Made by a program: the position numbers and the translations under genes. A stretch of 64,000 nucleotides of DNA from an uncultured archaeon (GTDB lineage Archaea; Thermoplasmatota; Thermoplasmata; Thermoplasmatales; Thermoplasmataceae): the NCBI GenBank assembly GCA_000965745.1, contig CP009479.1, forward strand, positions 1,002,457 through 1,066,456. The letters are read 5' to 3'. Under the pieces are notes generated by a model. That model ran no database searches. It was given only the letters and a program-made list of their open reading frames with translations, and was not told the origin of the DNA. Shown piece after piece: positions 1 to 64,000 of this stretch; position 1 is the first letter of the stretch; each line of letters opens with the position of its first letter.

Positions 1-1226
1 CTGAACACTGGAGCCCCTTTTATGTGGTACTGAAGCTTCGCCCCCTGGGAGGCTCTTCTTCTCCTGAACGAGAGATGGCTGATCAGGATTATGATCCACG
101 TAAAAATTGCTCCGAACACAGCTATTCCGAAAAGGTCCAGATACGCAGATGTTGCACCAAAGCTGTAATCAAGATAAATCGAGAACGCGATTCCGATTGC
201 AGCTATGATCAGTGCATTGAAGGGGACCTTGAACCTGTTCAGTTTCCCGAATGCGTCAGGTGCCCTCTTGGCTCTTGAGAGAGAGAACAGCATTCTTATC
301 GTGAGGTAAATGTCTGTGTTGCTGCTTGACAGTGCTGCAGTCAGCACAACAAAATTCATCAGTGCTGCAGCAAAGGGGATTCCAATAAGGCCAAAAGCTG
401 TTACAAACGGGCTCTCTGAAACACCGGCCTGAGTCCATGGGACCATTCCAACCATGATGAACAGGGATATCACGTAGAAAAGAACCAGCCTTACAACCAT
501 TCCTCTCATTGCCCTTGGAACACTCTTGCCAGGGTCAGAGGATTCACCAGCAGTTACTGCAACAACCTCCACACCGATATAGGAGAAAAGAGCAACAACA
601 GTCGCAAGCCATACGCCTTTGAAACCATGGGGGAAGAACCCTCCGAACGCTGTGTAGGCTGGTGTTATTCCGAACCTTGTAGCGCTAAGGAGCACGAATC
701 CTCCCAGGATTATGAACACGATGATCGTAACGACCTTTATCATGCTGAACCAGTATTCGAAGGTTCCAAACGCTTTAACAGCTATTGCGTTGACAGACAG
801 AAGGAGCAGTGCAAATATGCCAATCCAGACCACGGGAGTTACTCCGGGGAACCAGAGCTGCATATATATTCCGGCTGCAACCATCTCACCGCCTATTGCA
901 ATTATCTGAGCAAACCAGTACACCCATCTCACAATAAATCCGGCATAATCGTTGATATAGGTTTCAGCGAAATTACCGAAAGAACCAGCGGAGGGCATCT
1001 CTACAGACATCTCTGAAAGGGCTATCATAACTGTAAGTGCTATGAAAGCGCCTATCATATATGAGAAGACAACTCCGGGGCCAGCGAGGCCAACGGCGAA
1101 ACCACTTCCGAGGAACAGACCTGTTCCAATGGCCGAACCAATAGAAATCATCAGCATCTGCCCGGAAGTAAGTTTTCTCTGGAGTCCAGCTTCCCTCTCC
1201 ATTATAGATTTTTCTTTTTCTACCAT
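1..1226 (-). CDS. APC-family amino acid permease, C-terminus beyond window
   Basis: Secondary transporter for amino acids or related amines in the cytoplasmic membrane. Reading the minus strand from ATG at 1226 gives 408 uninterrupted codons that run off the left edge, so the stop codon is not in the window. Residues about 30-42 hold the IGTGLFLGSG segment of transmembrane helix 1 that forms the substrate site in the APC superfamily (AA_permease type), and repeated hydrophobic helices follow. A GTG one codon upstream is an alternative start; a TGA lies just before it. Substrate cannot be told from sequence. No neighbouring gene suggests a pathway; it stands alone in front of an AT-rich gap. 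Confidence 0.85.
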   Translation of the reverse strand, partial: MVEKEKSIMEREAGLQRKLTSGQMLMISIGSAIGTGLFLGSGFAVGLAGPGVVFSYMIGAFIALTVMIALSEMSVEMPSAGSFGNFAETYINDYAGFIVRWVYWFAQIIAIGGEMVAAGIYMQLWFPGVTPVVWIGIFALLLLSVNAIAVKAFGTFEYWFSMIKVVTIIVFIILGGFVLLSATRFGITPAYTAFGGFFPHGFKGVWLATVVALFSYIGVEVVAVTAGESSDPGKSVPRAMRGMVVRLVLFYVISLFIMVGMVPWTQAGVSESPFVTAFGLIGIPFAAALMNFVVLTAALSSSNTDIYLTIRMLFSLSRAKRAPDAFGKLNRFKVPFNALIIAAIGIAFSIYLDYSFGATSAYLDLFGIAVFGAIFTWIIILISHLSFRRRRASQGAKLQYHIKGAPVF

Positions 1227-1942
1227 CACTATTCACCATTAAACAGGCACAACTTCTTATTTCCAATTCGAAGGCATGCCCGTACTTCTCCAGAACAAGA
1301 AAACCTGCTGCGGATGCCGCCTCCATCCCAGAAATAACATCGGAGAGAGTACTTGCCCAATCCGGTGCAGGATTGCGCGGCATGCTATCCCATGGGTCTC
1401 AGGATTGTACCTCAGTGGACACAGGTCTACAAAGGTCTTGAACTAGATTGGTCGTACATACAATTTGCAACTATAAAAATTCTTCCGTAAACTGAAATAT
1501 AAAACTTAAAAATAGTTAGATCTCACAAAAATAAACAATTATGGATTTAATTATATAAACTATTTGTAAAACATATCTCGATACAAACTTGAAAATCTTA
1601 TCATACCCATCAACGGTCTGGAAATATTCTCATATCTATTGGCGCATAAAGTAATGCTATATTTGGTATAACTACATTTCTCATGCATTTCTCATTTCAG
1701 AGTCTTCTTTCAGTAATTTATTCCAAAAGTGACTTGTCACCGGGCTGATAAGTTTTTTAAGATCACCAAATTGCAGCATTTTATGGAAGTGGGTTCGGCT
1801 GATCTATGTAATTTGCCGTAAGACCGGTCTCCACCACATAAAATACACGACTTAATTCGAAGCATAATTATATTTTAATATTTCTTCAACTGAATTATTC
1901 AAGGTATAAAGTTTAATAGGAGGTTTTCAATCGATAAATGGC
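1227..1942. other. AT-rich intergenic region with one possible gene remnant
   Basis: About 700 bases without a convincing intact gene. On the minus strand 1261-1383 encodes a short peptide with the string DWASTLSDVISGMEAA, which resembles the C-terminal FAD-binding end of flavin oxidoreductases, but it is cut by a TGA just upstream of 1383 and runs into the permease gene, so it would be a remnant at best. From about 1490 the sequence turns strongly AT-rich and carries several box A-like stretches. AGGAGGT at 1918-1924 is a strong ribosome-binding site for the small gene that follows. Confidence 0.4.
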
Positions 1943-2143
1943 ATGTTTCATGCTGGCGATAATCTGAAAAAGATGCTTGAAAGGGAGATTGCGTATTACA
2001 GGGCACAAAATGAAAATTTGAAGAAAGAGTTGTCTGACCTTGAGAAGACATACAGCAACAACAGGACGAGATTGGAGATTATCAGCGTAGATTATGAAGA
2101 AAGCGAGGAAATGATAAGAATCCTCAAATCCCTGACAAAATAG
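1943..2143 (+). CDS. small coiled-coil protein, unknown function
   Basis: A 66-residue, strongly charged, helical protein rich in Glu, Lys and Leu, with heptad-like spacing through residues about 10-60 that suggests a single coiled coil. No signal peptide or membrane segment. It is preceded by AGGAGGT at 1918-1924, a clear Shine-Dalgarno in a genome where many genes look leaderless; the spacing to this ATG is long (18 nt). An ATG at 1938 lies closer but its frame stops after nine codons. The next gene begins 8 nt after the stop, and it too encodes a coiled-coil protein, so the two are probably co-transcribed and may bind one another. I do not recognise a family. Confidence 0.55.
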   Translation: MFHAGDNLKKMLEREIAYYRAQNENLKKELSDLEKTYSNNRTRLEIISVDYEESEEMIRILKSLTK

Positions 2144-2151
2144 GTGATGTA

Positions 2152-2490
2152 ATGATTCTCGATAAACTTGAAGATATCATGGACCTGGATGACAGTGAAA
2201 GAGAGGAGTTCCGTGATAACTACTTCCAGTACGAGGATGAGATCATGGAACTGGTAAAATTATACCAGAAGAATCAGGAGATGAGCGAGAAGAAGATTCG
2301 CCTCCACTCCCAGCTGGCCAGGTTCAATTTTGACATATACGAGACCTGGATGGAGTTGCACAAGAATGCCATAACGCTGAGCTCATACAGGGCAGAGATC
2401 AATCTGAGGAGCATAGACATTGAAAAAAGCCTCATGAAGAAACTGGATGAAATCATCGAAAAGTATGTTCTCATTGAAAAGTTTGCATGA
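2152..2490 (+). CDS. small coiled-coil protein, unknown function
   Basis: A 112-residue soluble, acidic, predominantly helical protein. Residues 1-30 are rich in Asp and Glu, and 35-110 read as long amphipathic helices with a central aromatic patch (FNFDIYETW at about 63-71). It follows the preceding coiled-coil gene by 8 nt and is presumably in the same transcript. No catalytic motif, metal site or transmembrane segment is visible. An adapter or scaffold role is a guess from composition only. Confidence 0.55.
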   Translation: MILDKLEDIMDLDDSEREEFRDNYFQYEDEIMELVKLYQKNQEMSEKKIRLHSQLARFNFDIYETWMELHKNAITLSSYRAEINLRSIDIEKSLMKKLDEIIEKYVLIEKFA

Positions 2491-2534
2491 GAGACAGCAA
2501 ACTTAATCAGTGAAGGCGGATACTATATTCAGCA

Positions 2535-2921
2535 ATGAGTGCAAAGCCAGGACCAGACATCTGGAACAGCATAGTCTCCAAAGTTCTGATATGCAACAGG
2601 ATGATTATCCCAAAATTTCTTCCTGACGGGACGGAAATGCCACACCCTACTGAGAGTGGGCTTTTCAGGAAATCTGTTGGGGAAAGGAAAGGGCAGGTTG
2701 CAGATTGGAGGGCCTCTGTCAGCGGGTCAGACAGGGGAGTGCATGTAGTCGAATTCAGGAACTGCTATTCCATCCACGTGGACCAGTATGACCCCTACAA
2801 GAAGCCGGTCGAGCACATAATCTACGACAGTCCCAGGACAGGTGCAGCATTAGCGATTGCAGGTTTGGGAATACTCACTGCTGCAAGAGTCCTGTCAAGA
2901 GCTAGACGGAAGAAGCTATAG
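2535..2921 (+). CDS. C-terminally anchored small membrane protein (paralogue of 20773-21246)
   Basis: A 128-residue protein with a soluble N-terminal part and one hydrophobic segment at about residues 103-120 followed by a basic tail, the layout of a tail-anchored protein with its bulk in the cytoplasm. Just before the membrane segment (residues 70-94) it carries HV-x-E-F ... YSIH-x-D-x-x-DP-x-K-x-PV-x-H. The same pattern, at the same place relative to the anchor, occurs in the otherwise different 157-residue protein at 20773-21246, so the two belong to one family. I know of no function. It follows the two coiled-coil genes by 44 nt in the same direction. Confidence 0.6.
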   Translation: MSAKPGPDIWNSIVSKVLICNRMIIPKFLPDGTEMPHPTESGLFRKSVGERKGQVADWRASVSGSDRGVHVVEFRNCYSIHVDQYDPYKKPVEHIIYDSPRTGAALAIAGLGILTAARVLSRARRKKL

Positions 2922-2989
2922 AACTGCTGAATCCCGATTGGCTGCACCATGAATTATTACATATATCAGTAGCATATGGGTTGCATGGT

Positions 2990-4618
2990 ATGGAAGGGGC
3001 CATATTTTACCTGTATATTCTTGGTGCTGTTCTTGCAACGTTCGCAAGAATATGGCTTCTGATGGGCGTTTCCATACTTATAGCTCTTATCATGGGCATA
3101 CTGGCTGCAAGGGTAAGATCGGCTGGGGCAATTATCATACCTCTTACAAATGTACTTCAGGCGGTCCCGGTAGTATCGTTTTTTCCCATCATACTCGTCT
3201 TCTTTCTTGTGAGAGTTCCGGGCGGGCTTGGAATTGAACTGGCCTCTGATTTTCTCATCATCACCGCCCTTGTATGGAACCTCATACTTGGAGTCTACGA
3301 GGCTGTAAGCCACATTCCGGAGCACTTCGACAACGTGGGGCGCGTTTACAGGATAAGCCTCTGGAGCAAGATAAAAAAACTGTACATGCCGGCCTCGTAC
3401 CCTACGATTGTGTCAAACATCATGCCTTCGTTTGCAAGCGGGCTTTTCTACATAACCCTGAGTGAGGTGATAGCGATTGGGAGCAGGACATACCAGGTCT
3501 TCGGGGTAGGGGGCATAGCACAGGAACTTGTGGCCTCATACAATTTCGGTGGGGTGCTCGTGCTTCTTGGGATGCTCGTAGTGGGAATATCCCTGAATTT
3601 CTATTTCATCATAAACCCGCTTCTAAAGAGAACAGAGAAATACACTTTTGACACGACGGCTGCAATAGAAAGCCGGGAAGAACGCCGTATCAGGGAAAAT
3701 GTGTTCCTGTCCAACATATCAAGAAGGGTGAATCAGGTTGTGAATACCAGTGTCAGCGCTGTAACTGCCATCAACAGGTTCATGAATCCAAGGTCCCGTC
3801 GTGAAAGGAGGAGGTCACAGTTCCCCATACCTGAAAGGTCTCTCAATATTGTAGTAGGCCTGCTTCTGGTAGCTTCACTTTCAACCATAGTCTACCTCAT
3901 TGCCAGATCGGGCTTTGCCGAGGCCTTCACCTCCTATTTGCTGAACATCGGGTTCATAAAAAGCCTCATTATCGGAGTTTCGTACGATCTTCTCCGCGTG
4001 CTCATAGTATTCGCACTCTCACTCGTTACCATGGTCCCTCTTGCGATGTATTTCGGCAACAAGGGGCAGAAAAGCAAGATGTCCACTGGCGTATTCCAGA
4101 TACTCTATTCCATACCTGCACCAATTTTTTACCCTCTGATTGTAGTCTTCCTCACTCCATTTCTCGCAAAATATATGGGGGCGGACCTGGCATTCGAGGT
4201 CAACGTGATAATAATAACATTTCTTTCGGCAGCTGCATACATATTCTTCAACGTTTACGGAGCAGTCAGGGCTATTCCCACTGAACTCAAGACTGTCACC
4301 AAAGTCTTCGGCCTCAAACGCTCCAGGATTACAAGATACCTGACATTTCCTGCCAGCATTCCGGCACTGATCACAGGTTCTATGGCCGCAATAGGGAGCT
4401 ATTGGGGAGGGTTAATGGTTGGAGAATATACTGTTGTAGGTGATACCCATTATTCTGTCTCAACCGGCCTGATGGCAATGCTCGACAAAGCAATTGCGAC
4501 AAACAACCTGCTGGAGGCGGATGCCATCGACATTTTCATGGTCGTAATTATTGTGGCAATATCATTCCTGCTCTTCAGGCGCCTCTACTCATACTCGAAG
4601 AGAAAATACACATATTGA
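2990..4618 (+). CDS. ABC transporter permease with two fused BPD-type domains
   Basis: A 542-residue inner-membrane protein made of two copies of the binding-protein-dependent permease fold. Each half contains an EAA-type cytoplasmic loop that docks on the ATPase: one near residues 104-135 (EAVSHIPEHFDNVGRVYR) and one in the second half (GAVRAIPTELKTVTKVFGL). A hydrophilic, basic linker separates the halves. The spacing of the loops is that of the nitrate/taurine/sulfonate class. The ATG at 2990 was preferred to an in-frame TTG at 2981. No ATPase or substrate-binding protein is adjacent; the only ATPase of matching class in the window is at 50279-51034. A membrane-protein gene, now damaged, follows at once. 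Confidence 0.8.
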   Translation: MEGAIFYLYILGAVLATFARIWLLMGVSILIALIMGILAARVRSAGAIIIPLTNVLQAVPVVSFFPIILVFFLVRVPGGLGIELASDFLIITALVWNLILGVYEAVSHIPEHFDNVGRVYRISLWSKIKKLYMPASYPTIVSNIMPSFASGLFYITLSEVIAIGSRTYQVFGVGGIAQELVASYNFGGVLVLLGMLVVGISLNFYFIINPLLKRTEKYTFDTTAAIESREERRIRENVFLSNISRRVNQVVNTSVSAVTAINRFMNPRSRRERRRSQFPIPERSLNIVVGLLLVASLSTIVYLIARSGFAEAFTSYLLNIGFIKSLIIGVSYDLLRVLIVFALSLVTMVPLAMYFGNKGQKSKMSTGVFQILYSIPAPIFYPLIVVFLTPFLAKYMGADLAFEVNVIIITFLSAAAYIFFNVYGAVRAIPTELKTVTKVFGLKRSRITRYLTFPASIPALITGSMAAIGSYWGGLMVGEYTVVGDTHYSVSTGLMAMLDKAIATNNLLEADAIDIFMVVIIVAISFLLFRRLYSYSKRKYTY

Positions 4619-4637
4619 GGACAGGGGAGGTCGGAGA

Positions 4638-5226
4638 GTTGAAAAACTTACTTATGCTCGACTTATAAGATATGGGCCTGAGGGGAACGCTGTCCGGTTC
4701 AAAGGTGCGGCAATCAGGCTTTCCTGCGAGCTGATTGTCACGGCAGTTGGAGCTTATTTTTCATACACATCAATCGGGATACCGATGTACAACGCCAATG
4801 AAAACGTCATCAGTTCCACAGTCACTTCACTGGTCTATTCATTCCTTCTGGTCTTTGGAATCTATGTTTTCAGCACTGATCTGTCCATTCGGCTGGAGAA
4901 GCAACGGCCGTCCGCGCTTAAAATCGTTATACTATCAGGAGTCGCTTTATCAATAGTCTCTCTGCCATTCTTGATTTACTATGACTTCTATTACAGTTAC
5001 TCTACGGTGATCTCAGGATCTCAACACTATCTACCCATATGCTGTTCAACCCGGCATGCCATTCTTGCTGGGTCTGTTCATCGCCTTCATTGCATGGAGC
5101 CAAATGTTTGTGCGGTGGGCCAGAAAAGGAGGCATAGGCGTGAGAGCCAGGCGTTTTGTAAGGACCTCAAAATACAGTGTGAAAATCCCGTTCAGAGACA
5201 AGGATGGTAACCATGACGACAAATAA
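4638..5226 (+). pseudogene. membrane protein gene with +1 frameshift and no start codon
   Basis: Directly downstream of the fused permease. The first frame encodes hydrophobic helices (for example TSLVYSFLLVFGIYVF) up to about 5010; the protein then continues convincingly one base over, with SQDLNTIYPYAVQPGM, a further membrane helix and a basic tail, ending at TAA 5224-5226. In that second frame a TGA sits at 5008-5010, so the switch must lie at about 5008-5030. A strong ribosome-binding site (GGAGGT, 4626-4631) stands in front of GTT at 4638, where a GTG would be expected; no ATG or GTG occurs in this frame before about 4783. Two independent lesions suggest decay rather than one sequencing error. 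Possible accessory subunit of the transporter. Confidence 0.6.
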
Positions 5227-5252
5227 ATTGTTTGAGAATTGGGTCTTAGGTT

Positions 5253-5606
5253 CTACATCTCTTTGAAAATTTCGTCGTATATGTTCGGAGGTTCCTCTTC
5301 AACAACAGGCGCGTTTGCCGCTTTGTAGATATTACTCTTCTTGTATACCCATTGGTTAACTCTCCAGGTCTTCCCCCTGAAGATATTCACCTCTTCCCTG
5401 TGCGGTTCAAGGAATCCAAATTCCTCTAGATTGTAGAAAATATCTCTCTCTGGGGCGGACAGCGTGTTGTCTAGAACGTAGTCGTCGTAGCCGAAGAAAG
5501 AAAGAACGAAGTCGCAGAGGTCTTCCACGTCTCCGTGAGCCATCCCCTTTCGGCCGTATGTTTTTTCGAGTGCCTTAATTAAAATCTCTCTAGTCATAAC
5601 GGCCAT
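5253..5606 (-). CDS. conserved small protein, probable winged-helix type
   Basis: A 117-residue acidic soluble protein. Its N-terminal 45 residues (ILIKALEKTYGRKGMAHGDV and the following LCDFVLSFFGYDD) and the middle part with LEEFGFLEPHREEV look like a helix-rich winged-helix fold; the C-terminus is a low-complexity acidic tail. I recall similar proteins of unknown function in Thermoplasmata (DUF6015-like), but could not verify this. TATA-like stretches lie at about 5617-5640 on the minus strand. A second ATG three codons in (5597) is an alternative start. It stands alone between convergent and tandem neighbours. Confidence 0.6.
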   Translation of the reverse strand: MAVMTREILIKALEKTYGRKGMAHGDVEDLCDFVLSFFGYDDYVLDNTLSAPERDIFYNLEEFGFLEPHREEVNIFRGKTWRVNQWVYKKSNIYKAANAPVVEEEPPNIYDEIFKEM

Positions 5607-5710
5607 ATGGAATCTTGCATATAATATATCTAAATATATTAAGCTTGTCCCAATTTGTTAATGGTTCTACGAATTACGTATTGTTTAAAAAAGCCTTAAA
5701 CTACCCAGTT

Positions 5711-6649
5711 TTAGAGCGTTATCACCTCTGCTGACACGTTTTCTAGTGCTTTAAGCGTAACGTTGTTGCTCAGGCTGAATACATCATCTTCATTCAGCTT
5801 GGTATTTTCCGGGGTTTCAAGGAGCCCGCTGCCTTTTAGCATGCGCAGGACCGACTGATTCCCGATCTTTATCTCTGCCTTCTCCCCGGACTTCACGAAG
5901 TATTCCTTGATCTCCTTTCCGTTCTGGGAGAAGATTGTCTTCGTGTAGCCCCACTCTTCATCCTCCCTGTTTGAATACTCCTTTCTGATTATCTCCAGAT
6001 CCTTCTCGCTGTCAACTCCAATCCACATGGTCTCTTCCCTGTATGCACCAGCCATTTTCAGGTTTGCAATCTGCGGGAAAACTGTTGTCTCTATGTCTTT
6101 GTTCAGGTATTCCTTGAAAAAATGGGGAAAGACATCTTTCTTGATGTAGTACAGCCCAGAGTTGATGTAGTAGTCCAGGTAGGGTTTCTCAACGAAATTC
6201 ACTATCTGTTCACCGAGTGTTTCCACAACGCCAAACGGGCTCTTCATTCTGGAAATAAACATCACGAGGCCGTAAGGTGAATTCACGGCGAATTCAACAA
6301 ACCTGTTGAAATTCATGTCCGTTATAGTGTCGCCATTTCTCAGCACTATATCCTCATCGGAAATCTCATTCAGCAAGCCCCTGAGGGAAAAAAGGGTACC
6401 TAGGGGCTTATCCTCTCTTAAATAGTGGAATCTCAGCCCTTTGCTCTCCTTGCCGTACCTTTCCTCTATCTTGTCGCCGAGATAACCCGAAAGGATGTAG
6501 ACATCCCGGACGCCCATATTTCTAAAATCGAACAGCTGCCTGTCCATTATTGTGTAGTCATCTTTAATCCGGATAAGGGGCTTAGGCACGGCATCGGTAA
6601 TTGGTTTCAGTCTCTTTCCGTAACCACCTGCCAGAATGGCTCCGATCAT
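5711..6649 (-). CDS. NDP-sugar pyrophosphorylase family nucleotidyltransferase
   Basis: A 312-residue protein of the RmlA/GlmU-like fold that couples a sugar 1-phosphate to NTP. The N-terminus MIGAILAGGYGKRLKPIT holds the nucleotide-binding signature, followed by PKPLIRI, a GD(T) metal site (RNGDTITDMN) and VEKP in the sugar pocket. The last about 80 residues form an extra beta-rich tail not needed for catalysis, perhaps regulatory. The start at 6649 was chosen over upstream TTG/GTG codons because a box A (6671-6680) lies 26 nt before it, fitting a leaderless mRNA. Which sugar is used cannot be told; surface glycan synthesis is likely. Confidence 0.85.
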   Translation of the reverse strand: MIGAILAGGYGKRLKPITDAVPKPLIRIKDDYTIMDRQLFDFRNMGVRDVYILSGYLGDKIEERYGKESKGLRFHYLREDKPLGTLFSLRGLLNEISDEDIVLRNGDTITDMNFNRFVEFAVNSPYGLVMFISRMKSPFGVVETLGEQIVNFVEKPYLDYYINSGLYYIKKDVFPHFFKEYLNKDIETTVFPQIANLKMAGAYREETMWIGVDSEKDLEIIRKEYSNREDEEWGYTKTIFSQNGKEIKEYFVKSGEKAEIKIGNQSVLRMLKGSGLLETPENTKLNEDDVFSLSNNVTLKALENVSAEVITL

Positions 6650-6670
6650 AAGACGGTAATGCACCAAGTT

Positions 6671-6680
6671 TATATTTAAA
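6671..6680 (-). promoter_or_regulatory. box A of the nucleotidyltransferase gene
   Basis: TTTAAATATA on the minus strand, centred 26 nt upstream of ATG 6649; decides that start against TTG 6667 and GTG 6664. Confidence 0.6.
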
Positions 6681-6715
6681 TTCCTGAAGGAATCAGGGCG
6701 GGTCCCCCGCGGTCT

Positions 6716-7261
6716 TCATGGCATACTGTCCAGGGGTTCAGTGACTCCTACAGTGCTCATCTGCCTGTCATTTTCTATTGCTTCCCTTACGCCATTCCAG
6801 ATCTCACCATTGGTCAGCCATCGGGAACCGTCTTCCTCGATCTTGAATCCGAGCGTAACTTCCCTGTAAAGGACATTTTCGGGAAGTTGCGGGAATTTTC
6901 TGGATTGGAAATTAACAGAGCCCCTGACGTGAAAGAGTCTCCACTTCTCCTTGGAGTGGCTGGATATCTCATCAGCCACTGCGGAAAGTGAAGCGGTGTT
7001 CCCTGATCTTACCCAGGCGACAAGAAGATCCACAGGCCCGTTCCTCCAAAGATTCTTTCTTATGGCATCAATGAGCTTATCCCGGTCACTGTAGTCGACA
7101 GAAATGGGAACAATCCTCTCTGAGAGAGGGCCGGCTTTATTTATCAGTGCTTCGAGCCTGGACCAGCTTCTTCCTATAACGGACACGCACTGGTATCTAT
7201 CAGCAAGCCAGATAACAAGATCTGAAAGCATGCCAGTGCCTCCAATAACGAGAGCCTGCAT
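6716..7261 (-). CDS. short-chain dehydrogenase-like Rossmann protein
   Basis: A 181-residue protein starting MQALVIGGTGMLSDL, the glycine-rich dinucleotide loop of NAD(P)-binding Rossmann proteins, followed by VSVIGRSWSRL typical of NADP-preferring members (Arg after the second strand). It is shorter than classical SDRs (about 250 residues) and no clear Tyr-x3-Lys pair is visible, so catalysis by the usual mechanism is doubtful. It lies 66 nt upstream of the nucleotidyltransferase in the same direction, but that gene has its own promoter. Confidence 0.6.
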   Translation of the reverse strand: MQALVIGGTGMLSDLVIWLADRYQCVSVIGRSWSRLEALINKAGPLSERIVPISVDYSDRDKLIDAIRKNLWRNGPVDLLVAWVRSGNTASLSAVADEISSHSKEKWRLFHVRGSVNFQSRKFPQLPENVLYREVTLGFKIEEDGSRWLTNGEIWNGVREAIENDRQMSTVGVTEPLDSMP

Positions 7262-7467
7262 GATTTATAATCCCTTCTGGATATTTAGATGCTGTTATCC
7301 AGCCCAAAAAGGTTCTTTCAAGCAAACAATACCTGCAAGGAATAATTCGGGCGCGCAATGGCAGAATCTTTGCATGCTTACCAGCTGTTCTCGGCTGTTT
7401 CACGGTTGCTAAATTCCGTTCCTGACCTTTCAGCCGATAAAAAAGCAATAAAGGTAAACCGAAAGGA

Positions 7468-7476
7468 ATTTAATAC
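7468..7476 (+). promoter_or_regulatory. box A of the CBS-protein gene
   Basis: ATTTAATAC centred about 26 nt before ATG 7498, consistent with a leaderless transcript. Confidence 0.5.
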
Positions 7477-7497
7477 AGATCATATTGATATTTCACT

Positions 7498-8340
7498 ATG
7501 CCAAACAAAGTCTCTGAAATCATGACAAAGGATCCCATATTCCACACGGTTCCGAGTTCACCAAATGAGGTTGTCAAGAAGTTAATCCAGAACAGCATAA
7601 CAGGTATGCCCATGGCAGATAACAAGGGCAAGTATGTTGGCATGATCAGCAGGCGTGATATATTCAACAACCCTTCCGAAACCCAAACGGCCATGGTGAT
7701 GAGGAAAGCCAGCGCTGTCCTGGATTCTGACAGCATAGAGAGCGCAGCACTTGAAATGCTCCACCAGAGGAGGAGGCACATAGCAGTCGTGAACGCGGAC
7801 AATCGCATTGTTGGAATCCTGACTCCACAGAACTTCCTGCCAATTATCAGAGAAAAGTTTGGCGACACAAAGGTCAAGAATGTGATGATGAGCCTCTGCG
7901 TCCCAATATGGGATGAGACCCCTATCAACGTTGTTCTTTACTCCATGAGCCTCTCCGGTGTGTATTCATCGCCGGTAATCGACTCAAATGAGAAATTTGT
8001 GGGCCTCATCACTGACAGGGATATATTCGACAAGGTCGATCTTAAGCCCCAGACCATGCTGGCGGAATCAGGCATTGCAGATGATGAAGATCCCTGGTCA
8101 TGGGGCGGCATAAGAAATGTAATGACATACATGATCGAGAAGAATTACATAAAACTCCCTAAAACTCCCGTTAAGGACATAATGGTTAAGGAACCTGCTG
8201 TAGTCTACAAGAATGACAAGCTGAGAGAACTGGTAAAGACCATGGAGGTGAAAAACTTCAACCAGCTTCCGGTTCTTGAGAGCGAAGGCAAATTAATCGG
8301 AATGCTATACGACATCGAATTAATGAGCGTATTTGCATGA
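7498..8340 (+). CDS. protein with four CBS domains
   Basis: A 280-residue protein made of two Bateman modules. The repeats begin VSEIMTKDPIFH (about residue 5), AMVMRKASAVLDSD (about 62), VKNVMMSLCVPIW (about 127) and VKDIMVKEPAVVY (about 222); each is followed by a variable strand and a D-x-x-G-x-x-x-G turn such as DNKGKYVGMISRRDI. CBS pairs bind adenine nucleotides and usually sense energy state for a partner protein. No catalytic domain is fused. Its TGA overlaps the ATG of the decayed glyS gene (ATGA), so the two were once an operon. Confidence 0.85.
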   Translation: MPNKVSEIMTKDPIFHTVPSSPNEVVKKLIQNSITGMPMADNKGKYVGMISRRDIFNNPSETQTAMVMRKASAVLDSDSIESAALEMLHQRRRHIAVVNADNRIVGILTPQNFLPIIREKFGDTKVKNVMMSLCVPIWDETPINVVLYSMSLSGVYSSPVIDSNEKFVGLITDRDIFDKVDLKPQTMLAESGIADDEDPWSWGGIRNVMTYMIEKNYIKLPKTPVKDIMVKEPAVVYKNDKLRELVKTMEVKNFNQLPVLESEGKLIGMLYDIELMSVFA

Positions 8341-9550
8341 GTGTGTATGAAGAGGTAGTGGAACTAGCTAAAAGAAGAGGAATACTCTGGCCCGCCTTCT
8401 TCCATATCCGGGGGCCAGGCAGGTTTTTTATGATTATGGGCCAATAGGCGTGCTTCTCAAGGTAATATTGTAAATGTGTGGAAGCAGGGTTACCTGAAGG
8501 AAGACGCCATATTGATGGACAGCCCGAATGTTACGCCATCACCGGTCTTGAGGGCACTTAGAAAACTTTGCAGACCTGGCAGTTGACTGCACTGGGTGCA
8601 AGTCAAAGTCCAAGCTCGAGTAGGTACTCAAATCGGCATCAGTGGGCATAACCCCAAAGACGAAGGAAGAGGCAGACTCAATTCTTAAGCAGTATGAAGA
8701 CAAATGCCTCAACTGCGGGGCAAGGATCAATGAAGCATATTCGGCAGATCTCATGTCCAAGGTTGAGACAAACCAGTCTGGAGAAGCTCTTATATCAGTC
8801 CGGGAACGGCGCAGGGCATGTTCATCAACCTCAATCTTCTGAACAGCTATTGCCGCGGAAAGCTGCCTATGGCAGTAGCACAGCTGGGGAAAGGTTTCAG
8901 GAATGAGGTCTCACCGAGACAGAGCCTGATCAGAATGAGGGAATTCTTTCATGGTGAAGTGGAGGTGTTCCTGCAGAGAAAGCTTCTGCGACTGCTGGGA
9001 TGCAGAGGCAATGATTGACGGAGACTGGGTCGAGATTGTCGGAATTTCCGACAGTGGCACGTATGATCTCACCAGGCACCAAGAGTCATCCGGCGAGAAC
9101 ATGAATGTTAACATAGACGGACAGCGGTACCTTCCAAGGGTTGTGGAGCCTGCCCACGGGATAGATCGCATATTCATGGCTGTTCTCAAACATTCCTGCT
9201 ACCGGCGGGATAGCGGGTACAAGATTCTAAAGCTCAATCTGGAGATTGCCCAGTATCATGCTGCAATTCTCCCACTGATGAAAAAAGAGGGTCTTAAGGA
9301 CTTCGCAAGTGAATTGTACGGCAAGATAAATGAGTTCGATCCTCCCCTCGTATACGATGAAACGGGGATAATTGGAAAGAGATACGCAGGGCAGGACGAA
9401 ATCGGAACCCGGTTCTGCATCGCTGCAGATTATCAGACTCTGGAGGACAGGACTGTAACCGTAAGGTTCAGGGACCCGACCGAGCAGATAAGGATTTCAG
9501 CAGACCTGCTCCTGAAAGAAAGAAGAATTGTGGGCAATGGGGCACTTGCT
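8337..9550 (+). pseudogene. glyS: glycyl-tRNA synthetase pseudogene
   Basis: Remnant of an archaeal/eukaryotic-type class II glycyl-tRNA synthetase, about 1.2 kb instead of the usual 1.7 kb, readable only by changing frame several times. In order: KRRGILWPAF (frame from ATG 8337, ends at TAG 8439); GNIVNVWKQGYLKED and DSPNVTPSPVLRA; after a shift LENFADLAVDC and a zinc-like TGCKSK, then in-frame TAG near 8622; a CLNCG zinc pair; after another shift and deletion GTAQGMFINLN (motif 2 region normally RPETAQGMF), FRNEVSPRQSLIRMREF; after a further shift WVEIVGISDSGTYDLTRH, VVEPAHGIDRIFM (motif 3 region) and the anticodon-binding domain with YDETGIIGKRYAGQDEIGTR. At least four lesions plus missing segments rule out function. 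A working copy must exist elsewhere. Confidence 0.92.
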
Positions 9551-9554
9551 GAAC

Positions 9555-9761
9555 TTACTCAATCTTATTTATCCTTATTATTCCGGTGGGGCATGAGAGT
9601 GCGGCTTCCCTGTTGCACTCAAGATCCTCCTCATCAATTATCTCATTTCTGAACGATGCTTTTCCGTCCATATCCATAAACCAGTTCTGGGGGCATATGG
9701 CCGTGCAGATTGTATCGGCCAGGCAGCCCGACCTGTCTACGCTTATCCTGTATTTTGACAT
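9555..9761 (-). CDS. ferredoxin with Asp-type cluster site
   Basis: A 68-residue electron carrier with a single cluster. The motif C-L-A-D-T-I-C-T-A-I-C-P has Asp where the second cysteine of a bacterial-type [4Fe-4S] site would be, as in Pyrococcus furiosus ferredoxin, and the fourth ligand is the distal CP (ALSCPTG). Family knowledge says this pattern binds a [4Fe-4S] cluster with Asp ligation or a [3Fe-4S] cluster. It is the last gene behind sufU, 16 nt downstream, so it probably supplies electrons or serves as a client in cluster assembly. Its 3' end meets the end of the glyS remnant tail to tail. Confidence 0.85.
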   Translation of the reverse strand: MSKYRISVDRSGCLADTICTAICPQNWFMDMDGKASFRNEIIDEEDLECNREAALSCPTGIIRINKIE

Positions 9762-9777
9762 TAATATCCAACCCGAA

Positions 9778-10161
9778 TCATTGGCTCGACTGGTACTCTT
9801 TTATGCATTTCTGAAGTGTGTTGAATGAAAGAAGGGCACATTTCTCCCTGCTGGGCCCGAGCTTAAGGCCAATCATGTCTATTACGCTCTCCTCGTCGAT
9901 CTCCTTTAGCTCTTCAAGGGACTTTCCCATGATCCTGTCTGTGAGCATTGATGCCGAGGCCTGGCTTATGGAGCAGCCTTTTCCAACAAATTTAACGTCC
10001 TTTACGGCCCCATCCTCTATCAGCAGGGAGATGTTGACGGTATCCCCGCATACTGGATTTGACTCTGTCATGGATACGGTGGCGTTTTCCAGAGTTCCAT
10101 AGTTATGGGGTTCCCTGTAGTGTTCCAAAACGATTTCAGCCTGCATATCGTTATCGCTCAT
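9778..10161 (-). CDS. sufU: SufU/IscU-type iron-sulfur scaffold protein
   Basis: A 127-residue scaffold or sulfur acceptor for cluster assembly. The three conserved cysteine regions are present: NPVCGDTV (about residue 38), GKGCSISQASAS (about 62) and REKCALLSF (about 107), with the Asp beside the first Cys. The insertion typical of zinc-dependent SufU (between the second and third sites) is represented by MGKSLEELKEIDEE. The ATG overlaps the sufS stop by 4 nt, so it is translated with sufS. Function in the cytosolic SUF machine is secure; whether it acts as a scaffold or a zinc sulfurtransferase is open. Confidence 0.92.
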   Translation of the reverse strand: MSDNDMQAEIVLEHYREPHNYGTLENATVSMTESNPVCGDTVNISLLIEDGAVKDVKFVGKGCSISQASASMLTDRIMGKSLEELKEIDEESVIDMIGLKLGPSREKCALLSFNTLQKCIKEYQSSQ

Positions 10162-11441
10162 CTTACGAACGCCTTCTGTACTTTTTTAAGGGCATCGAAG
10201 AGTGCATTCACGTCCTCCCTGGAGTTGTATATGTAGAATGATGCCCTCGAACTCGCCACAATCCCTAATTTATTATTTAAAGGCATGGCACAATGATGGC
10301 CTGACCTTATCGACAGGCCGTAGGAATCAAGGTCTGCTGCGACATCATGCGGATGTACGGCGCTGGTTTCAACGGACTCTACTGAGAGCTTCCTGTTTAG
10401 GTCAAGAGGGTGTATTTCCCCTATGTTGAAGGAGTACACGCCTCCCCTTTCCTGAACCTCCCTTGGTCCGTAGGAGACAAGATCCTTTATCCCGGATTCA
10501 ATTTCCTTCTGAAGGACATAGGAAACCAGCTCCATTTCGTGACGGCGGACATTCTCCATTCCGAGGCCCCTGAGGAAATCCACTGCTGCTGAAAGACCTA
10601 TAGCACCTTCAATATTGGGGGTGCCAGCTTCAAATTTCAATGGAGTATCATTCCAGGTTGATTCCTCAAGGCTTACCTCCCTGATCATCTCGCCCCCTCC
10701 CATGAAGGGGTGGAGGCTGTCAAGAAGGTCGAATTTTCCGTAAAGTACGCCTATGCCGGACGGGCCGAGCATTTTATGGCCTGAAAATGCCATGAAATCA
10801 CAGCCTATGTCTTCCACATCAACTGGCATGTGCGGGACGCTCTGAGCCCCATCAACTATGAATACCGACCCGTTCTCATGGGCGATTCGCCCAATCTCCT
10901 TAACGGGGTTGATAGTTCCAAGCAGGTTTGAAACGTGTGTCAGGGAAACTATCTTTGTCCTCTTGCTTATTTTGCTCTTCAGGTCCTCAAGATCCAGATT
11001 TCCATCCGAACCGATATCCACAAATTTGAGTCTGACTCCTTTTTCCTTCAGGAACTGCCATGGCACGATATTGGAATGGTGCTCCATCACCGAAAGGAGA
11101 ATCTCGTCTCCCTCTGTCAGGGACCTACCCAGTGTGTACGAAAGAAAATTCAGCGCTTCTGTGGCATTTCTCACAAAAACGATCTGCCTGCTGTCCTTAG
11201 AACCTATGAAATGTGACACGTTCTCCCTGGAGGCGTCATAAAGTTCCGTAGCTTCCTCACTTATTGTATAGATTCCCCTGTGGACGTTGCTGTTTGAATT
11301 GTAATAATAATCAACTATGGCATCTACAACCTCGACCGGTTTCTGTGTGGTTGCAGCACTATCAAGATAAACCAGTCTGTTGCCTTTTATTTCTCTGTTA
11401 AAAATGGGAAAATGTGATTTTATTTCTTCAGGGTTAATCAT
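10158..11441 (-). CDS. sufS: cysteine desulfurase SufS
   Basis: A 427-residue class V, PLP-dependent enzyme that takes sulfur from L-cysteine as a protein persulfide for cluster assembly. Visible: LDSAATTQKP near the start, RNATEALN, EHHSNIVPW with the PLP-stacking His, DGAQSVPH with the PLP Asp, the Schiff-base Lys in FSGHKMLGPSG, and the catalytic Cys in RSGHHCAMP, in the short-loop setting of group II (SufS) enzymes. ATG 11441 gives MINPEEIKSHFP; an ATG two codons upstream is possible. The start overlaps the sufD stop by 8 nt. Confidence 0.95.
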   Translation of the reverse strand: MINPEEIKSHFPIFNREIKGNRLVYLDSAATTQKPVEVVDAIVDYYYNSNSNVHRGIYTISEEATELYDASRENVSHFIGSKDSRQIVFVRNATEALNFLSYTLGRSLTEGDEILLSVMEHHSNIVPWQFLKEKGVRLKFVDIGSDGNLDLEDLKSKISKRTKIVSLTHVSNLLGTINPVKEIGRIAHENGSVFIVDGAQSVPHMPVDVEDIGCDFMAFSGHKMLGPSGIGVLYGKFDLLDSLHPFMGGGEMIREVSLEESTWNDTPLKFEAGTPNIEGAIGLSAAVDFLRGLGMENVRRHEMELVSYVLQKEIESGIKDLVSYGPREVQERGGVYSFNIGEIHPLDLNRKLSVESVETSAVHPHDVAADLDSYGLSIRSGHHCAMPLNNKLGIVASSRASFYIYNSREDVNALFDALKKVQKAFVR

Positions 11442-12675
11442 TCTCATCCAGGCTCTCAGCGTACTCATACACTTTTTGGGTAAAAAGATCACTCCTAGCC
11501 TTTTCTATAAGTGAAGCCACAAACCCTCCAGTTATGATCTTCTTCGCCTCGCCTGGCGGGATTCCTCTGGACCTCAGATACAATATCTGCTCATCATCCA
11601 CGTTGCTTATCGAAGAGCCATGCTTTGACCTGGTGTCATTATTCTTTATCATCAGCCCCGGTTTGGTGTTGGCATAACCCTGCTTTGAAAGTAGCAGTAT
11701 CTTCGAGTCATAGAAGCCCGTTGATTTCCTGGACATTTCCTCCATGTCAACATTTCCTCTGTGCATGGTGGAGCTTCCGCCCGTTACGACTCCTCTTACA
11801 TTTATGCCTGCGGTTGTTTCCGCCCCGACCTGGAAACTACTGTCCCTTATGTCCATCTTCTGTTGTTTCTCGGAGAAACTGACGCCGTATACTTTGAAGC
11901 TTGAGCCTTTGCCAGGCTGCTGAGATTCGTTTGTGAAAAGGACCTTGCTTGAGCCGTGATGGATGTGGTATATCTCAAACTCTGCATAATCGTCCTCAAA
12001 CGCCTTCACATGGGTGAGGTCCACAACGCTCTGGACATTGTCCTGAAGGTAGTTGTACTGGACTTTGCTGTTCTTTCCTAGGAAGAAATAGATATTCTTT
12101 CCATGGACACCATCACCTTTTCCGGTTGTGCTGTACGTATCCGTAAGGTTCAGCTTCGTATCGTCTTCCAGGATGATGACTGTCTTGAACGCAAATGAGG
12201 CGGTGGAGTCGAAGACCACTTCAGATTTCATCTCTATGCTTCCGGCCTTCCTTGGGATGTATATGAAAATCCCGTTCTGCCAGGAGGAGTTTATCAGATA
12301 TTCAGTCCTTTCATCCCCGAACTTCCCCTCCGTGTATTTGCTGAGAAGATCACTGTGCTCCGAGATCGCGGTTTTCATGTCGGTTACAATGACGCCTTTT
12401 TTCTCAAGCTCACTGTTCACGTGAAGACGGTCATTGTCCATCAGTATGTCCGTGTTTGGAGGGAACTTTATGGTTTCTGACTTCTCAGGGAGGGTAATTT
12501 CCCCGAAAATCATCCTTTCAAGCTCTTCGTCTGTGATTTCAACGTAGTCTTTTACTGTAGGGCTCTCCTTGTGGATTCTGATGGGGAGTTTGAGGTATTC
12601 CTTGAATGCCTCAACCCTGTAGTCGTACTGCTGATCGCTGAATTTAGTTTTGAGTGTTTCCGGATATTCTTCCAT
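11434..12675 (-). CDS. sufD: SufD subunit of the SufBCD complex
   Basis: A 413-residue protein of the SufB/SufD family. It shows the right-handed beta-helix core and the C-terminal helical part that holds SufC: the late string SKHGSSISNVDDEQILYLRSRG is the family's best conserved segment, with the His-Gly-Ser and LRSRG elements. It is related to the preceding sufB but lacks the extended N-terminal domain. It ends inside the sufS start and begins 6 nt after sufB, so the genes form one unit. Confidence 0.92.
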   Translation of the reverse strand: MEEYPETLKTKFSDQQYDYRVEAFKEYLKLPIRIHKESPTVKDYVEITDEELERMIFGEITLPEKSETIKFPPNTDILMDNDRLHVNSELEKKGVIVTDMKTAISEHSDLLSKYTEGKFGDERTEYLINSSWQNGIFIYIPRKAGSIEMKSEVVFDSTASFAFKTVIILEDDTKLNLTDTYSTTGKGDGVHGKNIYFFLGKNSKVQYNYLQDNVQSVVDLTHVKAFEDDYAEFEIYHIHHGSSKVLFTNESQQPGKGSSFKVYGVSFSEKQQKMDIRDSSFQVGAETTAGINVRGVVTGGSSTMHRGNVDMEEMSRKSTGFYDSKILLLSKQGYANTKPGLMIKNNDTRSKHGSSISNVDDEQILYLRSRGIPPGEAKKIITGGFVASLIEKARSDLFTQKVYEYAESLDEND

Positions 12676-12681
12676 GTCCGA

Positions 12682-14124
12682 TCATCCTTGTGCGCCGAGT
12701 TTGCCCATTTCAAGTTTTATGAGTCTGTTCATCTCGATGGCAAATTCCATCGGGATCTCCTTCATGACATCATCGAGGAAACCAAGGACTATCATTGAGC
12801 TTGCCTCATCCTCACTGAGGCCTCTTGACCTCAGGTAATGAAGCTCGTCAGTACCTATCTTTCCAACAGATGCTTCATGGCCGAATGTTGCAGTTGGCTC
12901 ATAAACTTCATCGTGCGGAAATGTGTATGATGTTGACTCATCATTTATCAGAAGGGCATCACACTGCACGTGGCTCTTGGAGTGCTCTGCCCCCTTGTTC
13001 ATCCTCAGGAGCCCTCTGTATATTGCCTTCCCATCCTCTATGCTGATGCTCTTGGCAACTATTCTTGAATTCGTGTAAGGGGCGAGGTGAATTGCTTTTG
13101 CGCCAGTGTCTTTAACTGTGCCTGGACCCGCGAGTGATATGTTGAGGTTGCTCGTTGTCGCGTGCGGCCCTCTCAGGTATGAGGACGGGTAAAGCATCGT
13201 AACCTTTGAACCAAGTGAGCCTCCGACCCATTCCATTTTTGCATTCTCGTCCACCCATGCCCTCTTTGTAGGCATGTTGTAGACACTCTTGGACCAGTTC
13301 TGGACACTTGTGTATCTGGCTTCTGAGTTCTTCTTCGCGTAGATTTCCACTATGGCACTGTGGAGTGAATTCTTGTCGTACCTTGGGGCTGTGCATCCCT
13401 CTATGTAGTGGACTTTTGAACCCTCGTCTGCAACGACTATTGTGTGTTCAAACTGTCCGGTTGCCTCTCCGTTCATCCTGAAATAGGTCTGAAGGGGCAT
13501 GTCTATCTGCACTCCGGGAGGGACATACAGGAATGAACCTCCACTCCAGACTGCACCGTTGAGTGCTGCAAACTTGTTGTCAGAGAAAGGTACTGCCTTG
13601 CAGTAGTAGTCCTTCACAAGGTCCGGGTGCTCTTTTACAGCGGTATCAAGATCCATGAAAACGACTCCCTTGTCTTCCCATGTTTTCTTGAGATTGTGGT
13701 ATACACCTTCGCTGTCGTACTGGGCAACTGAGCCTGCGAGGTATTTCTGTTCCATTTCAGGAATTCCAAGCTTCTCGAACGTGTTTTTTATTTCATCTGG
13801 AACCTCATCCCAGTCCTGTGACTTGTTTTCATCGTATTTGTTGTAAAAAGAGGTGTTCTCCCAATCTATGCCTGAAAGATCAGGGCCCCATGTTGGGATG
13901 GGCTTTGACTCAAACACCTCAAGTGCCTTGAGCCTCATCCTCTTCATCCATTCAGGCTCTTTCTTGATCTCTGAAATCTCTTCAACAACTTGCTTATTCA
14001 GTCCAGCTCCCGTTGAATAAAGGGGCTTTAGTGAATCGTGAAACTCCCAGTCTGAGGATTTGACGCTCTTCAAATCTTCCAGAAGTTTCTCCATTTCTTC
14101 ATCTTTATTATACTCAACTTCCAT
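12682..14124 (-). CDS. sufB: SufB subunit of the SufBCD scaffold complex
   Basis: A 480-residue scaffold subunit on which clusters are built. Strong family signatures include VPPGVQIDMPLQTYFRMN, GCTAPRYDKNSLHSAIVEI, NWSKSVYNMPTKRA and, near the C-terminus, the GHEASVGKIGTDELHYLRSRGL block with the SufC-contact helices. The cysteine in EGCTAP corresponds to a conserved SufB position. The N-terminal part is full length. It lies between sufC (17 nt upstream) and sufD (6 nt downstream). Confidence 0.95.
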   Translation of the reverse strand: MEVEYNKDEEMEKLLEDLKSVKSSDWEFHDSLKPLYSTGAGLNKQVVEEISEIKKEPEWMKRMRLKALEVFESKPIPTWGPDLSGIDWENTSFYNKYDENKSQDWDEVPDEIKNTFEKLGIPEMEQKYLAGSVAQYDSEGVYHNLKKTWEDKGVVFMDLDTAVKEHPDLVKDYYCKAVPFSDNKFAALNGAVWSGGSFLYVPPGVQIDMPLQTYFRMNGEATGQFEHTIVVADEGSKVHYIEGCTAPRYDKNSLHSAIVEIYAKKNSEARYTSVQNWSKSVYNMPTKRAWVDENAKMEWVGGSLGSKVTMLYPSSYLRGPHATTSNLNISLAGPGTVKDTGAKAIHLAPYTNSRIVAKSISIEDGKAIYRGLLRMNKGAEHSKSHVQCDALLINDESTSYTFPHDEVYEPTATFGHEASVGKIGTDELHYLRSRGLSEDEASSMIVLGFLDDVMKEIPMEFAIEMNRLIKLEMGKLGAQG

Positions 14125-14141
14125 TCTTTACACCATCCTTA

Positions 14142-14879
14142 TTAGGCTTTAATCCAATCATACCCATCCTCCTCAATCCTGAGGGAAAGGGCCTTGTCAC
14201 CGTCTTTTATAATTTTCCCGCTCATCAGAATATGAACGAACTCAGGCTCTATGTCCTTGAGTATTCTCTGGTAGTGGGTGATTATCAGGAATCCGACGTC
14301 CTGGTTGTAGTATTTCTTGATTTCAGCTGCGACCAGCTTGAGGGCATCGACATCGAGGCCTGAGTCGATCTCGTCAAGGACTACGATCCTGGGCTTGAGC
14401 ATGACCATTTGCAGTATCTCTACTCTCTTACGCTCCCCTCCTGAGAAACCGTCGTTAACAGCTCTCTGGATAAACGACTCATCGAGCCCGAGATTTTTCA
14501 TATGCTCTTTCATTGTGTTGTAAAATTCCGTAATCTTGATCTTGTCTTCAGGGTGCACATTCTTGTACGCTGTTCTTATGAATGTTCCAAGCTTTACGCC
14601 AGCTACAGAAATAGGGCTCTGAAATGCAAGGAACAGCCCGGCTTTTGCTCTCTCTTCAGGGGTCTTGTCTGCGAGCTCTTTTCCGTCCAGTTTTACTGAA
14701 CCGCCCGTTATCTCATAGCTGGGATGCCCTATCAGGACATTTCCCAAGGTACTTTTGCCTGCTCCGTTTGGACCCATCAGAGCATGAATTTCTCCCCCTT
14801 TCACAGTAAGATTAACGCCGTTGAGAATCTGCTTGCCTTCAACCTTGGCTGAAAGATCTTTGATGACTAATTCTGACAT
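14142..14879 (-). CDS. sufC: SufC ATPase of the SufBCD complex
   Basis: A 245-residue soluble ABC-type ATPase that drives the SufB-SufD core. Walker A is GPNGAGKST at about residues 36-44, the Q-loop is LAFQSP, the signature is FSGGERKR and Walker B is VVLDEIDSGLD, the form with Glu followed by IDSGLD that is typical of SufC rather than of transporters. It is first in the operon. Its promoter (box A GTTTAAATATA, 14912-14922 minus strand) lies within a perfect inverted repeat that faces the divergent regulator gene. Confidence 0.96.
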   Translation of the reverse strand: MSELVIKDLSAKVEGKQILNGVNLTVKGGEIHALMGPNGAGKSTLGNVLIGHPSYEITGGSVKLDGKELADKTPEERAKAGLFLAFQSPISVAGVKLGTFIRTAYKNVHPEDKIKITEFYNTMKEHMKNLGLDESFIQRAVNDGFSGGERKRVEILQMVMLKPRIVVLDEIDSGLDVDALKLVAAEIKKYYNQDVGFLIITHYQRILKDIEPEFVHILMSGKIIKDGDKALSLRIEEDGYDWIKA

Positions 14880-14914
14880 CTGCTAATGCACCTACGTCAT
14901 GATGATTTCTCTAT

Positions 14915-14940
14915 ATTTAAACACTTTCTTATGTTTAAAT
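14915..14940. promoter_or_regulatory. perfect inverted repeat over the sufC promoter, candidate operator
   Basis: Arms ATTTAAACA (14915-14923) and TGTTTAAAT (14932-14940) are exact reverse complements, separated by 8 nt. The left arm coincides with the sufC box A, and the right arm lies 10 nt before the box A-like ATTTATAT (14951-14958) of the divergent regulator gene. A dimer bound here would block TBP at sufC and could also control the regulator. That the SufR-like protein binds it is inference. Confidence 0.6.
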
Positions 14941-14987
14941 TGACTAAATTATTTATATCTGGAATCATTACATGTTCTAGAGTACGT

Positions 14988-15665
14988 ATGATAGAAACAA
15001 AGGGCGGAGCTTTAGATGACATAGAATCCTTTATGGGCCCTGTAAAAGCCAACATTCTCCACGAGTTGAGTTACTCCGAGAAGAGTATGGCTGAACTTTC
15101 TCAAATCCTTCAGATTAACAAGAATGCTGTCAAGGAGCATATGGAAAATCTGGAGATGAAAGGGTATGTCAAGCCCTTCTTCAGGGGGAAAGGTGCAGGA
15201 AGGCCAAGCAAATATTATGAACTCACCGAGAAAGGCCTTTCACTGCTTCCCAAGAGATACATAAATCTCGCGACAATGCTGATAGATGAAGTTGAATCAG
15301 AATTCGGAAAAGACAAACTCAACATTGTATTCGGCAAAATAGCGGACAAGATTCTCATGAACGCTGGATGGAAGGTGGCTTCCGATTCAGAGACTATACC
15401 CAAGGAACAGAAGATTCAGCACCTGAGGGAATTTGTTTCGACTCTGAACGAACTCGGTTATTATGCAAGGCTTGAGATTACCGACGACACAGTCAGGATA
15501 ATCAGGCACAACTGTATTTTCTACGAACTTGCTAAGAACAACAACAGAATCATTTGCGGCTCACTCGGCTCGCAGCTTATTGACAAATCTATAAATGACG
15601 AATTCAAAATTAAGGAGAAATTTTCTGAAGGGGCAAACAAGTGCGTGGTCGAGGTCAGTATCTGA
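14988..15665 (+). CDS. SufR-like winged-helix regulator with putative Fe-S cysteines
   Basis: A 225-residue DNA-binding protein divergent from the suf operon. Residues 20-85 form a winged helix (KSMAELSQILQINKNAVKEH as recognition region, then a wing with GAGRPSKYYELTEKG). The C-terminal half carries cysteines at about 175 (RHNCIFYELA), 190 (RIICGS) and 219 (NKCVVEV). SufR-type regulators ligate a cluster with three cysteines in this region, so this protein may sense cluster supply and repress suf. ATG 14988 was chosen over far upstream in-frame codons because a box A lies about 33 nt before it. The function rests on context plus the Cys pattern. Confidence 0.75.
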   Translation: MIETKGGALDDIESFMGPVKANILHELSYSEKSMAELSQILQINKNAVKEHMENLEMKGYVKPFFRGKGAGRPSKYYELTEKGLSLLPKRYINLATMLIDEVESEFGKDKLNIVFGKIADKILMNAGWKVASDSETIPKEQKIQHLREFVSTLNELGYYARLEITDDTVRIIRHNCIFYELAKNNNRIICGSLGSQLIDKSINDEFKIKEKFSEGANKCVVEVSI

Positions 15666-15723
15666 TCCCGGGAAGCGATATCCTACCATATTCTGAGTGG
15701 CTGACAAGGCCAAGCAGGAAGCT

Positions 15724-16461
15724 TTAGATCCTGTTTCTTTTCCAATTTGCCAGCTTGGCTGTAACAAGTATCACGCCTATCATTTCTGCTGTATAGATAA
15801 TCCCGGGGATCAGTATGCTGTGAAAGTCCCCGGCTATGGCACCTTTCATAAGTATAGCAGCCCAGCTAGTTGGCACGAGGTAGGCCACATATTGCAGGAA
15901 CAGAGGAAGAGAAGTTATGGGGTAGTATATTGGCGGTACAACTCCGAAGAGGATGGAAAACATTACTGATATTGGCCATATGTCCCTCATCTCCCTGATC
16001 CTCGTGGAAACGAGATAGGAAAACATGGAGAATATTGCCCACGTAGTGAAGAGTGCACCAATTATGACCAGTATGGAAGCTGCCGATACATGCGACACCA
16101 ATACTATGATGACAAAGAATATTGCTATGCCAGGGAGTGTGAAGATTATGTTTCCAGTGGCAAGGCCGAATGTGTATAGGAGTGGGCCTACCGGTGTGGA
16201 GGCCACGATCTGCTGGAATTTCAGATCAAGTTTGTAAAAGAGCAGATCGGTCTGGAGCATTGTCGCAGAGTTGACTATTGTGAATAACAGCCCACCTATT
16301 GCGGCGATAAGAATTTTGGAAGGTCCTCCAAAGAGGTAAATGAAAAACAGAAAAGAGAAAGGTGTCGATATTACTGCAGCTAACGCTATTGGCCTTCTGT
16401 AGGCGGGTATCCAACCGTTTATGGCGTTGAGTGCAATTACTGCCCTGATCTGTGATATCAT
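15724..16461 (-). CDS. ABC-2 type transporter permease
   Basis: A 245-residue membrane protein with about six hydrophobic helices and no soluble domain, of the ABC-2 exporter class. It contains the pattern PISVMFSILFGVVPPIYYP before the last helices, typical of DrrB/NodJ-like permeases. Its ATG directly abuts the stop of the ATPase gene at 16462, so the two form one transporter, probably a drug or lipid exporter. The substrate is unknown. Confidence 0.85.
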   Translation of the reverse strand: MISQIRAVIALNAINGWIPAYRRPIALAAVISTPFSFLFFIYLFGGPSKILIAAIGGLLFTIVNSATMLQTDLLFYKLDLKFQQIVASTPVGPLLYTFGLATGNIIFTLPGIAIFFVIIVLVSHVSAASILVIIGALFTTWAIFSMFSYLVSTRIREMRDIWPISVMFSILFGVVPPIYYPITSLPLFLQYVAYLVPTSWAAILMKGAIAGDFHSILIPGIIYTAEMIGVILVTAKLANWKRNRI

Positions 16462-17379
16462 CTATTCACCTTCTATCTGCTCACCCACCAGGGAGATGAA
16501 CACATCGTCGAGACCAACAGGCCCGACCTCAATCCTGCTCTTGCTGATCATGTTCCCTGCGAGAATCTCGTCGACCGACTCGCGATCGGTGTAAAGAAGG
16601 AGGCCGTTCGGCAATTCCTGGCTTTCCCCGAACTTTGCATATGACTGGTCATACCTGACACCAGGAAGGAAAACCCGGGTATCATGGCTCAGGGCGCTCC
16701 TGAGCCCGTCAAGTGTTCCCTGCCTGACAAGGGTTCCATAACTGACAATTGCTATCTCATCACTAAGTGCTGCAGCCTCGTCCAGGTAGTGTGTTGTAAG
16801 TATGATGGTCTTGCCTTTTTCCTTGAACTTCTGAATTGCCTCCCAGACTTTTCTCCTGGTGATAACATCCAGCCCGATTGTGGGCTCATCAAGGAAGTAT
16901 ATCTGTGCATCTGCCGACAGTGAAATGGCGACCATTGTAAGCTGCTTCTGCCCCCCTGAAAGATTTACGCATTCCTTATCTGCAAAGTAGTCCATGTCAA
17001 GCAGTATGCACACATAGTCGGTGCTGTCCTTTGCACCTTCTCTTGTGTTCCCCAGCATCCTCTGGTAGTAGTAAACGTGCTCCCGGGGAGTGAGATGCGG
17101 AAAAGGCCTGCTTTCCTGCGGAACAAGGGATGTCATGGACCTTATTTCGTCCGCATCTGTTTTTATATCTTTGCCGAAAACCCTCACGGTTCCACTGTCC
17201 TGCTCAAGCTGAGTGGTGGCAATTTTCACAAAGGTGGTCTTTCCTGATCCGTTTCTGCCGAGAAGGGAAAATATCATGCTCCTGCGTACCGTGAACGTGA
17301 AATTGCTTATCGCTAAGTTTTCCCTGCCTTTGTAACGGTAGGTCTTTCTCAGGTCAACAGACTCAAGTGGAACAGTCAT
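16462..17379 (-). CDS. ABC exporter ATPase (DrrA/CcmA-like)
   Basis: A 305-residue ATPase. Walker A is LLGRNGSGKTT at about residues 38-48, signature NLSGGQKQL, Walker B IYFLDEPTIGLD and switch His in ILTTHYLDEA. The last about 75 residues are the extra C-terminal domain typical of DrrA-like exporters. It pairs with the ABC-2 permease that follows without a gap. Upstream, 17380-17588 holds no gene. Confidence 0.88.
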   Translation of the reverse strand: MTVPLESVDLRKTYRYKGRENLAISNFTFTVRRSMIFSLLGRNGSGKTTFVKIATTQLEQDSGTVRVFGKDIKTDADEIRSMTSLVPQESRPFPHLTPREHVYYYQRMLGNTREGAKDSTDYVCILLDMDYFADKECVNLSGGQKQLTMVAISLSADAQIYFLDEPTIGLDVITRRKVWEAIQKFKEKGKTIILTTHYLDEAAALSDEIAIVSYGTLVRQGTLDGLRSALSHDTRVFLPGVRYDQSYAKFGESQELPNGLLLYTDRESVDEILAGNMISKSRIEVGPVGLDDVFISLVGEQIEGE

Positions 17380-17588
17380 TCATCCTCTTATCCGGCGGCT
17401 TACAAAGCGTATCCAATTTCTAAGGTCTATGCTTCTTCATTGAACGGGCGGTTAACTTGCATTTGCTTATCCATAAGTAAAGCTCACCCGGAAAAACCCT
17501 ATCTTTTGGCCATATTTAAAGCTGAGTAAGCGCTTTCTGGTAATGGAGTTAATAAACCATTACGGTTCAGTGAGGACACGATGCAGGT

Positions 17589-18533
17589 CTAGGCGAGCTT
17601 AACTTTCAGATTCTGTATCATGTCCTTGACAGTTCTTTCGAGATCATACTCCGGCCTGAACCCCCAGTCCCTTTCAGCCAGGGTTGTGTCAAGGCTTGCT
17701 GGCCATGTTTCTGCAATCTCCTGCCTGTAGTCAGGCTCATATGAAACCTCAAGCCCCGGGACCTCTTTTCTTATCTCATTGTACAGCTCTTCAGGGGAAA
17801 AGGAATAGGACGCCACATTGTAGTCGGTGTGCCTGGTAAGATTTTTCAGGTCGGCTTCAGCAAGCTTGACAAGAGAAGATACTGCGTCTGGCATATACAT
17901 CATTGGAAGATACGCATCAGCTCTCAGAAAGCATTTGTAAGGTTCTCCCCTGACAGCATGGTAAAACATCTGCACCGAATAGTCTGTAGTCCCGGCAGTG
18001 GGCTCCCTTACATAACTCATGATCCCCGGGAATCTCAATCCCCTCACATCCAGGTCAAACTTTTCAAAATAATATTCACCAAGCATTTCTGTTGTTACTT
18101 TTGTTATGCCATACATTGTCCTGGGGCGTGTCACCGTTACAACCGGAACATTCTCCCTGGGTGTTTCCGGCCCGAACACGCCTATTGTGCTGGGAATCAC
18201 CACTCGAGACAGGCCCTTCTCGATCCCAGCCCTGAGAATGTTGTTTGTTCCCACGAGGTTAACATCAAATGCCTTGAAGGGCTTCTTTTCCCCTGTAGCT
18301 GAAAGGATTGCAGCAAGATGGTATACGGTATCAACGTCGTGTTCGTCAATTGCGTTCTCAATGGCTTCAAAGTCGGTCACATCAAGATCCAGGAACTCGA
18401 AATCCGATCCGTTTTCGCAACCAGCGGACACATCGCTGGATATGACATTGCTCTTCCCGTACTTCTTTGCCAGGTAAGGGACAAGTTCGCTGCCGATCTG
18501 ACCACATGCACCAGTTATGAGAATTTTCCGCAT
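17589..18533 (-). CDS. tdh: L-threonine 3-dehydrogenase, short-chain (epimerase-like) type
   Basis: A 314-residue NAD-dependent enzyme that oxidises L-threonine to 2-amino-3-ketobutyrate. It starts MRKILITGACGQIGSEL (NAD loop), has DVDTVYHLAAILSATGE, STIGVFGP and the catalytic Tyr-x3-Lys in TMYGITK. This is the extended-SDR type known structurally from Thermoplasma volcanium, not the zinc enzyme. The divergent neighbour encodes the ligase that uses its product, which makes the assignment firm. The 162-nt region between the two starts should hold both promoters. Confidence 0.93.
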   Translation of the reverse strand: MRKILITGACGQIGSELVPYLAKKYGKSNVISSDVSAGCENGSDFEFLDLDVTDFEAIENAIDEHDVDTVYHLAAILSATGEKKPFKAFDVNLVGTNNILRAGIEKGLSRVVIPSTIGVFGPETPRENVPVVTVTRPRTMYGITKVTTEMLGEYYFEKFDLDVRGLRFPGIMSYVREPTAGTTDYSVQMFYHAVRGEPYKCFLRADAYLPMMYMPDAVSSLVKLAEADLKNLTRHTDYNVASYSFSPEELYNEIRKEVPGLEVSYEPDYRQEIAETWPASLDTTLAERDWGFRPEYDLERTVKDMIQNLKVKLA

Positions 18534-18695
18534 ATTTGACCCGACGTAAAATCGTGTCTGAGATTAAAAGGTTATAGTGATCATGATCCACACACTGATC
18601 TTTTGCAGGATGGGTGGCCAAACCATTGGCAATCTTCGGGATAACATAATTATCGGATCATGAGTTGTTAGATCGGTGATTAGTTTTTGTCAAAA

Positions 18696-19871
18696 ATGGA
18701 CTGGGTGTCGAAGGAGATCAATTCGCTGAAGGAAGCCGGCAGGTATGTCCCAATAAGGGTGCTTGAAAGCGCCCAGGGTGCCTGGGTCAGCATTGAGAAG
18801 AAGAAAATGCTGAACATGTGCTCAAACAACTACCTTGGGCTGGCAAACAATGAAGAGGTGAAGAAGGCTGCAATCGAGGCAATAAAGGAATTTGGTGTCG
18901 GCGCAGGAGCGGTAAGATCTATTGCAGGCACCAACTCTGTCCACCTTGAGCTTGAAAAGAAGGTTGCACTGTTCAAGCACATGGGATCATCCCTCGTCTA
19001 CCAGGGAGGGCTTCTAGCCAACACGGGCACGATTCCATCAATTGTTGGGAAGGAGGACATCGTGTTCAGTGAGGAGCTGAATCATGCCAGCATAATAGAT
19101 GGTGTCCGCCTGTCCTCCGCAAAAAGGGCTGTTTTCAAGCACATGGACATGAAGGACCTTGAGAAACAGCTGAAGGAGCACAGGAATGAAGGAAAGAAAG
19201 CTCTCATTGTGACAGACGGGGTATTCAGCATGGACGGGGACATAGCGCCACTGCCTGAAATCGCAGAGCTCGGTGAAAAATACTCGGCGATGACATATGT
19301 TGATGATGCCCATGGTGAGGGAGTCCTCGGCTCCCACGGCAGGGGAATCGTGGACCACTTCAACCTTGCAGGAAAAGTCGACATAGAAATGGGAACTTTT
19401 TCCAAGGCAATCGGATCAATGGGCGGTTTCGTGGCCGGTGACGAGCAGTTTGTCGATCTGCTGAAACAGAGGGCAAGGCCGTTTCTGTTCAGCAGTGCCC
19501 TGAACGTGGGAGATGCGGCGGCGGTGTTGAAGTCCATAGAGATCCTGGAGAAGGACGATTCATTGGTGAAGAAACTATGGGATAATTCAGAATACCTCAA
19601 GAAATCACTCAATGACCTCGGCTTCAACACAGGAAGCAGCAAGACTCCGATTACACCTGTGATTGCAGGAGACGAGAAGAAAGTCGTTGGACTGAGCAGA
19701 GCGCTCTATTCAGAGGAGAATGTATTCGCGTCACCGATCGTCTACCCGACTGTCCCGATGGGAACTGCCCGAATAAGGCTGATGCCGTCCGCAGTGCATT
19801 CGAGGGAAGACCTTGATTACGCTGTAACAGCGTTTGAAAAACAGGGAAAGAAGCTCGGAATCCTGAAATGA
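18696..19871 (+). CDS. kbl: 2-amino-3-ketobutyrate CoA ligase (glycine C-acetyltransferase)
   Basis: A 391-residue PLP enzyme of the alpha-oxoamine synthase family that cleaves 2-amino-3-ketobutyrate with CoA into glycine and acetyl-CoA. Visible: [15 protein letters not shown], the substrate His in [20 protein letters not shown], and the PLP lysine in [16 protein letters not shown] 18696 is preferred to an in-frame TTG at 18687. With the divergent tdh it completes threonine degradation to glycine. A T-run follows the stop. Confidence 0.93.
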
Positions 19872-19892
19872 AGGCTGGTGTCTGATCTTCAA

Positions 19893-19907
19893 TTTTCCTT
19901 TTTTTTT
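19893..19907 (+). terminator. poly-T terminator after kbl
   Basis: ATTTTCC followed by nine T (19899-19907), 21-35 nt behind the kbl stop; oligo-T tracts without a hairpin are the usual archaeal terminators. Confidence 0.55.
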
Positions 19908-19957
19908 GGAAGAAATCACGCACTGTATTTTATGCAGTCCCAGATTCAGAACGGAAC

Positions 19958-20647
19958 ATGGAATCCACTCACATATGCGTCGGGCCAGAACCCGGAAAAA
20001 GTCTTGTGGACTTTGACTGGGACCTTCTGGAAGCAGCTGTAGTTGAAAGGCCGAACAGGTTTGTTGTTATCGCAAACCTTGGCGGGGAGTCGGTAAAATG
20101 CCATCTGCACGATCCAGGGAGGCTAAAGGAGCTAATATTTCCAGGAAACAGAATCAGGATCAGGAGAAAGCCTTCTGAAAAAACAGACTACTCGGTGGTA
20201 TGTGCCCTGGATGGAGACGAATGGGTACTCATTGACAGCAGGTTTCACCCGTCGATAGCCAGGAAATTTCTCCCGGATAATGCAGTATCTGAGGTCAGGG
20301 TAGGAAGGAAGAGAATCGATTTCAAGTGTGAAAATGAATTCATAGAAGTGAAGGGCTGCACCCTCGTGGACAATGGAACTGCCAAGTTCCCGGATGCCCC
20401 CAGCCTGAGGGCAACTGAGCATGTCAGGCTCCTGACTTCAATGAAGGATGAGGGAACTCCGGCCAGCATAATGTTCCTTGTCATGAGGAAGAATGCTGAG
20501 TGTTTTGTTCCAAACAGAGATACGGATCCGGAATTCGCGGAAGCACTGCTCAGGGCTGCTGGATCCGGCGTCAATATCGTATTCAAGAAAATGCATCTCG
20601 ACGGGAAATCAATAATCTATGACGGCCAGATACAAATGTGCCAGTGA
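19958..20647 (+). CDS. sfsA: SfsA family protein (probable nuclease)
   Basis: A 229-residue SfsA family protein. It has the N-terminal OB-like part with RPNRFVVIANLGG, CHLHDPGRLKELIFPGN, and the PD-(D/E)xK-like region KRIDFKCENEFIEVKGCTLV and AKFPDAPSLRATEH. SfsA was first named for sugar fermentation stimulation in E. coli; its fold is nuclease-like. The physiological role in archaea is not known. It starts about 50 nt behind the kbl terminator. Confidence 0.88.
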   Translation: MESTHICVGPEPGKSLVDFDWDLLEAAVVERPNRFVVIANLGGESVKCHLHDPGRLKELIFPGNRIRIRRKPSEKTDYSVVCALDGDEWVLIDSRFHPSIARKFLPDNAVSEVRVGRKRIDFKCENEFIEVKGCTLVDNGTAKFPDAPSLRATEHVRLLTSMKDEGTPASIMFLVMRKNAECFVPNRDTDPEFAEALLRAAGSGVNIVFKKMHLDGKSIIYDGQIQMCQ

Positions 20648-20772
20648 TGCTCTGCTCGCAGGATCGATTTTTCTATGTCTAGACGCATATTGATAGGATA
20701 AATGAAACTTTTCGTGTTAACCGTTTCCGTATATGTTTATATACCAGAATTTAATTGATCGCTCGCTCTTCG

Positions 20773-21246
20773 ATGATTACGGAACACATCAAGAAAAATG
20801 ATACAGAACGCGAAAAGAAGAGGACTAGACTTCTTGGAAACATCAATGTAGGCTCTGCCATGCGAAGCGCATTCGAGAGGAGGAATGAACTCCGAAGATC
20901 GCAGTCGGAAGCAGGGCATCACGACCTGATCTACCAGGGGAAGGAAGTTGACCTCCGGAGAATACCTGTTGCAAGGGAGATGTACCTGAAGAAGAAGGAC
21001 ACAGTTCTGGGAAACCGCTTCAAGAAAACTCTCCTTGGGTATACCAAAGGGGCAACAAACCAGTACAGGGGCCCGCATTCAACCCATGTAAGGGAATATT
21101 CAGACCATTATACAATTCACAGGGACTTCATAGATCCTAGGAAGAACCCGGTTATCCATCTGGCAAAGGATGCGCCCATGGAGCTCGCAGGATGGATCAT
21201 CGGGGGGCTGATTGCTCTCGTCATTATAGTATTCCTGATATTCTGA
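20773..21246 (+). CDS. C-terminally anchored small membrane protein (paralogue of 2535-2921)
   Basis: A 157-residue protein: a basic, soluble region of about 135 residues and a single hydrophobic segment at about 137-157 that reaches the C-terminus, the hallmark of a tail-anchored protein. At residues 105-129, just before the anchor, it carries HV-x-E-Y ... YTIH-x-D-x-x-DP-x-K-x-PV-x-H, matching the protein at 2535-2921. ATG 20773 was chosen over TTG 20755 because a TATA stretch (TTTATATA, 20737-20744) lies about 32 nt upstream. No enzyme motif is seen. The shared block may be a binding site or a membrane-proximal domain. Confidence 0.65.
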   Translation: MITEHIKKNDTEREKKRTRLLGNINVGSAMRSAFERRNELRRSQSEAGHHDLIYQGKEVDLRRIPVAREMYLKKKDTVLGNRFKKTLLGYTKGATNQYRGPHSTHVREYSDHYTIHRDFIDPRKNPVIHLAKDAPMELAGWIIGGLIALVIIVFLIF

Positions 21247-21340
21247 TGTCGCTGTTGGTACGTTAACACCAGGTTCTTGAGGATGATCTCCCCGAAGATC
21301 CGATCATAATCGTTTTGTCTGGCATGACTGTCAGAAACAT

Positions 21341-21360
21341 TTAAGGCAATTTTGCCTTAA
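21341..21360. promoter_or_regulatory. 20-bp palindrome upstream of carAB
   Basis: TTAAGGCAA, two bases, TTGCCTTAA: exact 9-bp arms. It lies 165 nt before carA and includes the box A-like ATTTAAGG that could serve the transcript; candidate operator for carAB, binding protein unknown. Confidence 0.5.
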
Positions 21361-21373
21361 CATAGAAGAACAG

Positions 21374-21532
21374 ATGATTGGGGGATTTGGACAGAGAGCC
21401 TTTAAAACACTTGAAAAAATAGAAATTTTTGTTATTGCCCATGCTCTCGCGCCTCTCTTCAGAAAATGTCATGCTGTAATCAAACAATGGTGCTGTCACA
21501 GGAGAAGCATCAGGGAGGTAGCACATGGATAG
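21374..21532 (+). CDS. possible 52-codon leader ORF overlapping the carA start
   Basis: ATG at 21374 opens a 52-codon frame (MIGGFGQRAFKTLEK at the N-terminus) that ends with TAG at 21530-21532, inside the first codons of carA (ATG 21525). The ATG lies about 30 nt after a box A-like sequence in the 20-bp palindrome, as expected for a nearly leaderless start. The peptide is basic, with three cysteines near residues 32-41, and resembles nothing I know. It could be a regulatory leader peptide or chance; carA has its own strong Shine-Dalgarno inside it. Confidence 0.3.
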   Translation: MIGGFGQRAFKTLEKIEIFVIAHALAPLFRKCHAVIKQWCCHRRSIREVAHG

Positions 21533-22592
21533 GTATCTTATGCTTGAGGACGGCACTATCCTCAGAGGGGCCGCATATGGCCACAAAGGAAGTGCCTATG
21601 GTGAGATCGTTTTTACCACATCAATGACTGGTTACATGGAGTCATTGACCGATCCCTCATACAGGGGCCAGATCCTGATTTTCGCTTTCCCCACGATTGC
21701 AAACTACTCATTCAATCAGGACCAGATGGAATCCGGGGAGATACAGGTTGAAGCTCTTGTTACAAAGGATGCGCACTCTTTCCTTGGAGCCGGAAAGCCC
21801 GGTGAGGAATTCGAGAAATATCTATCAGAATCCGGGGTTCCCGGTATTGATGGAATCGACACCAGATCGCTAGTAAAGAAGATCAGGGAAAAGGGAGTGC
21901 TGAAAGCCTGGATCTCAGACAGGCCGGATTTTCCAAAGGACTGGCCGGATCCAATGGAGAGGAACCTGGTCGGTGAAACGAGCACAAGCGATCATTACAC
22001 TGTTAAGGGGGATGGCGAACTTGACATCCTCTTCATCGATCTTGGCGCCAAGAGGAGCCTCGTGAGAAAGATGGGTGAGATAGCCTCATCACTTGACGTT
22101 GTACCATACAATTTTGACCTCTCGAAGATTGACAAGCACTATGACGCGATCTTTCTTTCAAACGGCCCGGGAGACCCCTCCCACGAATCACTGGGAAGTG
22201 TGACCGAGTTTGTGGCCATGAAGGTCGAAGACACTCCAATTTACGGCGTATGCCTGGGCCATCAGATCATATCAATAGCCCTCGGTGGCAGAACTGAAAA
22301 AATGCGTTTTGGCCACAGAGGGTCCAACCATGCTGTTACCGACGGGCAGAGGATCTGGATAACTACCCACAATCACGGCTACGCGGTTAATCAGCAATCG
22401 CTCAGCGGAACACCTCTGAAGATCACCCAATGGGATATAAATGACGGAACGGTTGAAATGGTGGAGCACAGTGAAAAACCAGTTTTCTCTGTTCAGTACC
22501 ATCCAGAGGCCTCGCCCGGGCCACACGACGCTGAATGGTTTTTTGACAAAATAAAGGAGAGGACAGTTGAGTATTATGCCAAGAAAGCCTGA
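21525..22592 (+). CDS. carA: carbamoyl-phosphate synthase small (glutaminase) subunit
   Basis: A 355-residue subunit that hydrolyses glutamine and passes ammonia to CarB for arginine and pyrimidine synthesis. The N-terminal CPSase domain includes GEIVFTTSMTGYMESLTDPS; the class I amidotransferase domain has the nucleophile Cys in GVCLGHQI and the partner His-x-Glu in QYHPEASPG. GGAGGT at 21515-21520 sits 4 nt before the ATG, one of the clearest ribosome-binding sites here. The end overlaps carB by 17 nt. Confidence 0.96.
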   Translation: MDRYLMLEDGTILRGAAYGHKGSAYGEIVFTTSMTGYMESLTDPSYRGQILIFAFPTIANYSFNQDQMESGEIQVEALVTKDAHSFLGAGKPGEEFEKYLSESGVPGIDGIDTRSLVKKIREKGVLKAWISDRPDFPKDWPDPMERNLVGETSTSDHYTVKGDGELDILFIDLGAKRSLVRKMGEIASSLDVVPYNFDLSKIDKHYDAIFLSNGPGDPSHESLGSVTEFVAMKVEDTPIYGVCLGHQIISIALGGRTEKMRFGHRGSNHAVTDGQRIWITTHNHGYAVNQQSLSGTPLKITQWDINDGTVEMVEHSEKPVFSVQYHPEASPGPHDAEWFFDKIKERTVEYYAKKA

Positions 22593-25500
22593 AATCAAAA
22601 ATGTACTGGTAATAGGCTCCGGCCCCGTAGTTGTAGGCCAGGCAGCCGAATTTGACTATGCGGGTTCGCAAGCGTGCCTGTCTTTGCGGGAGGAAGGTAT
22701 CAGGGTGGTACTCCTGAATTCAAATCCTGCTACCATTCAGACTGACAGGAGCATTGCCGACAGGATATACATAGAACCCATGACTGCCGATACTATAGAG
22801 GCAATCATTGATCAGGAGAATATTGACGCGATCCTGCCTACAATGGGGGGCCAGACTGCACTCAACCTCGCCGTGGAACTCGACAGAAGGGGCATTATTA
22901 AAGGAAAAAAAGTGCAGTTTCTGGGAACTGACATCAGGTCGATCAAGACGGCGGAAGACAGGAGGAAGTTCCATGCTCTTGTGAAATCCCTTGGAGAGCC
23001 AATTCCCGATTCTGAGGAACTGGACAGGACCAATTTCAGGGACAGGATAGCCAATCTTCAGTTCTTTCCGGTCATACTCAGGACTTCATTCTCACTTGGC
23101 GGCCTTAGTGGATCAATAATAAGTTCAAAGGTTGAGCTTCTAAGAATAGCTGAGTCCTATTTCTCAGACTACGGGGACGGGACCCTGGAGGTGGAAAAAT
23201 CCATAGAAGGCCTCAAGGAGCTGGAATATGAAATTGTAAGGGACAATGCGGGCAACTGCATTGTAATATGTAATATGGAAAACCTCGATCCTATGGGTGT
23301 CCACACAGGAGAAAGCATAGTAGTAACCCCCTCGCAGACTCTCAGTGATGTTCAATACCATTTCCTCAGGGACTCTGCCATCAAGATAATCGGGGCTATT
23401 GGCATAAGGGGGGCCTGCAACATACAGTTTGCGCTTAACCCTGAGACGGACGAGTATTACGTCGTGGAAGTCAACCCGCGAACTTCCAGGTCGTCCGCTC
23501 TGGCATCAAAGGCGAGTGGATACCCAATCGCAAGGATCGCAACGAAGATTGCGGTCGGGTACAACCTTACCGAGATAAAGAACCCTATAACCAAGGATAC
23601 CTCGGCAGCATTTGAGCCGTCGCTGGACTATGTTACGGTGAAGATTCCGAGATGGCCCTTCGACAAGTTTGCCGTCGAGAGAAGGATTGGTGTCCAGATG
23701 AAGTCCATAGGGGAGGTGATGGGCATAGGACGTACCTTTGAGGAGGCCATGATGAAGGCAATAGCCTCTCTGGACACGCCAGAATCTAGCAGAATCCGTC
23801 TCTTCCTTCCGGACGATAAGATCAGGGATCTTCTTACAAAGTCAACAGACCTCAGGCTTTACGCAATTTTTGAGGCACTATTCAGGCATTATGAAGTCGA
23901 GGAGATTGCCGCACTCTCAAAGTTCGATCCCTACTTCATCAATAAGATAAACAACGTTGTAAGGGAACTTGAATCCCTGGACATGGGAAGAATCCCTGAA
24001 AACCTGAAGGAGTTCAAGAAACTTGGCATATCGGATTCGCAGATATCCGAATTCACCAAAGTCGGTGAAACGAAGATAACCCGCTACAGAATCGATAACG
24101 GAATTTTGCCATCCTACAAGGCCATAGACACCTGTTCAGGGGAGTTCGAGGCTGAAACCCCCTACCTCTACTCAACCTACGAAGATGAGGGGGATTTTGA
24201 GAAAACACCCGAAGTCAAAGGAAAGGTAATGGTTATCGGATCAGGGCCAAACCGTATTTCACAAGGGCTTGAATTCGACTACGGTTCGGTAAAGGCGGTA
24301 CAGACACTCAGCAAGAAGGGATACACTACAATCATGCTGAACAGCAACCCTGAGACGGTTTCTACCGATTTTGACGTATCTGATTATCTTTATTTTGAAC
24401 CGGTCACACTTGAACACGTATCAAACGTCATTGTCAGGGAAAAGCCTAAGGGGCTCATCATACAGTTCTCCGGGCAGACTGGCCAGAACCTTGCTTCCAA
24501 ACTGTCAGAACTTTTTGGGGAGAAGATAATCCTCGGAACCAGGCCGTCAGATATAGATGAGATAGAAAACAGGTCCATATTCGCGGAAAGGCTGAAATCT
24601 TTGGGGATAAAACAGCCTGACTTTGTGTCCGTTGCAAACGAGAACGAGGTGGAGGGAAAGGTACCGCTTATCAGCCTGCCTGTGATTGTGAGGTCCAGCT
24701 TCATCATCGGCGGCAGGGCAATGGATATTGTCTACAGTTATGAGGACCTGAAAACAAGGGTAAAGGAACTGTTCAGGGAACGCCCGGGATACCCAATTCT
24801 TATCAGCAGGTACGTTGAAGGGGCGCAGGAGATTGACGTGGATTTCGTATCAGATTCTGCAAGGACAGCAATCTCCGGAATCTCACTTCACATAGAAGAG
24901 GCGGGAACCCACTCAGGAGACGCAACCATGATAATGGGGCCAGACATCATCAGCGATGGGCTCTTCAGGAAGATCAAGGACATTGTTGACCTGTTCGCAA
25001 CAAATTTCAGCCTGGTGGGCGTATCAAACCTGCAGCTGGCTGTGCGCGACGACGAAATATTCGTGATTGAGCTCAATGCGAGGTCTTCACGCTCCCTTCC
25101 ATTCGTGTCAAAGGCTACAGGTACAGACTGGGTGTCCGTGGCGATTTCTGCAATGCTTGGCGACAGCATCAGCGAGCCGGACGCCTCACCGAAATCATAC
25201 TTCGTGAAGATTCCTATATTTCCGTTCAACAGATTTTCAGACCTGGATATCATACTTGGCCCTGAAATGAAATCAACAGGAGAGGCTATGTCCGAAGCTT
25301 CCACAAAAACTGAAGCGCTGATAAAAGCAGCGATGATAATGAATCCACGCTTCTCGCTGGATCACCCTGCTCTGGTATCAGTAAACGATAATGACAAGCC
25401 CCTTGTGGGAAGCATATGCCACCTGCTCCATGACGCCGGAGTAAAGATCTATGCAACTCCCGGAACCTCTGAATTCCTGGACGATCTGGGGGTTCCGAAC

Positions 25501-25800
25501 GAGACGGTGTACAGACTGGACGACATCCGGGAGCCAAAAATGAGCAGGATGATAAAAGAGGATAAGCTTTCAATGATCCTCAACACGCCAACCATGCATT
25601 CAGGCTCAATCAAGGACGGTTTCAGGATAAGGCGTATGGCAGTTCAGAGGGGAATGCCCATCATTACCAATGTGAGACTCGCAGATGCAGTAGTCAGGTC
25701 CGTCGCATCAAAGGAGTCACTTGTCTATCGGGAGATAGGCGAATACGCCATGGGAGAGCAACGAAATGAATATCAGAAAGGCAAAAGAGCAGTTTCCTGA
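22576..25800 (+). CDS. carB: carbamoyl-phosphate synthase large subunit
   Basis: A 1074-residue, full-length CarB. It has two homologous ATP-grasp halves: the first (from GSGPVVVGQAAEFDYAG) makes carboxyphosphate, the second (from GSGPNRISQGLEFDYG) phosphorylates carbamate. NPRTSRSSALASKASGYP and NARSSRSLPFVSKATG are the matching metal/ATP loops. The C-terminal about 130 residues form the MGS-like allosteric domain (YATPGTSEFL). ATG 22576 is used rather than a TTG nine bases upstream. Overlaps both carA and nth. Confidence 0.96.
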   Translation: MPRKPEIKNVLVIGSGPVVVGQAAEFDYAGSQACLSLREEGIRVVLLNSNPATIQTDRSIADRIYIEPMTADTIEAIIDQENIDAILPTMGGQTALNLAVELDRRGIIKGKKVQFLGTDIRSIKTAEDRRKFHALVKSLGEPIPDSEELDRTNFRDRIANLQFFPVILRTSFSLGGLSGSIISSKVELLRIAESYFSDYGDGTLEVEKSIEGLKELEYEIVRDNAGNCIVICNMENLDPMGVHTGESIVVTPSQTLSDVQYHFLRDSAIKIIGAIGIRGACNIQFALNPETDEYYVVEVNPRTSRSSALASKASGYPIARIATKIAVGYNLTEIKNPITKDTSAAFEPSLDYVTVKIPRWPFDKFAVERRIGVQMKSIGEVMGIGRTFEEAMMKAIASLDTPESSRIRLFLPDDKIRDLLTKSTDLRLYAIFEALFRHYEVEEIAALSKFDPYFINKINNVVRELESLDMGRIPENLKEFKKLGISDSQISEFTKVGETKITRYRIDNGILPSYKAIDTCSGEFEAETPYLYSTYEDEGDFEKTPEVKGKVMVIGSGPNRISQGLEFDYGSVKAVQTLSKKGYTTIMLNSNPETVSTDFDVSDYLYFEPVTLEHVSNVIVREKPKGLIIQFSGQTGQNLASKLSELFGEKIILGTRPSDIDEIENRSIFAERLKSLGIKQPDFVSVANENEVEGKVPLISLPVIVRSSFIIGGRAMDIVYSYEDLKTRVKELFRERPGYPILISRYVEGAQEIDVDFVSDSARTAISGISLHIEEAGTHSGDATMIMGPDIISDGLFRKIKDIVDLFATNFSLVGVSNLQLAVRDDEIFVIELNARSSRSLPFVSKATGTDWVSVAISAMLGDSISEPDASPKSYFVKIPIFPFNRFSDLDIILGPEMKSTGEAMSEASTKTEALIKAAMIMNPRFSLDHPALVSVNDNDKPLVGSICHLLHDAGVKIYATPGTSEFLDDLGVPNETVYRLDDIREPKMSRMIKEDKLSMILNTPTMHSGSIKDGFRIRRMAVQRGMPIITNVRLADAVVRSVASKESLVYREIGEYAMGEQRNEYQKGKRAVS

Positions 25801-26464
25801 AGTGTATGGACTCATAAGGAAGCAGAGCCCTCCGCACCATTTTGAGTTCTCAGACCCGTTCTGGGTCCTCATTACAACAATTATGTCGCACCGCACGAAG
25901 GACGAAGTGACCGATCCTGCAGCAAGAAGGCTTCATGACAGGTACCATGATTCAGTGGGCCTTGCAAATGCAAGTTATGACGACGTTTATGACGCAATAT
26001 CAAAGGTAGGTTTCGCCAGGGTGAAGGCTGAGAGGGTGATAGGTGCAGCAAGAATAATCAATGAAGAATTCAGCGGCAAGGTTCCGGAAAACATCGAGGA
26101 TATGATGACAATACCTGGGATAGGCAGGAAAACGGCAAATGTTGTGCTTGCCGACGCCATGAAAATTCCGGCAATTGCCGTAGATACACATGTGCACAGG
26201 ATAAGCAACAGAATAGGCTGGGCAAACACTAAAAATCCCGAAGGAACGGAAGAGAGGCTAAGAAAAATAATACCCAGGGGGCAATGGCTGGGGTTTAACC
26301 CTGTTCTCGTGGAATTCGGCAAGAAAATCTGCAGGCCAATCGGGCCAAAATGTGGCGAGTGCCTGATAAACAGCTACTGCGAATACTACTCAAAGAATGT
26401 CAAGAACGGCAGAGTGAATAAGTCCGGAAAATCCGGCAAGGCTCAAGGCCGGCATGAAGCATAA
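25766..26464 (+). CDS. nth: endonuclease III-type DNA glycosylase
   Basis: A 232-residue base-excision repair enzyme of the HhH-GPD superfamily. The hairpin PGIGRKTANVV contains the catalytic Lys (about 122) and VDTHVHR the catalytic Asp (about 140), so it should be a bifunctional glycosylase/lyase. The C-terminus has the [4Fe-4S] pattern C-x6-C-x2-C-x5-C (CRPIGPKCGECLINSYC). Target lesions are probably oxidised pyrimidines. The start lies 35 nt inside carB, suggesting coupling to the carAB message. Confidence 0.93.
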   Translation: MNIRKAKEQFPEVYGLIRKQSPPHHFEFSDPFWVLITTIMSHRTKDEVTDPAARRLHDRYHDSVGLANASYDDVYDAISKVGFARVKAERVIGAARIINEEFSGKVPENIEDMMTIPGIGRKTANVVLADAMKIPAIAVDTHVHRISNRIGWANTKNPEGTEERLRKIIPRGQWLGFNPVLVEFGKKICRPIGPKCGECLINSYCEYYSKNVKNGRVNKSGKSGKAQGRHEA

Positions 26465-26479
26465 AAGAGGATCTCCGGG

Positions 26480-27130
26480 ATGGGGCAGGAAGAGGAAGAC
26501 CTGAAGGATTACTATTCTTCAAGATCGGGGGAATATGACCGCCTTTACGAAAAGCCTGACAGACAGGCAGATCTTGCCGGCATGCGGAATGCGCTTATTG
26601 AGAAGCTGTCCGGCCGGAGAATTCTGGAAATTGCCTGCGGAACAGGGTACTGGACTGAGATTCTGGCTGACCACGCAGACTCAATACTTGCCATAGACAG
26701 CAGCACTGAGATGATTGAGATTGCCAGGAAAAGGACAGAATCCAGGGCAAATGTTTCCTTCCTGGTTTCAGACGCCTATTCCATGGATAATGTGGGCGGA
26801 TCATTCGAGGGTGCCCTCTGCGGTTATTGGATATCGCACGTAAAAAAGAGGAGGATAAAAAAATTCCTTGATACACTCCATGGGAAACTTGAATCCGGTT
26901 CTGTGGTTGTGATGATAGACAACAGGTATGTTGAGAGTGCAACACCAATAAGCAGAACGGACGGTGAAGGGAATACGTACCAGATCAGGAAGCTCAAAAA
27001 TGGGCAGGAGTATGAGATCGTAAAGAACTTTCTAACTGAGGGCGAATTATTGGAACTAACTTCTGGAACAGCTTATGATAGGAATTTCCTTGAGTTTGAG
27101 TACTATTGGGTTTTTCAATATACGATATGA
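26480..27130 (+). CDS. class I SAM-dependent methyltransferase
   Basis: A 216-residue methyltransferase with motif I ILEIACGTGYWTEILA at about residues 48-63, the acidic end of the second strand in ILAIDSSTEM, and motif II-like SFLVSDAYSM. The segment FEGALCGYWISHV corresponds to the strand before the active site. The substrate cannot be told. It begins 16 nt after nth and likely shares its transcript. Confidence 0.8.
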   Translation: MGQEEEDLKDYYSSRSGEYDRLYEKPDRQADLAGMRNALIEKLSGRRILEIACGTGYWTEILADHADSILAIDSSTEMIEIARKRTESRANVSFLVSDAYSMDNVGGSFEGALCGYWISHVKKRRIKKFLDTLHGKLESGSVVVMIDNRYVESATPISRTDGEGNTYQIRKLKNGQEYEIVKNFLTEGELLELTSGTAYDRNFLEFEYYWVFQYTI

Positions 27131-27290
27131 TCATCTTGTCTGACAGCCCGCTCAAATGAAGGGCCATATCGAGATGCACAGACCTCGCAGAAGCTTGTGA
27201 ATTGACAGCGCCTAATACAAAAATAAAATATACCGGTGCTTATTAAGAAGTTATTGTCTGGTCTGGGAATCAGGCACGGAGAGATAGAAA

Positions 27291-27300
27291 CTTATAAACC
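27291..27300 (+). promoter_or_regulatory. box A of the ferredoxin-GGR operon
   Basis: CTTATAAACC, centred 27 nt before ATG 27322 but only 15 nt before ATG 27310, so it favours the downstream start. Confidence 0.5.
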
Positions 27301-27321
27301 ATAGAAAGGATGAGTGTTCGA

Positions 27322-27534
27322 ATGGCAGAAGTTAAGCTTAAGACAGAAATGGACGTCGACAGAAGTCTGTGCAACTATTGTGGTGCATGCGTTGGAATGT
27401 GCCCCACTGATGCAATATTCATGGACGATACAGTAATTGAAATACATGAAAACAAATGTATAGAGTGCGGATTTTGCGTAGTTGGTTGCCCCACAGGAGC
27501 AATATCTGCGGAGTGGTTCCATGCTACAGTATGA
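27322..27534 (+). CDS. 2[4Fe-4S] ferredoxin, partner of geranylgeranyl reductase
   Basis: A 70-residue dicluster ferredoxin with two C-x2-C-x2-C-x3-CP motifs (CNYCGACVGMCP and CIECGFCVVGCP). It overlaps the reductase gene by 14 nt, so the pair is translated together; the ferredoxin is the likely electron donor for double-bond reduction. ATG 27322 is preferred by promoter spacing; ATG 27310 would add MSVR. Confidence 0.88.
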   Translation: MAEVKLKTEMDVDRSLCNYCGACVGMCPTDAIFMDDTVIEIHENKCIECGFCVVGCPTGAISAEWFHATV

Positions 27535-28711
27535 TGTTTTGGTAGTAGGCGCAGGCCCTGCTGGCAGTTCTGCCGCCAGGTTCGCCGCTAGAAACGGCCT
27601 GAAGACCCTTCTCATTGAGAAGAGGCCCGATATCGGCTCTCCGGTAAGATGCGGGGAAGGAATATCAAAGGCCTGGATGCCAGAGATGGACATAAAGCCC
27701 GATCCCCGATGGATCTCGGACGAAGTCAAGGGTGCCAGGATCTACGGACCTTCAGAGCACAGGCCCATAACCCTTACTGCAGACAAAGCCGGCAACGAAG
27801 TCGGGTTTGTCGTTGAAAGGGACAAATTCGACAAGCACATGGCTGCACTGGCAGCTGCCGAAGGCGCAGACGTCTGGGTAAAATCACCAGCTATGTCTGT
27901 TATCAAGGAAGGAGGCAAGGTTGTAGGTGCCCACGTAAGGCACAACGGATTCATGGAAGAGGTCAGGGCAAAGATGGTAATTGCAGCCGACGGTTTTGAA
28001 AGTGAATTCGCAAGATGGGCAGGCCTGAAGTCGGTCATACTCGCAAAGAATGATATTATTTCAGCCGCACAGTACAGGATGATTGGTGTTGATTCAGATG
28101 CTGATTACACGGATTTCTATCTGGGGTCAGTTGCACCTTCAGGATATATCTGGGTTTTCCCAAAGGGTGATCACGAGGCAAACGTCGGTATAGGATGCTC
28201 AATAGACAGGCTTCACGACAGGTTTGACCTCAAGAATTACCTGGACAACTGGATCAAGAAGCATCCTGCATATGCAAAGGGAAAGGCTATCCAGTGGGTT
28301 ACCGGCGGCGTTTCAGTGTCAAAGGTAAGGGACAAATTCACGCTACCTGGCCTTCTCCTGGTGGGAGACGCTGCGAGACTGATTGATCCGATCACCGGTG
28401 GCGGAATTGCCAACGGCATAATTTCAGGAAAATATGCGGCATCAGTTGCCAAGAGGGCAATTGACGGGGAAGACTATTCCCAGGAAATGATGACCGAATA
28501 CGAGAAGATGGTGAAGGAGAAATTCCAGAGGAAGCACCTCAGAAACTGGATGGCCAAGGAGAAACTTTCCGGCCTTTCAGATGAGACGCTCGATAAGCTC
28601 GTGGATGCGGTATCCGAGTTTGAACTCAATAAGATCTCTGTGGAAGAGATACTGAAAGCAGTTCAGAGAAAATATCCGGAACTTGTTGAAGAGCTGGAAC
28701 AACTCATCTGA
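27521..28711 (+). CDS. digeranylgeranylglycerophospholipid reductase (GGR)
   Basis: A 396-residue FAD enzyme that saturates the isoprenoid chains of archaeal membrane lipids. It starts MLQYDVLVVGAGPAGSSAA (FAD-binding loop), then LLIEKRPDIG and the family's RCGEGIS cysteine motif, and GDAARLIDPITGGGIANG, the second FAD site. It closely resembles the T. acidophilum enzyme known by structure. The start at 27521 gives the FAD loop at the usual distance and a 14-nt overlap with the ferredoxin gene. Confidence 0.93.
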   Translation: MLQYDVLVVGAGPAGSSAARFAARNGLKTLLIEKRPDIGSPVRCGEGISKAWMPEMDIKPDPRWISDEVKGARIYGPSEHRPITLTADKAGNEVGFVVERDKFDKHMAALAAAEGADVWVKSPAMSVIKEGGKVVGAHVRHNGFMEEVRAKMVIAADGFESEFARWAGLKSVILAKNDIISAAQYRMIGVDSDADYTDFYLGSVAPSGYIWVFPKGDHEANVGIGCSIDRLHDRFDLKNYLDNWIKKHPAYAKGKAIQWVTGGVSVSKVRDKFTLPGLLLVGDAARLIDPITGGGIANGIISGKYAASVAKRAIDGEDYSQEMMTEYEKMVKEKFQRKHLRNWMAKEKLSGLSDETLDKLVDAVSEFELNKISVEEILKAVQRKYPELVEELEQLI

Positions 28712-29007
28712 TCCTTTTATTTACCATCTCTATTTTTTCAGATTATTCACGTATAAAATGCTGTACCTCGTTCTATGAGTTATGTTGAAGCCTCTTCATT
28801 GTGAAAGAAATTTCTCTGCCTTGTTGTAGGAATATCATGATCGGTTTCAACCGTTTCCTCAGAAAAACCCATTAGCGATTCATGCTATAAACCTGACACA
28901 GTGTTATCATAGCTGCTTCTTTCAGACCTGATCGCTTTGTTTTTGGAATGGTGAAAACCCGGGGGAATCTCCCGCAAGAATGCAATACGATTCGGGTGCG
29001 GTACCGT
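28712..29007. other. convergent intergenic region, nothing recognised
   Basis: 296 bases between the ends of the GGR and srp54 genes. T-rich just after the GGR stop; no ORF with coding character, no tRNA, no SRP RNA-like fold noticed. Confidence 0.4.
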
Positions 29008-30381
29008 TTACTCTACTCCTTCCAGGGCTTCGTCAAGCCCGAAGTTGCCTGCCCTGAGCTGCTGCTTCATCATCTTCTTGAAACCCCTGTTCCCTTTCAT
29101 CATCTTGAGGTTGTTCTTCATCATCTTGAACTCCTTCAGCAGACCCCTGACTTCAGTCTCTGGCTTTCCCGACCCCTTGGCCACTCTTGCAATCCTTTTC
29201 GAATTAATGAGTTCAGGTTTTTCAAGTTCCTCGAACGTCATTGAGTCCATGATTACACGGTATCTCTGGAGCTTGCTTCCTGCGTTCTCGATATCGTCAG
29301 GGTTGATCTTGTTCCCTCCAGGCATTTTTGCCAGCGGGAGCGAGTCGAAAATCTTCTTCAGCAGGCTCGGCTGTGAGAATTTCTCCCACACATCGTACAT
29401 GTCCTTGAGGTTGAACTTCCCGGACATGAGCTTGCTCATGGACTCTTCTGCCTCCTCCTCTGTGATATCGACCTCTTTCACGGTTTCCAGCAAAGTCTCC
29501 AGGTCTCCAAGGCCAAGAAGCCTGGAAAGGAACTTCTTCGGGTTGAAGATCTCAAAATCATCCATGTGCTCCCCTGTCCCAATGAAATAGACGGGGGCTT
29601 TGATCTCAGAAACGGCACTCAGTGCACCTCCACCCTTGCCTGTTCCGTCCATCTTTGTTATTATGACGCCCGTTATTCCTACTGCGTCATCAACAGCTTT
29701 TGCCTGTGGTCCTGCCTGCTGCCCTATTGTGGCATCCATGACAAGCAGAACTTCGTCCGGCTCAACTGCTGCCTTTACCTTTTTGATTTCCTCTATAAGC
29801 TCCAGCTCAAGGGAATCCCTGCCACTTGTATCAACGATTTTAACCTTAGTCTCTTCAAGCGATTTAAGCCCGTTCTTGCTGATCTTCACCGGGTTCTTTT
29901 CTCCCTTCTCACCATAGAACTGTGCGTTTACGGATTTGGCAACCTGCTCAAGCTGCTCATAGGCTGCCACCCTGTGTACATCAGCAGCGATAAGTCCTGC
30001 ATTGAGTCCTTTCCGGTTGAAGAATTTGGCAAGTTTTCCTGCAGAAGTTGTTTTACCCTGCCCGTATAATCCCACAAGCATTATTTTCTGAGGTGTCACC
30101 TTTATGCTCGACTCAACGCCCAGAATTTTGAGAAGCTCTTCATAAATGATCTTTACCAAGTAGTCCTGATCCGCCATGCCTGATGGCGGTTTCTCATCCG
30201 CGGCCCTCTGTTCAAGTTTTCTTGTGAGCTCAAGGGTGAGCTTTACATTAACATCCGCTTTAAGGAGGGCTCTCTGAAGCTCTTTTGCGACTTCTTTGAC
30301 TGTTTCTGCATTTATATACGAAGAACTTGAAATTCTTCTTAACGTATCTCTGAGTGAGTTAGCGAGATTGTCTAAGACCAT
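29008..30381 (-). CDS. srp54: signal recognition particle GTPase SRP54
   Basis: A 457-residue SRP54/Ffh. It has the N domain (1-85), the GTPase G domain with LVGLYGQGKTTSAGKLA at about 102-118, DTSGRDSL, TKMDGTGKGGGALS and GTGEHMDDFEIFNP, and the methionine-rich M domain (from about 300), which binds SRP RNA and signal peptides (MPGGNKI, SGKPETEVRGLL). A box A on the minus strand at about 30398-30413 lies 26 nt before the ATG. Its receptor, FtsY, is at 55521-56396. Confidence 0.97.
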   Translation of the reverse strand: MVLDNLANSLRDTLRRISSSSYINAETVKEVAKELQRALLKADVNVKLTLELTRKLEQRAADEKPPSGMADQDYLVKIIYEELLKILGVESSIKVTPQKIMLVGLYGQGKTTSAGKLAKFFNRKGLNAGLIAADVHRVAAYEQLEQVAKSVNAQFYGEKGEKNPVKISKNGLKSLEETKVKIVDTSGRDSLELELIEEIKKVKAAVEPDEVLLVMDATIGQQAGPQAKAVDDAVGITGVIITKMDGTGKGGGALSAVSEIKAPVYFIGTGEHMDDFEIFNPKKFLSRLLGLGDLETLLETVKEVDITEEEAEESMSKLMSGKFNLKDMYDVWEKFSQPSLLKKIFDSLPLAKMPGGNKINPDDIENAGSKLQRYRVIMDSMTFEELEKPELINSKRIARVAKGSGKPETEVRGLLKEFKMMKNNLKMMKGNRGFKKMMKQQLRAGNFGLDEALEGVE

Positions 30382-30426
30382 TCACATCACCAGTTTTCTA
30401 TTGTATATAACTGTGTCGAACAACTT

Positions 30427-31293
30427 CTAAACGAGCCTCAGCACAAAGGAAATGAGCCACCCGTACTTCTGCTTCATGGTCTTGAAATTCATAGCCGATA
30501 TTGCCTGATCAAGTTCTGTAAGATCTGAGCTGCTAATCTGGAAGTTTGCAGCATCAATATTCTGCTTCACATGGTCAATGCTGCCAGCTTTGGGAATCGC
30601 GGAAACATTGCTTCTGGAGATGAGCCAGTTAAGTGCGATCTGGGCCGGTGTCTTATCATGCTTCTTTGCCAGTTCCTGTATGACAGGCATCGCTTTGTTT
30701 TTCCGGGTAAAGAATTTACCATGCCCCAGTGGGCTGTATGCTATGAGAGTAATTCCATTTTCCTGACAGTATGGGAGCAGGTCTTTCTCATACTCTCTGG
30801 CCATTATACTGTATTCTACCTGGTTTGAAACAACTTCATATTTCTTGAGGGAATTCTGGGCCTTTCTCAGCTGCTCTACGGAAAAATTACTCACCCCTAT
30901 ATGGCGTATCTTTCCATCATCCACAAGTTTCTCCATCGCACTCATCGTCTCATCCATGCTCACTTTAGGGTTGGGCCAGTGCAACTGGTAGAGATCAATG
31001 TATTTCCTTCCCAGCCTTTCCAGGCTCTGATCACATGCCTTGATGATCTTATCATGCCTGAAATGAGTGGGCCATACCTTTGTAGCCAGAAAGATGTCAT
31101 CATACTCTTTTATGGCTTTTCCAACCATTTGCTCGTTTCTGTATGCTTCCGCCGTATCAACAAAATTTGAGCCGCTTTCTATTGATGCCCTGATGGCGTT
31201 GATAGAATCTTTTGAATTCGGGTCAAGCTGCCATGTCCCTATGCCAATGGCAGGCAACTTTTCCCTTGTTTTTCCAACTTCAATGTACTTCAA
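30427..31293 (-). CDS. aldo-keto reductase
   Basis: A 288-residue NADPH-dependent oxidoreductase with the TIM-barrel AKR fold. The catalytic tetrad is complete: Asp46 and Tyr51 (FVDTAEAY), Lys72 (ATKVWP) and His105 (YQLHWP). NADP-binding segments include IPKAGSIDHVKQN. The start is TTG at 31293; an in-frame TAG lies just upstream and no ATG exists near, while a TATA stretch lies about 27 nt before it. The substrate is unknown; small aldehydes are likely. Confidence 0.88.
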   Translation of the reverse strand: MKYIEVGKTREKLPAIGIGTWQLDPNSKDSINAIRASIESGSNFVDTAEAYRNEQMVGKAIKEYDDIFLATKVWPTHFRHDKIIKACDQSLERLGRKYIDLYQLHWPNPKVSMDETMSAMEKLVDDGKIRHIGVSNFSVEQLRKAQNSLKKYEVVSNQVEYSIMAREYEKDLLPYCQENGITLIAYSPLGHGKFFTRKNKAMPVIQELAKKHDKTPAQIALNWLISRSNVSAIPKAGSIDHVKQNIDAANFQISSSDLTELDQAISAMNFKTMKQKYGWLISFVLRLV

Positions 31294-31403
31294 TATCTAA
31301 CACTGCTCCCTTTGAAATTATAGATAATCGATCCAGTAGTGGTATATTTACCTAACCAATTTTACAAGGATACAGTATGGGTAATCTGCCTCCCTGAAAT
31401 GAA

Positions 31404-31715
31404 TCAGTATTCTCTCCACCTGTATCCACAGGACTCGCAGGTGTAAAACTTTGTTTCAGGCTCATCTGCGGACCTCGTCTGTTTAAGCAGATAATAAGCG
31501 CCAGAATGTTTGCATTTTGGGCATACGGCGTCTGAGTCGAGGGGCTCACCACTCTTTTCTTCCGTTATCATTATAGTCTCCTTTGCGACACCCCTGCTGA
31601 TTATCTGGCCAGTTGTACCGCTTGAAGCATCCTTTTTGACTTCGTTGCCACAGGAATTGCAGACGTACTTACCCTTAGTTGGGGACATTAATGCACCGCA
31701 CACAGAACAAAACAT
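31404..31715 (-). CDS. tfs: transcription factor S (TFS/TFIIS-like cleavage factor)
   Basis: A 103-residue archaeal TFS with two zinc ribbons: CSVC...CNSC at residues 3-22 (RPB9-like) and CPKC...CESC in the C-terminal half. The C-terminal block contains the TFIIS hallmark QTRSADEPETKFYTC; the Asp-Glu pair reaches into RNA polymerase to trigger cleavage of backtracked RNA. A box A (31736-31750, minus strand) is centred about 26 nt before the ATG, so the mRNA should be leaderless. Confidence 0.95.
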   Translation of the reverse strand: MFCSVCGALMSPTKGKYVCNSCGNEVKKDASSGTTGQIISRGVAKETIMITEEKSGEPLDSDAVCPKCKHSGAYYLLKQTRSADEPETKFYTCESCGYRWREY

Positions 31716-31847
31716 TGAAAGAGCATATTTCTTGAGGATATTTAAACTTGAGCAGATTGCTTGTTATTCCTTCGGGCTGGCTCTTTCACAAAAGGTTAAA
31801 GGACGGGACCCAGTTAAAATTAATATCGCAGCATTGATTTTTGATTC

Positions 31848-32261
31848 ATGAAATCCTATGATGAAAACAGGATAAACGAATTCTTGGCGAACTACAGGAA
31901 TGTTGCTGTTGTCGGAATATCTGACAAGCCTGAAAGAGACAGTTATCAGGTTGCCATGTACCTGAAAAATCACGGATACAATGTTATACCGATTAACCCT
32001 AAGTTTGACAGGTGGGAAGGGCTTCAGGCATATCCCGATCTAAGGTCGGTGCCGGAGTCCGTCAAGGTAGAAGTGGTTGACGTATTCAGGAAGCCGGAAG
32101 CTGTTGTTGAAGTGGTAAATGAGGCTATTTCCCTGAACCCCAAGTTGATCTGGATGCAGGAGGATGTTGTGAATGAGGAGGCAGCAGACCTGGCTAAATC
32201 GAAGGGAATCTCAGTTGTGATGGACAGGTGCATGATGAAAGAGCACAGGAAAATAGAGTGA
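31848..32261 (+). CDS. CoA-binding domain protein (YccU-like)
   Basis: A 137-residue single-domain protein with the CoA-binding Rossmann-like fold: VAVVGISDKPERDSYQVA at about 18-35 is the nucleotide loop, IPINPKFD follows, and KLIWMQEDVVNEEA and VVMDRCMM end the fold. The Arg-Asp-Ser element is typical of stand-alone CoA_binding_2 proteins. Function unknown; it may bind CoA or CoA persulfide. The stop meets the end of the ALS-type gene 5 nt away. Confidence 0.82.
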   Translation: MKSYDENRINEFLANYRNVAVVGISDKPERDSYQVAMYLKNHGYNVIPINPKFDRWEGLQAYPDLRSVPESVKVEVVDVFRKPEAVVEVVNEAISLNPKLIWMQEDVVNEEAADLAKSKGISVVMDRCMMKEHRKIE

Positions 32262-32266
32262 AGAAT

Positions 32267-33856
32267 TTACACCTTCATCTCTTCGTTATGGACCACCTCA
32301 ATCAAGTTCATTGAATCGCTGTTGACAGAGGCTTCGAATGCCTTTTTGAAATCATCTTCAGACTCGGCCCTGAAATAGCTCATCCCAAAACTCTTTGCAA
32401 GTAGGGAGAGGTCGGGATTTGAAAAGAACACGTTTGAAACAGGGAGTCCGGACATCATCTGATGCTCTGCTATAAGGCTGTACCGCCCGTCATTGAACAC
32501 TATGGCGGTGAAGTTTGTGCCGATCCTCCTGGCGGTTTCAAGTTCCTGGACATTCATAAGGAACCCTCCATCTCCGGCCACTACAACTACCGGGTCCTCC
32601 GGCTTTGCAAGCTTGCATGCTATGGCGCCAGGGACTGATCCGCCCATAGATGCAAAACCGTTGAAGACAATGGTCTTTCCAGGGCTCTTTGGCTGATACC
32701 ACCTTGATACCCAGACCTTGTGGAGCCCCACATCACTGATAAGGAATGCATTTTCCGGCATTGCTTCATTGAGATGCCACATCACTTTTCTGGGGAGTTC
32801 CTCGAACTTGTTAGGGACTGTTGTGAGTTCCTTCAGCCTTCTTTCCCTTATCTGGTCATGCACACTTGTATCCTCCCTTCTCTTGATGTGGGCGGAAAGG
32901 CTATTGAGTATGAGCTTCAGGTTTCCAACAACGTCAAGCTCTATGGGAAAATGCTCATCTGTTTCCAAAGAAACTGTATGGATGTTGATTATCTTCCTCT
33001 TCCTGTCGGCATTCCAGTTGATTGGGTCGTATTCCACAAGGTCGAATCCGACTGCGATGACAAGATCCGCAGCGTGGAGTGGCCTCAAACCTACCGGGTA
33101 TGGCACACCCCCAACGCTGAAAAGGTTCCGTGGGTGGTCGAAGGGCAGTATTCCTTTTGACATAAAGGTATTGACCATTGGGATATTGGTCTGGTCTATG
33201 AAGGCCTTAAGCTCTTTCCAGGCTCTTGACCTGATCACGCCGTTTCCTGCAAGGACAATGGGGTTTTCTGCCTTCATTATCTCTGCTGCAACAGCTTCAT
33301 ATGTCTGCTTTTCAGGCTCCACTGGAAACTGGTACAGGTGTGGCAGGGGCTCTCCAGTGGTTTCCTCCTTTGCTATATTTTCAGGCAGCTGTATATGGAC
33401 AGCCCCTGGTGTTGTGTGAGTCGTCAGGTGAACACCCTTCCTTATAATTTCGGGAATGGTGGATGCGTCCATAACTGGCTGGTTGTACTTGGTTATGCCG
33501 GAGAACAGTTTTATTGTGTCAACGTTCTGGTGTGATTCCTTGTGTAGCCTTGTAGTTTGAGCCTGTGCAGTGATGGCCAGAAGAGGTACTTTGTCGAGAT
33601 GTGCATTCGCAACCCCGGTAAGAAGGTTGGTCGCTCCGGGCCCAAGTGTAGAGAGGCACACTCCTGGATTGCCGGTTATCCTCCCGTAGACGTCAGCCAT
33701 GAACGCGGCACCCTGTTCATGCCTGGTTACAATGAATTTGATGTCTGATTTTGATATTGAGTCCACGAGGTCAATATTTTCTTCCCCAGGAAGCCCGAAG
33801 ATATATTTTACGCCTTCAGCCTCCATGCATTTGACAAAAAGGTCACTTGCTTTCAT
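32267..33856 (-). CDS. acetolactate synthase-type ThDP enzyme
   Basis: A 529-residue thiamine-diphosphate enzyme with the three-domain layout. The catalytic Glu47 is in RHEQGAAFMADVYGR; the ThDP/Mg motif is GDGGFLMNVQELETA ... NDGRYSLI; the middle domain looks like that of acetolactate synthase (VGGVPYPVGLRPLHAADLVI). No regulatory small-subunit gene is adjacent and the sequence lacks an obvious FAD site, so a catabolic-type acetolactate synthase (ALS) is the best reading; another 2-oxoacid-converting member cannot be excluded. Confidence 0.8.
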   Translation of the reverse strand: MKASDLFVKCMEAEGVKYIFGLPGEENIDLVDSISKSDIKFIVTRHEQGAAFMADVYGRITGNPGVCLSTLGPGATNLLTGVANAHLDKVPLLAITAQAQTTRLHKESHQNVDTIKLFSGITKYNQPVMDASTIPEIIRKGVHLTTHTTPGAVHIQLPENIAKEETTGEPLPHLYQFPVEPEKQTYEAVAAEIMKAENPIVLAGNGVIRSRAWKELKAFIDQTNIPMVNTFMSKGILPFDHPRNLFSVGGVPYPVGLRPLHAADLVIAVGFDLVEYDPINWNADRKRKIINIHTVSLETDEHFPIELDVVGNLKLILNSLSAHIKRREDTSVHDQIRERRLKELTTVPNKFEELPRKVMWHLNEAMPENAFLISDVGLHKVWVSRWYQPKSPGKTIVFNGFASMGGSVPGAIACKLAKPEDPVVVVAGDGGFLMNVQELETARRIGTNFTAIVFNDGRYSLIAEHQMMSGLPVSNVFFSNPDLSLLAKSFGMSYFRAESEDDFKKAFEASVNSDSMNLIEVVHNEEMKV

Positions 33857-33968
33857 TGCTTCTCATGGGGTAAGTGAAAGGAAGTTTAAAACGATCAGGA
33901 CATACAGTATGGATTCTGACATACAACAGAAAAATAGTAAGAAATAGTTTGACATAATGTAACTGTGG

Positions 33969-34052
33969 GTCGGGGTAGCCTAGCCTGGTAAGGCGATAGA
34001 CTCGAGATCTATTGCGCTTGTTCGCTCGGGAGTTCGAATCTCCCCCCCGGCG
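33969..34052 (+). tRNA. tRNA-Ser (CGA)
   Basis: 84 nt with acceptor GTCGGGG/CCCCGGC (one G-U), anticodon stem ATAGA/TCTAT with loop CTCGAGA (anticodon CGA), a long variable arm of 15 nt as in class II tRNAs, T arm GGGAG-TTCGAAT-CTCCC and discriminator G. CCA is not encoded and no intron is seen. It reads UCG codons. Confidence 0.95.
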
Positions 34053-34065
34053 CTTATGTTTGTAA

Positions 34066-34242
34066 TCAAACAGTTTCATACAACCTCTGTTCTTTAAGCC
34101 AACTCATCTCCCAGAAATATTCAGCAGATACTTCAGAGAATCCTTTTCTTCTTCTAGCGATGTAGATGGCAACCGCTATTGTAATGATCATCAGAATAAT
34201 CGTCGATGAGTCCAGAATTCGGAATACAGAGTTCTTCTTCAT
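34066..34242 (-). CDS. 58-residue single-span membrane protein
   Basis: ATG at 34242 opens a 58-codon frame whose residues about 14-29 form one hydrophobic helix (STIILMIITIAVAIYIA), followed by RRRK and an aromatic, charged tail ending EQRLYETV. The positive-inside rule places the C-terminus in the cytoplasm. It lies on the opposite strand 13 nt after tRNA-Ser(CGA). An overlapping frame beginning four bases earlier has no such character. I judge it real from its amino-acid make-up only; no family recognised. Confidence 0.45.
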   Translation of the reverse strand: MKKNSVFRILDSSTIILMIITIAVAIYIARRRKGFSEVSAEYFWEMSWLKEQRLYETV

Positions 34243-34264
34243 CCATAAGAATAAAAATTTACAT

Positions 34265-34280
34265 CCGCAGATAACTGCGG
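34265..34280. repeat. short palindrome upstream of the 58-aa gene
   Basis: CCGCAG-ATAA-CTGCGG, exact 6-bp arms in an AT-rich stretch, 23 nt before the start of the minus-strand small gene. Could be an operator or a hairpin; function unknown. Confidence 0.35.
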
Positions 34281-34426
34281 CACCTAATTTGTATTCAAGT
34301 TACAAAAGTAAATGATTCTTGCGTTGTTTACCAAGTCTTGAAGATTCCGTCATATAAACGAAAATAATGGACAAATTACTAAATTTATTCATGTTTTTTC
34401 CAAATTTCTGTTTCAAAATAGATCTT

Positions 34427-34435
34427 TTTAAATAC
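34427..34435 (+). promoter_or_regulatory. box A of the Lrp-family gene
   Basis: TTTAAATAC centred 26 nt before ATG 34456, selecting it over the in-frame TTG 34453. Confidence 0.55.
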
Positions 34436-34455
34436 AGAAAAAAACTTTTAGCTTG

Positions 34456-34899
34456 ATGCAGGACAAACTTGACAAGAAAGATGTTCAAATTCTTAGATAT
34501 CTTACAGAACACGGAAGGGATAAGATATCTGAGATATCAAACAACCTTGGAATCCCAAGGGCAACTGTTTTCGAAAGAATGGAACGCTTGCGCAAAGAAG
34601 GTTATATAAAGCAGTACACGGTAAAAGTAGACTATGAAAAGATTGGGTACCCCATTCTCGCCTACATACTGATTAACTTCGACTTTCATTCAGACATAGA
34701 CCAGACTGAACTTGCAAGGGAACTGGGAAAGCTGGAGAATGTCATATCTGCATCAGTGATTGCTGGCGGATGGGACATCCTCCTCATGACAGTTCACAGG
34801 AGCATGAAGGAACTTTCCAATTTTGTTCTTGGAAAGTTGAGATCGATGGAAGGTATAGAGAAGACTCTGTCAGTTCCGATTTTTGATCTCGTCAAGTAA
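34456..34899 (+). CDS. Lrp/AsnC family transcriptional regulator
   Basis: A 147-residue regulator with an N-terminal winged HTH (residues about 5-60; ISEISNNLGIPRATVFERMERL) and a C-terminal RAM domain (VISASVIAGGWDILLMTVHRS, residues about 95-115) that binds amino acids and drives oligomer formation. The glycine-rich turn AGGWD is the effector-contact loop of the family. Targets cannot be told from position: it sits between two tRNA-Ser genes. Confidence 0.9.
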   Translation: MQDKLDKKDVQILRYLTEHGRDKISEISNNLGIPRATVFERMERLRKEGYIKQYTVKVDYEKIGYPILAYILINFDFHSDIDQTELARELGKLENVISASVIAGGWDILLMTVHRSMKELSNFVLGKLRSMEGIEKTLSVPIFDLVK

Positions 34900-34952
34900 T
34901 CCCTGTACCTGCATAAACCCTTAAATAAACTTCAAAGATTAAGACCGAGTTA

Positions 34953-35036
34953 GCTGGGATAGCCTAGCCTGGTAGGGCGCAGGTCTGGAAAACCTGTTCT
35001 CTCACGAGATCGGGAGTTCAAATCTCCCTCCCAGCG
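34953..35036 (+). tRNA. tRNA-Ser (GGA)
   Basis: 84 nt; acceptor GCTGGGA/TCCCAGC, anticodon stem CAGGT/ACCTG with loop CTGGAAA (anticodon GGA), 15-nt variable arm, T arm GGGAG-TTCAAAT-CTCCC, discriminator G, no CCA. It reads UCC and UCU. The D arm is almost the same as in tRNA-Ser(CGA) 0.9 kb upstream, which suggests common descent. Confidence 0.95.
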
Positions 35037-35266
35037 CTACTTCAGGGTCTTGTTCTCGAGTTTTACCTCCACCAAGGTTCGCCTCATGATTAGTGCGGTT
35101 AAAGAGGAATTATATAGGGGATCTAAAATGAAGTTCTCGGAACATTTCCCATACTTTTTAAACAAAAATTGAGCAGGAAATACCCTTCCGAAACGGAGGA
35201 GATGATGTCACTTTGCCGATCCGGTTCCGGGATTTGCTGCTGTCTTACGGCCTAACCCAATGCTGA

Positions 35267-35515
35267 CTATCGATGTTTCTGGACTGCACATACTACTGTT
35301 ATGATGATGATTCCTCCTTCTAGGGCATAATGGGTGGCTGCCAGATTGAAAAAAGCATGCGATAATGTGACCCCTAATTGGTTCGATCCCTAGGGAATTC
35401 CCGAATGCAAAAGAGCCTCAAAGACAGCAAAGAAGAAACCTAGGGCAGCCACAAATACAGTAAGCAGAAATAACACCCAGTTCAGCCTCAGATCCCTCAC
35501 AATAACCCAAACCAC
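35267..35515 (-). pseudogene. small membrane protein ORF interrupted by one amber codon
   Basis: From GTG 35515 (directly after a TAA) the minus strand reads 41 codons with a clear membrane helix (NWVLFLLTVFVAALGFFFAVF), meets TAG at 35390-35392, then continues in the same frame for 40 codons with a second helix (YALEGGIIIITVVCAV) to TAG at 35267-35269. The two halves fit one two-helix protein of 82 codons with a nonsense mutation. The rest of the gap (35037-35266 and 35516-35600) shows nothing recognisable. No family recognised. Confidence 0.45.
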
Positions 35516-35600
35516 TTAGATATGATTGTACTCCCAATTCCATGACCTTTTTGGCAAAAGAAGAAGCCCTGCCGATTTACGTTGACCTAGGCAAGGTTCA

Positions 35601-35610
35601 TGTATAAACA
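35601..35610 (+). promoter_or_regulatory. box A of the channel-like gene
   Basis: TGTATAAACA, about 23-27 nt before ATG 35628; consistent with a leaderless mRNA. Confidence 0.5.
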
Positions 35611-35627
35611 AATGTTAATACTACCAA

Positions 35628-36008
35628 ATGGTCAAAGGCCTGCCCATCAAAGACGTTCTCAACAGGAACCATCCTCTTTCCCCGCTCTCAGACCGGGTGC
35701 TCATAACTCTTACAATCTTTGTAATAAGTGTAATAATAGCAACACTTGTTGTCAAGATATCAGAAGGCTGGACACTGGTCAACTCGTTTTACTATATTGC
35801 GATGATTACAACAACTAATGGAGCTCCATTCCCCCCTACGAACCCTGGAGTTGTAATCTTCACATCGTTTTGGGCATACTTCTCCTTTATCCTCCTTGCC
35901 ACATTAGTCGTAAATGCCTTCGGGCCACTCATAGGTTATCTGATAAACGAGGGTGTAACTTATATAAAGAAAGCTGAACAGGCCCTGGAACATCCAAGGG
36001 GCAAGTAA
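35628..36008 (+). CDS. two-helix potassium-channel-like protein with altered filter
   Basis: A 126-residue membrane protein with the outer helix-pore helix-filter-inner helix order of Ion_trans_2 channels: helix 1 at about 24-44, pore region NSFYYIAMITTTNGAPFPPTN at about 52-72, helix 2 at about 77-105. Where potassium channels have T-x-G-Y-G-D, this protein reads TTTNGAPF, so the signature filter is lost. It may be a non-selective or differently selective channel, or a pore relative with another role. No cytoplasmic RCK/TrkA-N domain is present. Confidence 0.65.
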   Translation: MVKGLPIKDVLNRNHPLSPLSDRVLITLTIFVISVIIATLVVKISEGWTLVNSFYYIAMITTTNGAPFPPTNPGVVIFTSFWAYFSFILLATLVVNAFGPLIGYLINEGVTYIKKAEQALEHPRGK

Positions 36009-36079
36009 AAAAGGAAAAACCGTGAAGAACAGTGCATTCGAAAGCCACTAAATACCAGAACTGCATCGTACTATCCTAA

Positions 36080-37093
36080 ATGAGGAAAAGAGAAAGGGTT
36101 GGTGTAATTGATACCCATACTGAGGGAGAGCCAACTAGGATACTGATAAGAGATAAACTGCCGGAAGGCTGTAGCAACGCGGTTGAAGCAAGGGAGCATT
36201 TCAGGGTGAATGAAGATTACATTAGAACGGCAATACTTCAGGAACCAAGGGGACACATGGACCAGTTCGGCTCTGTCGTTTACCCTTCGAATGACGATGA
36301 AACTGATTTCACGCTGTTTTTCACAACCACTACTGGTTATCTGGACATGTGCGCCCATGCCACAATTGGTACAACCACGGCGCTTGTGTTCAAAGGGCTG
36401 ATAGAAGCAGACGAGTCTGTGCGAAAGGTGAGGTACGATACTCCTGCGGGAAAAGTGGAAGTTGAAGTGAGCATAGTGGATGGAGATGCAGAATCTGTTA
36501 CTCTTAGGAACGTCCCTTCTTTCAGCATGGGCAAGAAGAAAGTGTATGTAGATGCTCCAGTAGGCGGAAACATTTGTGTGGACCTGGCGTTCGGCGGAAA
36601 CTTCTATGCCATAGTCGACTCCAGCGAATTGGATCTTGAAGTTGAAGAGTCCAGCATCGAGCCGCTCAGAAAAGCAGGATCTGCAATAAGCAAGGCTGTG
36701 CATGAGCAGATTAACCCGAAGCACCCTGAAAACCCCGATATAAGCCCGGTGCCGCTTACCATGATCACGGGCAAGCCCCTTCTCTCAGATGATCATTACA
36801 GGAACATCGTAGTGTTTCCAAGTGGAAGCTTTGACAGATCGCCATGCGGAACCGGCACATCAGCCAGATCTGCAGTTCTTTTCCGCGACGGCGCCCTAGG
36901 GATGGGGGAATCATTCGTTCATGAATCTATCACGAACACAACATTCAAATGCAGAATCGTTGGCAAAACGAAGGTTGGAAAATATGGTTCAGTTATTCCG
37001 GAAGTGACGGGAAGGGCATGGGTAACACAGCTTTCTGAAATTGTAATTGATGAGAGCGACCCTCTAAAGCACGGGTTTCTCATCGGAAAATAA
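36080..37093 (+). CDS. proline racemase family enzyme
   Basis: A 337-residue enzyme of the proline racemase / hydroxyproline epimerase / trans-3-hydroxyproline dehydratase family. Both catalytic cysteines are present, Cys91 (LDMCAHATIG) and Cys256 (SPCGTGTSA), so a two-base racemase or epimerase is expected rather than the dehydratase, in which the first is Thr or Ser. The first motif has Ala in place of both usual glycines (MCGHGTIG). GHMDQFGSVV is the family's N-terminal block. Whether proline or hydroxyproline is the substrate is open. Confidence 0.85.
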   Translation: MRKRERVGVIDTHTEGEPTRILIRDKLPEGCSNAVEAREHFRVNEDYIRTAILQEPRGHMDQFGSVVYPSNDDETDFTLFFTTTTGYLDMCAHATIGTTTALVFKGLIEADESVRKVRYDTPAGKVEVEVSIVDGDAESVTLRNVPSFSMGKKKVYVDAPVGGNICVDLAFGGNFYAIVDSSELDLEVEESSIEPLRKAGSAISKAVHEQINPKHPENPDISPVPLTMITGKPLLSDDHYRNIVVFPSGSFDRSPCGTGTSARSAVLFRDGALGMGESFVHESITNTTFKCRIVGKTKVGKYGSVIPEVTGRAWVTQLSEIVIDESDPLKHGFLIGK

Positions 37094-37107
37094 TGACAGG
37101 TTTGCTT

Positions 37108-38259
37108 TCACACCAACGCTGCCCCTTCTGCCAGGGACCTTAGCTTTTTAACCGCCACCTGGTATGTTATATTGTCCTGCCATGAGAAGGTCTCAAACCC
37201 GCAATCTGTGCCTCCAAGAACTCTTTCGGGCCCGATCTCATCAATCTCGGCAAGTGATTTGAGTTTTAGGGCAACTGCCTCGGGAGACTCTACAAATGGC
37301 GTTTTGACATCAATTACTCCTGCAGCTATGTTGAGTTGTTTAGGCCACCCATGTTCTCTGGCATAATTCCTTATTATCAGCGGATCACCGGCATGCCTGG
37401 GGTTTGCCATTTCTCCAACTAAAGTGCCGGCCTTGAGTTTCACGAGCTCAGGCAGTATATTCCCGTAGTGCGGATCGATTGTATGTGCACCTGAATAATT
37501 GCCGTAGCAGTAGTGCACCCTTACCCTGTCCTGAGGCAGGCCCGCTATAGCTTCATTTATGGCTTCCACGTGATATGGCAATGCATCGTTGAACTCAAAT
37601 CCCCATGGGTCCTTGAAAATTGAGCCAACACCGATATCAGGGGCATCAATCTGAAGGTCAACACCATCAACTGAGAGTATAGCCCTGTATTCCTTTGCGA
37701 GTTCCTTGGACAGGTCAAACAGAAACTCGTTGTGGTCCTTGTATACTCCCTTTCCTGTGTAGAATAGTGTGAGTATTCCAGGCGAGGGGGCATTCAGGAA
37801 GATCCTCTCAGCACCCTCTTCCTTTGCCAGCTTGACAAAGTCCTCAGCCTCTTTCTTCGCAAGCTTTTCCCCTGTGTACTGGAGCTTGTCCTCTATCTTG
37901 TCAAAGGCAAAGGGCGATCCGCCTGCGAATGCCTGGGCGAGTGGAGGGTTTGATTCCTGGAGCTCGTTGAAGAAATCGTCTCCTATCTGGGATATTATCT
38001 TCTCAGTCTTCGAAAATCCACTGAACCTGTTTGGAATGTAGGTGGTGTACCCTGACTTCCTCTGTTCCCCGTTGCTTATCCATGTGAGCCCCCTTTCTAT
38101 GCCTCCCGGATGGAGTTGGTCCCTAATCGCTCTCCTCTCTGCCTTTTCAACAGTATCCCTGTGTTCGTCACTGATTTCCCCCGTTGGGGATTTCTTGAGG
38201 AGCTCCTCTATTTCAGGCGTTCTAAAATAGCTTCCAGTCATCGTGGTCCTAATTGTCAT
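37108..38259 (-). CDS. cobalamin-independent methionine synthase (MetE C-domain) family protein
   Basis: A 383-residue TIM-barrel protein of the MetE/UROD-like superfamily. Zinc ligands of the family appear as His-x-Cys in VHYCYGNYSG and Cys in GTDCGFETF; the N-terminus has MTGSYFRTPE and GERGLTWISNGEQ-like methyl-acceptor features. It lacks the N-terminal folate domain of long MetE enzymes. It may methylate homocysteine from an unknown donor or act on another thiol, as in related methyl- or alkyl-transferases. Ends tail to tail with the racemase gene, 14 nt apart. Confidence 0.75.
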   Translation of the reverse strand: MTIRTTMTGSYFRTPEIEELLKKSPTGEISDEHRDTVEKAERRAIRDQLHPGGIERGLTWISNGEQRKSGYTTYIPNRFSGFSKTEKIISQIGDDFFNELQESNPPLAQAFAGGSPFAFDKIEDKLQYTGEKLAKKEAEDFVKLAKEEGAERIFLNAPSPGILTLFYTGKGVYKDHNEFLFDLSKELAKEYRAILSVDGVDLQIDAPDIGVGSIFKDPWGFEFNDALPYHVEAINEAIAGLPQDRVRVHYCYGNYSGAHTIDPHYGNILPELVKLKAGTLVGEMANPRHAGDPLIIRNYAREHGWPKQLNIAAGVIDVKTPFVESPEAVALKLKSLAEIDEIGPERVLGGTDCGFETFSWQDNITYQVAVKKLRSLAEGAALV

Positions 38260-38366
38260 GCCTTAAACATGTGGATGTGGCATTTAGAAAGTTTTGATAA
38301 ATATATTATTGAGGGTAATACCTCACAATGGGTTATTGCCCAAAGTAAGAATGATAACTGTTTCGA

Positions 38367-39518
38367 TCAGAAGGTTACCGGGAGGCTCTTTACGCCATAC
38401 ACCACAATTCCACCTATCGGTTCAAGTCTGGCATCCTTGTCAATTATCAGCCTTCCGATGGAGTTGAACAGGACCTCCAGTGCGATCTTTGCCTCCAATC
38501 TTGCGAGTGGCGCGCCCAGGCAAAAGTGAATGCCTTCACCGAAGGCTATGTGCCTGTTCGGTGACCTTTCCGGATCAAAGGTCTCCGGCTCATTGAATTC
38601 AGACGGATCATGGTTCGCAGACCCAATCCAGGCAATCAATGGCTGGCCTTTCTTCAATTTATGCCCGCCTATTTCAGTATCTTTAGCGCAGGTCCGGAAC
38701 ATTGACTGGACAGGCGATCTGTATCTGAGAACCTCTTCTATTGCTGATGGGATGAGATCCGGGTTTTCCAGGACTTTCCCGTAGTCTGCAGGATTCCTGT
38801 CAAGTGTGAGAATCGCATTGGTTATCAGGTTCGTGGTTGTCTCATTCCCTGCTACCAGCAGCAAAACACTGAATCCCAGAAGATCGAAGTGGGACAGTTT
38901 CTCGCCATCCACTTCGGCCTCTATCAGTGAGCTTATCAGATCATTTCCAGGCTCCTTCCGTTTCTGCTCAATGATTTCGTTGAAATACATCCCCATTGCA
39001 ATCTGGGGCTCTGAATATTCACCACCTTCGTCTGAGAAATTATCCCTTGCACCAGAGACAAGCTGATCCGACCATTTCTTGAATTTACCCCTGTCTTCAG
39101 GCGGTATTCCAAGCAATTCTGCTATAACAATTACTGGAAGCTGCCCCGAATAGTCGTTTACAAGATCAAACTTTCCGCTTTCCCTGAACCCGGAAATCAG
39201 CTCCTCTGCTATTTCTCTGATTCTCGGGGCAAGCTCGTTGACTCTTTTGGGCGTGAAAGCCTTTGAAACCAGGGACCTGAGTTTGGTGTGCCTGGGAGGA
39301 TCTGAGCTTATGAGGCTGGCACCTATGGGATTCTCTTCAGATCCGCCCCTCCCCTCAGCTGAGGAGAAATAGGAATAATCTGAAAGCACCCTCTTTACGT
39401 CAGGGTATCTGAAAACATGCCAGAATCCGCTCTTGTCATCATAAAAGACAGGATTTTTCTCCCTCATCATTTCATACCATGGGAATGGATTCAGTGCGTC
39501 TCTAGTGATTTTCTCCAT
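38367..39518 (-). CDS. cytochrome P450
   Basis: A 383-residue soluble P450 monooxygenase. Signatures: I-helix oxygen-activating AGNETTTN, K-helix EEVLRYRSP (Glu-x-x-Arg), meander PETFDPERSPNRH, and the haem loop FGEGIHFCLGAPLAR with Cys333 as iron ligand. It is short and lacks a membrane anchor, as in bacterial and thermoacidophile P450s such as those of Sulfolobus and Picrophilus. No redox partner gene is adjacent; ferredoxins elsewhere in the window could serve. The substrate is unknown. Confidence 0.95.
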   Translation of the reverse strand: MEKITRDALNPFPWYEMMREKNPVFYDDKSGFWHVFRYPDVKRVLSDYSYFSSAEGRGGSEENPIGASLISSDPPRHTKLRSLVSKAFTPKRVNELAPRIREIAEELISGFRESGKFDLVNDYSGQLPVIVIAELLGIPPEDRGKFKKWSDQLVSGARDNFSDEGGEYSEPQIAMGMYFNEIIEQKRKEPGNDLISSLIEAEVDGEKLSHFDLLGFSVLLLVAGNETTTNLITNAILTLDRNPADYGKVLENPDLIPSAIEEVLRYRSPVQSMFRTCAKDTEIGGHKLKKGQPLIAWIGSANHDPSEFNEPETFDPERSPNRHIAFGEGIHFCLGAPLARLEAKIALEVLFNSIGRLIIDKDARLEPIGGIVVYGVKSLPVTF

Positions 39519-39633
39519 TATACAATTAGTAAATTCACCCGCAAATACTTAACTGAATGTGCAAGACCCTGAGGGCTTAACCTGTAAGCTGTTGCTGTTA
39601 AGAATCAGTTACTAGTAGATTAATCGAGAAAAA

Positions 39634-40392
39634 ATGAACAAACTGAAAGGAAAGGTCGCGATAGTTACAGGAGGGGCTTCCGGGATAGGGCGTGCCACAG
39701 CCGTACTTTTTTCAGGCGAAGGCTCCACTGTCGTTATCGCTGACTTGAAGGACGATGAGGGGTCAAGGGTTGCTGAAGAAATAGGAAAGAATGGTGGAAA
39801 GGCCATTTTTGTCCATGTGGATGTATCTGAATCAGATCAGGTCAAGCAACTGGTAGAAAAGGCAGTCAAGGAGTTCGGCAGGCTCGACGTGATGTTTAAC
39901 AATGCAGGAATAGAGGGGCCTGTCAAAAGAACAGAGGATTACCCGGTGGACACCTTTGACAAAGTTATATCAGTAAACATGAAAAGCGTATTTTATGGAA
40001 TAAAACACTCTGTTGGTGAAATGAGGAAAGCTGGTGGCGGCTCAATAATCAATACCGCGTCCATAGCCGGGCTTGTAGGATTCACGAACATGTGCGCCTA
40101 TACCGCTTCCAAGGGAGGGGTGATACAGCTCACTAAAACCGCTGCCCTTGAATACGCCAGTGACAGGATCAGGGTGAATGCGATTGCTCCTGGGGTGATA
40201 AGCACACCTATGGTTGAACGCGCAGCAGAAGCTGATCCGGAAATGATGGAGGGTATTAAGAAAGCGCATCCGCTTGGGAGGATGGGCACCCCGGACGAAA
40301 TAGCAAAGGCAGCACTGTATCTCGCTTCAGAAGATTCATCTTTTGTAACAGGAACAGTACTGACCGTGGATGGCGGGTACGTAGCACAGTAA
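39634..40392 (+). CDS. short-chain dehydrogenase/reductase (FabG-like)
   Basis: A 252-residue classical SDR. Cofactor loop TGGASGIGRATA at about residues 12-23, IADLKDD (Asp prefers NAD), NNAGIEGP, catalytic Ser in NTASIAG, Tyr-x3-Lys in YTASKGG, and IRVNAIAPGVISTPM. The substrate is not evident. It is divergent from the P450 gene (115 nt between starts), which could mean shared control. Confidence 0.9.
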   Translation: MNKLKGKVAIVTGGASGIGRATAVLFSGEGSTVVIADLKDDEGSRVAEEIGKNGGKAIFVHVDVSESDQVKQLVEKAVKEFGRLDVMFNNAGIEGPVKRTEDYPVDTFDKVISVNMKSVFYGIKHSVGEMRKAGGGSIINTASIAGLVGFTNMCAYTASKGGVIQLTKTAALEYASDRIRVNAIAPGVISTPMVERAAEADPEMMEGIKKAHPLGRMGTPDEIAKAALYLASEDSSFVTGTVLTVDGGYVAQ

Positions 40393-40423
40393 TACCTGAA
40401 GATTGGGAGTCGGGACCGGAAAA

Positions 40424-41119
40424 TTATCTGGCCCGAACCTGCAAATTTCGTACCCTTGGCTCAAGTAGTGTCCAGAGCCAGTCTACAAATTCCCTCATAT
40501 TCTTTGTCTGAATGTACACCTCTCCAGGGCCTGTAACGTGGGTTACAAACCCTTCGCCGCTCAGGATGGTTTCTTTGAGGCCACCAAATCCTGCCACCCT
40601 GTATGTGCAGGTTTCAGTGAATCCCACAAGGTGGAAATTGTCAACAACAAGAGTCTCTCCCGCCTCTAGTGTGTGTTTGTCGATTGCGCCAAAGGTGTTA
40701 ATGAAGAGGTCACCATCTCCATGTACGCGTATCATGAACAGCCCCTGGCCAAAGAGACCCTTGGTGAACCCTTCCCATTTTACGTCCAGGTCAAGGTCTC
40801 CGGTAGAGGCAACAAAAGCGCTCTTCTGTATGATCACTCCTGTTCCACCTGTGACATCCAACTTATCGATATCACCCACAGGTGCTGAAACGAAGGCAAT
40901 TTTTCCAGGTCCGGTGTACCGGTTGACAAAGAAGGTCTGACCGCCGAACAGCTTTAGCCCAAGGGTCCCGAAGAATCCTCTTTCCCTCATTGTAGTCCTG
41001 ACGTCCACAGTCGGATCCATGTAAGTCATTGCGCCCGCTTCCGCCGTGATCATATCACCCGCTTCAAGTTTTACGGTGAGCAGAGAGTAGCTTGGCTTGT
41101 ATTTTATTTCATAATCCAT
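40424..41119 (-). CDS. AIM24/TIGR00266 family protein
   Basis: A 231-residue beta-rich protein of the AIM24 family (about five-stranded repeats; MDYEIKYKPSYSLL at the start, GDMITAEAGAMTYMD, GLFGQGLFMIRVHGDGDLFI in the middle, SGEGFVTHVTGPGEVYIQT near the end). No enzyme activity is known for the family. ATG 41119 was chosen because a TATA element (41141-41153, minus strand) lies about 28 nt upstream; a TTG at 41137 would fall too close. Confidence 0.82.
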   Translation of the reverse strand: MDYEIKYKPSYSLLTVKLEAGDMITAEAGAMTYMDPTVDVRTTMRERGFFGTLGLKLFGGQTFFVNRYTGPGKIAFVSAPVGDIDKLDVTGGTGVIIQKSAFVASTGDLDLDVKWEGFTKGLFGQGLFMIRVHGDGDLFINTFGAIDKHTLEAGETLVVDNFHLVGFTETCTYRVAGFGGLKETILSGEGFVTHVTGPGEVYIQTKNMREFVDWLWTLLEPRVRNLQVRAR

Positions 41120-41140
41120 GTTCCATTCTAGTTTCAAAAT

Positions 41141-41153
41141 CCATATCTATATT
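41141..41153 (-). promoter_or_regulatory. TATA element of the AIM24-like gene
   Basis: AATATAGATATGG on the minus strand, about 28 nt before ATG 41119. Confidence 0.45.
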
Positions 41154-41237
41154 GCGTATCAATAGTAGAGTGTCCGAAGTGCCTAGCAACGTTCTGACAG
41201 GGGAAAGTTAACATAGGCCGAATATTAGGGGAAGAAC

Positions 41238-41600
41238 ATGGATCTTGAAGATTTAAAGGCACACATAACAGATTTCATTGACAAGCGTGACTGGAGACAG
41301 TTTCAAACCACGAAGGACCTCGCAGAAAGCGCATCCGTAGAATCAAATGAACTCCTGGAACTCTTTATTTGGAGGAATGGAAGGGAGATGGATGAGCATC
41401 TCAGATCCGAAGAAGGAAATGATATGCTTGAAAACGTGAAAAATGAAACCTCTGATGTCCTATTCGCATGTCTTGCCATTGCTGAGCACCTTGGATTCAG
41501 CCTTGAAGACGCATTTCTGACAAAACTGAAAGAGCTTGACGAGAGATATGCAGTTGAAAAGGTCAAGGGAAAAGTCGTGAAAATCCCCTCAAAAAAATAG
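41238..41600 (+). CDS. MazG-like nucleotide pyrophosphohydrolase
   Basis: A 120-residue all-alpha NTP pyrophosphohydrolase, close in size to dCTPase-type MazG proteins. Magnesium ligands appear as the E-x-x-E of SNELLELFIW (about 36-45) and the E-x-x-D of NETSDVLFACL (about 69-79). The conserved Trp of the WxxFHxxKNL-like start is WRQFQTTKDLA. Role: probably removal of damaged or non-canonical nucleotides. GGGGAAGAAC precedes the ATG. Confidence 0.85.
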   Translation: MDLEDLKAHITDFIDKRDWRQFQTTKDLAESASVESNELLELFIWRNGREMDEHLRSEEGNDMLENVKNETSDVLFACLAIAEHLGFSLEDAFLTKLKELDERYAVEKVKGKVVKIPSKK

Positions 41601-41790
41601 CTACGGGCGGGGTGAATACACAATAGCGTCAATTTCACAAAGCAGCACCTGCAGGGATGTTATCATGCAGCAGCAAGCAAACGATACTCTCACTGCTTGA
41701 CTGCAGGAGTGGAATATGGAGTTTGAAATGACATTGGAGGATTTTGGCTTATCTTCTTAATTCAAAAGAAAGGTTGGGGGAGGGCGAATG

Positions 41791-41970
41791 TCAGTCCCCG
41801 TTCCCGTGGATGAAATATTCCCCATATACGGGATCATTGGAATTTGGGCTTTCGTATTTCTTCTTCTCACTGAGATAACCCTGGACGATCTGATTTATTC
41901 TTTCGGGTGCATCCATAGACTCCTCCAGAAGTTCCTCATATAGCTCTTTACGTATTCGTACGCTTGGCAT
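41791..41970 (-). CDS. small ribbon-helix-helix-like protein
   Basis: A 59-residue protein whose start MPSVRIRKELYEELLEES gives one beta strand with alternating residues followed by a helix, and whose second helix is RINQIVQGYLSEKK: the ribbon-helix-helix pattern of CopG/VapB-like DNA-binding proteins. The C-terminal 20 residues are polar. A TATA stretch (41992-42003, minus strand) is centred about 28 nt before ATG 41970; ATG 41976 is an alternative. No toxin gene is beside it, so it may be a solitary regulator or orphan antitoxin. Confidence 0.55.
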   Translation of the reverse strand: MPSVRIRKELYEELLEESMDAPERINQIVQGYLSEKKKYESPNSNDPVYGEYFIHGNGD

Positions 41971-42200
41971 TACCATTCGAACTGCAACCCAATATTTATA
42001 ATTTGCTGAACTGCGATTCGGCAATTAACGAAAAAAATCGTCGAATTTTCAGCGGGTTACTACTTTATTGAGGGCCTTATATACAATTGAAAATCTCTGT
42101 ACACATCTCATGCTGTCTTGTTTTGTCAAAGCCGAGCCTCTTGAATTCACGAACCTAAATAATTCCGGATGAAAGATATGCGGCCAAAAAAACTCTGTAA

Positions 42201-42275
42201 TGGGGCCGACCGGATTTGAACCGGTGGCCTCCCGGTTATCAGCCGGGTGCTCCGACCATGCTAAGCTACGGCCCC
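42201..42275 (-). tRNA. tRNA-Ile (GAU)
   Basis: 75 nt on the minus strand; acceptor GGGGCCG/CGGCCCC, anticodon stem CCCGG/CCGGG with loop CTGATAA (anticodon GAT), short variable loop, T arm ACCGG-TTCAAAT-CCGGT, discriminator A, no CCA and no intron. It reads AUC and AUU. Confidence 0.95.
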
Positions 42276-42377
42276 AATGGTCAAACAATACTTTTTTGCG
42301 CGACTGGAAAATAACATATCGTGCCGGCTAAAATCGGGGCAGAATAGATAAAAGTTTCTAGCGGAACTTCCATTAAA

Positions 42378-43316
42378 TTATCCGGAGTTGTTCTCCATGA
42401 TTTTCTGAAGCTCCTCAAGGTCGCTGCAAACCACACAAAGTTCTGAGGCAGTAGGTGAGCCGCATTTTTTGCATTTTCCAAGTTCTGATGGAGGAAAGCT
42501 CGTGTCAAGCGAATTCCTGATTGTGTCAAGGAAATTTACAATCGCAAATTTTGTTCCAGGGTTTTCATTCTCCAGATCTGACACAATTGACCTGAACTTG
42601 TTCCTGTTCGCCTGGGCATAATAGGGGCACCATCCACCTTCAAACTCTATTCCATTGACCACAGCGTAAAGCATGACTTCCTTCTCAGGTATCTTCCTGA
42701 GCGGCAGGACCCTGGGCACCAACCCGTCCTGGCTCTTTGTGTGGGGCGCCATTCGTGCCATCCTCTTCACATCGCCCTTCGCCACATTCATCATTATGGA
42801 CTGTGCATAATCGTCCAGGTTGATTCCGAGGGCCACATAATCTCCCTTCTGGTAATCCGAGACCCTGTTCATCAGCTGCCGCCTCATTGGGCCGCAATGG
42901 GCACACGGTATGGTCCTCCCTCCGTCTGCACTCACTATCTCGTCCATGGTGTACCCGAAACTCTCTTTGTAGGAAATGGTTTCATGGGGGATGCCTAGCT
43001 TATTGCTCAAAGACCTCGCAGCTGAAAGCCCTGCACTCCTGTAGCCTTCAATTCCCTCGTCTACCGTGAATGCAGAGAGCTCAATGTTCCTCCTTTCGGA
43101 TAATATCTTATGCAGGAGGTGTAGAGTTACAGAACTGTCTTTGCCCCCTGAAATTGCAACAGAAACCCTGGTTTTCCTGCTGCCGACATTGAGCTGCTGC
43201 CTCACCTCCTGTTTCACTCTCCGCTCAACGTATTGGGTAAGGTGTTTGCCACAAAGGGCGCTCCCATTGTACTTAACCTCGTATACAGATTTCTCGTGGC
43301 AGAAAGAGCATTTCAT
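42378..43316 (-). CDS. TtuA/Ncs6-type tRNA 2-thiouridine synthase
   Basis: A 312-residue ATP-pyrophosphatase that thiolates uridine in tRNA. The PP-loop is SGGKDSS at residues 56-62; CAHCGPMRRQLMN is the Cys-x-x-Cys Fe-S site of the TtuA/Ncs6/CTU1 family; zinc fingers flank it at both ends (CSFC ... CGKH at 3-25, CKKCGSP ... CVVC at the C-terminus). Position 54 (TtuA) and position 34 (Ncs6) thiolation cannot be separated by eye. It needs a ubiquitin-like sulfur carrier, not seen here. Downstream lies tRNA-Ile. Confidence 0.9.
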   Translation of the reverse strand: MKCSFCHEKSVYEVKYNGSALCGKHLTQYVERRVKQEVRQQLNVGSRKTRVSVAISGGKDSSVTLHLLHKILSERRNIELSAFTVDEGIEGYRSAGLSAARSLSNKLGIPHETISYKESFGYTMDEIVSADGGRTIPCAHCGPMRRQLMNRVSDYQKGDYVALGINLDDYAQSIMMNVAKGDVKRMARMAPHTKSQDGLVPRVLPLRKIPEKEVMLYAVVNGIEFEGGWCPYYAQANRNKFRSIVSDLENENPGTKFAIVNFLDTIRNSLDTSFPPSELGKCKKCGSPTASELCVVCSDLEELQKIMENNSG

Positions 43317-43402
43317 AGTATGATTACCAAATATTCCTTTAGATGTGGATAAAACTCAGTGTCATTAACATTACTGATTCTTAAAACCAGAAGTTCGACA
43401 AA

Positions 43403-43411
43403 AACTTAAAC
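43403..43411 (+). promoter_or_regulatory. box A of the aminopeptidase gene
   Basis: AACTTAAAC centred about 26 nt before ATG 43432; leaderless arrangement. Confidence 0.5.
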
Positions 43412-43431
43412 ATGCCAATCATATCATAGCT

Positions 43432-44874
43432 ATGGATCTAGAGTCTTTCAAAGGAAAGCCCGAAGCATCGGGAGCAACCGTTTTTGTATGTGCTTTTTTC
43501 GAAGATTACACTTCTCCCGAGGGTTTGTCATTCAGCAAGAAGTTAGGGCTCGAGAAGGTTTTTAAATCACTGAACTTCAAATCTGAGTACAAGGAATGCA
43601 TAACAGTTCCTTCAGATTCCATAACACTCATCGCTGTCGGAATGGGAAAAAAGGGCGAGTCAAGTGTGGAGAGGTTCAGGGTGATGTATTCAAGGGGTCT
43701 GGCTGAAGCAAGGAAACTTAACCCTTCCACCGTGGCCTATGCCATGAGTGGCGTGATGGAACCTGAAATGGAAGCCTATGAAATATCATACACATGCAGG
43801 GTAACCGAATACAGATTCTCGGAATTCAAGTCCGACAGGGAAAAATCAAACATCGGAAAGGTTCTCGTGGCGTCTGAAAAAGACCTCTCAGAACCGGTGA
43901 GAAAGGGAGATGTAGTGGGAAAAGCCACAAACCTTACTCGCGACATGGCAAACATGCCCCCATCCAGGGGGACACCGTCTTTCTTCGAAAAGAAAGCAAA
44001 GGAGATACCGGGACTCAAGGTCACGGTCCTTGGAAGGGAAGACTTCCTCAAATTGGGGATGGGCGGCCTTGAAGGCGTATCAAGAGCTGCAACCGAACCT
44101 GGAAAGCTCATAATTGCAGAATACAAGAATTCAGACGAACCTCCAATACTGCTTGTCGGAAAAGGTATAACATTTGACAGCGGGGGCATATCTATCAAGC
44201 CGTCCCAGGGGATGGAAGAGATGAAGTTCGACAAGTGTGGCGCCTCGGCGGTGCTTGGTGCGATGAGTGCAATTTCTGGCATGAAACTGAAGGCCCATGT
44301 AATAGGAATGATGCCGCTTACCGAAAACCTTCCAGGGGGAAATGCATACAAGCCTGGAGACATTCTGAAGCACTACAATGGCAAGACCTCTGAAATCATA
44401 AGCACCGACGCTGAAGGGAGGCTTGTGCTGTCTGATGCGCTTTCCTATGGCGTTGAGAAATTCAACCCGAAGTTTGTTGTTGACCTCGCCACGCTTACTG
44501 GTGCCTGCGTGATTGCACTGGGAAACAACATAGCCGGCCTTATGACAAACAATGAGTCAATGAACGAGAAACTCATGAAGGCGTCTGAGAACACCTGGGA
44601 AAGACTCTGGCCTCTTCCAATCGATGAGGATTTCAAAGAGCAGATCAAGAGTGAGGTTGCAGACATCAAGAACGTTGGGGGAAGGGCAGGCGGCTCCGAA
44701 ACTGCCGGGGCATTCCTGAGCAATTTTGTTGGAGACAAGCCATGGGCACATCTTGACATCGCAGGCACGGCATGGAGCCAGGAACACACCGCAAAGAAGG
44801 ACTATCTCTCAAAGGGTTCAACCGGTTTCGGTACAAGGCTGCTTTTCGAGCTGGTTTCAAACGAAATAAAATAA
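43432..44874 (+). CDS. pepA: leucyl aminopeptidase (M17)
   Basis: A 480-residue cytosolic two-metal aminopeptidase. The C-terminal catalytic domain shows VGKGITFDSGGISIKPS (metal Lys and Asp), MKFDKCGASAV, the family signature STDAEGRLVLSDAL, and catalytic Lys/Arg positions. The N-terminal domain is of the usual size. It removes N-terminal residues in peptide turnover and forms hexamers in known relatives. Ends 33 nt from the end of the convergent PIN-ATPase gene. Confidence 0.95.
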   Translation: MDLESFKGKPEASGATVFVCAFFEDYTSPEGLSFSKKLGLEKVFKSLNFKSEYKECITVPSDSITLIAVGMGKKGESSVERFRVMYSRGLAEARKLNPSTVAYAMSGVMEPEMEAYEISYTCRVTEYRFSEFKSDREKSNIGKVLVASEKDLSEPVRKGDVVGKATNLTRDMANMPPSRGTPSFFEKKAKEIPGLKVTVLGREDFLKLGMGGLEGVSRAATEPGKLIIAEYKNSDEPPILLVGKGITFDSGGISIKPSQGMEEMKFDKCGASAVLGAMSAISGMKLKAHVIGMMPLTENLPGGNAYKPGDILKHYNGKTSEIISTDAEGRLVLSDALSYGVEKFNPKFVVDLATLTGACVIALGNNIAGLMTNNESMNEKLMKASENTWERLWPLPIDEDFKEQIKSEVADIKNVGGRAGGSETAGAFLSNFVGDKPWAHLDIAGTAWSQEHTAKKDYLSKGSTGFGTRLLFELVSNEIK

Positions 44875-44907
44875 GCACATGAAGCAGTGGATTTCCCACC
44901 GCTCTAA

Positions 44908-46704
44908 TTAATCCGCAAAAGAATACTCTATTTTTTTCCCACTTTTTATGGCCTTGTAAAGCGCAGAACCTGTGTCGCTTAAGATCCTGAGGCGGACAAC
45001 TCCCCTGGCTGAGCTCTTTGCACTCAGGACAAGGATATCGTCAACGTAGAACCTGACCTGCTTGTTCTGGGCTCCAACATCGATGTAGATGTTCTTGTTC
45101 TTGATCTCGATGTGGGCAATTTCCCTGTCCGAATAGGTCCTCTCAAGGTTTGGCTCAACATCTATCTTCAGGTTCAGTTTCTTCTCAAGGTTTGATATGT
45201 TCACGCCTTTCTTTCCTATGAGCTGTGGTATGAATTCCTCGTCCACTCTCACCTGGACCCTTCCGTCGTCAATGAACTTGACATATACGCGATCTGTGCC
45301 CAGGCGCTTCTTGAGCTCTCTCACTATGACTTCAGACGCGAGTTTCTGAACAGCACTTCCTGCCTTTGCAGTGGTTATGGGAACAACCACAATCTGCTCG
45401 CCGAAGCTGTATATCTCATAAACGGGCTCCCCGGAGTAGAAGTCATCAATCACTATCACTGGCCGTGCAAGGTCCTCCTGGCTCATTCCGCTGGGAACCT
45501 TGACGGTATACTTTACAGTGAGAACTTTCCCTATCGCACCCTTATCGACAAAAAGGACGGTGTCGATCACCTGCGGGATAAGCCCAAGTTCTATTCTACC
45601 AATGAATCTCTGAACTGCATCAATCGGCCTGGTCGCATGTACAACACCGACCATGCCTACTCCTGCGAGCCTTAGGTCTGCATACACCCTGAAATCGGAA
45701 GTAACCCTCATCTCATCGAAAATGGAGTAGTCGCTTCTTACAAGGAGGAGTATGTCCCCCGTCTTCTCCATGGACCCTTCCAGTCCTGTATACTGTGTGA
45801 TCTCCTTTGCAACCTGCAGATCCCTGGGTTTTTCCATTGTCTTCACCAGCTTGTTCTTTGAACTGTAGAATTCAGCCAGTGCCTGGACAAAGGTGCTCTT
45901 TCCCGCACCGGGAGATCCTGCCACAAGAATCCCGTTTGCCTGGCTCTCAAGTCTTGCTATCAATGCATCAGGCAGATTGTATTCGTCAAGCGACAGCTTC
46001 TTGATCGGCCTCACAGCAGTTATTTCAAGATCGTCCGAGAACGGGGGCCTTGTTATGACGATCCTGATGTTCCTGAGCTGGATCACAGTGGCCCCATGCA
46101 TGTCCATCTCAATGAAAGACTGTTCCTCGAGTTTCCCCCGCTTCACTATGTTGCTTGCTATGTTTTCCAGATCTGACGTGGCAACAGGGTCCTTAAGCTT
46201 CTCGTATACAACTTTGCCCGGGTAGCCTTTCTTGACCAGAGGATGCATCTCAGCTTTAAGGTGAACTGACGTTGTTATCTCATCGAAGAATTCCTCAATG
46301 TTCCGGATAATCGTTTCCGGATGCGGCAGGAACTTGACCTCAACTCCTTTTATCTCTGCAAGGTCCCTCTGTATATTATCTCCGGTCACAAGAGTAGCAT
46401 CGTTCTCGGCTGCAACTGACCTGATAACTTCATCGATCTCGCCGCTCTTCGCTCTTCTGATCTGCCAGTCTGAGGGGCGCCTTCCCTGAATGTCAATGTA
46501 GATCTTACCCGTCTCTGCAAGCTCCCGCAGGCGTTTCAGCTCCCCGAGGGCAGCAAACCCTATAGATCTCCCCTCATTTGCCTGGTGCTCGACCTCGGCC
46601 AGCATCGCCTCGGCCAGAATGACTCTGCATTCTTCCTCGAGGCCTGTTATGAATGTATAGAATCTTCCGTCTACTATTACAGATGTATCAGGTACGTAGT
46701 CCAC
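44908..46704 (-). CDS. PIN domain-containing ATPase (PINA-like) with KH domain
   Basis: A 598-residue archaeal protein in three parts: an N-terminal PIN domain (about 1-130; acidic residues in PDTSVIVDG, LAEVEHQ and LVTGDNIQRD), a PilT/VirB11-like ATPase with Walker A AGSPGAGKSTF (about 265) and the Walker B region SDYSIFDEMR, and a C-terminal KH domain (VDEEFIPQLIGKKGVNIS). Crenarchaeal PINA is a hexamer acting on Holliday junctions together with Hjc and Hjm; whether this holds here is inference. The KH loop suggests RNA or single-strand binding. Start codon is GTG. Confidence 0.88.
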   Translation of the reverse strand: MDYVPDTSVIVDGRFYTFITGLEEECRVILAEAMLAEVEHQANEGRSIGFAALGELKRLRELAETGKIYIDIQGRRPSDWQIRRAKSGEIDEVIRSVAAENDATLVTGDNIQRDLAEIKGVEVKFLPHPETIIRNIEEFFDEITTSVHLKAEMHPLVKKGYPGKVVYEKLKDPVATSDLENIASNIVKRGKLEEQSFIEMDMHGATVIQLRNIRIVITRPPFSDDLEITAVRPIKKLSLDEYNLPDALIARLESQANGILVAGSPGAGKSTFVQALAEFYSSKNKLVKTMEKPRDLQVAKEITQYTGLEGSMEKTGDILLLVRSDYSIFDEMRVTSDFRVYADLRLAGVGMVGVVHATRPIDAVQRFIGRIELGLIPQVIDTVLFVDKGAIGKVLTVKYTVKVPSGMSQEDLARPVIVIDDFYSGEPVYEIYSFGEQIVVVPITTAKAGSAVQKLASEVIVRELKKRLGTDRVYVKFIDDGRVQVRVDEEFIPQLIGKKGVNISNLEKKLNLKIDVEPNLERTYSDREIAHIEIKNKNIYIDVGAQNKQVRFYVDDILVLSAKSSARGVVRLRILSDTGSALYKAIKSGKKIEYSFAD

Positions 46705-46796
46705 ACTTCCAGAATTTGTTGTTCCTATTAAGGAATTCTAAGGGATTGGCAATGATTAAATCTTCCAAGTTATTAGGCTGAACCAGGAACCACGGT

Positions 46797-47525
46797 ATGA
46801 GAAATCAACCAGAAAAGGTGGCAGAAAGGGTGGCAGAAATACTGAAATCCGTTCTGACCGGAACTAACTACGGCACCGCACTAGCGTATTCAGGAGGCCT
46901 GGACAGCTCTGTCCTCATGGCAGCGTCAGGAATGTCGCTCAGGCCTTATGCCGTGGGTTTGGAAGGATCCAGGGATATCCGCAATGCAAAAGACGCCTCG
47001 GAATTGCTCGGTTTCCCCCTCAATGAGATCACTATAGGAAAAGATGAAGTCGTAAGATACAGTGAAACCCTTGTGGAGATAGACCCTGAAATCACACGAC
47101 TGGAACTTGGCTACGAAATAGTCCTTGCGGCAGTGCTTGACAATGCGGAAGAAAGAAGTGTTGTAACGGGGCAGGGTGCAGACGAACTGTTCTACGGGTA
47201 CAGAAGGTTTCTTGACAATCAGGATCTGGGCAACGCTTCACACCTTGAGAAATTACACGATAAGACGCTTCCAAGGGAACTCAGGCTTGCAGAACACTTC
47301 GGGAAAGAGCTGATCACCCCTTTCCTCAATGAAGAAATTATGGAACTTGCGGGATCCCTGGGGAGGGATGACCACATCAGGGGCGGCCTTAACAAAGTGG
47401 TTCTAAGAAAGGCTGCGTCCATCCTGGGCCTACCCGACGTGATAGTCAACAGGCCTAAAAAAGCTGCACAGTATGGTTCGGGTGTGGCTAAGGTGCTTTT
47501 GGGGCTTCAAAACATGCACGATTGA
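46797..47525 (+). CDS. asparagine synthase-like ATP pyrophosphatase
   Basis: A 242-residue protein that matches only the synthetase half of asparagine synthase B: PP-loop SGGLDSS at about 32-38 and TGQGADELFYGYRRF at about 122-136. The N-terminal glutaminase domain is absent, so it would use free ammonia or act on a different substrate. Such short archaeal members have no proven role. Downstream lies a scrambled region. Confidence 0.8.
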   Translation: MRNQPEKVAERVAEILKSVLTGTNYGTALAYSGGLDSSVLMAASGMSLRPYAVGLEGSRDIRNAKDASELLGFPLNEITIGKDEVVRYSETLVEIDPEITRLELGYEIVLAAVLDNAEERSVVTGQGADELFYGYRRFLDNQDLGNASHLEKLHDKTLPRELRLAEHFGKELITPFLNEEIMELAGSLGRDDHIRGGLNKVVLRKAASILGLPDVIVNRPKKAAQYGSGVAKVLLGLQNMHD

Positions 47526-47549
47526 CACTTGGCAGAAGAGGTATGATGT

Positions 47550-47918
47550 TTGCCGGCTAAACCTTCAGCAATGGTTGGCGATGGGGGGACAATTCCCGAA
47601 GGGGTAGCGTGGCTGATGAAATCCGGAGAGGCGAGCAGGTCACTGGGCATTCCTCTTTGAGAATTGAGAACAAGGGAAGAATAATGCCGGCTCGATGCTG
47701 AAGCTCCACACAGGGACATGCTACGATCGCCTTTCTAATGAAAGCAGTGTGATGCCACACTACGAAGACGCAATTGAGCACGGGCCTGATGGAAGGAGTC
47801 TCCGTGATGCTCACTTGGGACATCGCTTCGTATTACGGGCCACTACTGCGGATCCATGAAGGCCATTGATCGGGCAATGAAGGAATTTCCGGAACCGGTA
47901 GCCGCCCAAATGTTCTGA
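47550..47918 (+). pseudogene. scrambled coding remnants, family not identified
   Basis: Coding-like peptides succeed one another in different plus-strand frames: from 47550 PAKPSAMVGDGGTIPEGVAW and LMKSGEASRSLGIPL to TGA 47658-47660; then KGRIMPA; then MLKLHTGTCYDRLSNESS with MPHYEDAIEHGPDG; then EGVSVMLTWDIASYYGPLLR; and finally GSMKAIDRAMKEFPEPVAA to TGA 47916-47918. The junctions suggest one gene with several frameshifts. I cannot name the family. From 47919 to 48190 nothing is recognised except TTAAATAG at about 48134-48141 that may belong to the next gene's promoter. Confidence 0.45.
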
Positions 47919-48190
47919 TCCATTACACATTTTTTACTCCTGAAAATGCGGCCTTGCCTTGCATGGCCTGTTCGAAGCTCCTAAAACGGGAACATTGCCG
48001 CAGGATGATCCGTTTTCCTGTCGTTAGATGAATATTTCAATGTCATAAAGGGGCGTAAATTGTCAAAGCCTGCGTAAGAGTACGAATGTGGATAAGCTTC
48101 CAATTGACCTGCTGGCGGTGTGTACAGATACGTTAAATAGGATTATCATATCGCTCAGCAACTCCGAAACAAGATTAAATCAGTGATAAT

Positions 48191-48964
48191 ATGGCATACA
48201 TAGGAATTATTGGAGGAAGCGGGTTATACAGTATTCTTGATGACCCGGTATCAAAAGATATGGACACGCCATTCGGAAAACCCTCCGGAAACGTTGAAAT
48301 AGGAAAGATCGACGGCATAGAGGTTGCATTCATTCCAAGGCATGGGAAGAAACACACAATCCCTCCCCACAGGGTAAACTACAGGGCAAATCTCTGGGCA
48401 CTCAAATCGCTGGGCGTGGAGAGGGTAATAGCTGTTAACGCTGTCGGGTCGCTGAAAGAAGAGCTTCCACCCGGAACTACTGTCATCCCCGACCAGTTCA
48501 TAGACTTCACACGAAGAAGAGAACTTACGTTCTACGATGGCCCGGATGTTTATCACATTTCAGCGGCTGATCCCTTCTGTGAGGACTGCAACGGGATATT
48601 GAACTCAAAGGCCCGGGAAATAGGTGCAAACCCACATCTTGGTGGAACTTACGTTGTGGTTGAGGGTCCGAGATTCTCGACAAGGTCCGAGTCCAGAATG
48701 TTCAGGCAGTTTGGTGACATCATCGGAATGACACTTGTGCCTGAAGTGAATCTTGCAGATGAACTCTCGATGTGCTATTCAGTCCTTGCAACCGTCACCG
48801 ACTACGACGTCTGGGCGGACAAGCCGGTGGATGCATCAGAAGTTATGAAGACAATGAAGGAAAATGAAGAAAAAGTAGTCAAGATTATCAGGGAATCGCT
48901 GCAACAGATAAACTCAAAGAGAACATGCAGCTGTTCAACCAGGCTTGACAACGCAAAAGCATGA
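48191..48964 (+). CDS. mtnP: S-methyl-5'-thioadenosine phosphorylase
   Basis: A 257-residue purine nucleoside phosphorylase of the MTAP class. [15 protein letters not shown] opens the fold, [21 protein letters not shown] holds the phosphate-binding His and Arg residues, [15 protein letters not shown] and [18 protein letters not shown] follow; [14 protein letters not shown] is the purine/ribose part. The C-terminus has a Cys-x-Cys (RTCSCSTR), known from heat-stable archaeal MTA phosphorylases as a disulfide site. It recycles methylthioadenosine. The nuclease gene begins 10 nt downstream. Confidence 0.92.
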
Positions 48965-48974
48965 GGAGAAACAA

Positions 48975-50198
48975 ATGAAAATCAAATTTTATGGCGGAGC
49001 AGAAGAAGTTGGAAGGCTTGGAATAGATATAGACATGGGTCCAAAATCCTTCCTCGTTGACTATGGCGTTATACCTGAGAAGCCACCCCTATACCCACTG
49101 CCGGCAGATCCTGTAAATGCAATATTCATCACGCACTCCCATCTTGACCATATCGGCTCACTGCCGATATATTACCACGACAAGCAGGCCGATTTCTATG
49201 CAACTACAATGACCGCAAACTGCATGAGGCCGATGCTCAACGATTCGCTTAAGGTCATGAACCTTGAAGGATACCCCGAAAGATTCAGCAGGGAGGACGT
49301 TGACTCCCTTTTTACCAACTACGTCCCCGCCAAGTACGATGAGAGCTTTGATATTGGCAACATCACGATCACTCCTTACAATGCTGGCCACATAGCAGGG
49401 TCAACAATGTGGAAGTTCGAGGACAGGAAATCCATAATGGTCACGGGAGATCTGTATACAGAGGACACCGCACTGCTCAGGGGGGCGAAGCCGGTCAAGA
49501 CCGATACGCTCATAGTGGAAAGCACATATGCTGGCAAGCATCACGAGGACAGGGCTGAAGTGAAGAAGAGGCTCAGAAGGCGCGTCCAGGAAGTCATTGA
49601 AGATGGAGGAAAGGTAATTCTCCCATCCTTTGCGGTGGGACGGACTCAGGAGCTTATCATGACGCTCGCAGACCTTGATTATGATATTTCTGTAGACGGA
49701 ATGGGCAATCTCATAACAGGGATCTACATGTCGGACCCACAGTTTCTCAGGTCAAGGAAGGAATTCAAGAAAGCAGTTGGCCGGGTAAGGATGGTCAGAG
49801 GTTTCAGGATGAGGGAGGATGCCATCAAGAGTGACATTATCATCACCACATCCGGAATGCTGGATGGCGGGCCTGTCCTCAATTACCTGCAGAAGATTGC
49901 AGACGACCAAAAAAGCGCTATTTTTCTCACAGGATACCAGGTGGAGGGAACGAATGGAAGGAGCCTCGTAGAAACGGGCAGGATAAAGATTGCGGGCGCA
50001 ACCGTAAAGCCACAGATGCAGGTTGAGTTCTTCGACCTGTCGGGCCATGCCGGGCATGACGACCTTGTCAAATTCATCAAGGGTTGTGAGCCTGAAAAGG
50101 TGATCCTCTGCCATGGAGACCACAGGGAAGCGCTCATCGACGATCTGGAGGAATTTGACCTGGAACTCCCGTTCAACGGGAAAGAGTTCACGGTCTGA
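48975..50198 (+). CDS. beta-CASP ribonuclease, aCPSF2-like
   Basis: A 407-residue metallo-beta-lactamase RNase. Motif 2 is HSHLDHIGSLP, later metal ligands are in NAGHIAGSTMW and TGDLYTEDT, and the beta-CASP part has LPSFAVGRTQELIM and the distal FFDLSGHAGHDDL and CHGDH. There is no N-terminal KH region (as in aCPSF1), so it resembles aCPSF2 or an RNase J-like enzyme; role in mRNA processing or decay. ATG 48975 gives MKIKFYGGAEEVG and is preceded by GAGGAG; an upstream TTG frame is a shadow. Confidence 0.9.
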   Translation: MKIKFYGGAEEVGRLGIDIDMGPKSFLVDYGVIPEKPPLYPLPADPVNAIFITHSHLDHIGSLPIYYHDKQADFYATTMTANCMRPMLNDSLKVMNLEGYPERFSREDVDSLFTNYVPAKYDESFDIGNITITPYNAGHIAGSTMWKFEDRKSIMVTGDLYTEDTALLRGAKPVKTDTLIVESTYAGKHHEDRAEVKKRLRRRVQEVIEDGGKVILPSFAVGRTQELIMTLADLDYDISVDGMGNLITGIYMSDPQFLRSRKEFKKAVGRVRMVRGFRMREDAIKSDIIITTSGMLDGGPVLNYLQKIADDQKSAIFLTGYQVEGTNGRSLVETGRIKIAGATVKPQMQVEFFDLSGHAGHDDLVKFIKGCEPEKVILCHGDHREALIDDLEEFDLELPFNGKEFTV

Positions 50199-50252
50199 TC
50201 CAAAACCCTCTTTTTCCTTAGAAAAGCAGAGCTAATCAACGCTCTTAAACCA

Positions 50253-50260
50253 TTTATATA
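50253..50260 (+). promoter_or_regulatory. box A of the ABC ATPase gene
   Basis: TTTATATA, centred about 23 nt before ATG 50279; supports separate, leaderless transcription of this ATPase. Confidence 0.55.
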
Positions 50261-50278
50261 CCTAATACCTACGGGACT

Positions 50279-51034
50279 ATGGACCAGTTTCTCACTCTGG
50301 AAAATATCCACATGGAGTACAAATACAGGAAAACCTCCATAGTGAGCATCGAAGACATCTCGTTCTCGATCAACAGGAATGAGTTCGTCTCAATTATTGG
50401 CCCATCCGGCTGCGGCAAATCGACAATAGTGAAAATGATCCTTGGCCTCATCTCTCCAACATCAGGAAAAGTTCTGATGGATGGGGATGACCTCAGAAAA
50501 GGGGAAGGGAGAGTATCTGTGGTTTTCCAGTCCGCCGCTCTTTTCCCGTGGCTCGATGTTCTCCAGAACGTTGAAATTGTGCTTGAACCCCTTATCCGGG
50601 ACAAGGAAGAGAGAATCAGGGTAGCGATGAAGTATATCAAGATGGTGGGTATTGACGGTTTTGAAAACGCATATCCCCGTGAGCTCTCCGGTGGAATGAA
50701 GCAGAGGGTTGCCATTGCAAGGGCACTTTCAACATCCCCGGACCTTCTTGTCCTGGATGAGCCATTTGTCGGACTTGATGTATTTGCTGCACAGGCGATG
50801 AGGGAGGAGCTTCTTGATCTCTGGGATGACCAAAACCTTCCACCACATACGGTTCTCATGGTTACCCACAACGTCGATGAAGCCGTTCAGATGAGCGATC
50901 GCATCATCATCCTGAGCAAGAGGCCCAGTCACATAATCCAGGCAAAGCAGATTACGCTTCCAAGACCAAGGAACACCAGAAGTGATGAATTCTACAGGAC
51001 TGTCGACGACGTCCTTAAAATAATGTCCGGATAG
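50279..51034 (+). CDS. ABC transporter ATPase, nitrate/taurine class
   Basis: A 251-residue ATPase of the SsuB/TauB/NrtD type. Walker A GPSGCGKST (about 41-49), Q-loop VVFQSAALFPW, signature LSGGMKQRVAIARAL, Walker B LLVLDEPFVGLD and switch His in VTHNVDEAVQMSDRI. The class requires a BPD-type permease; none is adjacent, and the fused double permease at 2990-4618 is the natural partner in this window. Substrate unknown. Confidence 0.9.
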   Translation: MDQFLTLENIHMEYKYRKTSIVSIEDISFSINRNEFVSIIGPSGCGKSTIVKMILGLISPTSGKVLMDGDDLRKGEGRVSVVFQSAALFPWLDVLQNVEIVLEPLIRDKEERIRVAMKYIKMVGIDGFENAYPRELSGGMKQRVAIARALSTSPDLLVLDEPFVGLDVFAAQAMREELLDLWDDQNLPPHTVLMVTHNVDEAVQMSDRIIILSKRPSHIIQAKQITLPRPRNTRSDEFYRTVDDVLKIMSG

Positions 51035-51035
51035 G

Positions 51036-51647
51036 CTATTTTATCAGTCCCAGTCCGGTCATAGCATCTATGAAATACTGTATTGCAAACGCCGCCACAA
51101 GGAGGCCGAAAATTCTGGTAAGTGCTTTCATAGGCCTCTCACCTACAACGTCCATTATTTTCAGGGAGTAGGTGAAAAATATGTAGACTATCAGGAACAC
51201 CACCAGAATGGACATCAGCGTGAATATCTCTTCCATCAGGCCGTTCTTCATAAGTATTATAACAAGGGATATGGCGCCAGGGCCCGCCAGAAGAGGCGTG
51301 GCAAATGGCACTATTCCGACATCGGTGGTTCCATTGCTGCTCCTTGTTGATTTGGGCTTGTCTCCCTCCCGAACCATTTCGATGCCCATGATCAGAAGAA
51401 TTATTCCTCCTGCTATCTCCAAGGCCTGTATGGATATTCCGAAGAAGAAGATAATGACATTTCCAAGAACTGCAAAGAACACAAGAATAAGAGAGCCATA
51501 GACAACAGCATCTTTCGTCGCAAGCCGCCTTTCTTTTGGAGACATGTCAGAGGTCGCCGCCATGAACAGGACCAGTGTTCCGAATGGATCTATAACCACA
51601 AACAGCGGTATGAAGATCTCAAGAAAACTCACAACTGCAAGGCTCAT
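51036..51647 (-). CDS. MarC family integral membrane protein
   Basis: A 203-residue protein with six predicted membrane helices and the MarC (UPF0056) features: VVIDPFGTLVLFMAATS near the start, GIEMVREGD in the middle loop and PFATPLLAGPGAISLVI before the second half. Function unknown in general; older links to antibiotic resistance have not held. It is convergent with the ABC ATPase gene, 1 nt apart. Confidence 0.88.
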   Translation of the reverse strand: MSLAVVSFLEIFIPLFVVIDPFGTLVLFMAATSDMSPKERRLATKDAVVYGSLILVFFAVLGNVIIFFFGISIQALEIAGGIILLIMGIEMVREGDKPKSTRSSNGTTDVGIVPFATPLLAGPGAISLVIILMKNGLMEEIFTLMSILVVFLIVYIFFTYSLKIMDVVGERPMKALTRIFGLLVAAFAIQYFIDAMTGLGLIK

Positions 51648-51701
51648 GTTTCTGCTGATTAAAATGATGTATTTAAACTGCTTTTAACATTTCGTTGGAA
51701 A

Positions 51702-51710
51702 GTATTTAAC
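51702..51710 (+). promoter_or_regulatory. box A of the UDP-sulfoquinovose synthase gene
   Basis: GTATTTAAC centred about 26 nt before ATG 51733. Confidence 0.55.
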
Positions 51711-51732
51711 TGTACCAGCCATACACTCACGA

Positions 51733-52902
51733 ATGAAGATACTTGTACTCGGAGTCGATGGTTACATAGGGTGGACACTAGCGCTGAGGTTGCTTTCCCA
51801 TGGCCACGAAGTTATTGGAGCTGACAATTACATTACAAGGAAAAGAGTTAATGAAGTAGGTTCTTCCTCTGCCCTCCCGCTCATGTCATTCGGGAGGCGA
51901 AACCAGGTCCTGAAGGAGAAGACCGGAAGCAACATCACCATGTACAGGGGGGATGTCAGCAACTCAGAATTCATGGACAGGATCATAAAGGAAGAAAAGC
52001 CCGATGCCATTGTACATCTGGCTGAGCAAAGGTCAGCCCCCTACTCTATGATCGGCCTCAAGCAGGCAAAAGAAACCATGGTCAAGAACATCGTAAGCAC
52101 GCTTAACCTGGTGTACTCGATGAAGGAGCACATCCCCGGCTCCCATCTTCTCAAGCTCGGGACAATGGGGGAATATGGAACCCCGAACATCGACATTCCT
52201 GAAGGATTTTTCGAGGTTGAGTACAAGGGCAGAAAGGACTACCTCCCCTTCCCAAAAAACGCGGGATCATGGTATCACTGGACAAAGGTGCATGATTCAA
52301 ACAACCTGATGTTTGCAAACAAGGTCTGGGGCCTGAACGTTACCGATGTGATGCAGGGTGTGGTATACGGCACCAGGACCAGGGAGATTGAAGAAACATC
52401 GCTCTATACGAGGTTTGATATTGATGAAGTCTGGGGAACCGCGTTAAACAGGTTTTGCGCACAGGCGGTTGCCAATCTACCCATCACTCCATACGGAAAA
52501 GGCGGGCAGACCCGTGGATTCCTCTCCCTTGAAGACAGTGTCTCATGCCTTTCGCTTGCACTTGAAAATCCACCTGAAAAAGGGGAATACAGGGTATTCA
52601 ACCAGTTCGACGAGCATTACTCGGTGCTTGAGCTCGCGGAAATGGTAAAATCAGTGTATGAGGAAGAATTCGGCAAGCCAGCCGATATTAAGCACGTCCC
52701 CAATCCAAGGGTGGAGAAAGAAGAGCATTATTACAACCCTGAACATGAAAAGCTCAAGAAGCTCGGTTACAGGAGGGCGAGGGAACTGAGGGAGGAAGCG
52801 GTCATAATTCTTAACGACCTGGCAAAACACAGGAAGAAGATACTCAGGTACAAGGACGTTATCACGCCGAGGACATTCTGGTCCAAGAGCAAGAGCCTTT
52901 GA
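51733..52902 (+). CDS. agl3: UDP-sulfoquinovose synthase
   Basis: A 389-residue extended SDR that converts UDP-glucose and sulfite into UDP-sulfoquinovose. Evidence: ILVLGVDGYIGWTLALRL (cofactor loop in the SQD1/Agl3 form), VHLAEQRSAPYSM, GTMGEYGTPN, the catalytic Tyr-x3-Lys in SWYHWTKVHD, and QGVVYGTRT. In crenarchaea Agl3 supplies sulfoquinovose for N-glycans of surface proteins, and T. acidophilum glycans carry a sulfo-sugar, so the same role is likely. The convergent neighbour, a UTP-sugar transferase, may provide UDP-glucose. Confidence 0.92.
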   Translation: MKILVLGVDGYIGWTLALRLLSHGHEVIGADNYITRKRVNEVGSSSALPLMSFGRRNQVLKEKTGSNITMYRGDVSNSEFMDRIIKEEKPDAIVHLAEQRSAPYSMIGLKQAKETMVKNIVSTLNLVYSMKEHIPGSHLLKLGTMGEYGTPNIDIPEGFFEVEYKGRKDYLPFPKNAGSWYHWTKVHDSNNLMFANKVWGLNVTDVMQGVVYGTRTREIEETSLYTRFDIDEVWGTALNRFCAQAVANLPITPYGKGGQTRGFLSLEDSVSCLSLALENPPEKGEYRVFNQFDEHYSVLELAEMVKSVYEEEFGKPADIKHVPNPRVEKEEHYYNPEHEKLKKLGYRRARELREEAVIILNDLAKHRKKILRYKDVITPRTFWSKSKSL

Positions 52903-52907
52903 TGCCC

Positions 52908-53645
52908 TTACTCGACAAGCCTGAGAGTTCTCCTTAGAATATCGGCATATTCTTTCGCTATTCCCACACTGACCCAGTTTGGCCGATCAATCTCAATGCC
53001 GATTGTGTAGGTTCCCGAAAGTATCATCCTGTTAATTGCGGGGGTGAGCTCAACATTAGACTCCCTGTCGTCAATGAAGTCAAGAATGCCCCTTGTGAAC
53101 GCATAGAATGCGGTCAGGGCGAGTGAAGAAGGCGGGGTTGTTGATTTTTCCACAACCTCGGTTACCCTGTATCTTCCTCCGTCCCGGTCAACCCTTGCGG
53201 TTCCATATCTCTGAGGATTTGGAACCCGGAAAAGGGTCAGCACGTTTCTGTCCCTGTTCTCCACGGCAGTCTTGACAACCATGTCAATATGCTCCTGGGG
53301 GAGTATCATGCCGTCTCCGGCATTAAGAATAAAGGGCTCACCGTTAACGTATGGCCTGGCCTTCAGGACAGCATCACCAAAGCCTTTCTTCTCTCTCTGG
53401 TATGCAAAATCCACTTCGTCGAACTCGTTTTCAATGTACTCTTTTGTGTATTTGTCTTCAGGGTCAACAACAACCACGAAGCCGTTTATCCCGGCATTCT
53501 CCAGCCTGTGCATAATGCAGTCTATCATCGGCCGCAGAACCAGCTCTCCGCCCCTTCTGTCATAAACGGGCAACATCTCTTTCCTGAGTTTACCATCAAG
53601 TCCGGACCTTGTTCCAAGGCCTGCTGCGGTTATGACTGCTTTCAT
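52908..53645 (-). CDS. nucleotidyltransferase, probable UTP-glucose-1-phosphate uridylyltransferase
   Basis: A 245-residue nucleotidyltransferase. The start MKAVITAAGLGTRSG with KEMLPVYD is the GalU-type signature, and INAGDGMI (ILNAGDGMILPQEH) is the metal site. It is shorter than bacterial GalU, and the C-terminus lacks an added domain. The end-to-end position beside UDP-sulfoquinovose synthase suggests that it makes UDP-glucose for it; this is inference from context. Confidence 0.8.
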   Translation of the reverse strand: MKAVITAAGLGTRSGLDGKLRKEMLPVYDRRGGELVLRPMIDCIMHRLENAGINGFVVVVDPEDKYTKEYIENEFDEVDFAYQREKKGFGDAVLKARPYVNGEPFILNAGDGMILPQEHIDMVVKTAVENRDRNVLTLFRVPNPQRYGTARVDRDGGRYRVTEVVEKSTTPPSSLALTAFYAFTRGILDFIDDRESNVELTPAINRMILSGTYTIGIEIDRPNWVSVGIAKEYADILRRTLRLVE

Positions 53646-53812
53646 TTTAACGTTGGAATATCGCCTGACGTGGTTAATACTTTATGGGCTCACTTTTAAA
53701 GTGTTCCAGGGTAAGCCTACCATCAGGGCCGGGAAAATAATGCTTATTCTGCGGGGGAGTATCCGGAAGATTTTGGCTCACAGCGAAAAGACACTTGCTC
53801 CGGGGCGAAACC

Positions 53813-53821
53813 AATAATATA
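53813..53821 (+). promoter_or_regulatory. box A of the pgk-pfdA-ftsY operon
   Basis: AATAATATA centred about 25 nt before ATG 53842. Confidence 0.5.
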
Positions 53822-53841
53822 CTCGTGCACAATTACTGAGC

Positions 53842-55104
53842 ATGCCCGAAGCCCATCCGGACTTTTTCACCATGGACGACTTTGATCTCGAGGGTAAGAC
53901 CGTTTTTGTACGCATAGATGTAAACTCCCCCATACACCCGGAAACAAAGGAAGTACTCGGCAACAGCAGGTTTAAATCACATCTCGAGACAATAAACGCC
54001 CTCAGAAACTCTAAGGTCGTGCTTATAACACACCAAAGCAGGCCGGGAACATATGACTTTACAACAACGAGGCAGCACGCAGCCGTATTGAGGCGCCTCA
54101 CTGGAAGGGATGTGAAGTATGTGGACGCCCTCTTCGGAAAAAATGTTGAAGAAGAGGTAAGGGGGATGAGCAAGGGCGACATCATAATGCTTGAAAACAG
54201 CAGATTCTACTCCGAGGAGACCGCGATCGATCCTTCTGACCTGGACGCAATGATGACAAGCAACATTGTCGAGAAGCTGTCCCCCCTCATGGATTATTAC
54301 ATCATAGACGCCTTTCCGGCGATACACAGGTCCCAGACCACTCTGGTGGGGTTCTGCAAAGCCGTCCCGAACATCGCAGGCAAGCTTATAGAGAAGGAAA
54401 TCTCCATGCTGGAGAAATTCAGGTCCGGAACTGACCACCCCAAAATTGCAATTCTCGGTGGATCAAAGATTGAAGACTCGATTACAGTCTCCAAGAGCTT
54501 TCTTGAGAAAGGCATAGTTGACACAATCATCACAGGCGGAGTGGTGGGAAACGCCTTTCTATGGGCCAGCGGCATCGACATTGGAAAGAAGAACCGGGAC
54601 TTCATTCTCAAGAACAACAAGAATCATGAGAAGCTGCTTGATACCGCCAAATTCCTGGTGAGTAAGTACAGGGACAGGATATTGGTGCCACAGGATGTGG
54701 TCCTGAACCCCTCTGGAAAAAGGGTCAAGATAGGTGAAAACGGAGTTGACGGGGAGATCATGGCCGATATAGGGCTCGACACAGTTGTAGTGTATTCGGA
54801 GGCCATAATGAACTCCAAAGCCATTTTCATGAACGGCCCGATGGGTATGTACGAACTGGACAGGTATTCGGTCGGCACCAGGGAGATAATGAGCTTTGTG
54901 GCCAGGACCAACGCACTCAAGATAGTGGGCGGAGGGCATACCCTCGGTGCCCTGGAAAAGCTTGACATGCTTCACAAGATCGACCATGCATCATCCGGGG
55001 GAGGTTCCCTGATAAGCTATTTATCGGGCGAACCAATGCCAGTGATAGAAGCTCTGAAGAGGAGCAAATCACACTTCAAGGGGAATTTAGATGGCAGAAG
55101 ATGA
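53842..55104 (+). CDS. pgk: phosphoglycerate kinase
   Basis: A 420-residue glycolytic/gluconeogenic kinase that interconverts 1,3-bisphosphoglycerate and 3-phosphoglycerate. FVRIDVNSPIHPET is the N-domain substrate site; ITHQSRPGTYDF carries a substrate-binding arginine; ILGGSKIEDSITV and FMNGPMGMYE belong to the nucleotide domain; VGGGHTLGALEKL is the phosphate loop near the C-terminus. It overlaps prefoldin alpha by 14 nt, which joins carbon metabolism to chaperone and SRP receptor genes in one message. Confidence 0.95.
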   Translation: MPEAHPDFFTMDDFDLEGKTVFVRIDVNSPIHPETKEVLGNSRFKSHLETINALRNSKVVLITHQSRPGTYDFTTTRQHAAVLRRLTGRDVKYVDALFGKNVEEEVRGMSKGDIIMLENSRFYSEETAIDPSDLDAMMTSNIVEKLSPLMDYYIIDAFPAIHRSQTTLVGFCKAVPNIAGKLIEKEISMLEKFRSGTDHPKIAILGGSKIEDSITVSKSFLEKGIVDTIITGGVVGNAFLWASGIDIGKKNRDFILKNNKNHEKLLDTAKFLVSKYRDRILVPQDVVLNPSGKRVKIGENGVDGEIMADIGLDTVVVYSEAIMNSKAIFMNGPMGMYELDRYSVGTREIMSFVARTNALKIVGGGHTLGALEKLDMLHKIDHASSGGGSLISYLSGEPMPVIEALKRSKSHFKGNLDGRR

Positions 55105-55513
55105 ACAACAGCAATATGATCCAATGTATGAGATAAACTATATGCGCTCCCTGCTCGAATCCATCGACAACCAGATGAACACTCTTAGCAGGGGTCTGGA
55201 AGAATTGAAGAGGGCATTCTACGTCCTGAAGGACCAGAATATTGAAACATCCCCGGAAACACGCGTTTCCATAGGTGCAGGAATATTTGCCAATGCGAAG
55301 GTCGAGACTGAAAAGGACCTTCTTGTGCCGATAGGCTCCAGCATTTATGTTGAGGAAAACAAGGACAAGACCATAGAAAGGCTCGACAACAACATAAAAG
55401 AGGTTGAAAACTCACTTACAGGCATGGGCAACCAGAGGGCTGAGATTTCAAATAGGTACCAGACCCTTCTGTCCCTGGTTCAGCAGCAGGGTTCAGGGGA
55501 AGATCAGGAATAG
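55091..55513 (+). CDS. pfdA: prefoldin alpha subunit
   Basis: A 140-residue chaperone subunit. Two long helices (about 8-55 and 95-135) flank a beta hairpin with TRVSIGAGIFANAKVE and LLVPIGSSIYVEE, the prefoldin-alpha pattern. In the alpha2-beta4 hexamer the coiled coils hold unfolded proteins for the thermosome. The gene overlaps pgk and lies 7 nt before ftsY; pfdA-ftsY linkage is widespread in archaea. Confidence 0.93.
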   Translation: MAEDEQQQYDPMYEINYMRSLLESIDNQMNTLSRGLEELKRAFYVLKDQNIETSPETRVSIGAGIFANAKVETEKDLLVPIGSSIYVEENKDKTIERLDNNIKEVENSLTGMGNQRAEISNRYQTLLSLVQQQGSGEDQE

Positions 55514-55520
55514 TCTCAAT

Positions 55521-56396
55521 ATGTTTGACCGCTTCAAGAAGAGGGTAAAAGAATCATTTCCAGAGGATGAAACGCCTTCGGTTATCAGAAAGGATGAACT
55601 TGAGGACAAGGTAAGAAACATACTTCTTGAAGCGGACGTGTCATACGACTCGGCCGGGAAAATTGTTGAAATGTTCAGAGATCGGCTGGGAAAAGTAAAG
55701 AAGAAGATAGATTACCAGCTAGTGCTTGAAGAGCTGAAGGAAACAATAAGGGAGGTTCTTTCAGCTCAGGACTCGGACCTGGACTTTCTTTCCCCCGGAA
55801 AATCACCCTATGTCGTACTGTTCCTGGGAATAAACGGCACGGGAAAAACAACCACTGTGGCCAAGCTTGCCACCTACGTGAAGAAGAACGGCAAGAGGGT
55901 GGTGCTCGCAGCCTCAGATACATTCCGTGCGGGTGCGATTGAACAGCTTACCCAGCTGGGGGAGAACATCGGCGTAAACGTCATAAAACACGTGGCAAAG
56001 AGCGACCCTTCTTCTGTGGCATACGACGCAATAGAACACGCCAGGGCAAGGAACCTGGACTATGTGCTGATAGACTCTGCGGGCAGAATGCAGACCAACA
56101 GGAACCTGATAGATGAGATGAAGAAGATCAAAAGGGTGTCGAAACCCGATCTCACAGTTCTTGTTCTGGACTCGATGATCGGGCAGGATGCGGTGCATCA
56201 GGCAGAGACATTCATGAAGGAGACTCCATTTGACGGGATAATTCTCACAAAACTTGACACAGACGCCAGGGGAGGGGCAATCATCACCATAGCACTGGAA
56301 CTGGAGAAACCGATCTATTTTGTAGGCATTGGCCAGAAAATGGACGACATAATTCCCTTCGACGTTGAATGGTATCTGGATAAAATAATTCCCTGA
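55521..56396 (+). CDS. ftsY: SRP receptor GTPase FtsY
   Basis: A 291-residue signal recognition particle receptor. The N domain (about 1-80) is short and lacks the long acidic extension of bacterial FtsY. The G domain has LGINGTGKTTTVAKLA at about 98-113, AASDTFRAGAIEQL, DSAGRMQTNRNL, TKLDTDARGGA and GIGQKMDDI. ATG 55521 gives MFDRFKKRVKESF, the usual start. It partners SRP54 at 29008-30381. Confidence 0.95.
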   Translation: MFDRFKKRVKESFPEDETPSVIRKDELEDKVRNILLEADVSYDSAGKIVEMFRDRLGKVKKKIDYQLVLEELKETIREVLSAQDSDLDFLSPGKSPYVVLFLGINGTGKTTTVAKLATYVKKNGKRVVLAASDTFRAGAIEQLTQLGENIGVNVIKHVAKSDPSSVAYDAIEHARARNLDYVLIDSAGRMQTNRNLIDEMKKIKRVSKPDLTVLVLDSMIGQDAVHQAETFMKETPFDGIILTKLDTDARGGAIITIALELEKPIYFVGIGQKMDDIIPFDVEWYLDKIIP

Positions 56397-57071
56397 TCAC
56401 TTCAGGGAAGACATCACTTCAATTATTTTCTTCACGTTCAGGTCAGTATTTATCAGGGGTATGTTCTCAATGTTTGCAAGCTTGACTGCGAGGTCATCCA
56501 CCCTGTCAGGCTGTATGTAAACCACCGCCGCGGGCTTTAGTGGATGCACTCTTATGGCTATCATCGGGCTTCGTCCAAGCTTAACTTCAGTGAAGAATAT
56601 GATTCTCTGGCTCGACCAGCCATATAGAATGTTGTATTCAGAGTATGAGAATGAGAGTATTCCCTTGATTCCATCGACAATGGTGTAACCTCTCACAGAA
56701 CGGTTCAGGCCGGACGAGGAAACATTGGTTCCGCTGATCAGCCTTACGACACGCTCCAGGGGCACATCGTGATCGTAGTCTGTAATGTCTATAATAGCGT
56801 CAGATGGCATTCCGCTGTTGTACCTTCTAAGGATCTGGCCTCCCCTTGAACGGTCAATTTCAACAAACGATTCAACAATCCTCTTTACTGAACTGACACC
56901 AGGAGACTTCCTCCTTCCAGATTCATAGTCACTTATAACAGATGGCGATATTCCCAGGTGCTTGGAAAGCTCAAGCTGTGATATCTTGAATTCCTCCCTC
57001 CATTTCCTCAGGGTTTCTCCGGGGCTATCGGAAATGGTAATCTCTCCAGCGATCTTTTCTTCAATTTCCAT
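56397..57071 (-). CDS. XRE-type HTH transcriptional regulator (COG1709-like)
   Basis: A 224-residue archaeal regulator. Residues about 19-70 form a lambda-repressor-type HTH (LRKWREEFKISQLELSKHLG, then SPSVISDYESGRRKSPG); the remaining 150 residues form a conserved archaeal domain with GRSPMIAIRVHPLKPAAVVY, which probably binds a ligand or mediates assembly. A TATA element lies about 27 nt upstream, and a 6-bp-armed inverted repeat fills the space between it and the ATG, suggesting autoregulation. It ends where ftsY ends. Confidence 0.82.
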   Translation of the reverse strand: MEIEEKIAGEITISDSPGETLRKWREEFKISQLELSKHLGISPSVISDYESGRRKSPGVSSVKRIVESFVEIDRSRGGQILRRYNSGMPSDAIIDITDYDHDVPLERVVRLISGTNVSSSGLNRSVRGYTIVDGIKGILSFSYSEYNILYGWSSQRIIFFTEVKLGRSPMIAIRVHPLKPAAVVYIQPDRVDDLAVKLANIENIPLINTDLNVKKIIEVMSSLK

Positions 57072-57095
57072 CTAACCCGATAACTGATAGGTTAG
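57072..57095. promoter_or_regulatory. inverted repeat between TATA and start of the HTH gene
   Basis: CTAACC (57072-57077) and GGTTAG (57090-57095) with 12 nt between; the next bases (GTATAAATC) contain the TATA element. A bound repressor would cover the transcription start, so autoregulation is plausible. Confidence 0.5.
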
Positions 57096-57138
57096 TATAA
57101 ATCTGTCGAAGTGCATATCGCTGAAAGTCGTATTTATC

Positions 57139-58770
57139 CTATATCTTTATCTCCCTCTTCAGGCCCATTATTCTTTTGGAGAATATCCTGCGGTCCATCT
57201 CCTTGAGGTCATTGGATATCTTTGGCCTGAAATCCATCCTCCCTGTTATGTCTCTGTCTATATCAACGCCCGGTGCATATTCAACAAGCTCTATGCCGTT
57301 GTAAACGAGCTTGAAAACTGCCCTTTCGGTTACGTAAAGTACTTCTTTGTTATTTTTCATGGCCTGGGTGCCGCTGAACAGGACTTTATATACCCCACTG
57401 ACAAACTTGGTAATTTCACCATCCTCACTGATCACAAGCTTCCCGTTTCTTACTTTAATGTTACTCTTCCCCGCGGTAAAACCTCCGGAGAAGAATATTC
57501 TGGGGGCACCAGCACAAATTGCCGGGAAGCCCCCGGGCCCGGGCATCCTGTCTGCAAGTATTGAGGGATTGACATCACCATCGGTGTCGATCTCCATGAA
57601 CCCCAGAGCTGCCATGTCATTTATTCCACCTTCATAGATGATGAACTGGTCAGGCATGGGGATTGCCGCAAATGGCCCAATCGACGCGCCGAAATTCTCA
57701 TCCGCAAGGGGTATTCCCCCCCACAGTCCAGACTCGATGGTAGAGTACGTAAGCTCAGACAGGCCTTCCTGGTGAAGTATGCCCGGCATTGCCGAGGGTA
57801 TACCGACTCCGAGGCTCATTACAATGGGCCTTCCCATCTTGTTTATGAGTTTCACTATTTCCAGTGCAAGCCTCCTTTCAATCACATTCCTGTATGTGAC
57901 CTCCCCCTTGACTCCACCTTCCTGCGACTCCGGCGGGATCACTGCTCCCGAAATTCTCGGATCGTACTCCTTGGCGGCGGTCTGCCACTCAAAACTTTCA
58001 GGGGATACAACCGCATAATCAAGAATAGGCCCCGGTATCTCCACATTCTTTGCATTGAGAGAACCGAACCTTGCAACACGCTTCACCTGGGCAAATGATA
58101 TTCCGGGGTTTGGATATGCCTTGGCCGACTGGGTCATGTTAAGAACAGTGCCGAAGATGCTTTCATTTTCCATGGTTATGTTTCCAATCTCATCAGCGGT
58201 AGTTCCCCTCACAAGTGAGACATCGGGCTTTGGGGCCCGGTAAAGGAGAAATTCCTCGCCATTGACTGTTACCAGCTGAGAATAACATCTGGATGCCTTC
58301 CTTGCCTTGTCGTTCATGGCGCCCTTGTCCTCTCTTGGGTCCAGGTATGTTCCAAGGCCGGTCTTCGTCATGATTCCGGGTCTTCCTGCAGCTACTTCTC
58401 TGAACCATCCCACAACTGTACCTATGCTGAAGCTGTATGTTTCCAACCTGTCCTCAACACACAGTCTCTGGAGCCATGGCGCGAAACCCATGTACGGAAT
58501 GAGTATCCCTTTCATGAAATCGCTGTCATCTTCCCTGTAGAGTTTTTCAGAAACATAATCTATGGCCCTGCCGGGGACTCCGGGGAGGCTGTCTGCGATC
58601 ACAAACAGGTCCTTCGGGTGCCCGGTTTTTTTATAGTGCTCATAGAGCTTTATAATGAGATATTCGGGCGTGGTTGCCATGTTGAATCCCGAAATGGCAA
58701 TGTTGGACCCATCCTTTATCTGGTCAAACGAGTCAAAAACCTCTTTTTCCGAGTAAAGTAGTCTGGCCAT
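57139..58770 (-). CDS. family I CoA-transferase (acyl-CoA:acetate / YdiF-like)
   Basis: A 543-residue CoA-transferase with both alpha and beta parts fused in one chain, as in propionate CoA-transferase and YdiF. The alpha part has IAISGFNMATTPEYLI; the beta part has SLGVGIPSAMPGIL and the catalytic Glu in TYSTIESGLWGG, which forms the glutamyl-CoA thioester. Donor and acceptor acids are unknown. ATG 58770 fits a leaderless start from the TATA stretch at 58793-58802; ATG 58806 lies upstream of that promoter. Confidence 0.88.
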   Translation of the reverse strand: MARLLYSEKEVFDSFDQIKDGSNIAISGFNMATTPEYLIIKLYEHYKKTGHPKDLFVIADSLPGVPGRAIDYVSEKLYREDDSDFMKGILIPYMGFAPWLQRLCVEDRLETYSFSIGTVVGWFREVAAGRPGIMTKTGLGTYLDPREDKGAMNDKARKASRCYSQLVTVNGEEFLLYRAPKPDVSLVRGTTADEIGNITMENESIFGTVLNMTQSAKAYPNPGISFAQVKRVARFGSLNAKNVEIPGPILDYAVVSPESFEWQTAAKEYDPRISGAVIPPESQEGGVKGEVTYRNVIERRLALEIVKLINKMGRPIVMSLGVGIPSAMPGILHQEGLSELTYSTIESGLWGGIPLADENFGASIGPFAAIPMPDQFIIYEGGINDMAALGFMEIDTDGDVNPSILADRMPGPGGFPAICAGAPRIFFSGGFTAGKSNIKVRNGKLVISEDGEITKFVSGVYKVLFSGTQAMKNNKEVLYVTERAVFKLVYNGIELVEYAPGVDIDRDITGRMDFRPKISNDLKEMDRRIFSKRIMGLKREIKI

Positions 58771-58792
58771 ACCATATGTAATCAGCAGTTTA

Positions 58793-58802
58793 CTTATAAA
58801 TA
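58793..58802 (-). promoter_or_regulatory. box A of the CoA-transferase gene
   Basis: TATTTATAAG on the minus strand, centred about 27 nt before ATG 58770; it excludes ATG 58806 as the start. Confidence 0.55.
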
Positions 58803-58850
58803 CCATTCCACACCTGTAATAAGCCGTATACTCATGAGCACGTGTAATAC

Positions 58851-58864
58851 AGTGTCAAGACACT
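58851..58864. promoter_or_regulatory. palindrome in front of the small ORF/GNAT pair
   Basis: AGTGTC-AA-GACACT, exact 6-bp arms, directly followed by the TATTTAAG box. It lies in the divergent region between the CoA-transferase and the small ORF at 58883 and could be an operator for the rightward unit. Confidence 0.45.
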
Positions 58865-58882
58865 ATTTAAGGGCCTTATGGA

Positions 58883-59062
58883 ATGGAAGACTATATATAT
58901 CTGGACTGGATGTATAGATGTCCTCAAAGTGGACATGTGATATTTTGGGAAAGAAGCCAGACAGTGGTTTATTTTGAAGAAAAGACAGATATAAAGGCTG
59001 TAGCTACGAAAAACAAGTCGAAAGGGGCTCTCGGTTCTTTCAAGAACGGTGGTCTATTTTAG
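58883..59062 (+). CDS. 59-residue protein overlapping the GNAT gene
   Basis: ATG 58883 opens a 59-codon frame that begins MEDYIYLDWMYRCPQSGHV and ends KNGGLF, with TAG at 59060-59062. Its end overlaps the GTG start of the GNAT gene (59049) by 14 nt, the usual sign of translational coupling. The N-terminal half is aromatic and holds one Cys and one His (CPQSGH); the C-terminal half is basic. No membrane segment or known DNA-binding fold is obvious. I do not recognise it. A palindrome and a box A-like sequence precede it. Confidence 0.45.
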   Translation: MEDYIYLDWMYRCPQSGHVIFWERSQTVVYFEEKTDIKAVATKNKSKGALGSFKNGGLF

Positions 59063-59576
59063 GGCAAAGAAAGCCCTGACAAGTCACGGCCAGTCTTGCC
59101 TGAGTGAAAGCCTCCTCTCCTATCTTGTCCTGCCTGATGGGGTCAGATTCATCTCGTCGGATGATATGGGCAAGGAATTCAAAACTGGGGAAGACCTGAT
59201 GGATCGTTATGATCTCTCATACTATTACAGGAGATCTCTTGAACCCGGAACAATCGTGATGGTCCTGGAGCATAATCAGGAGGTCGCTGGGCTTAGCCTG
59301 CTGGTCGTCGATGACAATACATTGACCATCGAGATGCTCGCCAAGAACATGAATGTCAAGAGATCGGGTGTTGGCGCAGAAATACTTGGGTGCATTGAGG
59401 AAACCATAGCTGACCAGCTAATGGTAAATGAGATCCGGCTGGAATCACTGAACAGAAAGAAACTCCTGAACTTCTACAACCGGATGGGGTTCATCAGTTA
59501 CGGGCCGCCATCTCTTGATCGTGAATGGGGGATAATCTTTCCAATGAGAAAGAGAATAGTTTCCCTTGAGAACTGA
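59049..59576 (+). CDS. GNAT-family N-acetyltransferase
   Basis: A 175-residue acetyl-CoA-dependent acetyltransferase. Motif A is NMNVKRSGVGAEILGCIEE (about 98-116; R-x-x-G-x-G pyrophosphate loop), and motif B is LNFYNRMGFISYGP near the C-terminus. The N-terminal 45 residues are less typical. The start is GTG 59049; the next ATG would remove about 38 residues. The acetyl acceptor is unknown. The small upstream gene runs into it, an arrangement also found in acetyltransferase toxin-antitoxin pairs, though no antitoxin fold is visible. Confidence 0.75.
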   Translation: MVYFRAKKALTSHGQSCLSESLLSYLVLPDGVRFISSDDMGKEFKTGEDLMDRYDLSYYYRRSLEPGTIVMVLEHNQEVAGLSLLVVDDNTLTIEMLAKNMNVKRSGVGAEILGCIEETIADQLMVNEIRLESLNRKKLLNFYNRMGFISYGPPSLDREWGIIFPMRKRIVSLEN

Positions 59577-59587
59577 AAGCGGCTCAA

Positions 59588-59595
59588 TTTTTTTT
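59588..59595 (+). terminator. poly-T terminator after the GNAT gene
   Basis: Eight T, 12 nt behind the GNAT stop, followed by a second T5 run at 59604-59608. Confidence 0.5.
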
Positions 59596-59768
59596 CACTT
59601 CGCTTTTTAAAATCATTTGAAAAACCAGGAAAAATTCTGTTACTTATATCCAGAGATAACTATTTCACTATAGCTTACATTACCCGTTACTCTGGCGGAA
59701 CACATCTTAGAGAAGACATGACCTGCCTCCTCCCGTCTCTGTCACTGTAATATGCAAGTGTGATACAG

Positions 59769-61214
59769 ATGGATTACAAGTGGGTTGCACTGAGCAACAC
59801 TACTCTCGGGGTATTGATGGCCTCTCTGGACATCAACATCGTTCTTATAGCACTCCCCAGCATCGGTGCTGATCTTAAGGGAATGAATGCTTTCAACGTC
59901 CTGTGGGTGATTCTCGGGTATCAGCTCGTGATCGCTTCTGTACTTGTGAATTTCGGCCGCCTTTCCGATATGTTCGGAAGGGTGAAATTATACACTCTCG
60001 GTTTTGCACTTTTCACCATAGGTTCCGGTTTATGCAGCATCTCGACCACCGCAGACCAGTTGATTGCTTTCAGGGTGGTCCAGGCAACAGGATCGGCATT
60101 TCTCTTTTCAAACAGCGCAGCAATAATAACAGATGCGTTCCCGACCCAGGAAAGGGGAAGGGCACTTGGAATCAATCAGGTGTCGATCGTTGCCGGATCT
60201 GTTGCTGGACTCGTCCTCGGAGGGGCACTTACAACAATCATAGGGTGGCGGGCAATATTCTGGGTTAACCTTCCAATTGGAATTTTTGCCACACTATGGT
60301 CACACTTCAAGCTCAAGGAACTGGCCAAGATACCCACGGAACACAAGCTCGACATAGGCGGCAATCTGACTTTCGCATTTGGCCTCCTGACGCTTCTTCT
60401 GGCAGTCACCCTGAATGCGATTCTTGGCCTCGGCACATTTCTTACTGTTATTTTCCTTCTGGTATCACTGGCCTTCTTCATGACCTTCATAAGAATTGAA
60501 AGGAGGGTAAAGAGCCCGATGTTTGACCTGGACCTGTTCAAGAACAGGGTATTCACTTCCGGAAACGAGACAATATTCCTCAACGCATTGGCACGGGGCT
60601 CATTCTCACTGGTAATGGTATTCTATCTTCAGGGGCCCCTCATGCGCCTGTCTCCGCTCGCAGCCGGCCTTTTTCTTATCCCGCTTTCTGTGTCACTGTC
60701 CGTGATGGGTCCCATAAGCGGCGCACTTTCAGACAGGTACGGCTTCAGGCCGCTGGTCCTCATAGGCCTCGCCATGTCTGCAGTAGGCTTCATTATCATG
60801 ACCGGGATCGGGGAGTCCGTGACTCAGCGGGAGATCCTGCTTCCTCTGATACTAATAGGCGGTGGCATCGGGATTTTCGCATCGCCAAACAGGTCCTCAA
60901 TCATGAATTCGGTTCCATGGTACAGGAGGGGTGTGGCTTCAGGAATAAGCACAACACTAATAAATGCAGGAAACACGATGAGTATAGGCCTGGCCTTTCT
61001 GTTCATGAGCCTTGTTACCCCGAAATACATTCTTGATCTGATATTCTCAGGGATGCCGGTTTCCCAGACCTCATTTTCACCTGCAAATTTCCTGATATCA
61101 GTTCACATAGTATTCTACGCTTCCGCTGCAATGCTGTTTCTAGCCATCCTGATATACGCCATAGGGCCAAAGCACGCCTCTCCAAAAGATACGGCAAAGG
61201 CCAAAATCTCTTGA
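59769..61214 (+). CDS. DHA2-type MFS multidrug exporter
   Basis: A 481-residue major facilitator protein with about 14 helices. The first helix ends with LDINIVLIALPSIGADL, the D1 motif of the 14-helix drug:proton antiporters; GRLSDMFGRVKLYTLG is motif A; VSIVAGSVAGLVLGGALTTI is motif C, the antiporter signature. The ATG at 59769 is preferred to an upstream GTG. Probably exports toxic organic compounds driven by the proton gradient. No regulator lies next to it. Confidence 0.9.
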   Translation: MDYKWVALSNTTLGVLMASLDINIVLIALPSIGADLKGMNAFNVLWVILGYQLVIASVLVNFGRLSDMFGRVKLYTLGFALFTIGSGLCSISTTADQLIAFRVVQATGSAFLFSNSAAIITDAFPTQERGRALGINQVSIVAGSVAGLVLGGALTTIIGWRAIFWVNLPIGIFATLWSHFKLKELAKIPTEHKLDIGGNLTFAFGLLTLLLAVTLNAILGLGTFLTVIFLLVSLAFFMTFIRIERRVKSPMFDLDLFKNRVFTSGNETIFLNALARGSFSLVMVFYLQGPLMRLSPLAAGLFLIPLSVSLSVMGPISGALSDRYGFRPLVLIGLAMSAVGFIIMTGIGESVTQREILLPLILIGGGIGIFASPNRSSIMNSVPWYRRGVASGISTTLINAGNTMSIGLAFLFMSLVTPKYILDLIFSGMPVSQTSFSPANFLISVHIVFYASAAMLFLAILIYAIGPKHASPKDTAKAKIS

Positions 61215-61416
61215 AATATGAGTGGTAGTCAACGGGGCGGGGTCTCTCCTGCAAAATTAGCTGGAAACTCTCAAAAAATTTATAAGTAATATATCTCCAT
61301 GATCTGATGAGTGCGCCTGGCATTATATCCGATGTGGGCAGAAGGCTAGCATTAAAATGGAAAGTGTGCCATAGCGCGGAGCAGTTCTGCCTTTAAATAG
61401 TTATATGGTGATTAAA

Positions 61417-61971
61417 ATGAACAACAGGAAGAAAGTTGCCATATTCATGGCACTCGCGATCGTTGCCGGTTTTTCGTCCTTTGAATTCTACACTTCACCT
61501 TCTGTCACAGGGGAAGTATGGAAACAGAACCTTGAAAATTATGACTTGCTTTCAGCAACCAACACCTCCACGGAAGTGAACCTGACCCAATCAAACCAGG
61601 AGATCACGGCCGGATTTTACGTTGATGCAAAGAAGGCCCCATGGAATGAGAACGACTCGTTCTATATGACAATCTACGTGGTCAAGTTCAACCAGAGCGT
61701 TTCATTTCCATATACTGACGCAACAGCTGTGGTTGGCAATGTAAGTGTGCAGGCAAACGGCACGGTTGAAAAAGTACATGACGCGGGAGTCGGAATCAGG
61801 CAGGTCCGGAATTCTTCAGTTATTGCACATTATTTTCTGGTCGAACCTCAAAAAACGACTGGCCCGGCGGGCGTTACAGTCTCCTTTGACATACACAGCG
61901 TCTTATTCTCTGGCATTTATTATTTCCCAGGTCCGGCAAAACATGTCAGCGAGAGTTTCCACCTTTCATGA
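61417..61971 (+). CDS. sequon-rich extracytoplasmic protein with N-terminal anchor
   Basis: A 184-residue protein that starts MNNRKKVAIFMALAIVAGFS: a basic start and one hydrophobic helix (6-20), either a signal peptide or a membrane anchor, placing the rest outside the cell. The outer part contains seven N-x-S/T sequons (NTS, NLT, NDS, NQS, NVS, NGT, NSS) and no cysteine, as expected for a glycosylated surface protein of a thermoacidophile. No enzyme motif is visible; the fold seems beta-rich. ATG 61417 is preferred to ATG 61405, which lies too near the TTTAAATAG box (61392-61400). Confidence 0.65.
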   Translation: MNNRKKVAIFMALAIVAGFSSFEFYTSPSVTGEVWKQNLENYDLLSATNTSTEVNLTQSNQEITAGFYVDAKKAPWNENDSFYMTIYVVKFNQSVSFPYTDATAVVGNVSVQANGTVEKVHDAGVGIRQVRNSSVIAHYFLVEPQKTTGPAGVTVSFDIHSVLFSGIYYFPGPAKHVSESFHLS

Positions 61972-62028
61972 AACAGGCTCTTAGGAGCATAAAATATTAA
62001 CTAACCCGGTCTATGCTACAACAGGGGT

Positions 62029-62925
62029 ATGAAACCTTTAATAAAGTGGGCCGGAGGCAAAAGGCAGATTCTGCCGAAAATTGTGGATTTACTTCCTGAA
62101 CAGTGGAACCGTTATTTCGAGCCATTTGCAGGAGGCCTTGCTCTTCTGGTTGAACTTCACAATACCGGGAAGCTAGGAAGCGCTGTAATATCCGAAACCA
62201 ACCCGGAGCTCTACAATCTATACATGACCGTGAAGGAGAACCCGCTCGGCCTTTCAGAAACTATCGAAAGACTTGATTTCAGGAACGACGAGCATTTTTA
62301 CTACAGCACAAGAGTAATGTTCAACAGACTAATCGGTTCTGAAGATCATACTTTGGAGAGAGCTGCACTCTTCCTCTATTTCAACAGGCACGGGTATAAC
62401 GGCCTCTGGAGGGTTAACAGGAAAGGAAAATTCAATGTGCCTTTCGGAAGATATTCGAGTCCCAAGATTCCAGTATCGCATGATATTCAGGAATTCAGTA
62501 AACTGCTGAAAAATGTCAGGATTCTCAGGGAAGACTTTCAATCAGCCATAGAGGATGTCGAGGTTGACGATATGGTTTATTTTGATCCTCCATATTTTCC
62601 TGTATCACGGACCTCAAACTTCACTGACTACACTGAATCCGGATTTGGGCTTTCCGACCAGATTAGGCTTCTTAAGACCTGTCAAGCATTGGAACGGGAA
62701 GGAAAAAGATTCCTGTTGAGCAATTCTTGTTCTGATAAGATTGTCGAACTATTCGGAGAATTCAATATCATGAAGATCAGGGCCAGAAGGAGCATAAATA
62801 GCAACTCCCTCAGGAGAAGCGGACACTTCGAACTCATCATCTCTAATTTAAACCTGGAAAATAAAGCACAAGAGCCGGCTATGACAAACACAGCAGTAGA
62901 AAAGACACGCAACTCAACAGCCTGA
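62029..62925 (+). CDS. class D12 (Dam/DpnM-type) N6-adenine DNA methyltransferase
   Basis: A 298-residue DNA methyltransferase that transfers methyl from SAM to adenine N6. The N-terminal PLIKWAGGKRQIL and FEPFAGGLALL form the SAM site (motifs X and I), and YFDPPYFPVS holds the catalytic DPPY (motif IV). FLYFNRHGYNGLWRVN is the typical D12 recognition-domain block. The last about 25 residues are an unconserved tail. The target may be GATC as in Dam and DpnM, but the family also includes other sites. No restriction endonuclease is adjacent, so it looks like an orphan. Confidence 0.92.
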   Translation: MKPLIKWAGGKRQILPKIVDLLPEQWNRYFEPFAGGLALLVELHNTGKLGSAVISETNPELYNLYMTVKENPLGLSETIERLDFRNDEHFYYSTRVMFNRLIGSEDHTLERAALFLYFNRHGYNGLWRVNRKGKFNVPFGRYSSPKIPVSHDIQEFSKLLKNVRILREDFQSAIEDVEVDDMVYFDPPYFPVSRTSNFTDYTESGFGLSDQIRLLKTCQALEREGKRFLLSNSCSDKIVELFGEFNIMKIRARRSINSNSLRRSGHFELIISNLNLENKAQEPAMTNTAVEKTRNSTA

Positions 62926-62974
62926 GGGACAAACAGGAAGTGTGCCCGGTGATTTTGAGGCGCTTCTTCATTGC

Positions 62975-63150
62975 CTACTCCCGTCCAGGATCTGATAGGA
63001 GGAAAAACTTTCTATACTTCTTCAGGAGATCCAGACTCTTCCAGAAGTTACCAGTGAGAATCTCCCTGCAGTCATTCGTCCTGCATATGCATCTGAATTC
63101 CCATGGTTCATGGCCATTCTGATTAAGATATATCTTAGTATTGTAATGAG
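62975..63150 (-). pseudogene. C-terminal fragment of a SET-domain protein (post-SET)
   Basis: On the minus strand a short open frame reads GHEPWEFRCICRTNDCREIL then TGNFWKSLDLLKKY and ends at TAG 62975-62977. The Cys-x-Cys-x4-Cys spacing (CICRTNDC) followed by R-x-I-L-T-G is the post-SET zinc motif that closes SET-domain lysine methyltransferases. A TGA just upstream (about 63155) cuts the frame before any SET core, so only the tail remains. I take it as a remnant of a deleted gene. Confidence 0.5.
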
Positions 63151-63523
63151 TCGGTCATGTGCAAAATCACTGTAAGGTTATAATGGTAAAAATATTGGTA
63201 CACTGGTGAACAGGCCAAACTATGGTGATGTGATCATTCGATATAGGGAAAAGAGGCACAAGGTTGAGTACTAAAACGATCACTGGATGATGATAGGCGG
63301 AATGAATGTAGGATCACACTGCAACATTGATATGGGAGAAGGAGTCAAAAAGAAGAAATTTATGTTGACACATAGGTAAAAAGCGACCTTGTAGCCTTCT
63401 GCCGGATCTTCTGATCCTTTGCCGAACCGTCTCAAGCAACCGAGGAGCGATGAGATTTCACGATTTTTCAGGAAACTTTGAGATAGGTAAATGAAAATAG
63501 CCCAAATTTGCACAATCAAGTAA
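63151..63523. other. intergenic region with short non-conserved ORFs
   Basis: About 370 bases. Plus-strand frames give brief coding-like strings (VNRPNYGDVIIRYREK and, from an ATG near 63287, a 30-codon ORF with IGGMNVGSHCNIDMGEG), none long or recognisable. They may be further debris. No RNA gene was seen before the tRNA. Confidence 0.35.
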
Positions 63524-63603
63524 CGCCGGGGGAGAGATTCGAACTCCCGATCCACAAGGGAACCAGATCTCAAGTCTGGCGCGTACCACTGGGCCACCCC
63601 GGC
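63524..63603 (-). tRNA. tRNA-Ser (UGA)
   Basis: 80 nt on the minus strand; acceptor GCCGGGG/CCCCGGC, anticodon stem CCAGA/TCTGG with loop CTTGAGA (anticodon TGA), variable arm of 14 nt with a short TCC/GGA stem, T arm GGGAG-TTCGAAT-CTCTC (one G-U), discriminator G, no CCA. The D arm is shorter than in the other two tRNA-Ser genes here and has one mismatch. It reads UCA and probably other UCN codons. Confidence 0.9.
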
Positions 63604-63606
63604 ACC

Positions 63607-63613
63607 AAAAAAA
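63607..63613 (-). terminator. poly-T run between rpl15e and tRNA-Ser
   Basis: Seven T on the minus strand directly behind the rpl15e stop and 3 nt before the mature tRNA. Confidence 0.35.
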
Positions 63614-63624
63614 TTGGAAAGAGA

Positions 63625-64000
63625 TTACCTTCTCAGTCTTCCGTTAGCTCTGATTGAAGGCCTGCTCTTCGAGCTTCCGGTTCTACCAGTCCCGAGGCCT
63701 CTTCCCTTGTATCCTGCAGAGGTCAGGCCTCTGTAGACTCTTCCGGTGTTTTGTGGTTCAGCGATCCAGGATATGTGCCTGTCTTTGTAGATAGTCGGCT
63801 GGTTCTTATCAACAAGGATAACCTCGTAATATTTGTAGCCACCATCCTCGCCCACATAGTATGAATTCAAAACTTCCATGTTAGGGTATTTGTCTGCAAC
63901 CCTTTCCTCAGCAATCCGCTGAATGCTCTTTTTGGGAGTAAGTTTGTTGTAAGCCATTCTTCTGGGCCTTCTTCCACCCATGATCTTTTGCCTGTTCCGG
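63625..64000 (-). CDS. rpl15e: ribosomal protein L15e, N-terminus beyond window
   Basis: The C-terminal about 125 residues of large-subunit protein L15e (usually about 190 residues). [58 protein letters not shown] and a basic tail are the family's conserved strings. The frame is open to the right edge, so the ATG at 63981 is internal and the true start lies outside. The gene is followed by tRNA-Ser(UGA) 21 nt downstream on the same strand. Confidence 0.95.

Follow-up and report, generated by a model that had tools for sequence, protein, structure and literature searches.

An exact 9-8-9 inverted repeat, lying between the suf operon (sufCBDSU) and a divergent gene for a SufR-like winged-helix regulator, is a conserved operator to which that regulator is predicted to bind (Table 1). 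The site is quite probably the operator of an Fe-S regulator that would repress suf by a block of TBP/TFB. Leftward from the gap the gene order is sufC, sufB, sufD-like, sufS and sufU, the true start of sufS probably being internal to its ORF, and rightward stands the regulator. The ORF list gives the regulator start as 14886; because of conservation and the position of the TATA box we put the real start at 14988, which yields a protein of 225 aa.

Table 1. Features of the suf operon, the divergent regulator and the gap between them; positions are those of the window, which is the whole stretch of 64,000 nucleotides that was analysed.
Feature	Position	Strand	Basis or remark
sufU / NifU-N type protein	9778..10161	-	TIGR01994, 113 bits
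sufS cysteine desulfurase	10158..11492	-	TIGR01979, 547 bits
sufD-like, second SufBD-core protein	11434..12675	-	PF01458; TIGR01981 187.5 bits, cutoff 222
sufB	12682..14124	-	TIGR01980, 716 bits
sufC	14142..14879	-	TIGR01978, 328.7 bits
Shine-Dalgarno-like AGGTG of sufC	14889..14893	-	sequence; pattern across 68 loci
sufC TATA box TTTAAATA	14914..14921	-	overlaps left arm; TATA-ATG 34 nt here
Putative operator ATTTAAACA-CTTTCTTA-TGTTTAAAT	14915..14940	.	genome scans and conservation across loci
Left operator arm ATTTAAACA	14915..14923		exact inverted repeat of right arm
Conserved core TTTAARCA-N8-TGYYTAAA	14916..14939		
Spacer CTTTCTTA	14924..14931		
sufC BRE GAAAG, probable	14924..14928	-	within spacer; s2-s4 1.1-1.2 bits; BRE function predicted
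Right operator arm TGTTTAAAT	14932..14940	+	conserved; part of neither core promoter
TGACTAAA, probable BRE of regulator promoter	14941..14948	+	function predicted
Regulator TATA box TATTTATA	14950..14957	+	sequence and conservation
SufR-like winged-helix regulator, 225 aa	14988..15665	+	CX13CX28C; PF01022, TIGR02702
Regulator cysteine codons	15513-15515 (C176), 15555-15557 (C190), 15642-15644 (C219)	+	

The inverted repeat and its conservation

The perfect repeat described in the sequence-only reading is indeed exact in both arms and is the only such site in the genome: it was the sole match within the window (0 in 100 shuffles), and in pattern searches of the 2.23 Mb genome the next-best matches already had 3 mismatches, which is the control level. 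No additional site that would widen the regulon was found in the source genome, two 3-mismatch matches (L002, L003) adjoining unrelated genes. By sequence, the bare repeat is only moderately unlikely, since an arm of at least 9 with a gap of at most 20 arises in 0.7% of shuffles of the AT-rich 108-bp gap, and an arm of 9 or more was reached in 8 of 1184 sampled 108-bp windows. The case for the site therefore comes from its conservation and not from the repeat as such. An RNA hairpin or terminator is ruled out, because the site lies between divergent genes and upstream of both predicted start sites.

Homologs of the regulator are present in 91 of the 117 genomes of the order. The gene is divergent from sufC in family f1, in the fetched loci that include neighbouring DNA, and also in f5. 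Within the same class this holds for f7 as well, at six of its eight loci, and in a genome of another class (G117) the gene adjoins sufB/sufC. The gaps share the block TATTTAAACAcTTTcttaTGTyTAAAnTgACTAAAgTATAwATA. Over 68 distinct loci, which share descent so that counts are not independent, the left arm carries 1.4-2.3 bits and the right arm 1.2-2.2 bits (R1, R2, R3 and R5-R8) except at R4 (0.52 bits); the outer flanks hold about 0-0.3 bits, which indicates that there has been time enough for positions free of constraint to become random. Symmetric positions 1, 4, 6, 7 and 8 are complementary in 63-68 of the 68 sites, and in some f7 sites both arms are altered, e.g. TTTAAGCA-TGGCGTTG-TGCTTAAA (L185), with the symmetry and the 8-bp spacer kept.

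Sites with at most one mismatch occur in 67 of 77 f1 genomes and 15 of 15 f5 genomes, almost always singly in each genome, at a distance of some 60-110 bp from the match to the regulator, and the f1 genomes that lack one are mostly incomplete assemblies or belong to genera g7 and g11. In these two genera the right arm is partly decayed (TGTTTTTA, TGTTTTTT, TGATTTTA), TG always and TGT mostly being retained, and this erosion counts against our favoured reading. Two other families of this order, f2 and f3, possess sufC and lack the regulator, save for one weak f2 match (E=2.8e-6); no such site was found upstream of sufC in either family, and the lone one-mismatch match within them (G007) lies elsewhere, not at sufC. 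Relatives that retain the regulator thus keep the repeat, as the sequence-only reading required; they comprise two families within the order, a further family in the class and one genome from a different class. The exact pattern TTTAARCA-N8-TGYYTAAA was detected in 26 of 294 genomes spread over the phylum, and suf genes adjoin it in all 26 (23 at the sufC/regulator gap, 3 before sufT). Near the sufC TATA box of f3 loci without the regulator (L093-L102) there is another conserved element (TGGACA-AATC-TGTCCA in L093, for example), possibly the operator of another regulator.

sufT as a probable second target

In relatives the repeat was found at sufC and, as an extra copy, before another Fe-S assembly gene, sufT. 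This further copy stands directly before sufT in seven g5 genomes, including Ferroplasma acidarmanus, and in three g2 genomes, with identical 8-bp spacing and different spacer letters; its downstream arm is the TATA box TGTTTAAATA, and the ATG follows about 22-24 nt further on. In g15, the regulator gene is immediately followed by sufT. We take g5 and g2 to be Ferroplasma/Acidiplasma-type genomes and g15 to be probably Thermoplasma (T. acidophilum, T. volcanium). The sufT gene of the source genome (L166) has neither the site nor a position behind the regulator gene. The product of sufT is an Fe-S assembly protein of the PF01883/TIGR02945 type (TIGR02945 106.6 bits, below the cutoff of 143.4; PF01883 well above cutoff), and SufT is an auxiliary Fe-S maturation factor that is frequently suf-linked (PMC8593673). 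That sufT is reached by two different routes suggests that the regulon is Fe-S assembly. On balance, we think it likely that an archaeal branch of SufR-like Fe-S sensors spans the phylum Thermoplasmatota, with its own operator TTTAARCA-N8-TGYYTAAA over the TATA box and a small regulon rewired to include sufT, which would have come in at least once through the gain of an operator and once through entry into the regulator's gene cluster.

In nearly all f1 genomes a TATA-binding-protein gene then follows sufT (L103:2077-2996, L110:2134-3109, L114, L166), and the order in g15 is regulator-sufT-TBP, such that the site might there also touch TBP expression.

The regulator and its relation to SufR

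The divergent gene had been read as encoding a winged-helix protein with three C-terminal cysteines, and both features stand: an N-terminal ArsR/DeoR-type winged helix matches PF01022 (24.6 bits, cutoff 22), and the protein has exactly three cysteines, C176, C190 and C219. The triad is present in every regulator adjoining suf, usually as the sole cysteines in f1, and its spacing is CX13CX28-29C in nearly all, the exceptions being CX12CX24C (L116) and CX13CX31C (L180). In the AlphaFold model the winged helix is predicted with pLDDT >90 and the C-terminal domain with low confidence (pLDDT 50-80; pTM 0.49). Comparison of the model with the PDB gave no global match, the neighbours being general winged-helix regulators with Pyrococcus Phr (2p4w) first.

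The best NCBIfam match of the regulator is SufR (TIGR02702; 35.3 bits, 9e-9), below the family cutoff of 178.8, and its relatives score 37-50 bits against the same model. As is expected of SufR, the gene is adjacent to and divergent from the suf operon. The exact CX12CX27C spacing of M. tuberculosis (203/216/244) is not found in the suf-linked regulator, and the regulator/sufC gap contains neither CAAC nor GTTG of the SufR operator consensus CAAC-N6-GTTG (PMC8593673). The protein would act like SufR, yet it is not a strict member of the bacterial SufR family; since HMM cutoff, cysteine spacing and operator sequence all differ, it is best called a SufR-like archaeal branch.

The same operator and regulator could also form a system in which the three cysteines hold no Fe-S cluster and instead respond to a metal (Zn, Fe) or to oxidation of thiols. 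ArsR/MarR-type relatives in archaea do employ thiols or metals, the structural neighbours are ordinary winged-helix proteins and the C-terminal fold is not confidently predicted. Metal or thiol sensing is nevertheless unlikely, given that the targets are Fe-S assembly genes only, that the best family match is SufR and that the triad differs in spacing by one residue from that in M. tuberculosis SufR, a protein that binds a cluster and needs its cysteines (PMC6034842).

The same genome encodes a second SufR-like regulator (L131:1932-2564, minus strand; G000:C1 near 847,430-848,064), which has the canonical CX12CX27C spacing and a higher TIGR02702 score (123.7 bits) than the suf-linked protein; no suf gene was found near it. 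Other genera, too, have similar paralogs (L132, which adjoins a Rieske-type ferredoxin-like ORF, and L133).

Promoter architecture and proposed mechanism

The assignment of the left arm to the sufC box A agrees with the ATG spacing and the Shine-Dalgarno pattern across the 68 loci. Counted from the last base of TTTAAATA, the sufC ATG is mostly 20-24 nt away where a Shine-Dalgarno sequence is absent (leaderless spacing) and about 32-36 nt away in loci with AGGTG, the Shine-Dalgarno sequence being present in 0 of 39 loci with spacing of 28 nt or less versus 17 of 29 loci with longer spacing. From this pattern we locate the TATA box within the left arm and the BRE within the spacer, whose positions s2-s4 show conservation that is asymmetric to the repeat (CTTT conserved). 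The predicted overlap of operator and TATA box at sufC is thereby well supported, and at both sufC and sufT the site overlaps the BRE/TATA of the target promoter. We reject the reading that the right arm provides the regulator gene with an additional, upstream TATA box, since that gene has its TATA box at 14950-14957 and R4 is C in 26 of the 68 sites. The conserved TGACTAAA next to the right arm, 9 bp on from the start of that arm, looks like one more half-site (TGTCTAAA), which would be the third, and this likeness may simply reflect the BRE of the regulator promoter.

By analogy with cyanobacterial and mycobacterial SufR (PMC6034842, PMC8593673, PMC13421787), we infer DNA binding, dimerisation, cluster type and direction of control, as well as Fe-S sensing and TBP/TFB exclusion. 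A regulator dimer would bind both TTTAAACA half-sites. Because the left half coincides with the sufC TATA box, and the spacer with the BRE, the bound dimer would block TBP/TFB and shut the sufCBDSU operon. The right half, abutting the BRE/TATA of the regulator promoter, would provide autoregulation. The C-terminal triad most likely holds an Fe-S cluster, such that the cluster-loaded regulator would bind and repress as long as clusters abound, and the apo form would let go of the DNA once they become scarce or damaged.

Seen from the regulator gene, the operator is upstream of the BRE, with the right arm just upstream of BRE/TATA, and this position would also suit activation, as in a dual regulator that represses suf and activates its own gene in the manner of TBP/TFB-recruiting archaeal activators. 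Such a dual role seems improbable, as it would be hard to see in g15, where sufT stands behind the regulator gene, why suf and sufT should be controlled in opposite directions, and cyanobacterial SufR represses itself (PMC6034842, PMC13421787). It is still less probable that a DNA-binding protein other than the divergent regulator uses the site: binding by the regulator is a prediction and the genome has a SufR-like paralog (L131), but the occurrence of the site tracks the divergent regulator across families, and among the examined paralog loci none lies beside suf. A chance symmetry of two AT-rich core-promoter elements, one of them the TATA box in the left arm, has next to no probability and is refuted by the comparative data, the 0.7% of shuffles being indecisive alone, since the right arm has no part in either promoter, frequently reads TGTCTAAA, which is no TATA box, is conserved with its 8-bp spacer across two classes and is absent where the regulator is absent.

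Comparison with known systems

The proposed Fe-S-responsive repressor resembles cyanobacterial SufR (Synechocystis sll0088; TIGR02702) in its ArsR/DeoR-type winged helix, its C-terminal cysteines, a gene divergent from the suf operon, an operator in the common gap and a suggested autoregulation. It differs in its score (35.3 bits against the cutoff of 178.8), its CX13CX28C spacing and its operator (TTTAARCA-N8-TGYYTAAA versus CAAC-N6-GTTG), and on the archaeal side there are a TATA/BRE promoter, sufC as the first gene and, in some genera, sufT in the regulon. Actinobacterial SufR (M. tuberculosis Rv1460, S. avermitilis) is likewise dedicated to suf and has a near-equal triad spacing (CX12CX27C), unlike the archaeal system in that its gene is the first of the suf operon, not divergent, with a bacterial promoter; in Rv1460 the matching triad is required for function and a cluster binds (PMC6034842). 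Regulators of isc/suf of the IscR/RisR type share the homeostatic control of Fe-S assembly. They belong to the Rrf2 family and are unrelated to the winged-helix SufR-like protein. Phr of Pyrococcus (2p4w), the best PDB match, shares the winged-helix domain with the regulator, as do other archaeal winged-helix repressors that block TBP/TFB. The Phr operator lies over the core promoter. Phr differs in its heat-shock regulon and is not known to have an equivalent of the cysteine triad.

Control of Fe-S cluster assembly in archaea is little known, and SufR has been described from bacteria alone: one paper limits it to Cyanobacteria and some Actinobacteria (PMC8593673), and another states that it has been linked with Fe-S assembly "but not in Archaea" (PMC11218638). 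In the searchable literature we found no account of an archaeal SufR-type regulator, earlier mention in subscription journals being possible; this fits the suggestion of the sequence-only reading that Fe-S-sensing control of SUF was undescribed in Thermoplasmatales. The candidate system comprises a defined 26-bp site, a 225-aa protein and a regulon of two to three promoters, is found in iron-rich, acid-loving archaea, including Ferroplasma acidarmanus, and is small enough to test with one protein and one short DNA. If true, it would be a bacterial-type Fe-S sensor logic fitted to a TBP/TFB promoter, a feedback control hitherto undescribed in archaea.

Elsewhere in the window, an epimerase-type dehydrogenase and a divergent aminotransferase-fold gene (KBL-like) at 17589-19871 look like a threonine dehydrogenase / 2-amino-3-ketobutyrate ligase pair, and three tRNA-Ser genes (33969-34053, 34953-35037 and 63523-63604) carry the anticodons CGA, GGA and TGA.
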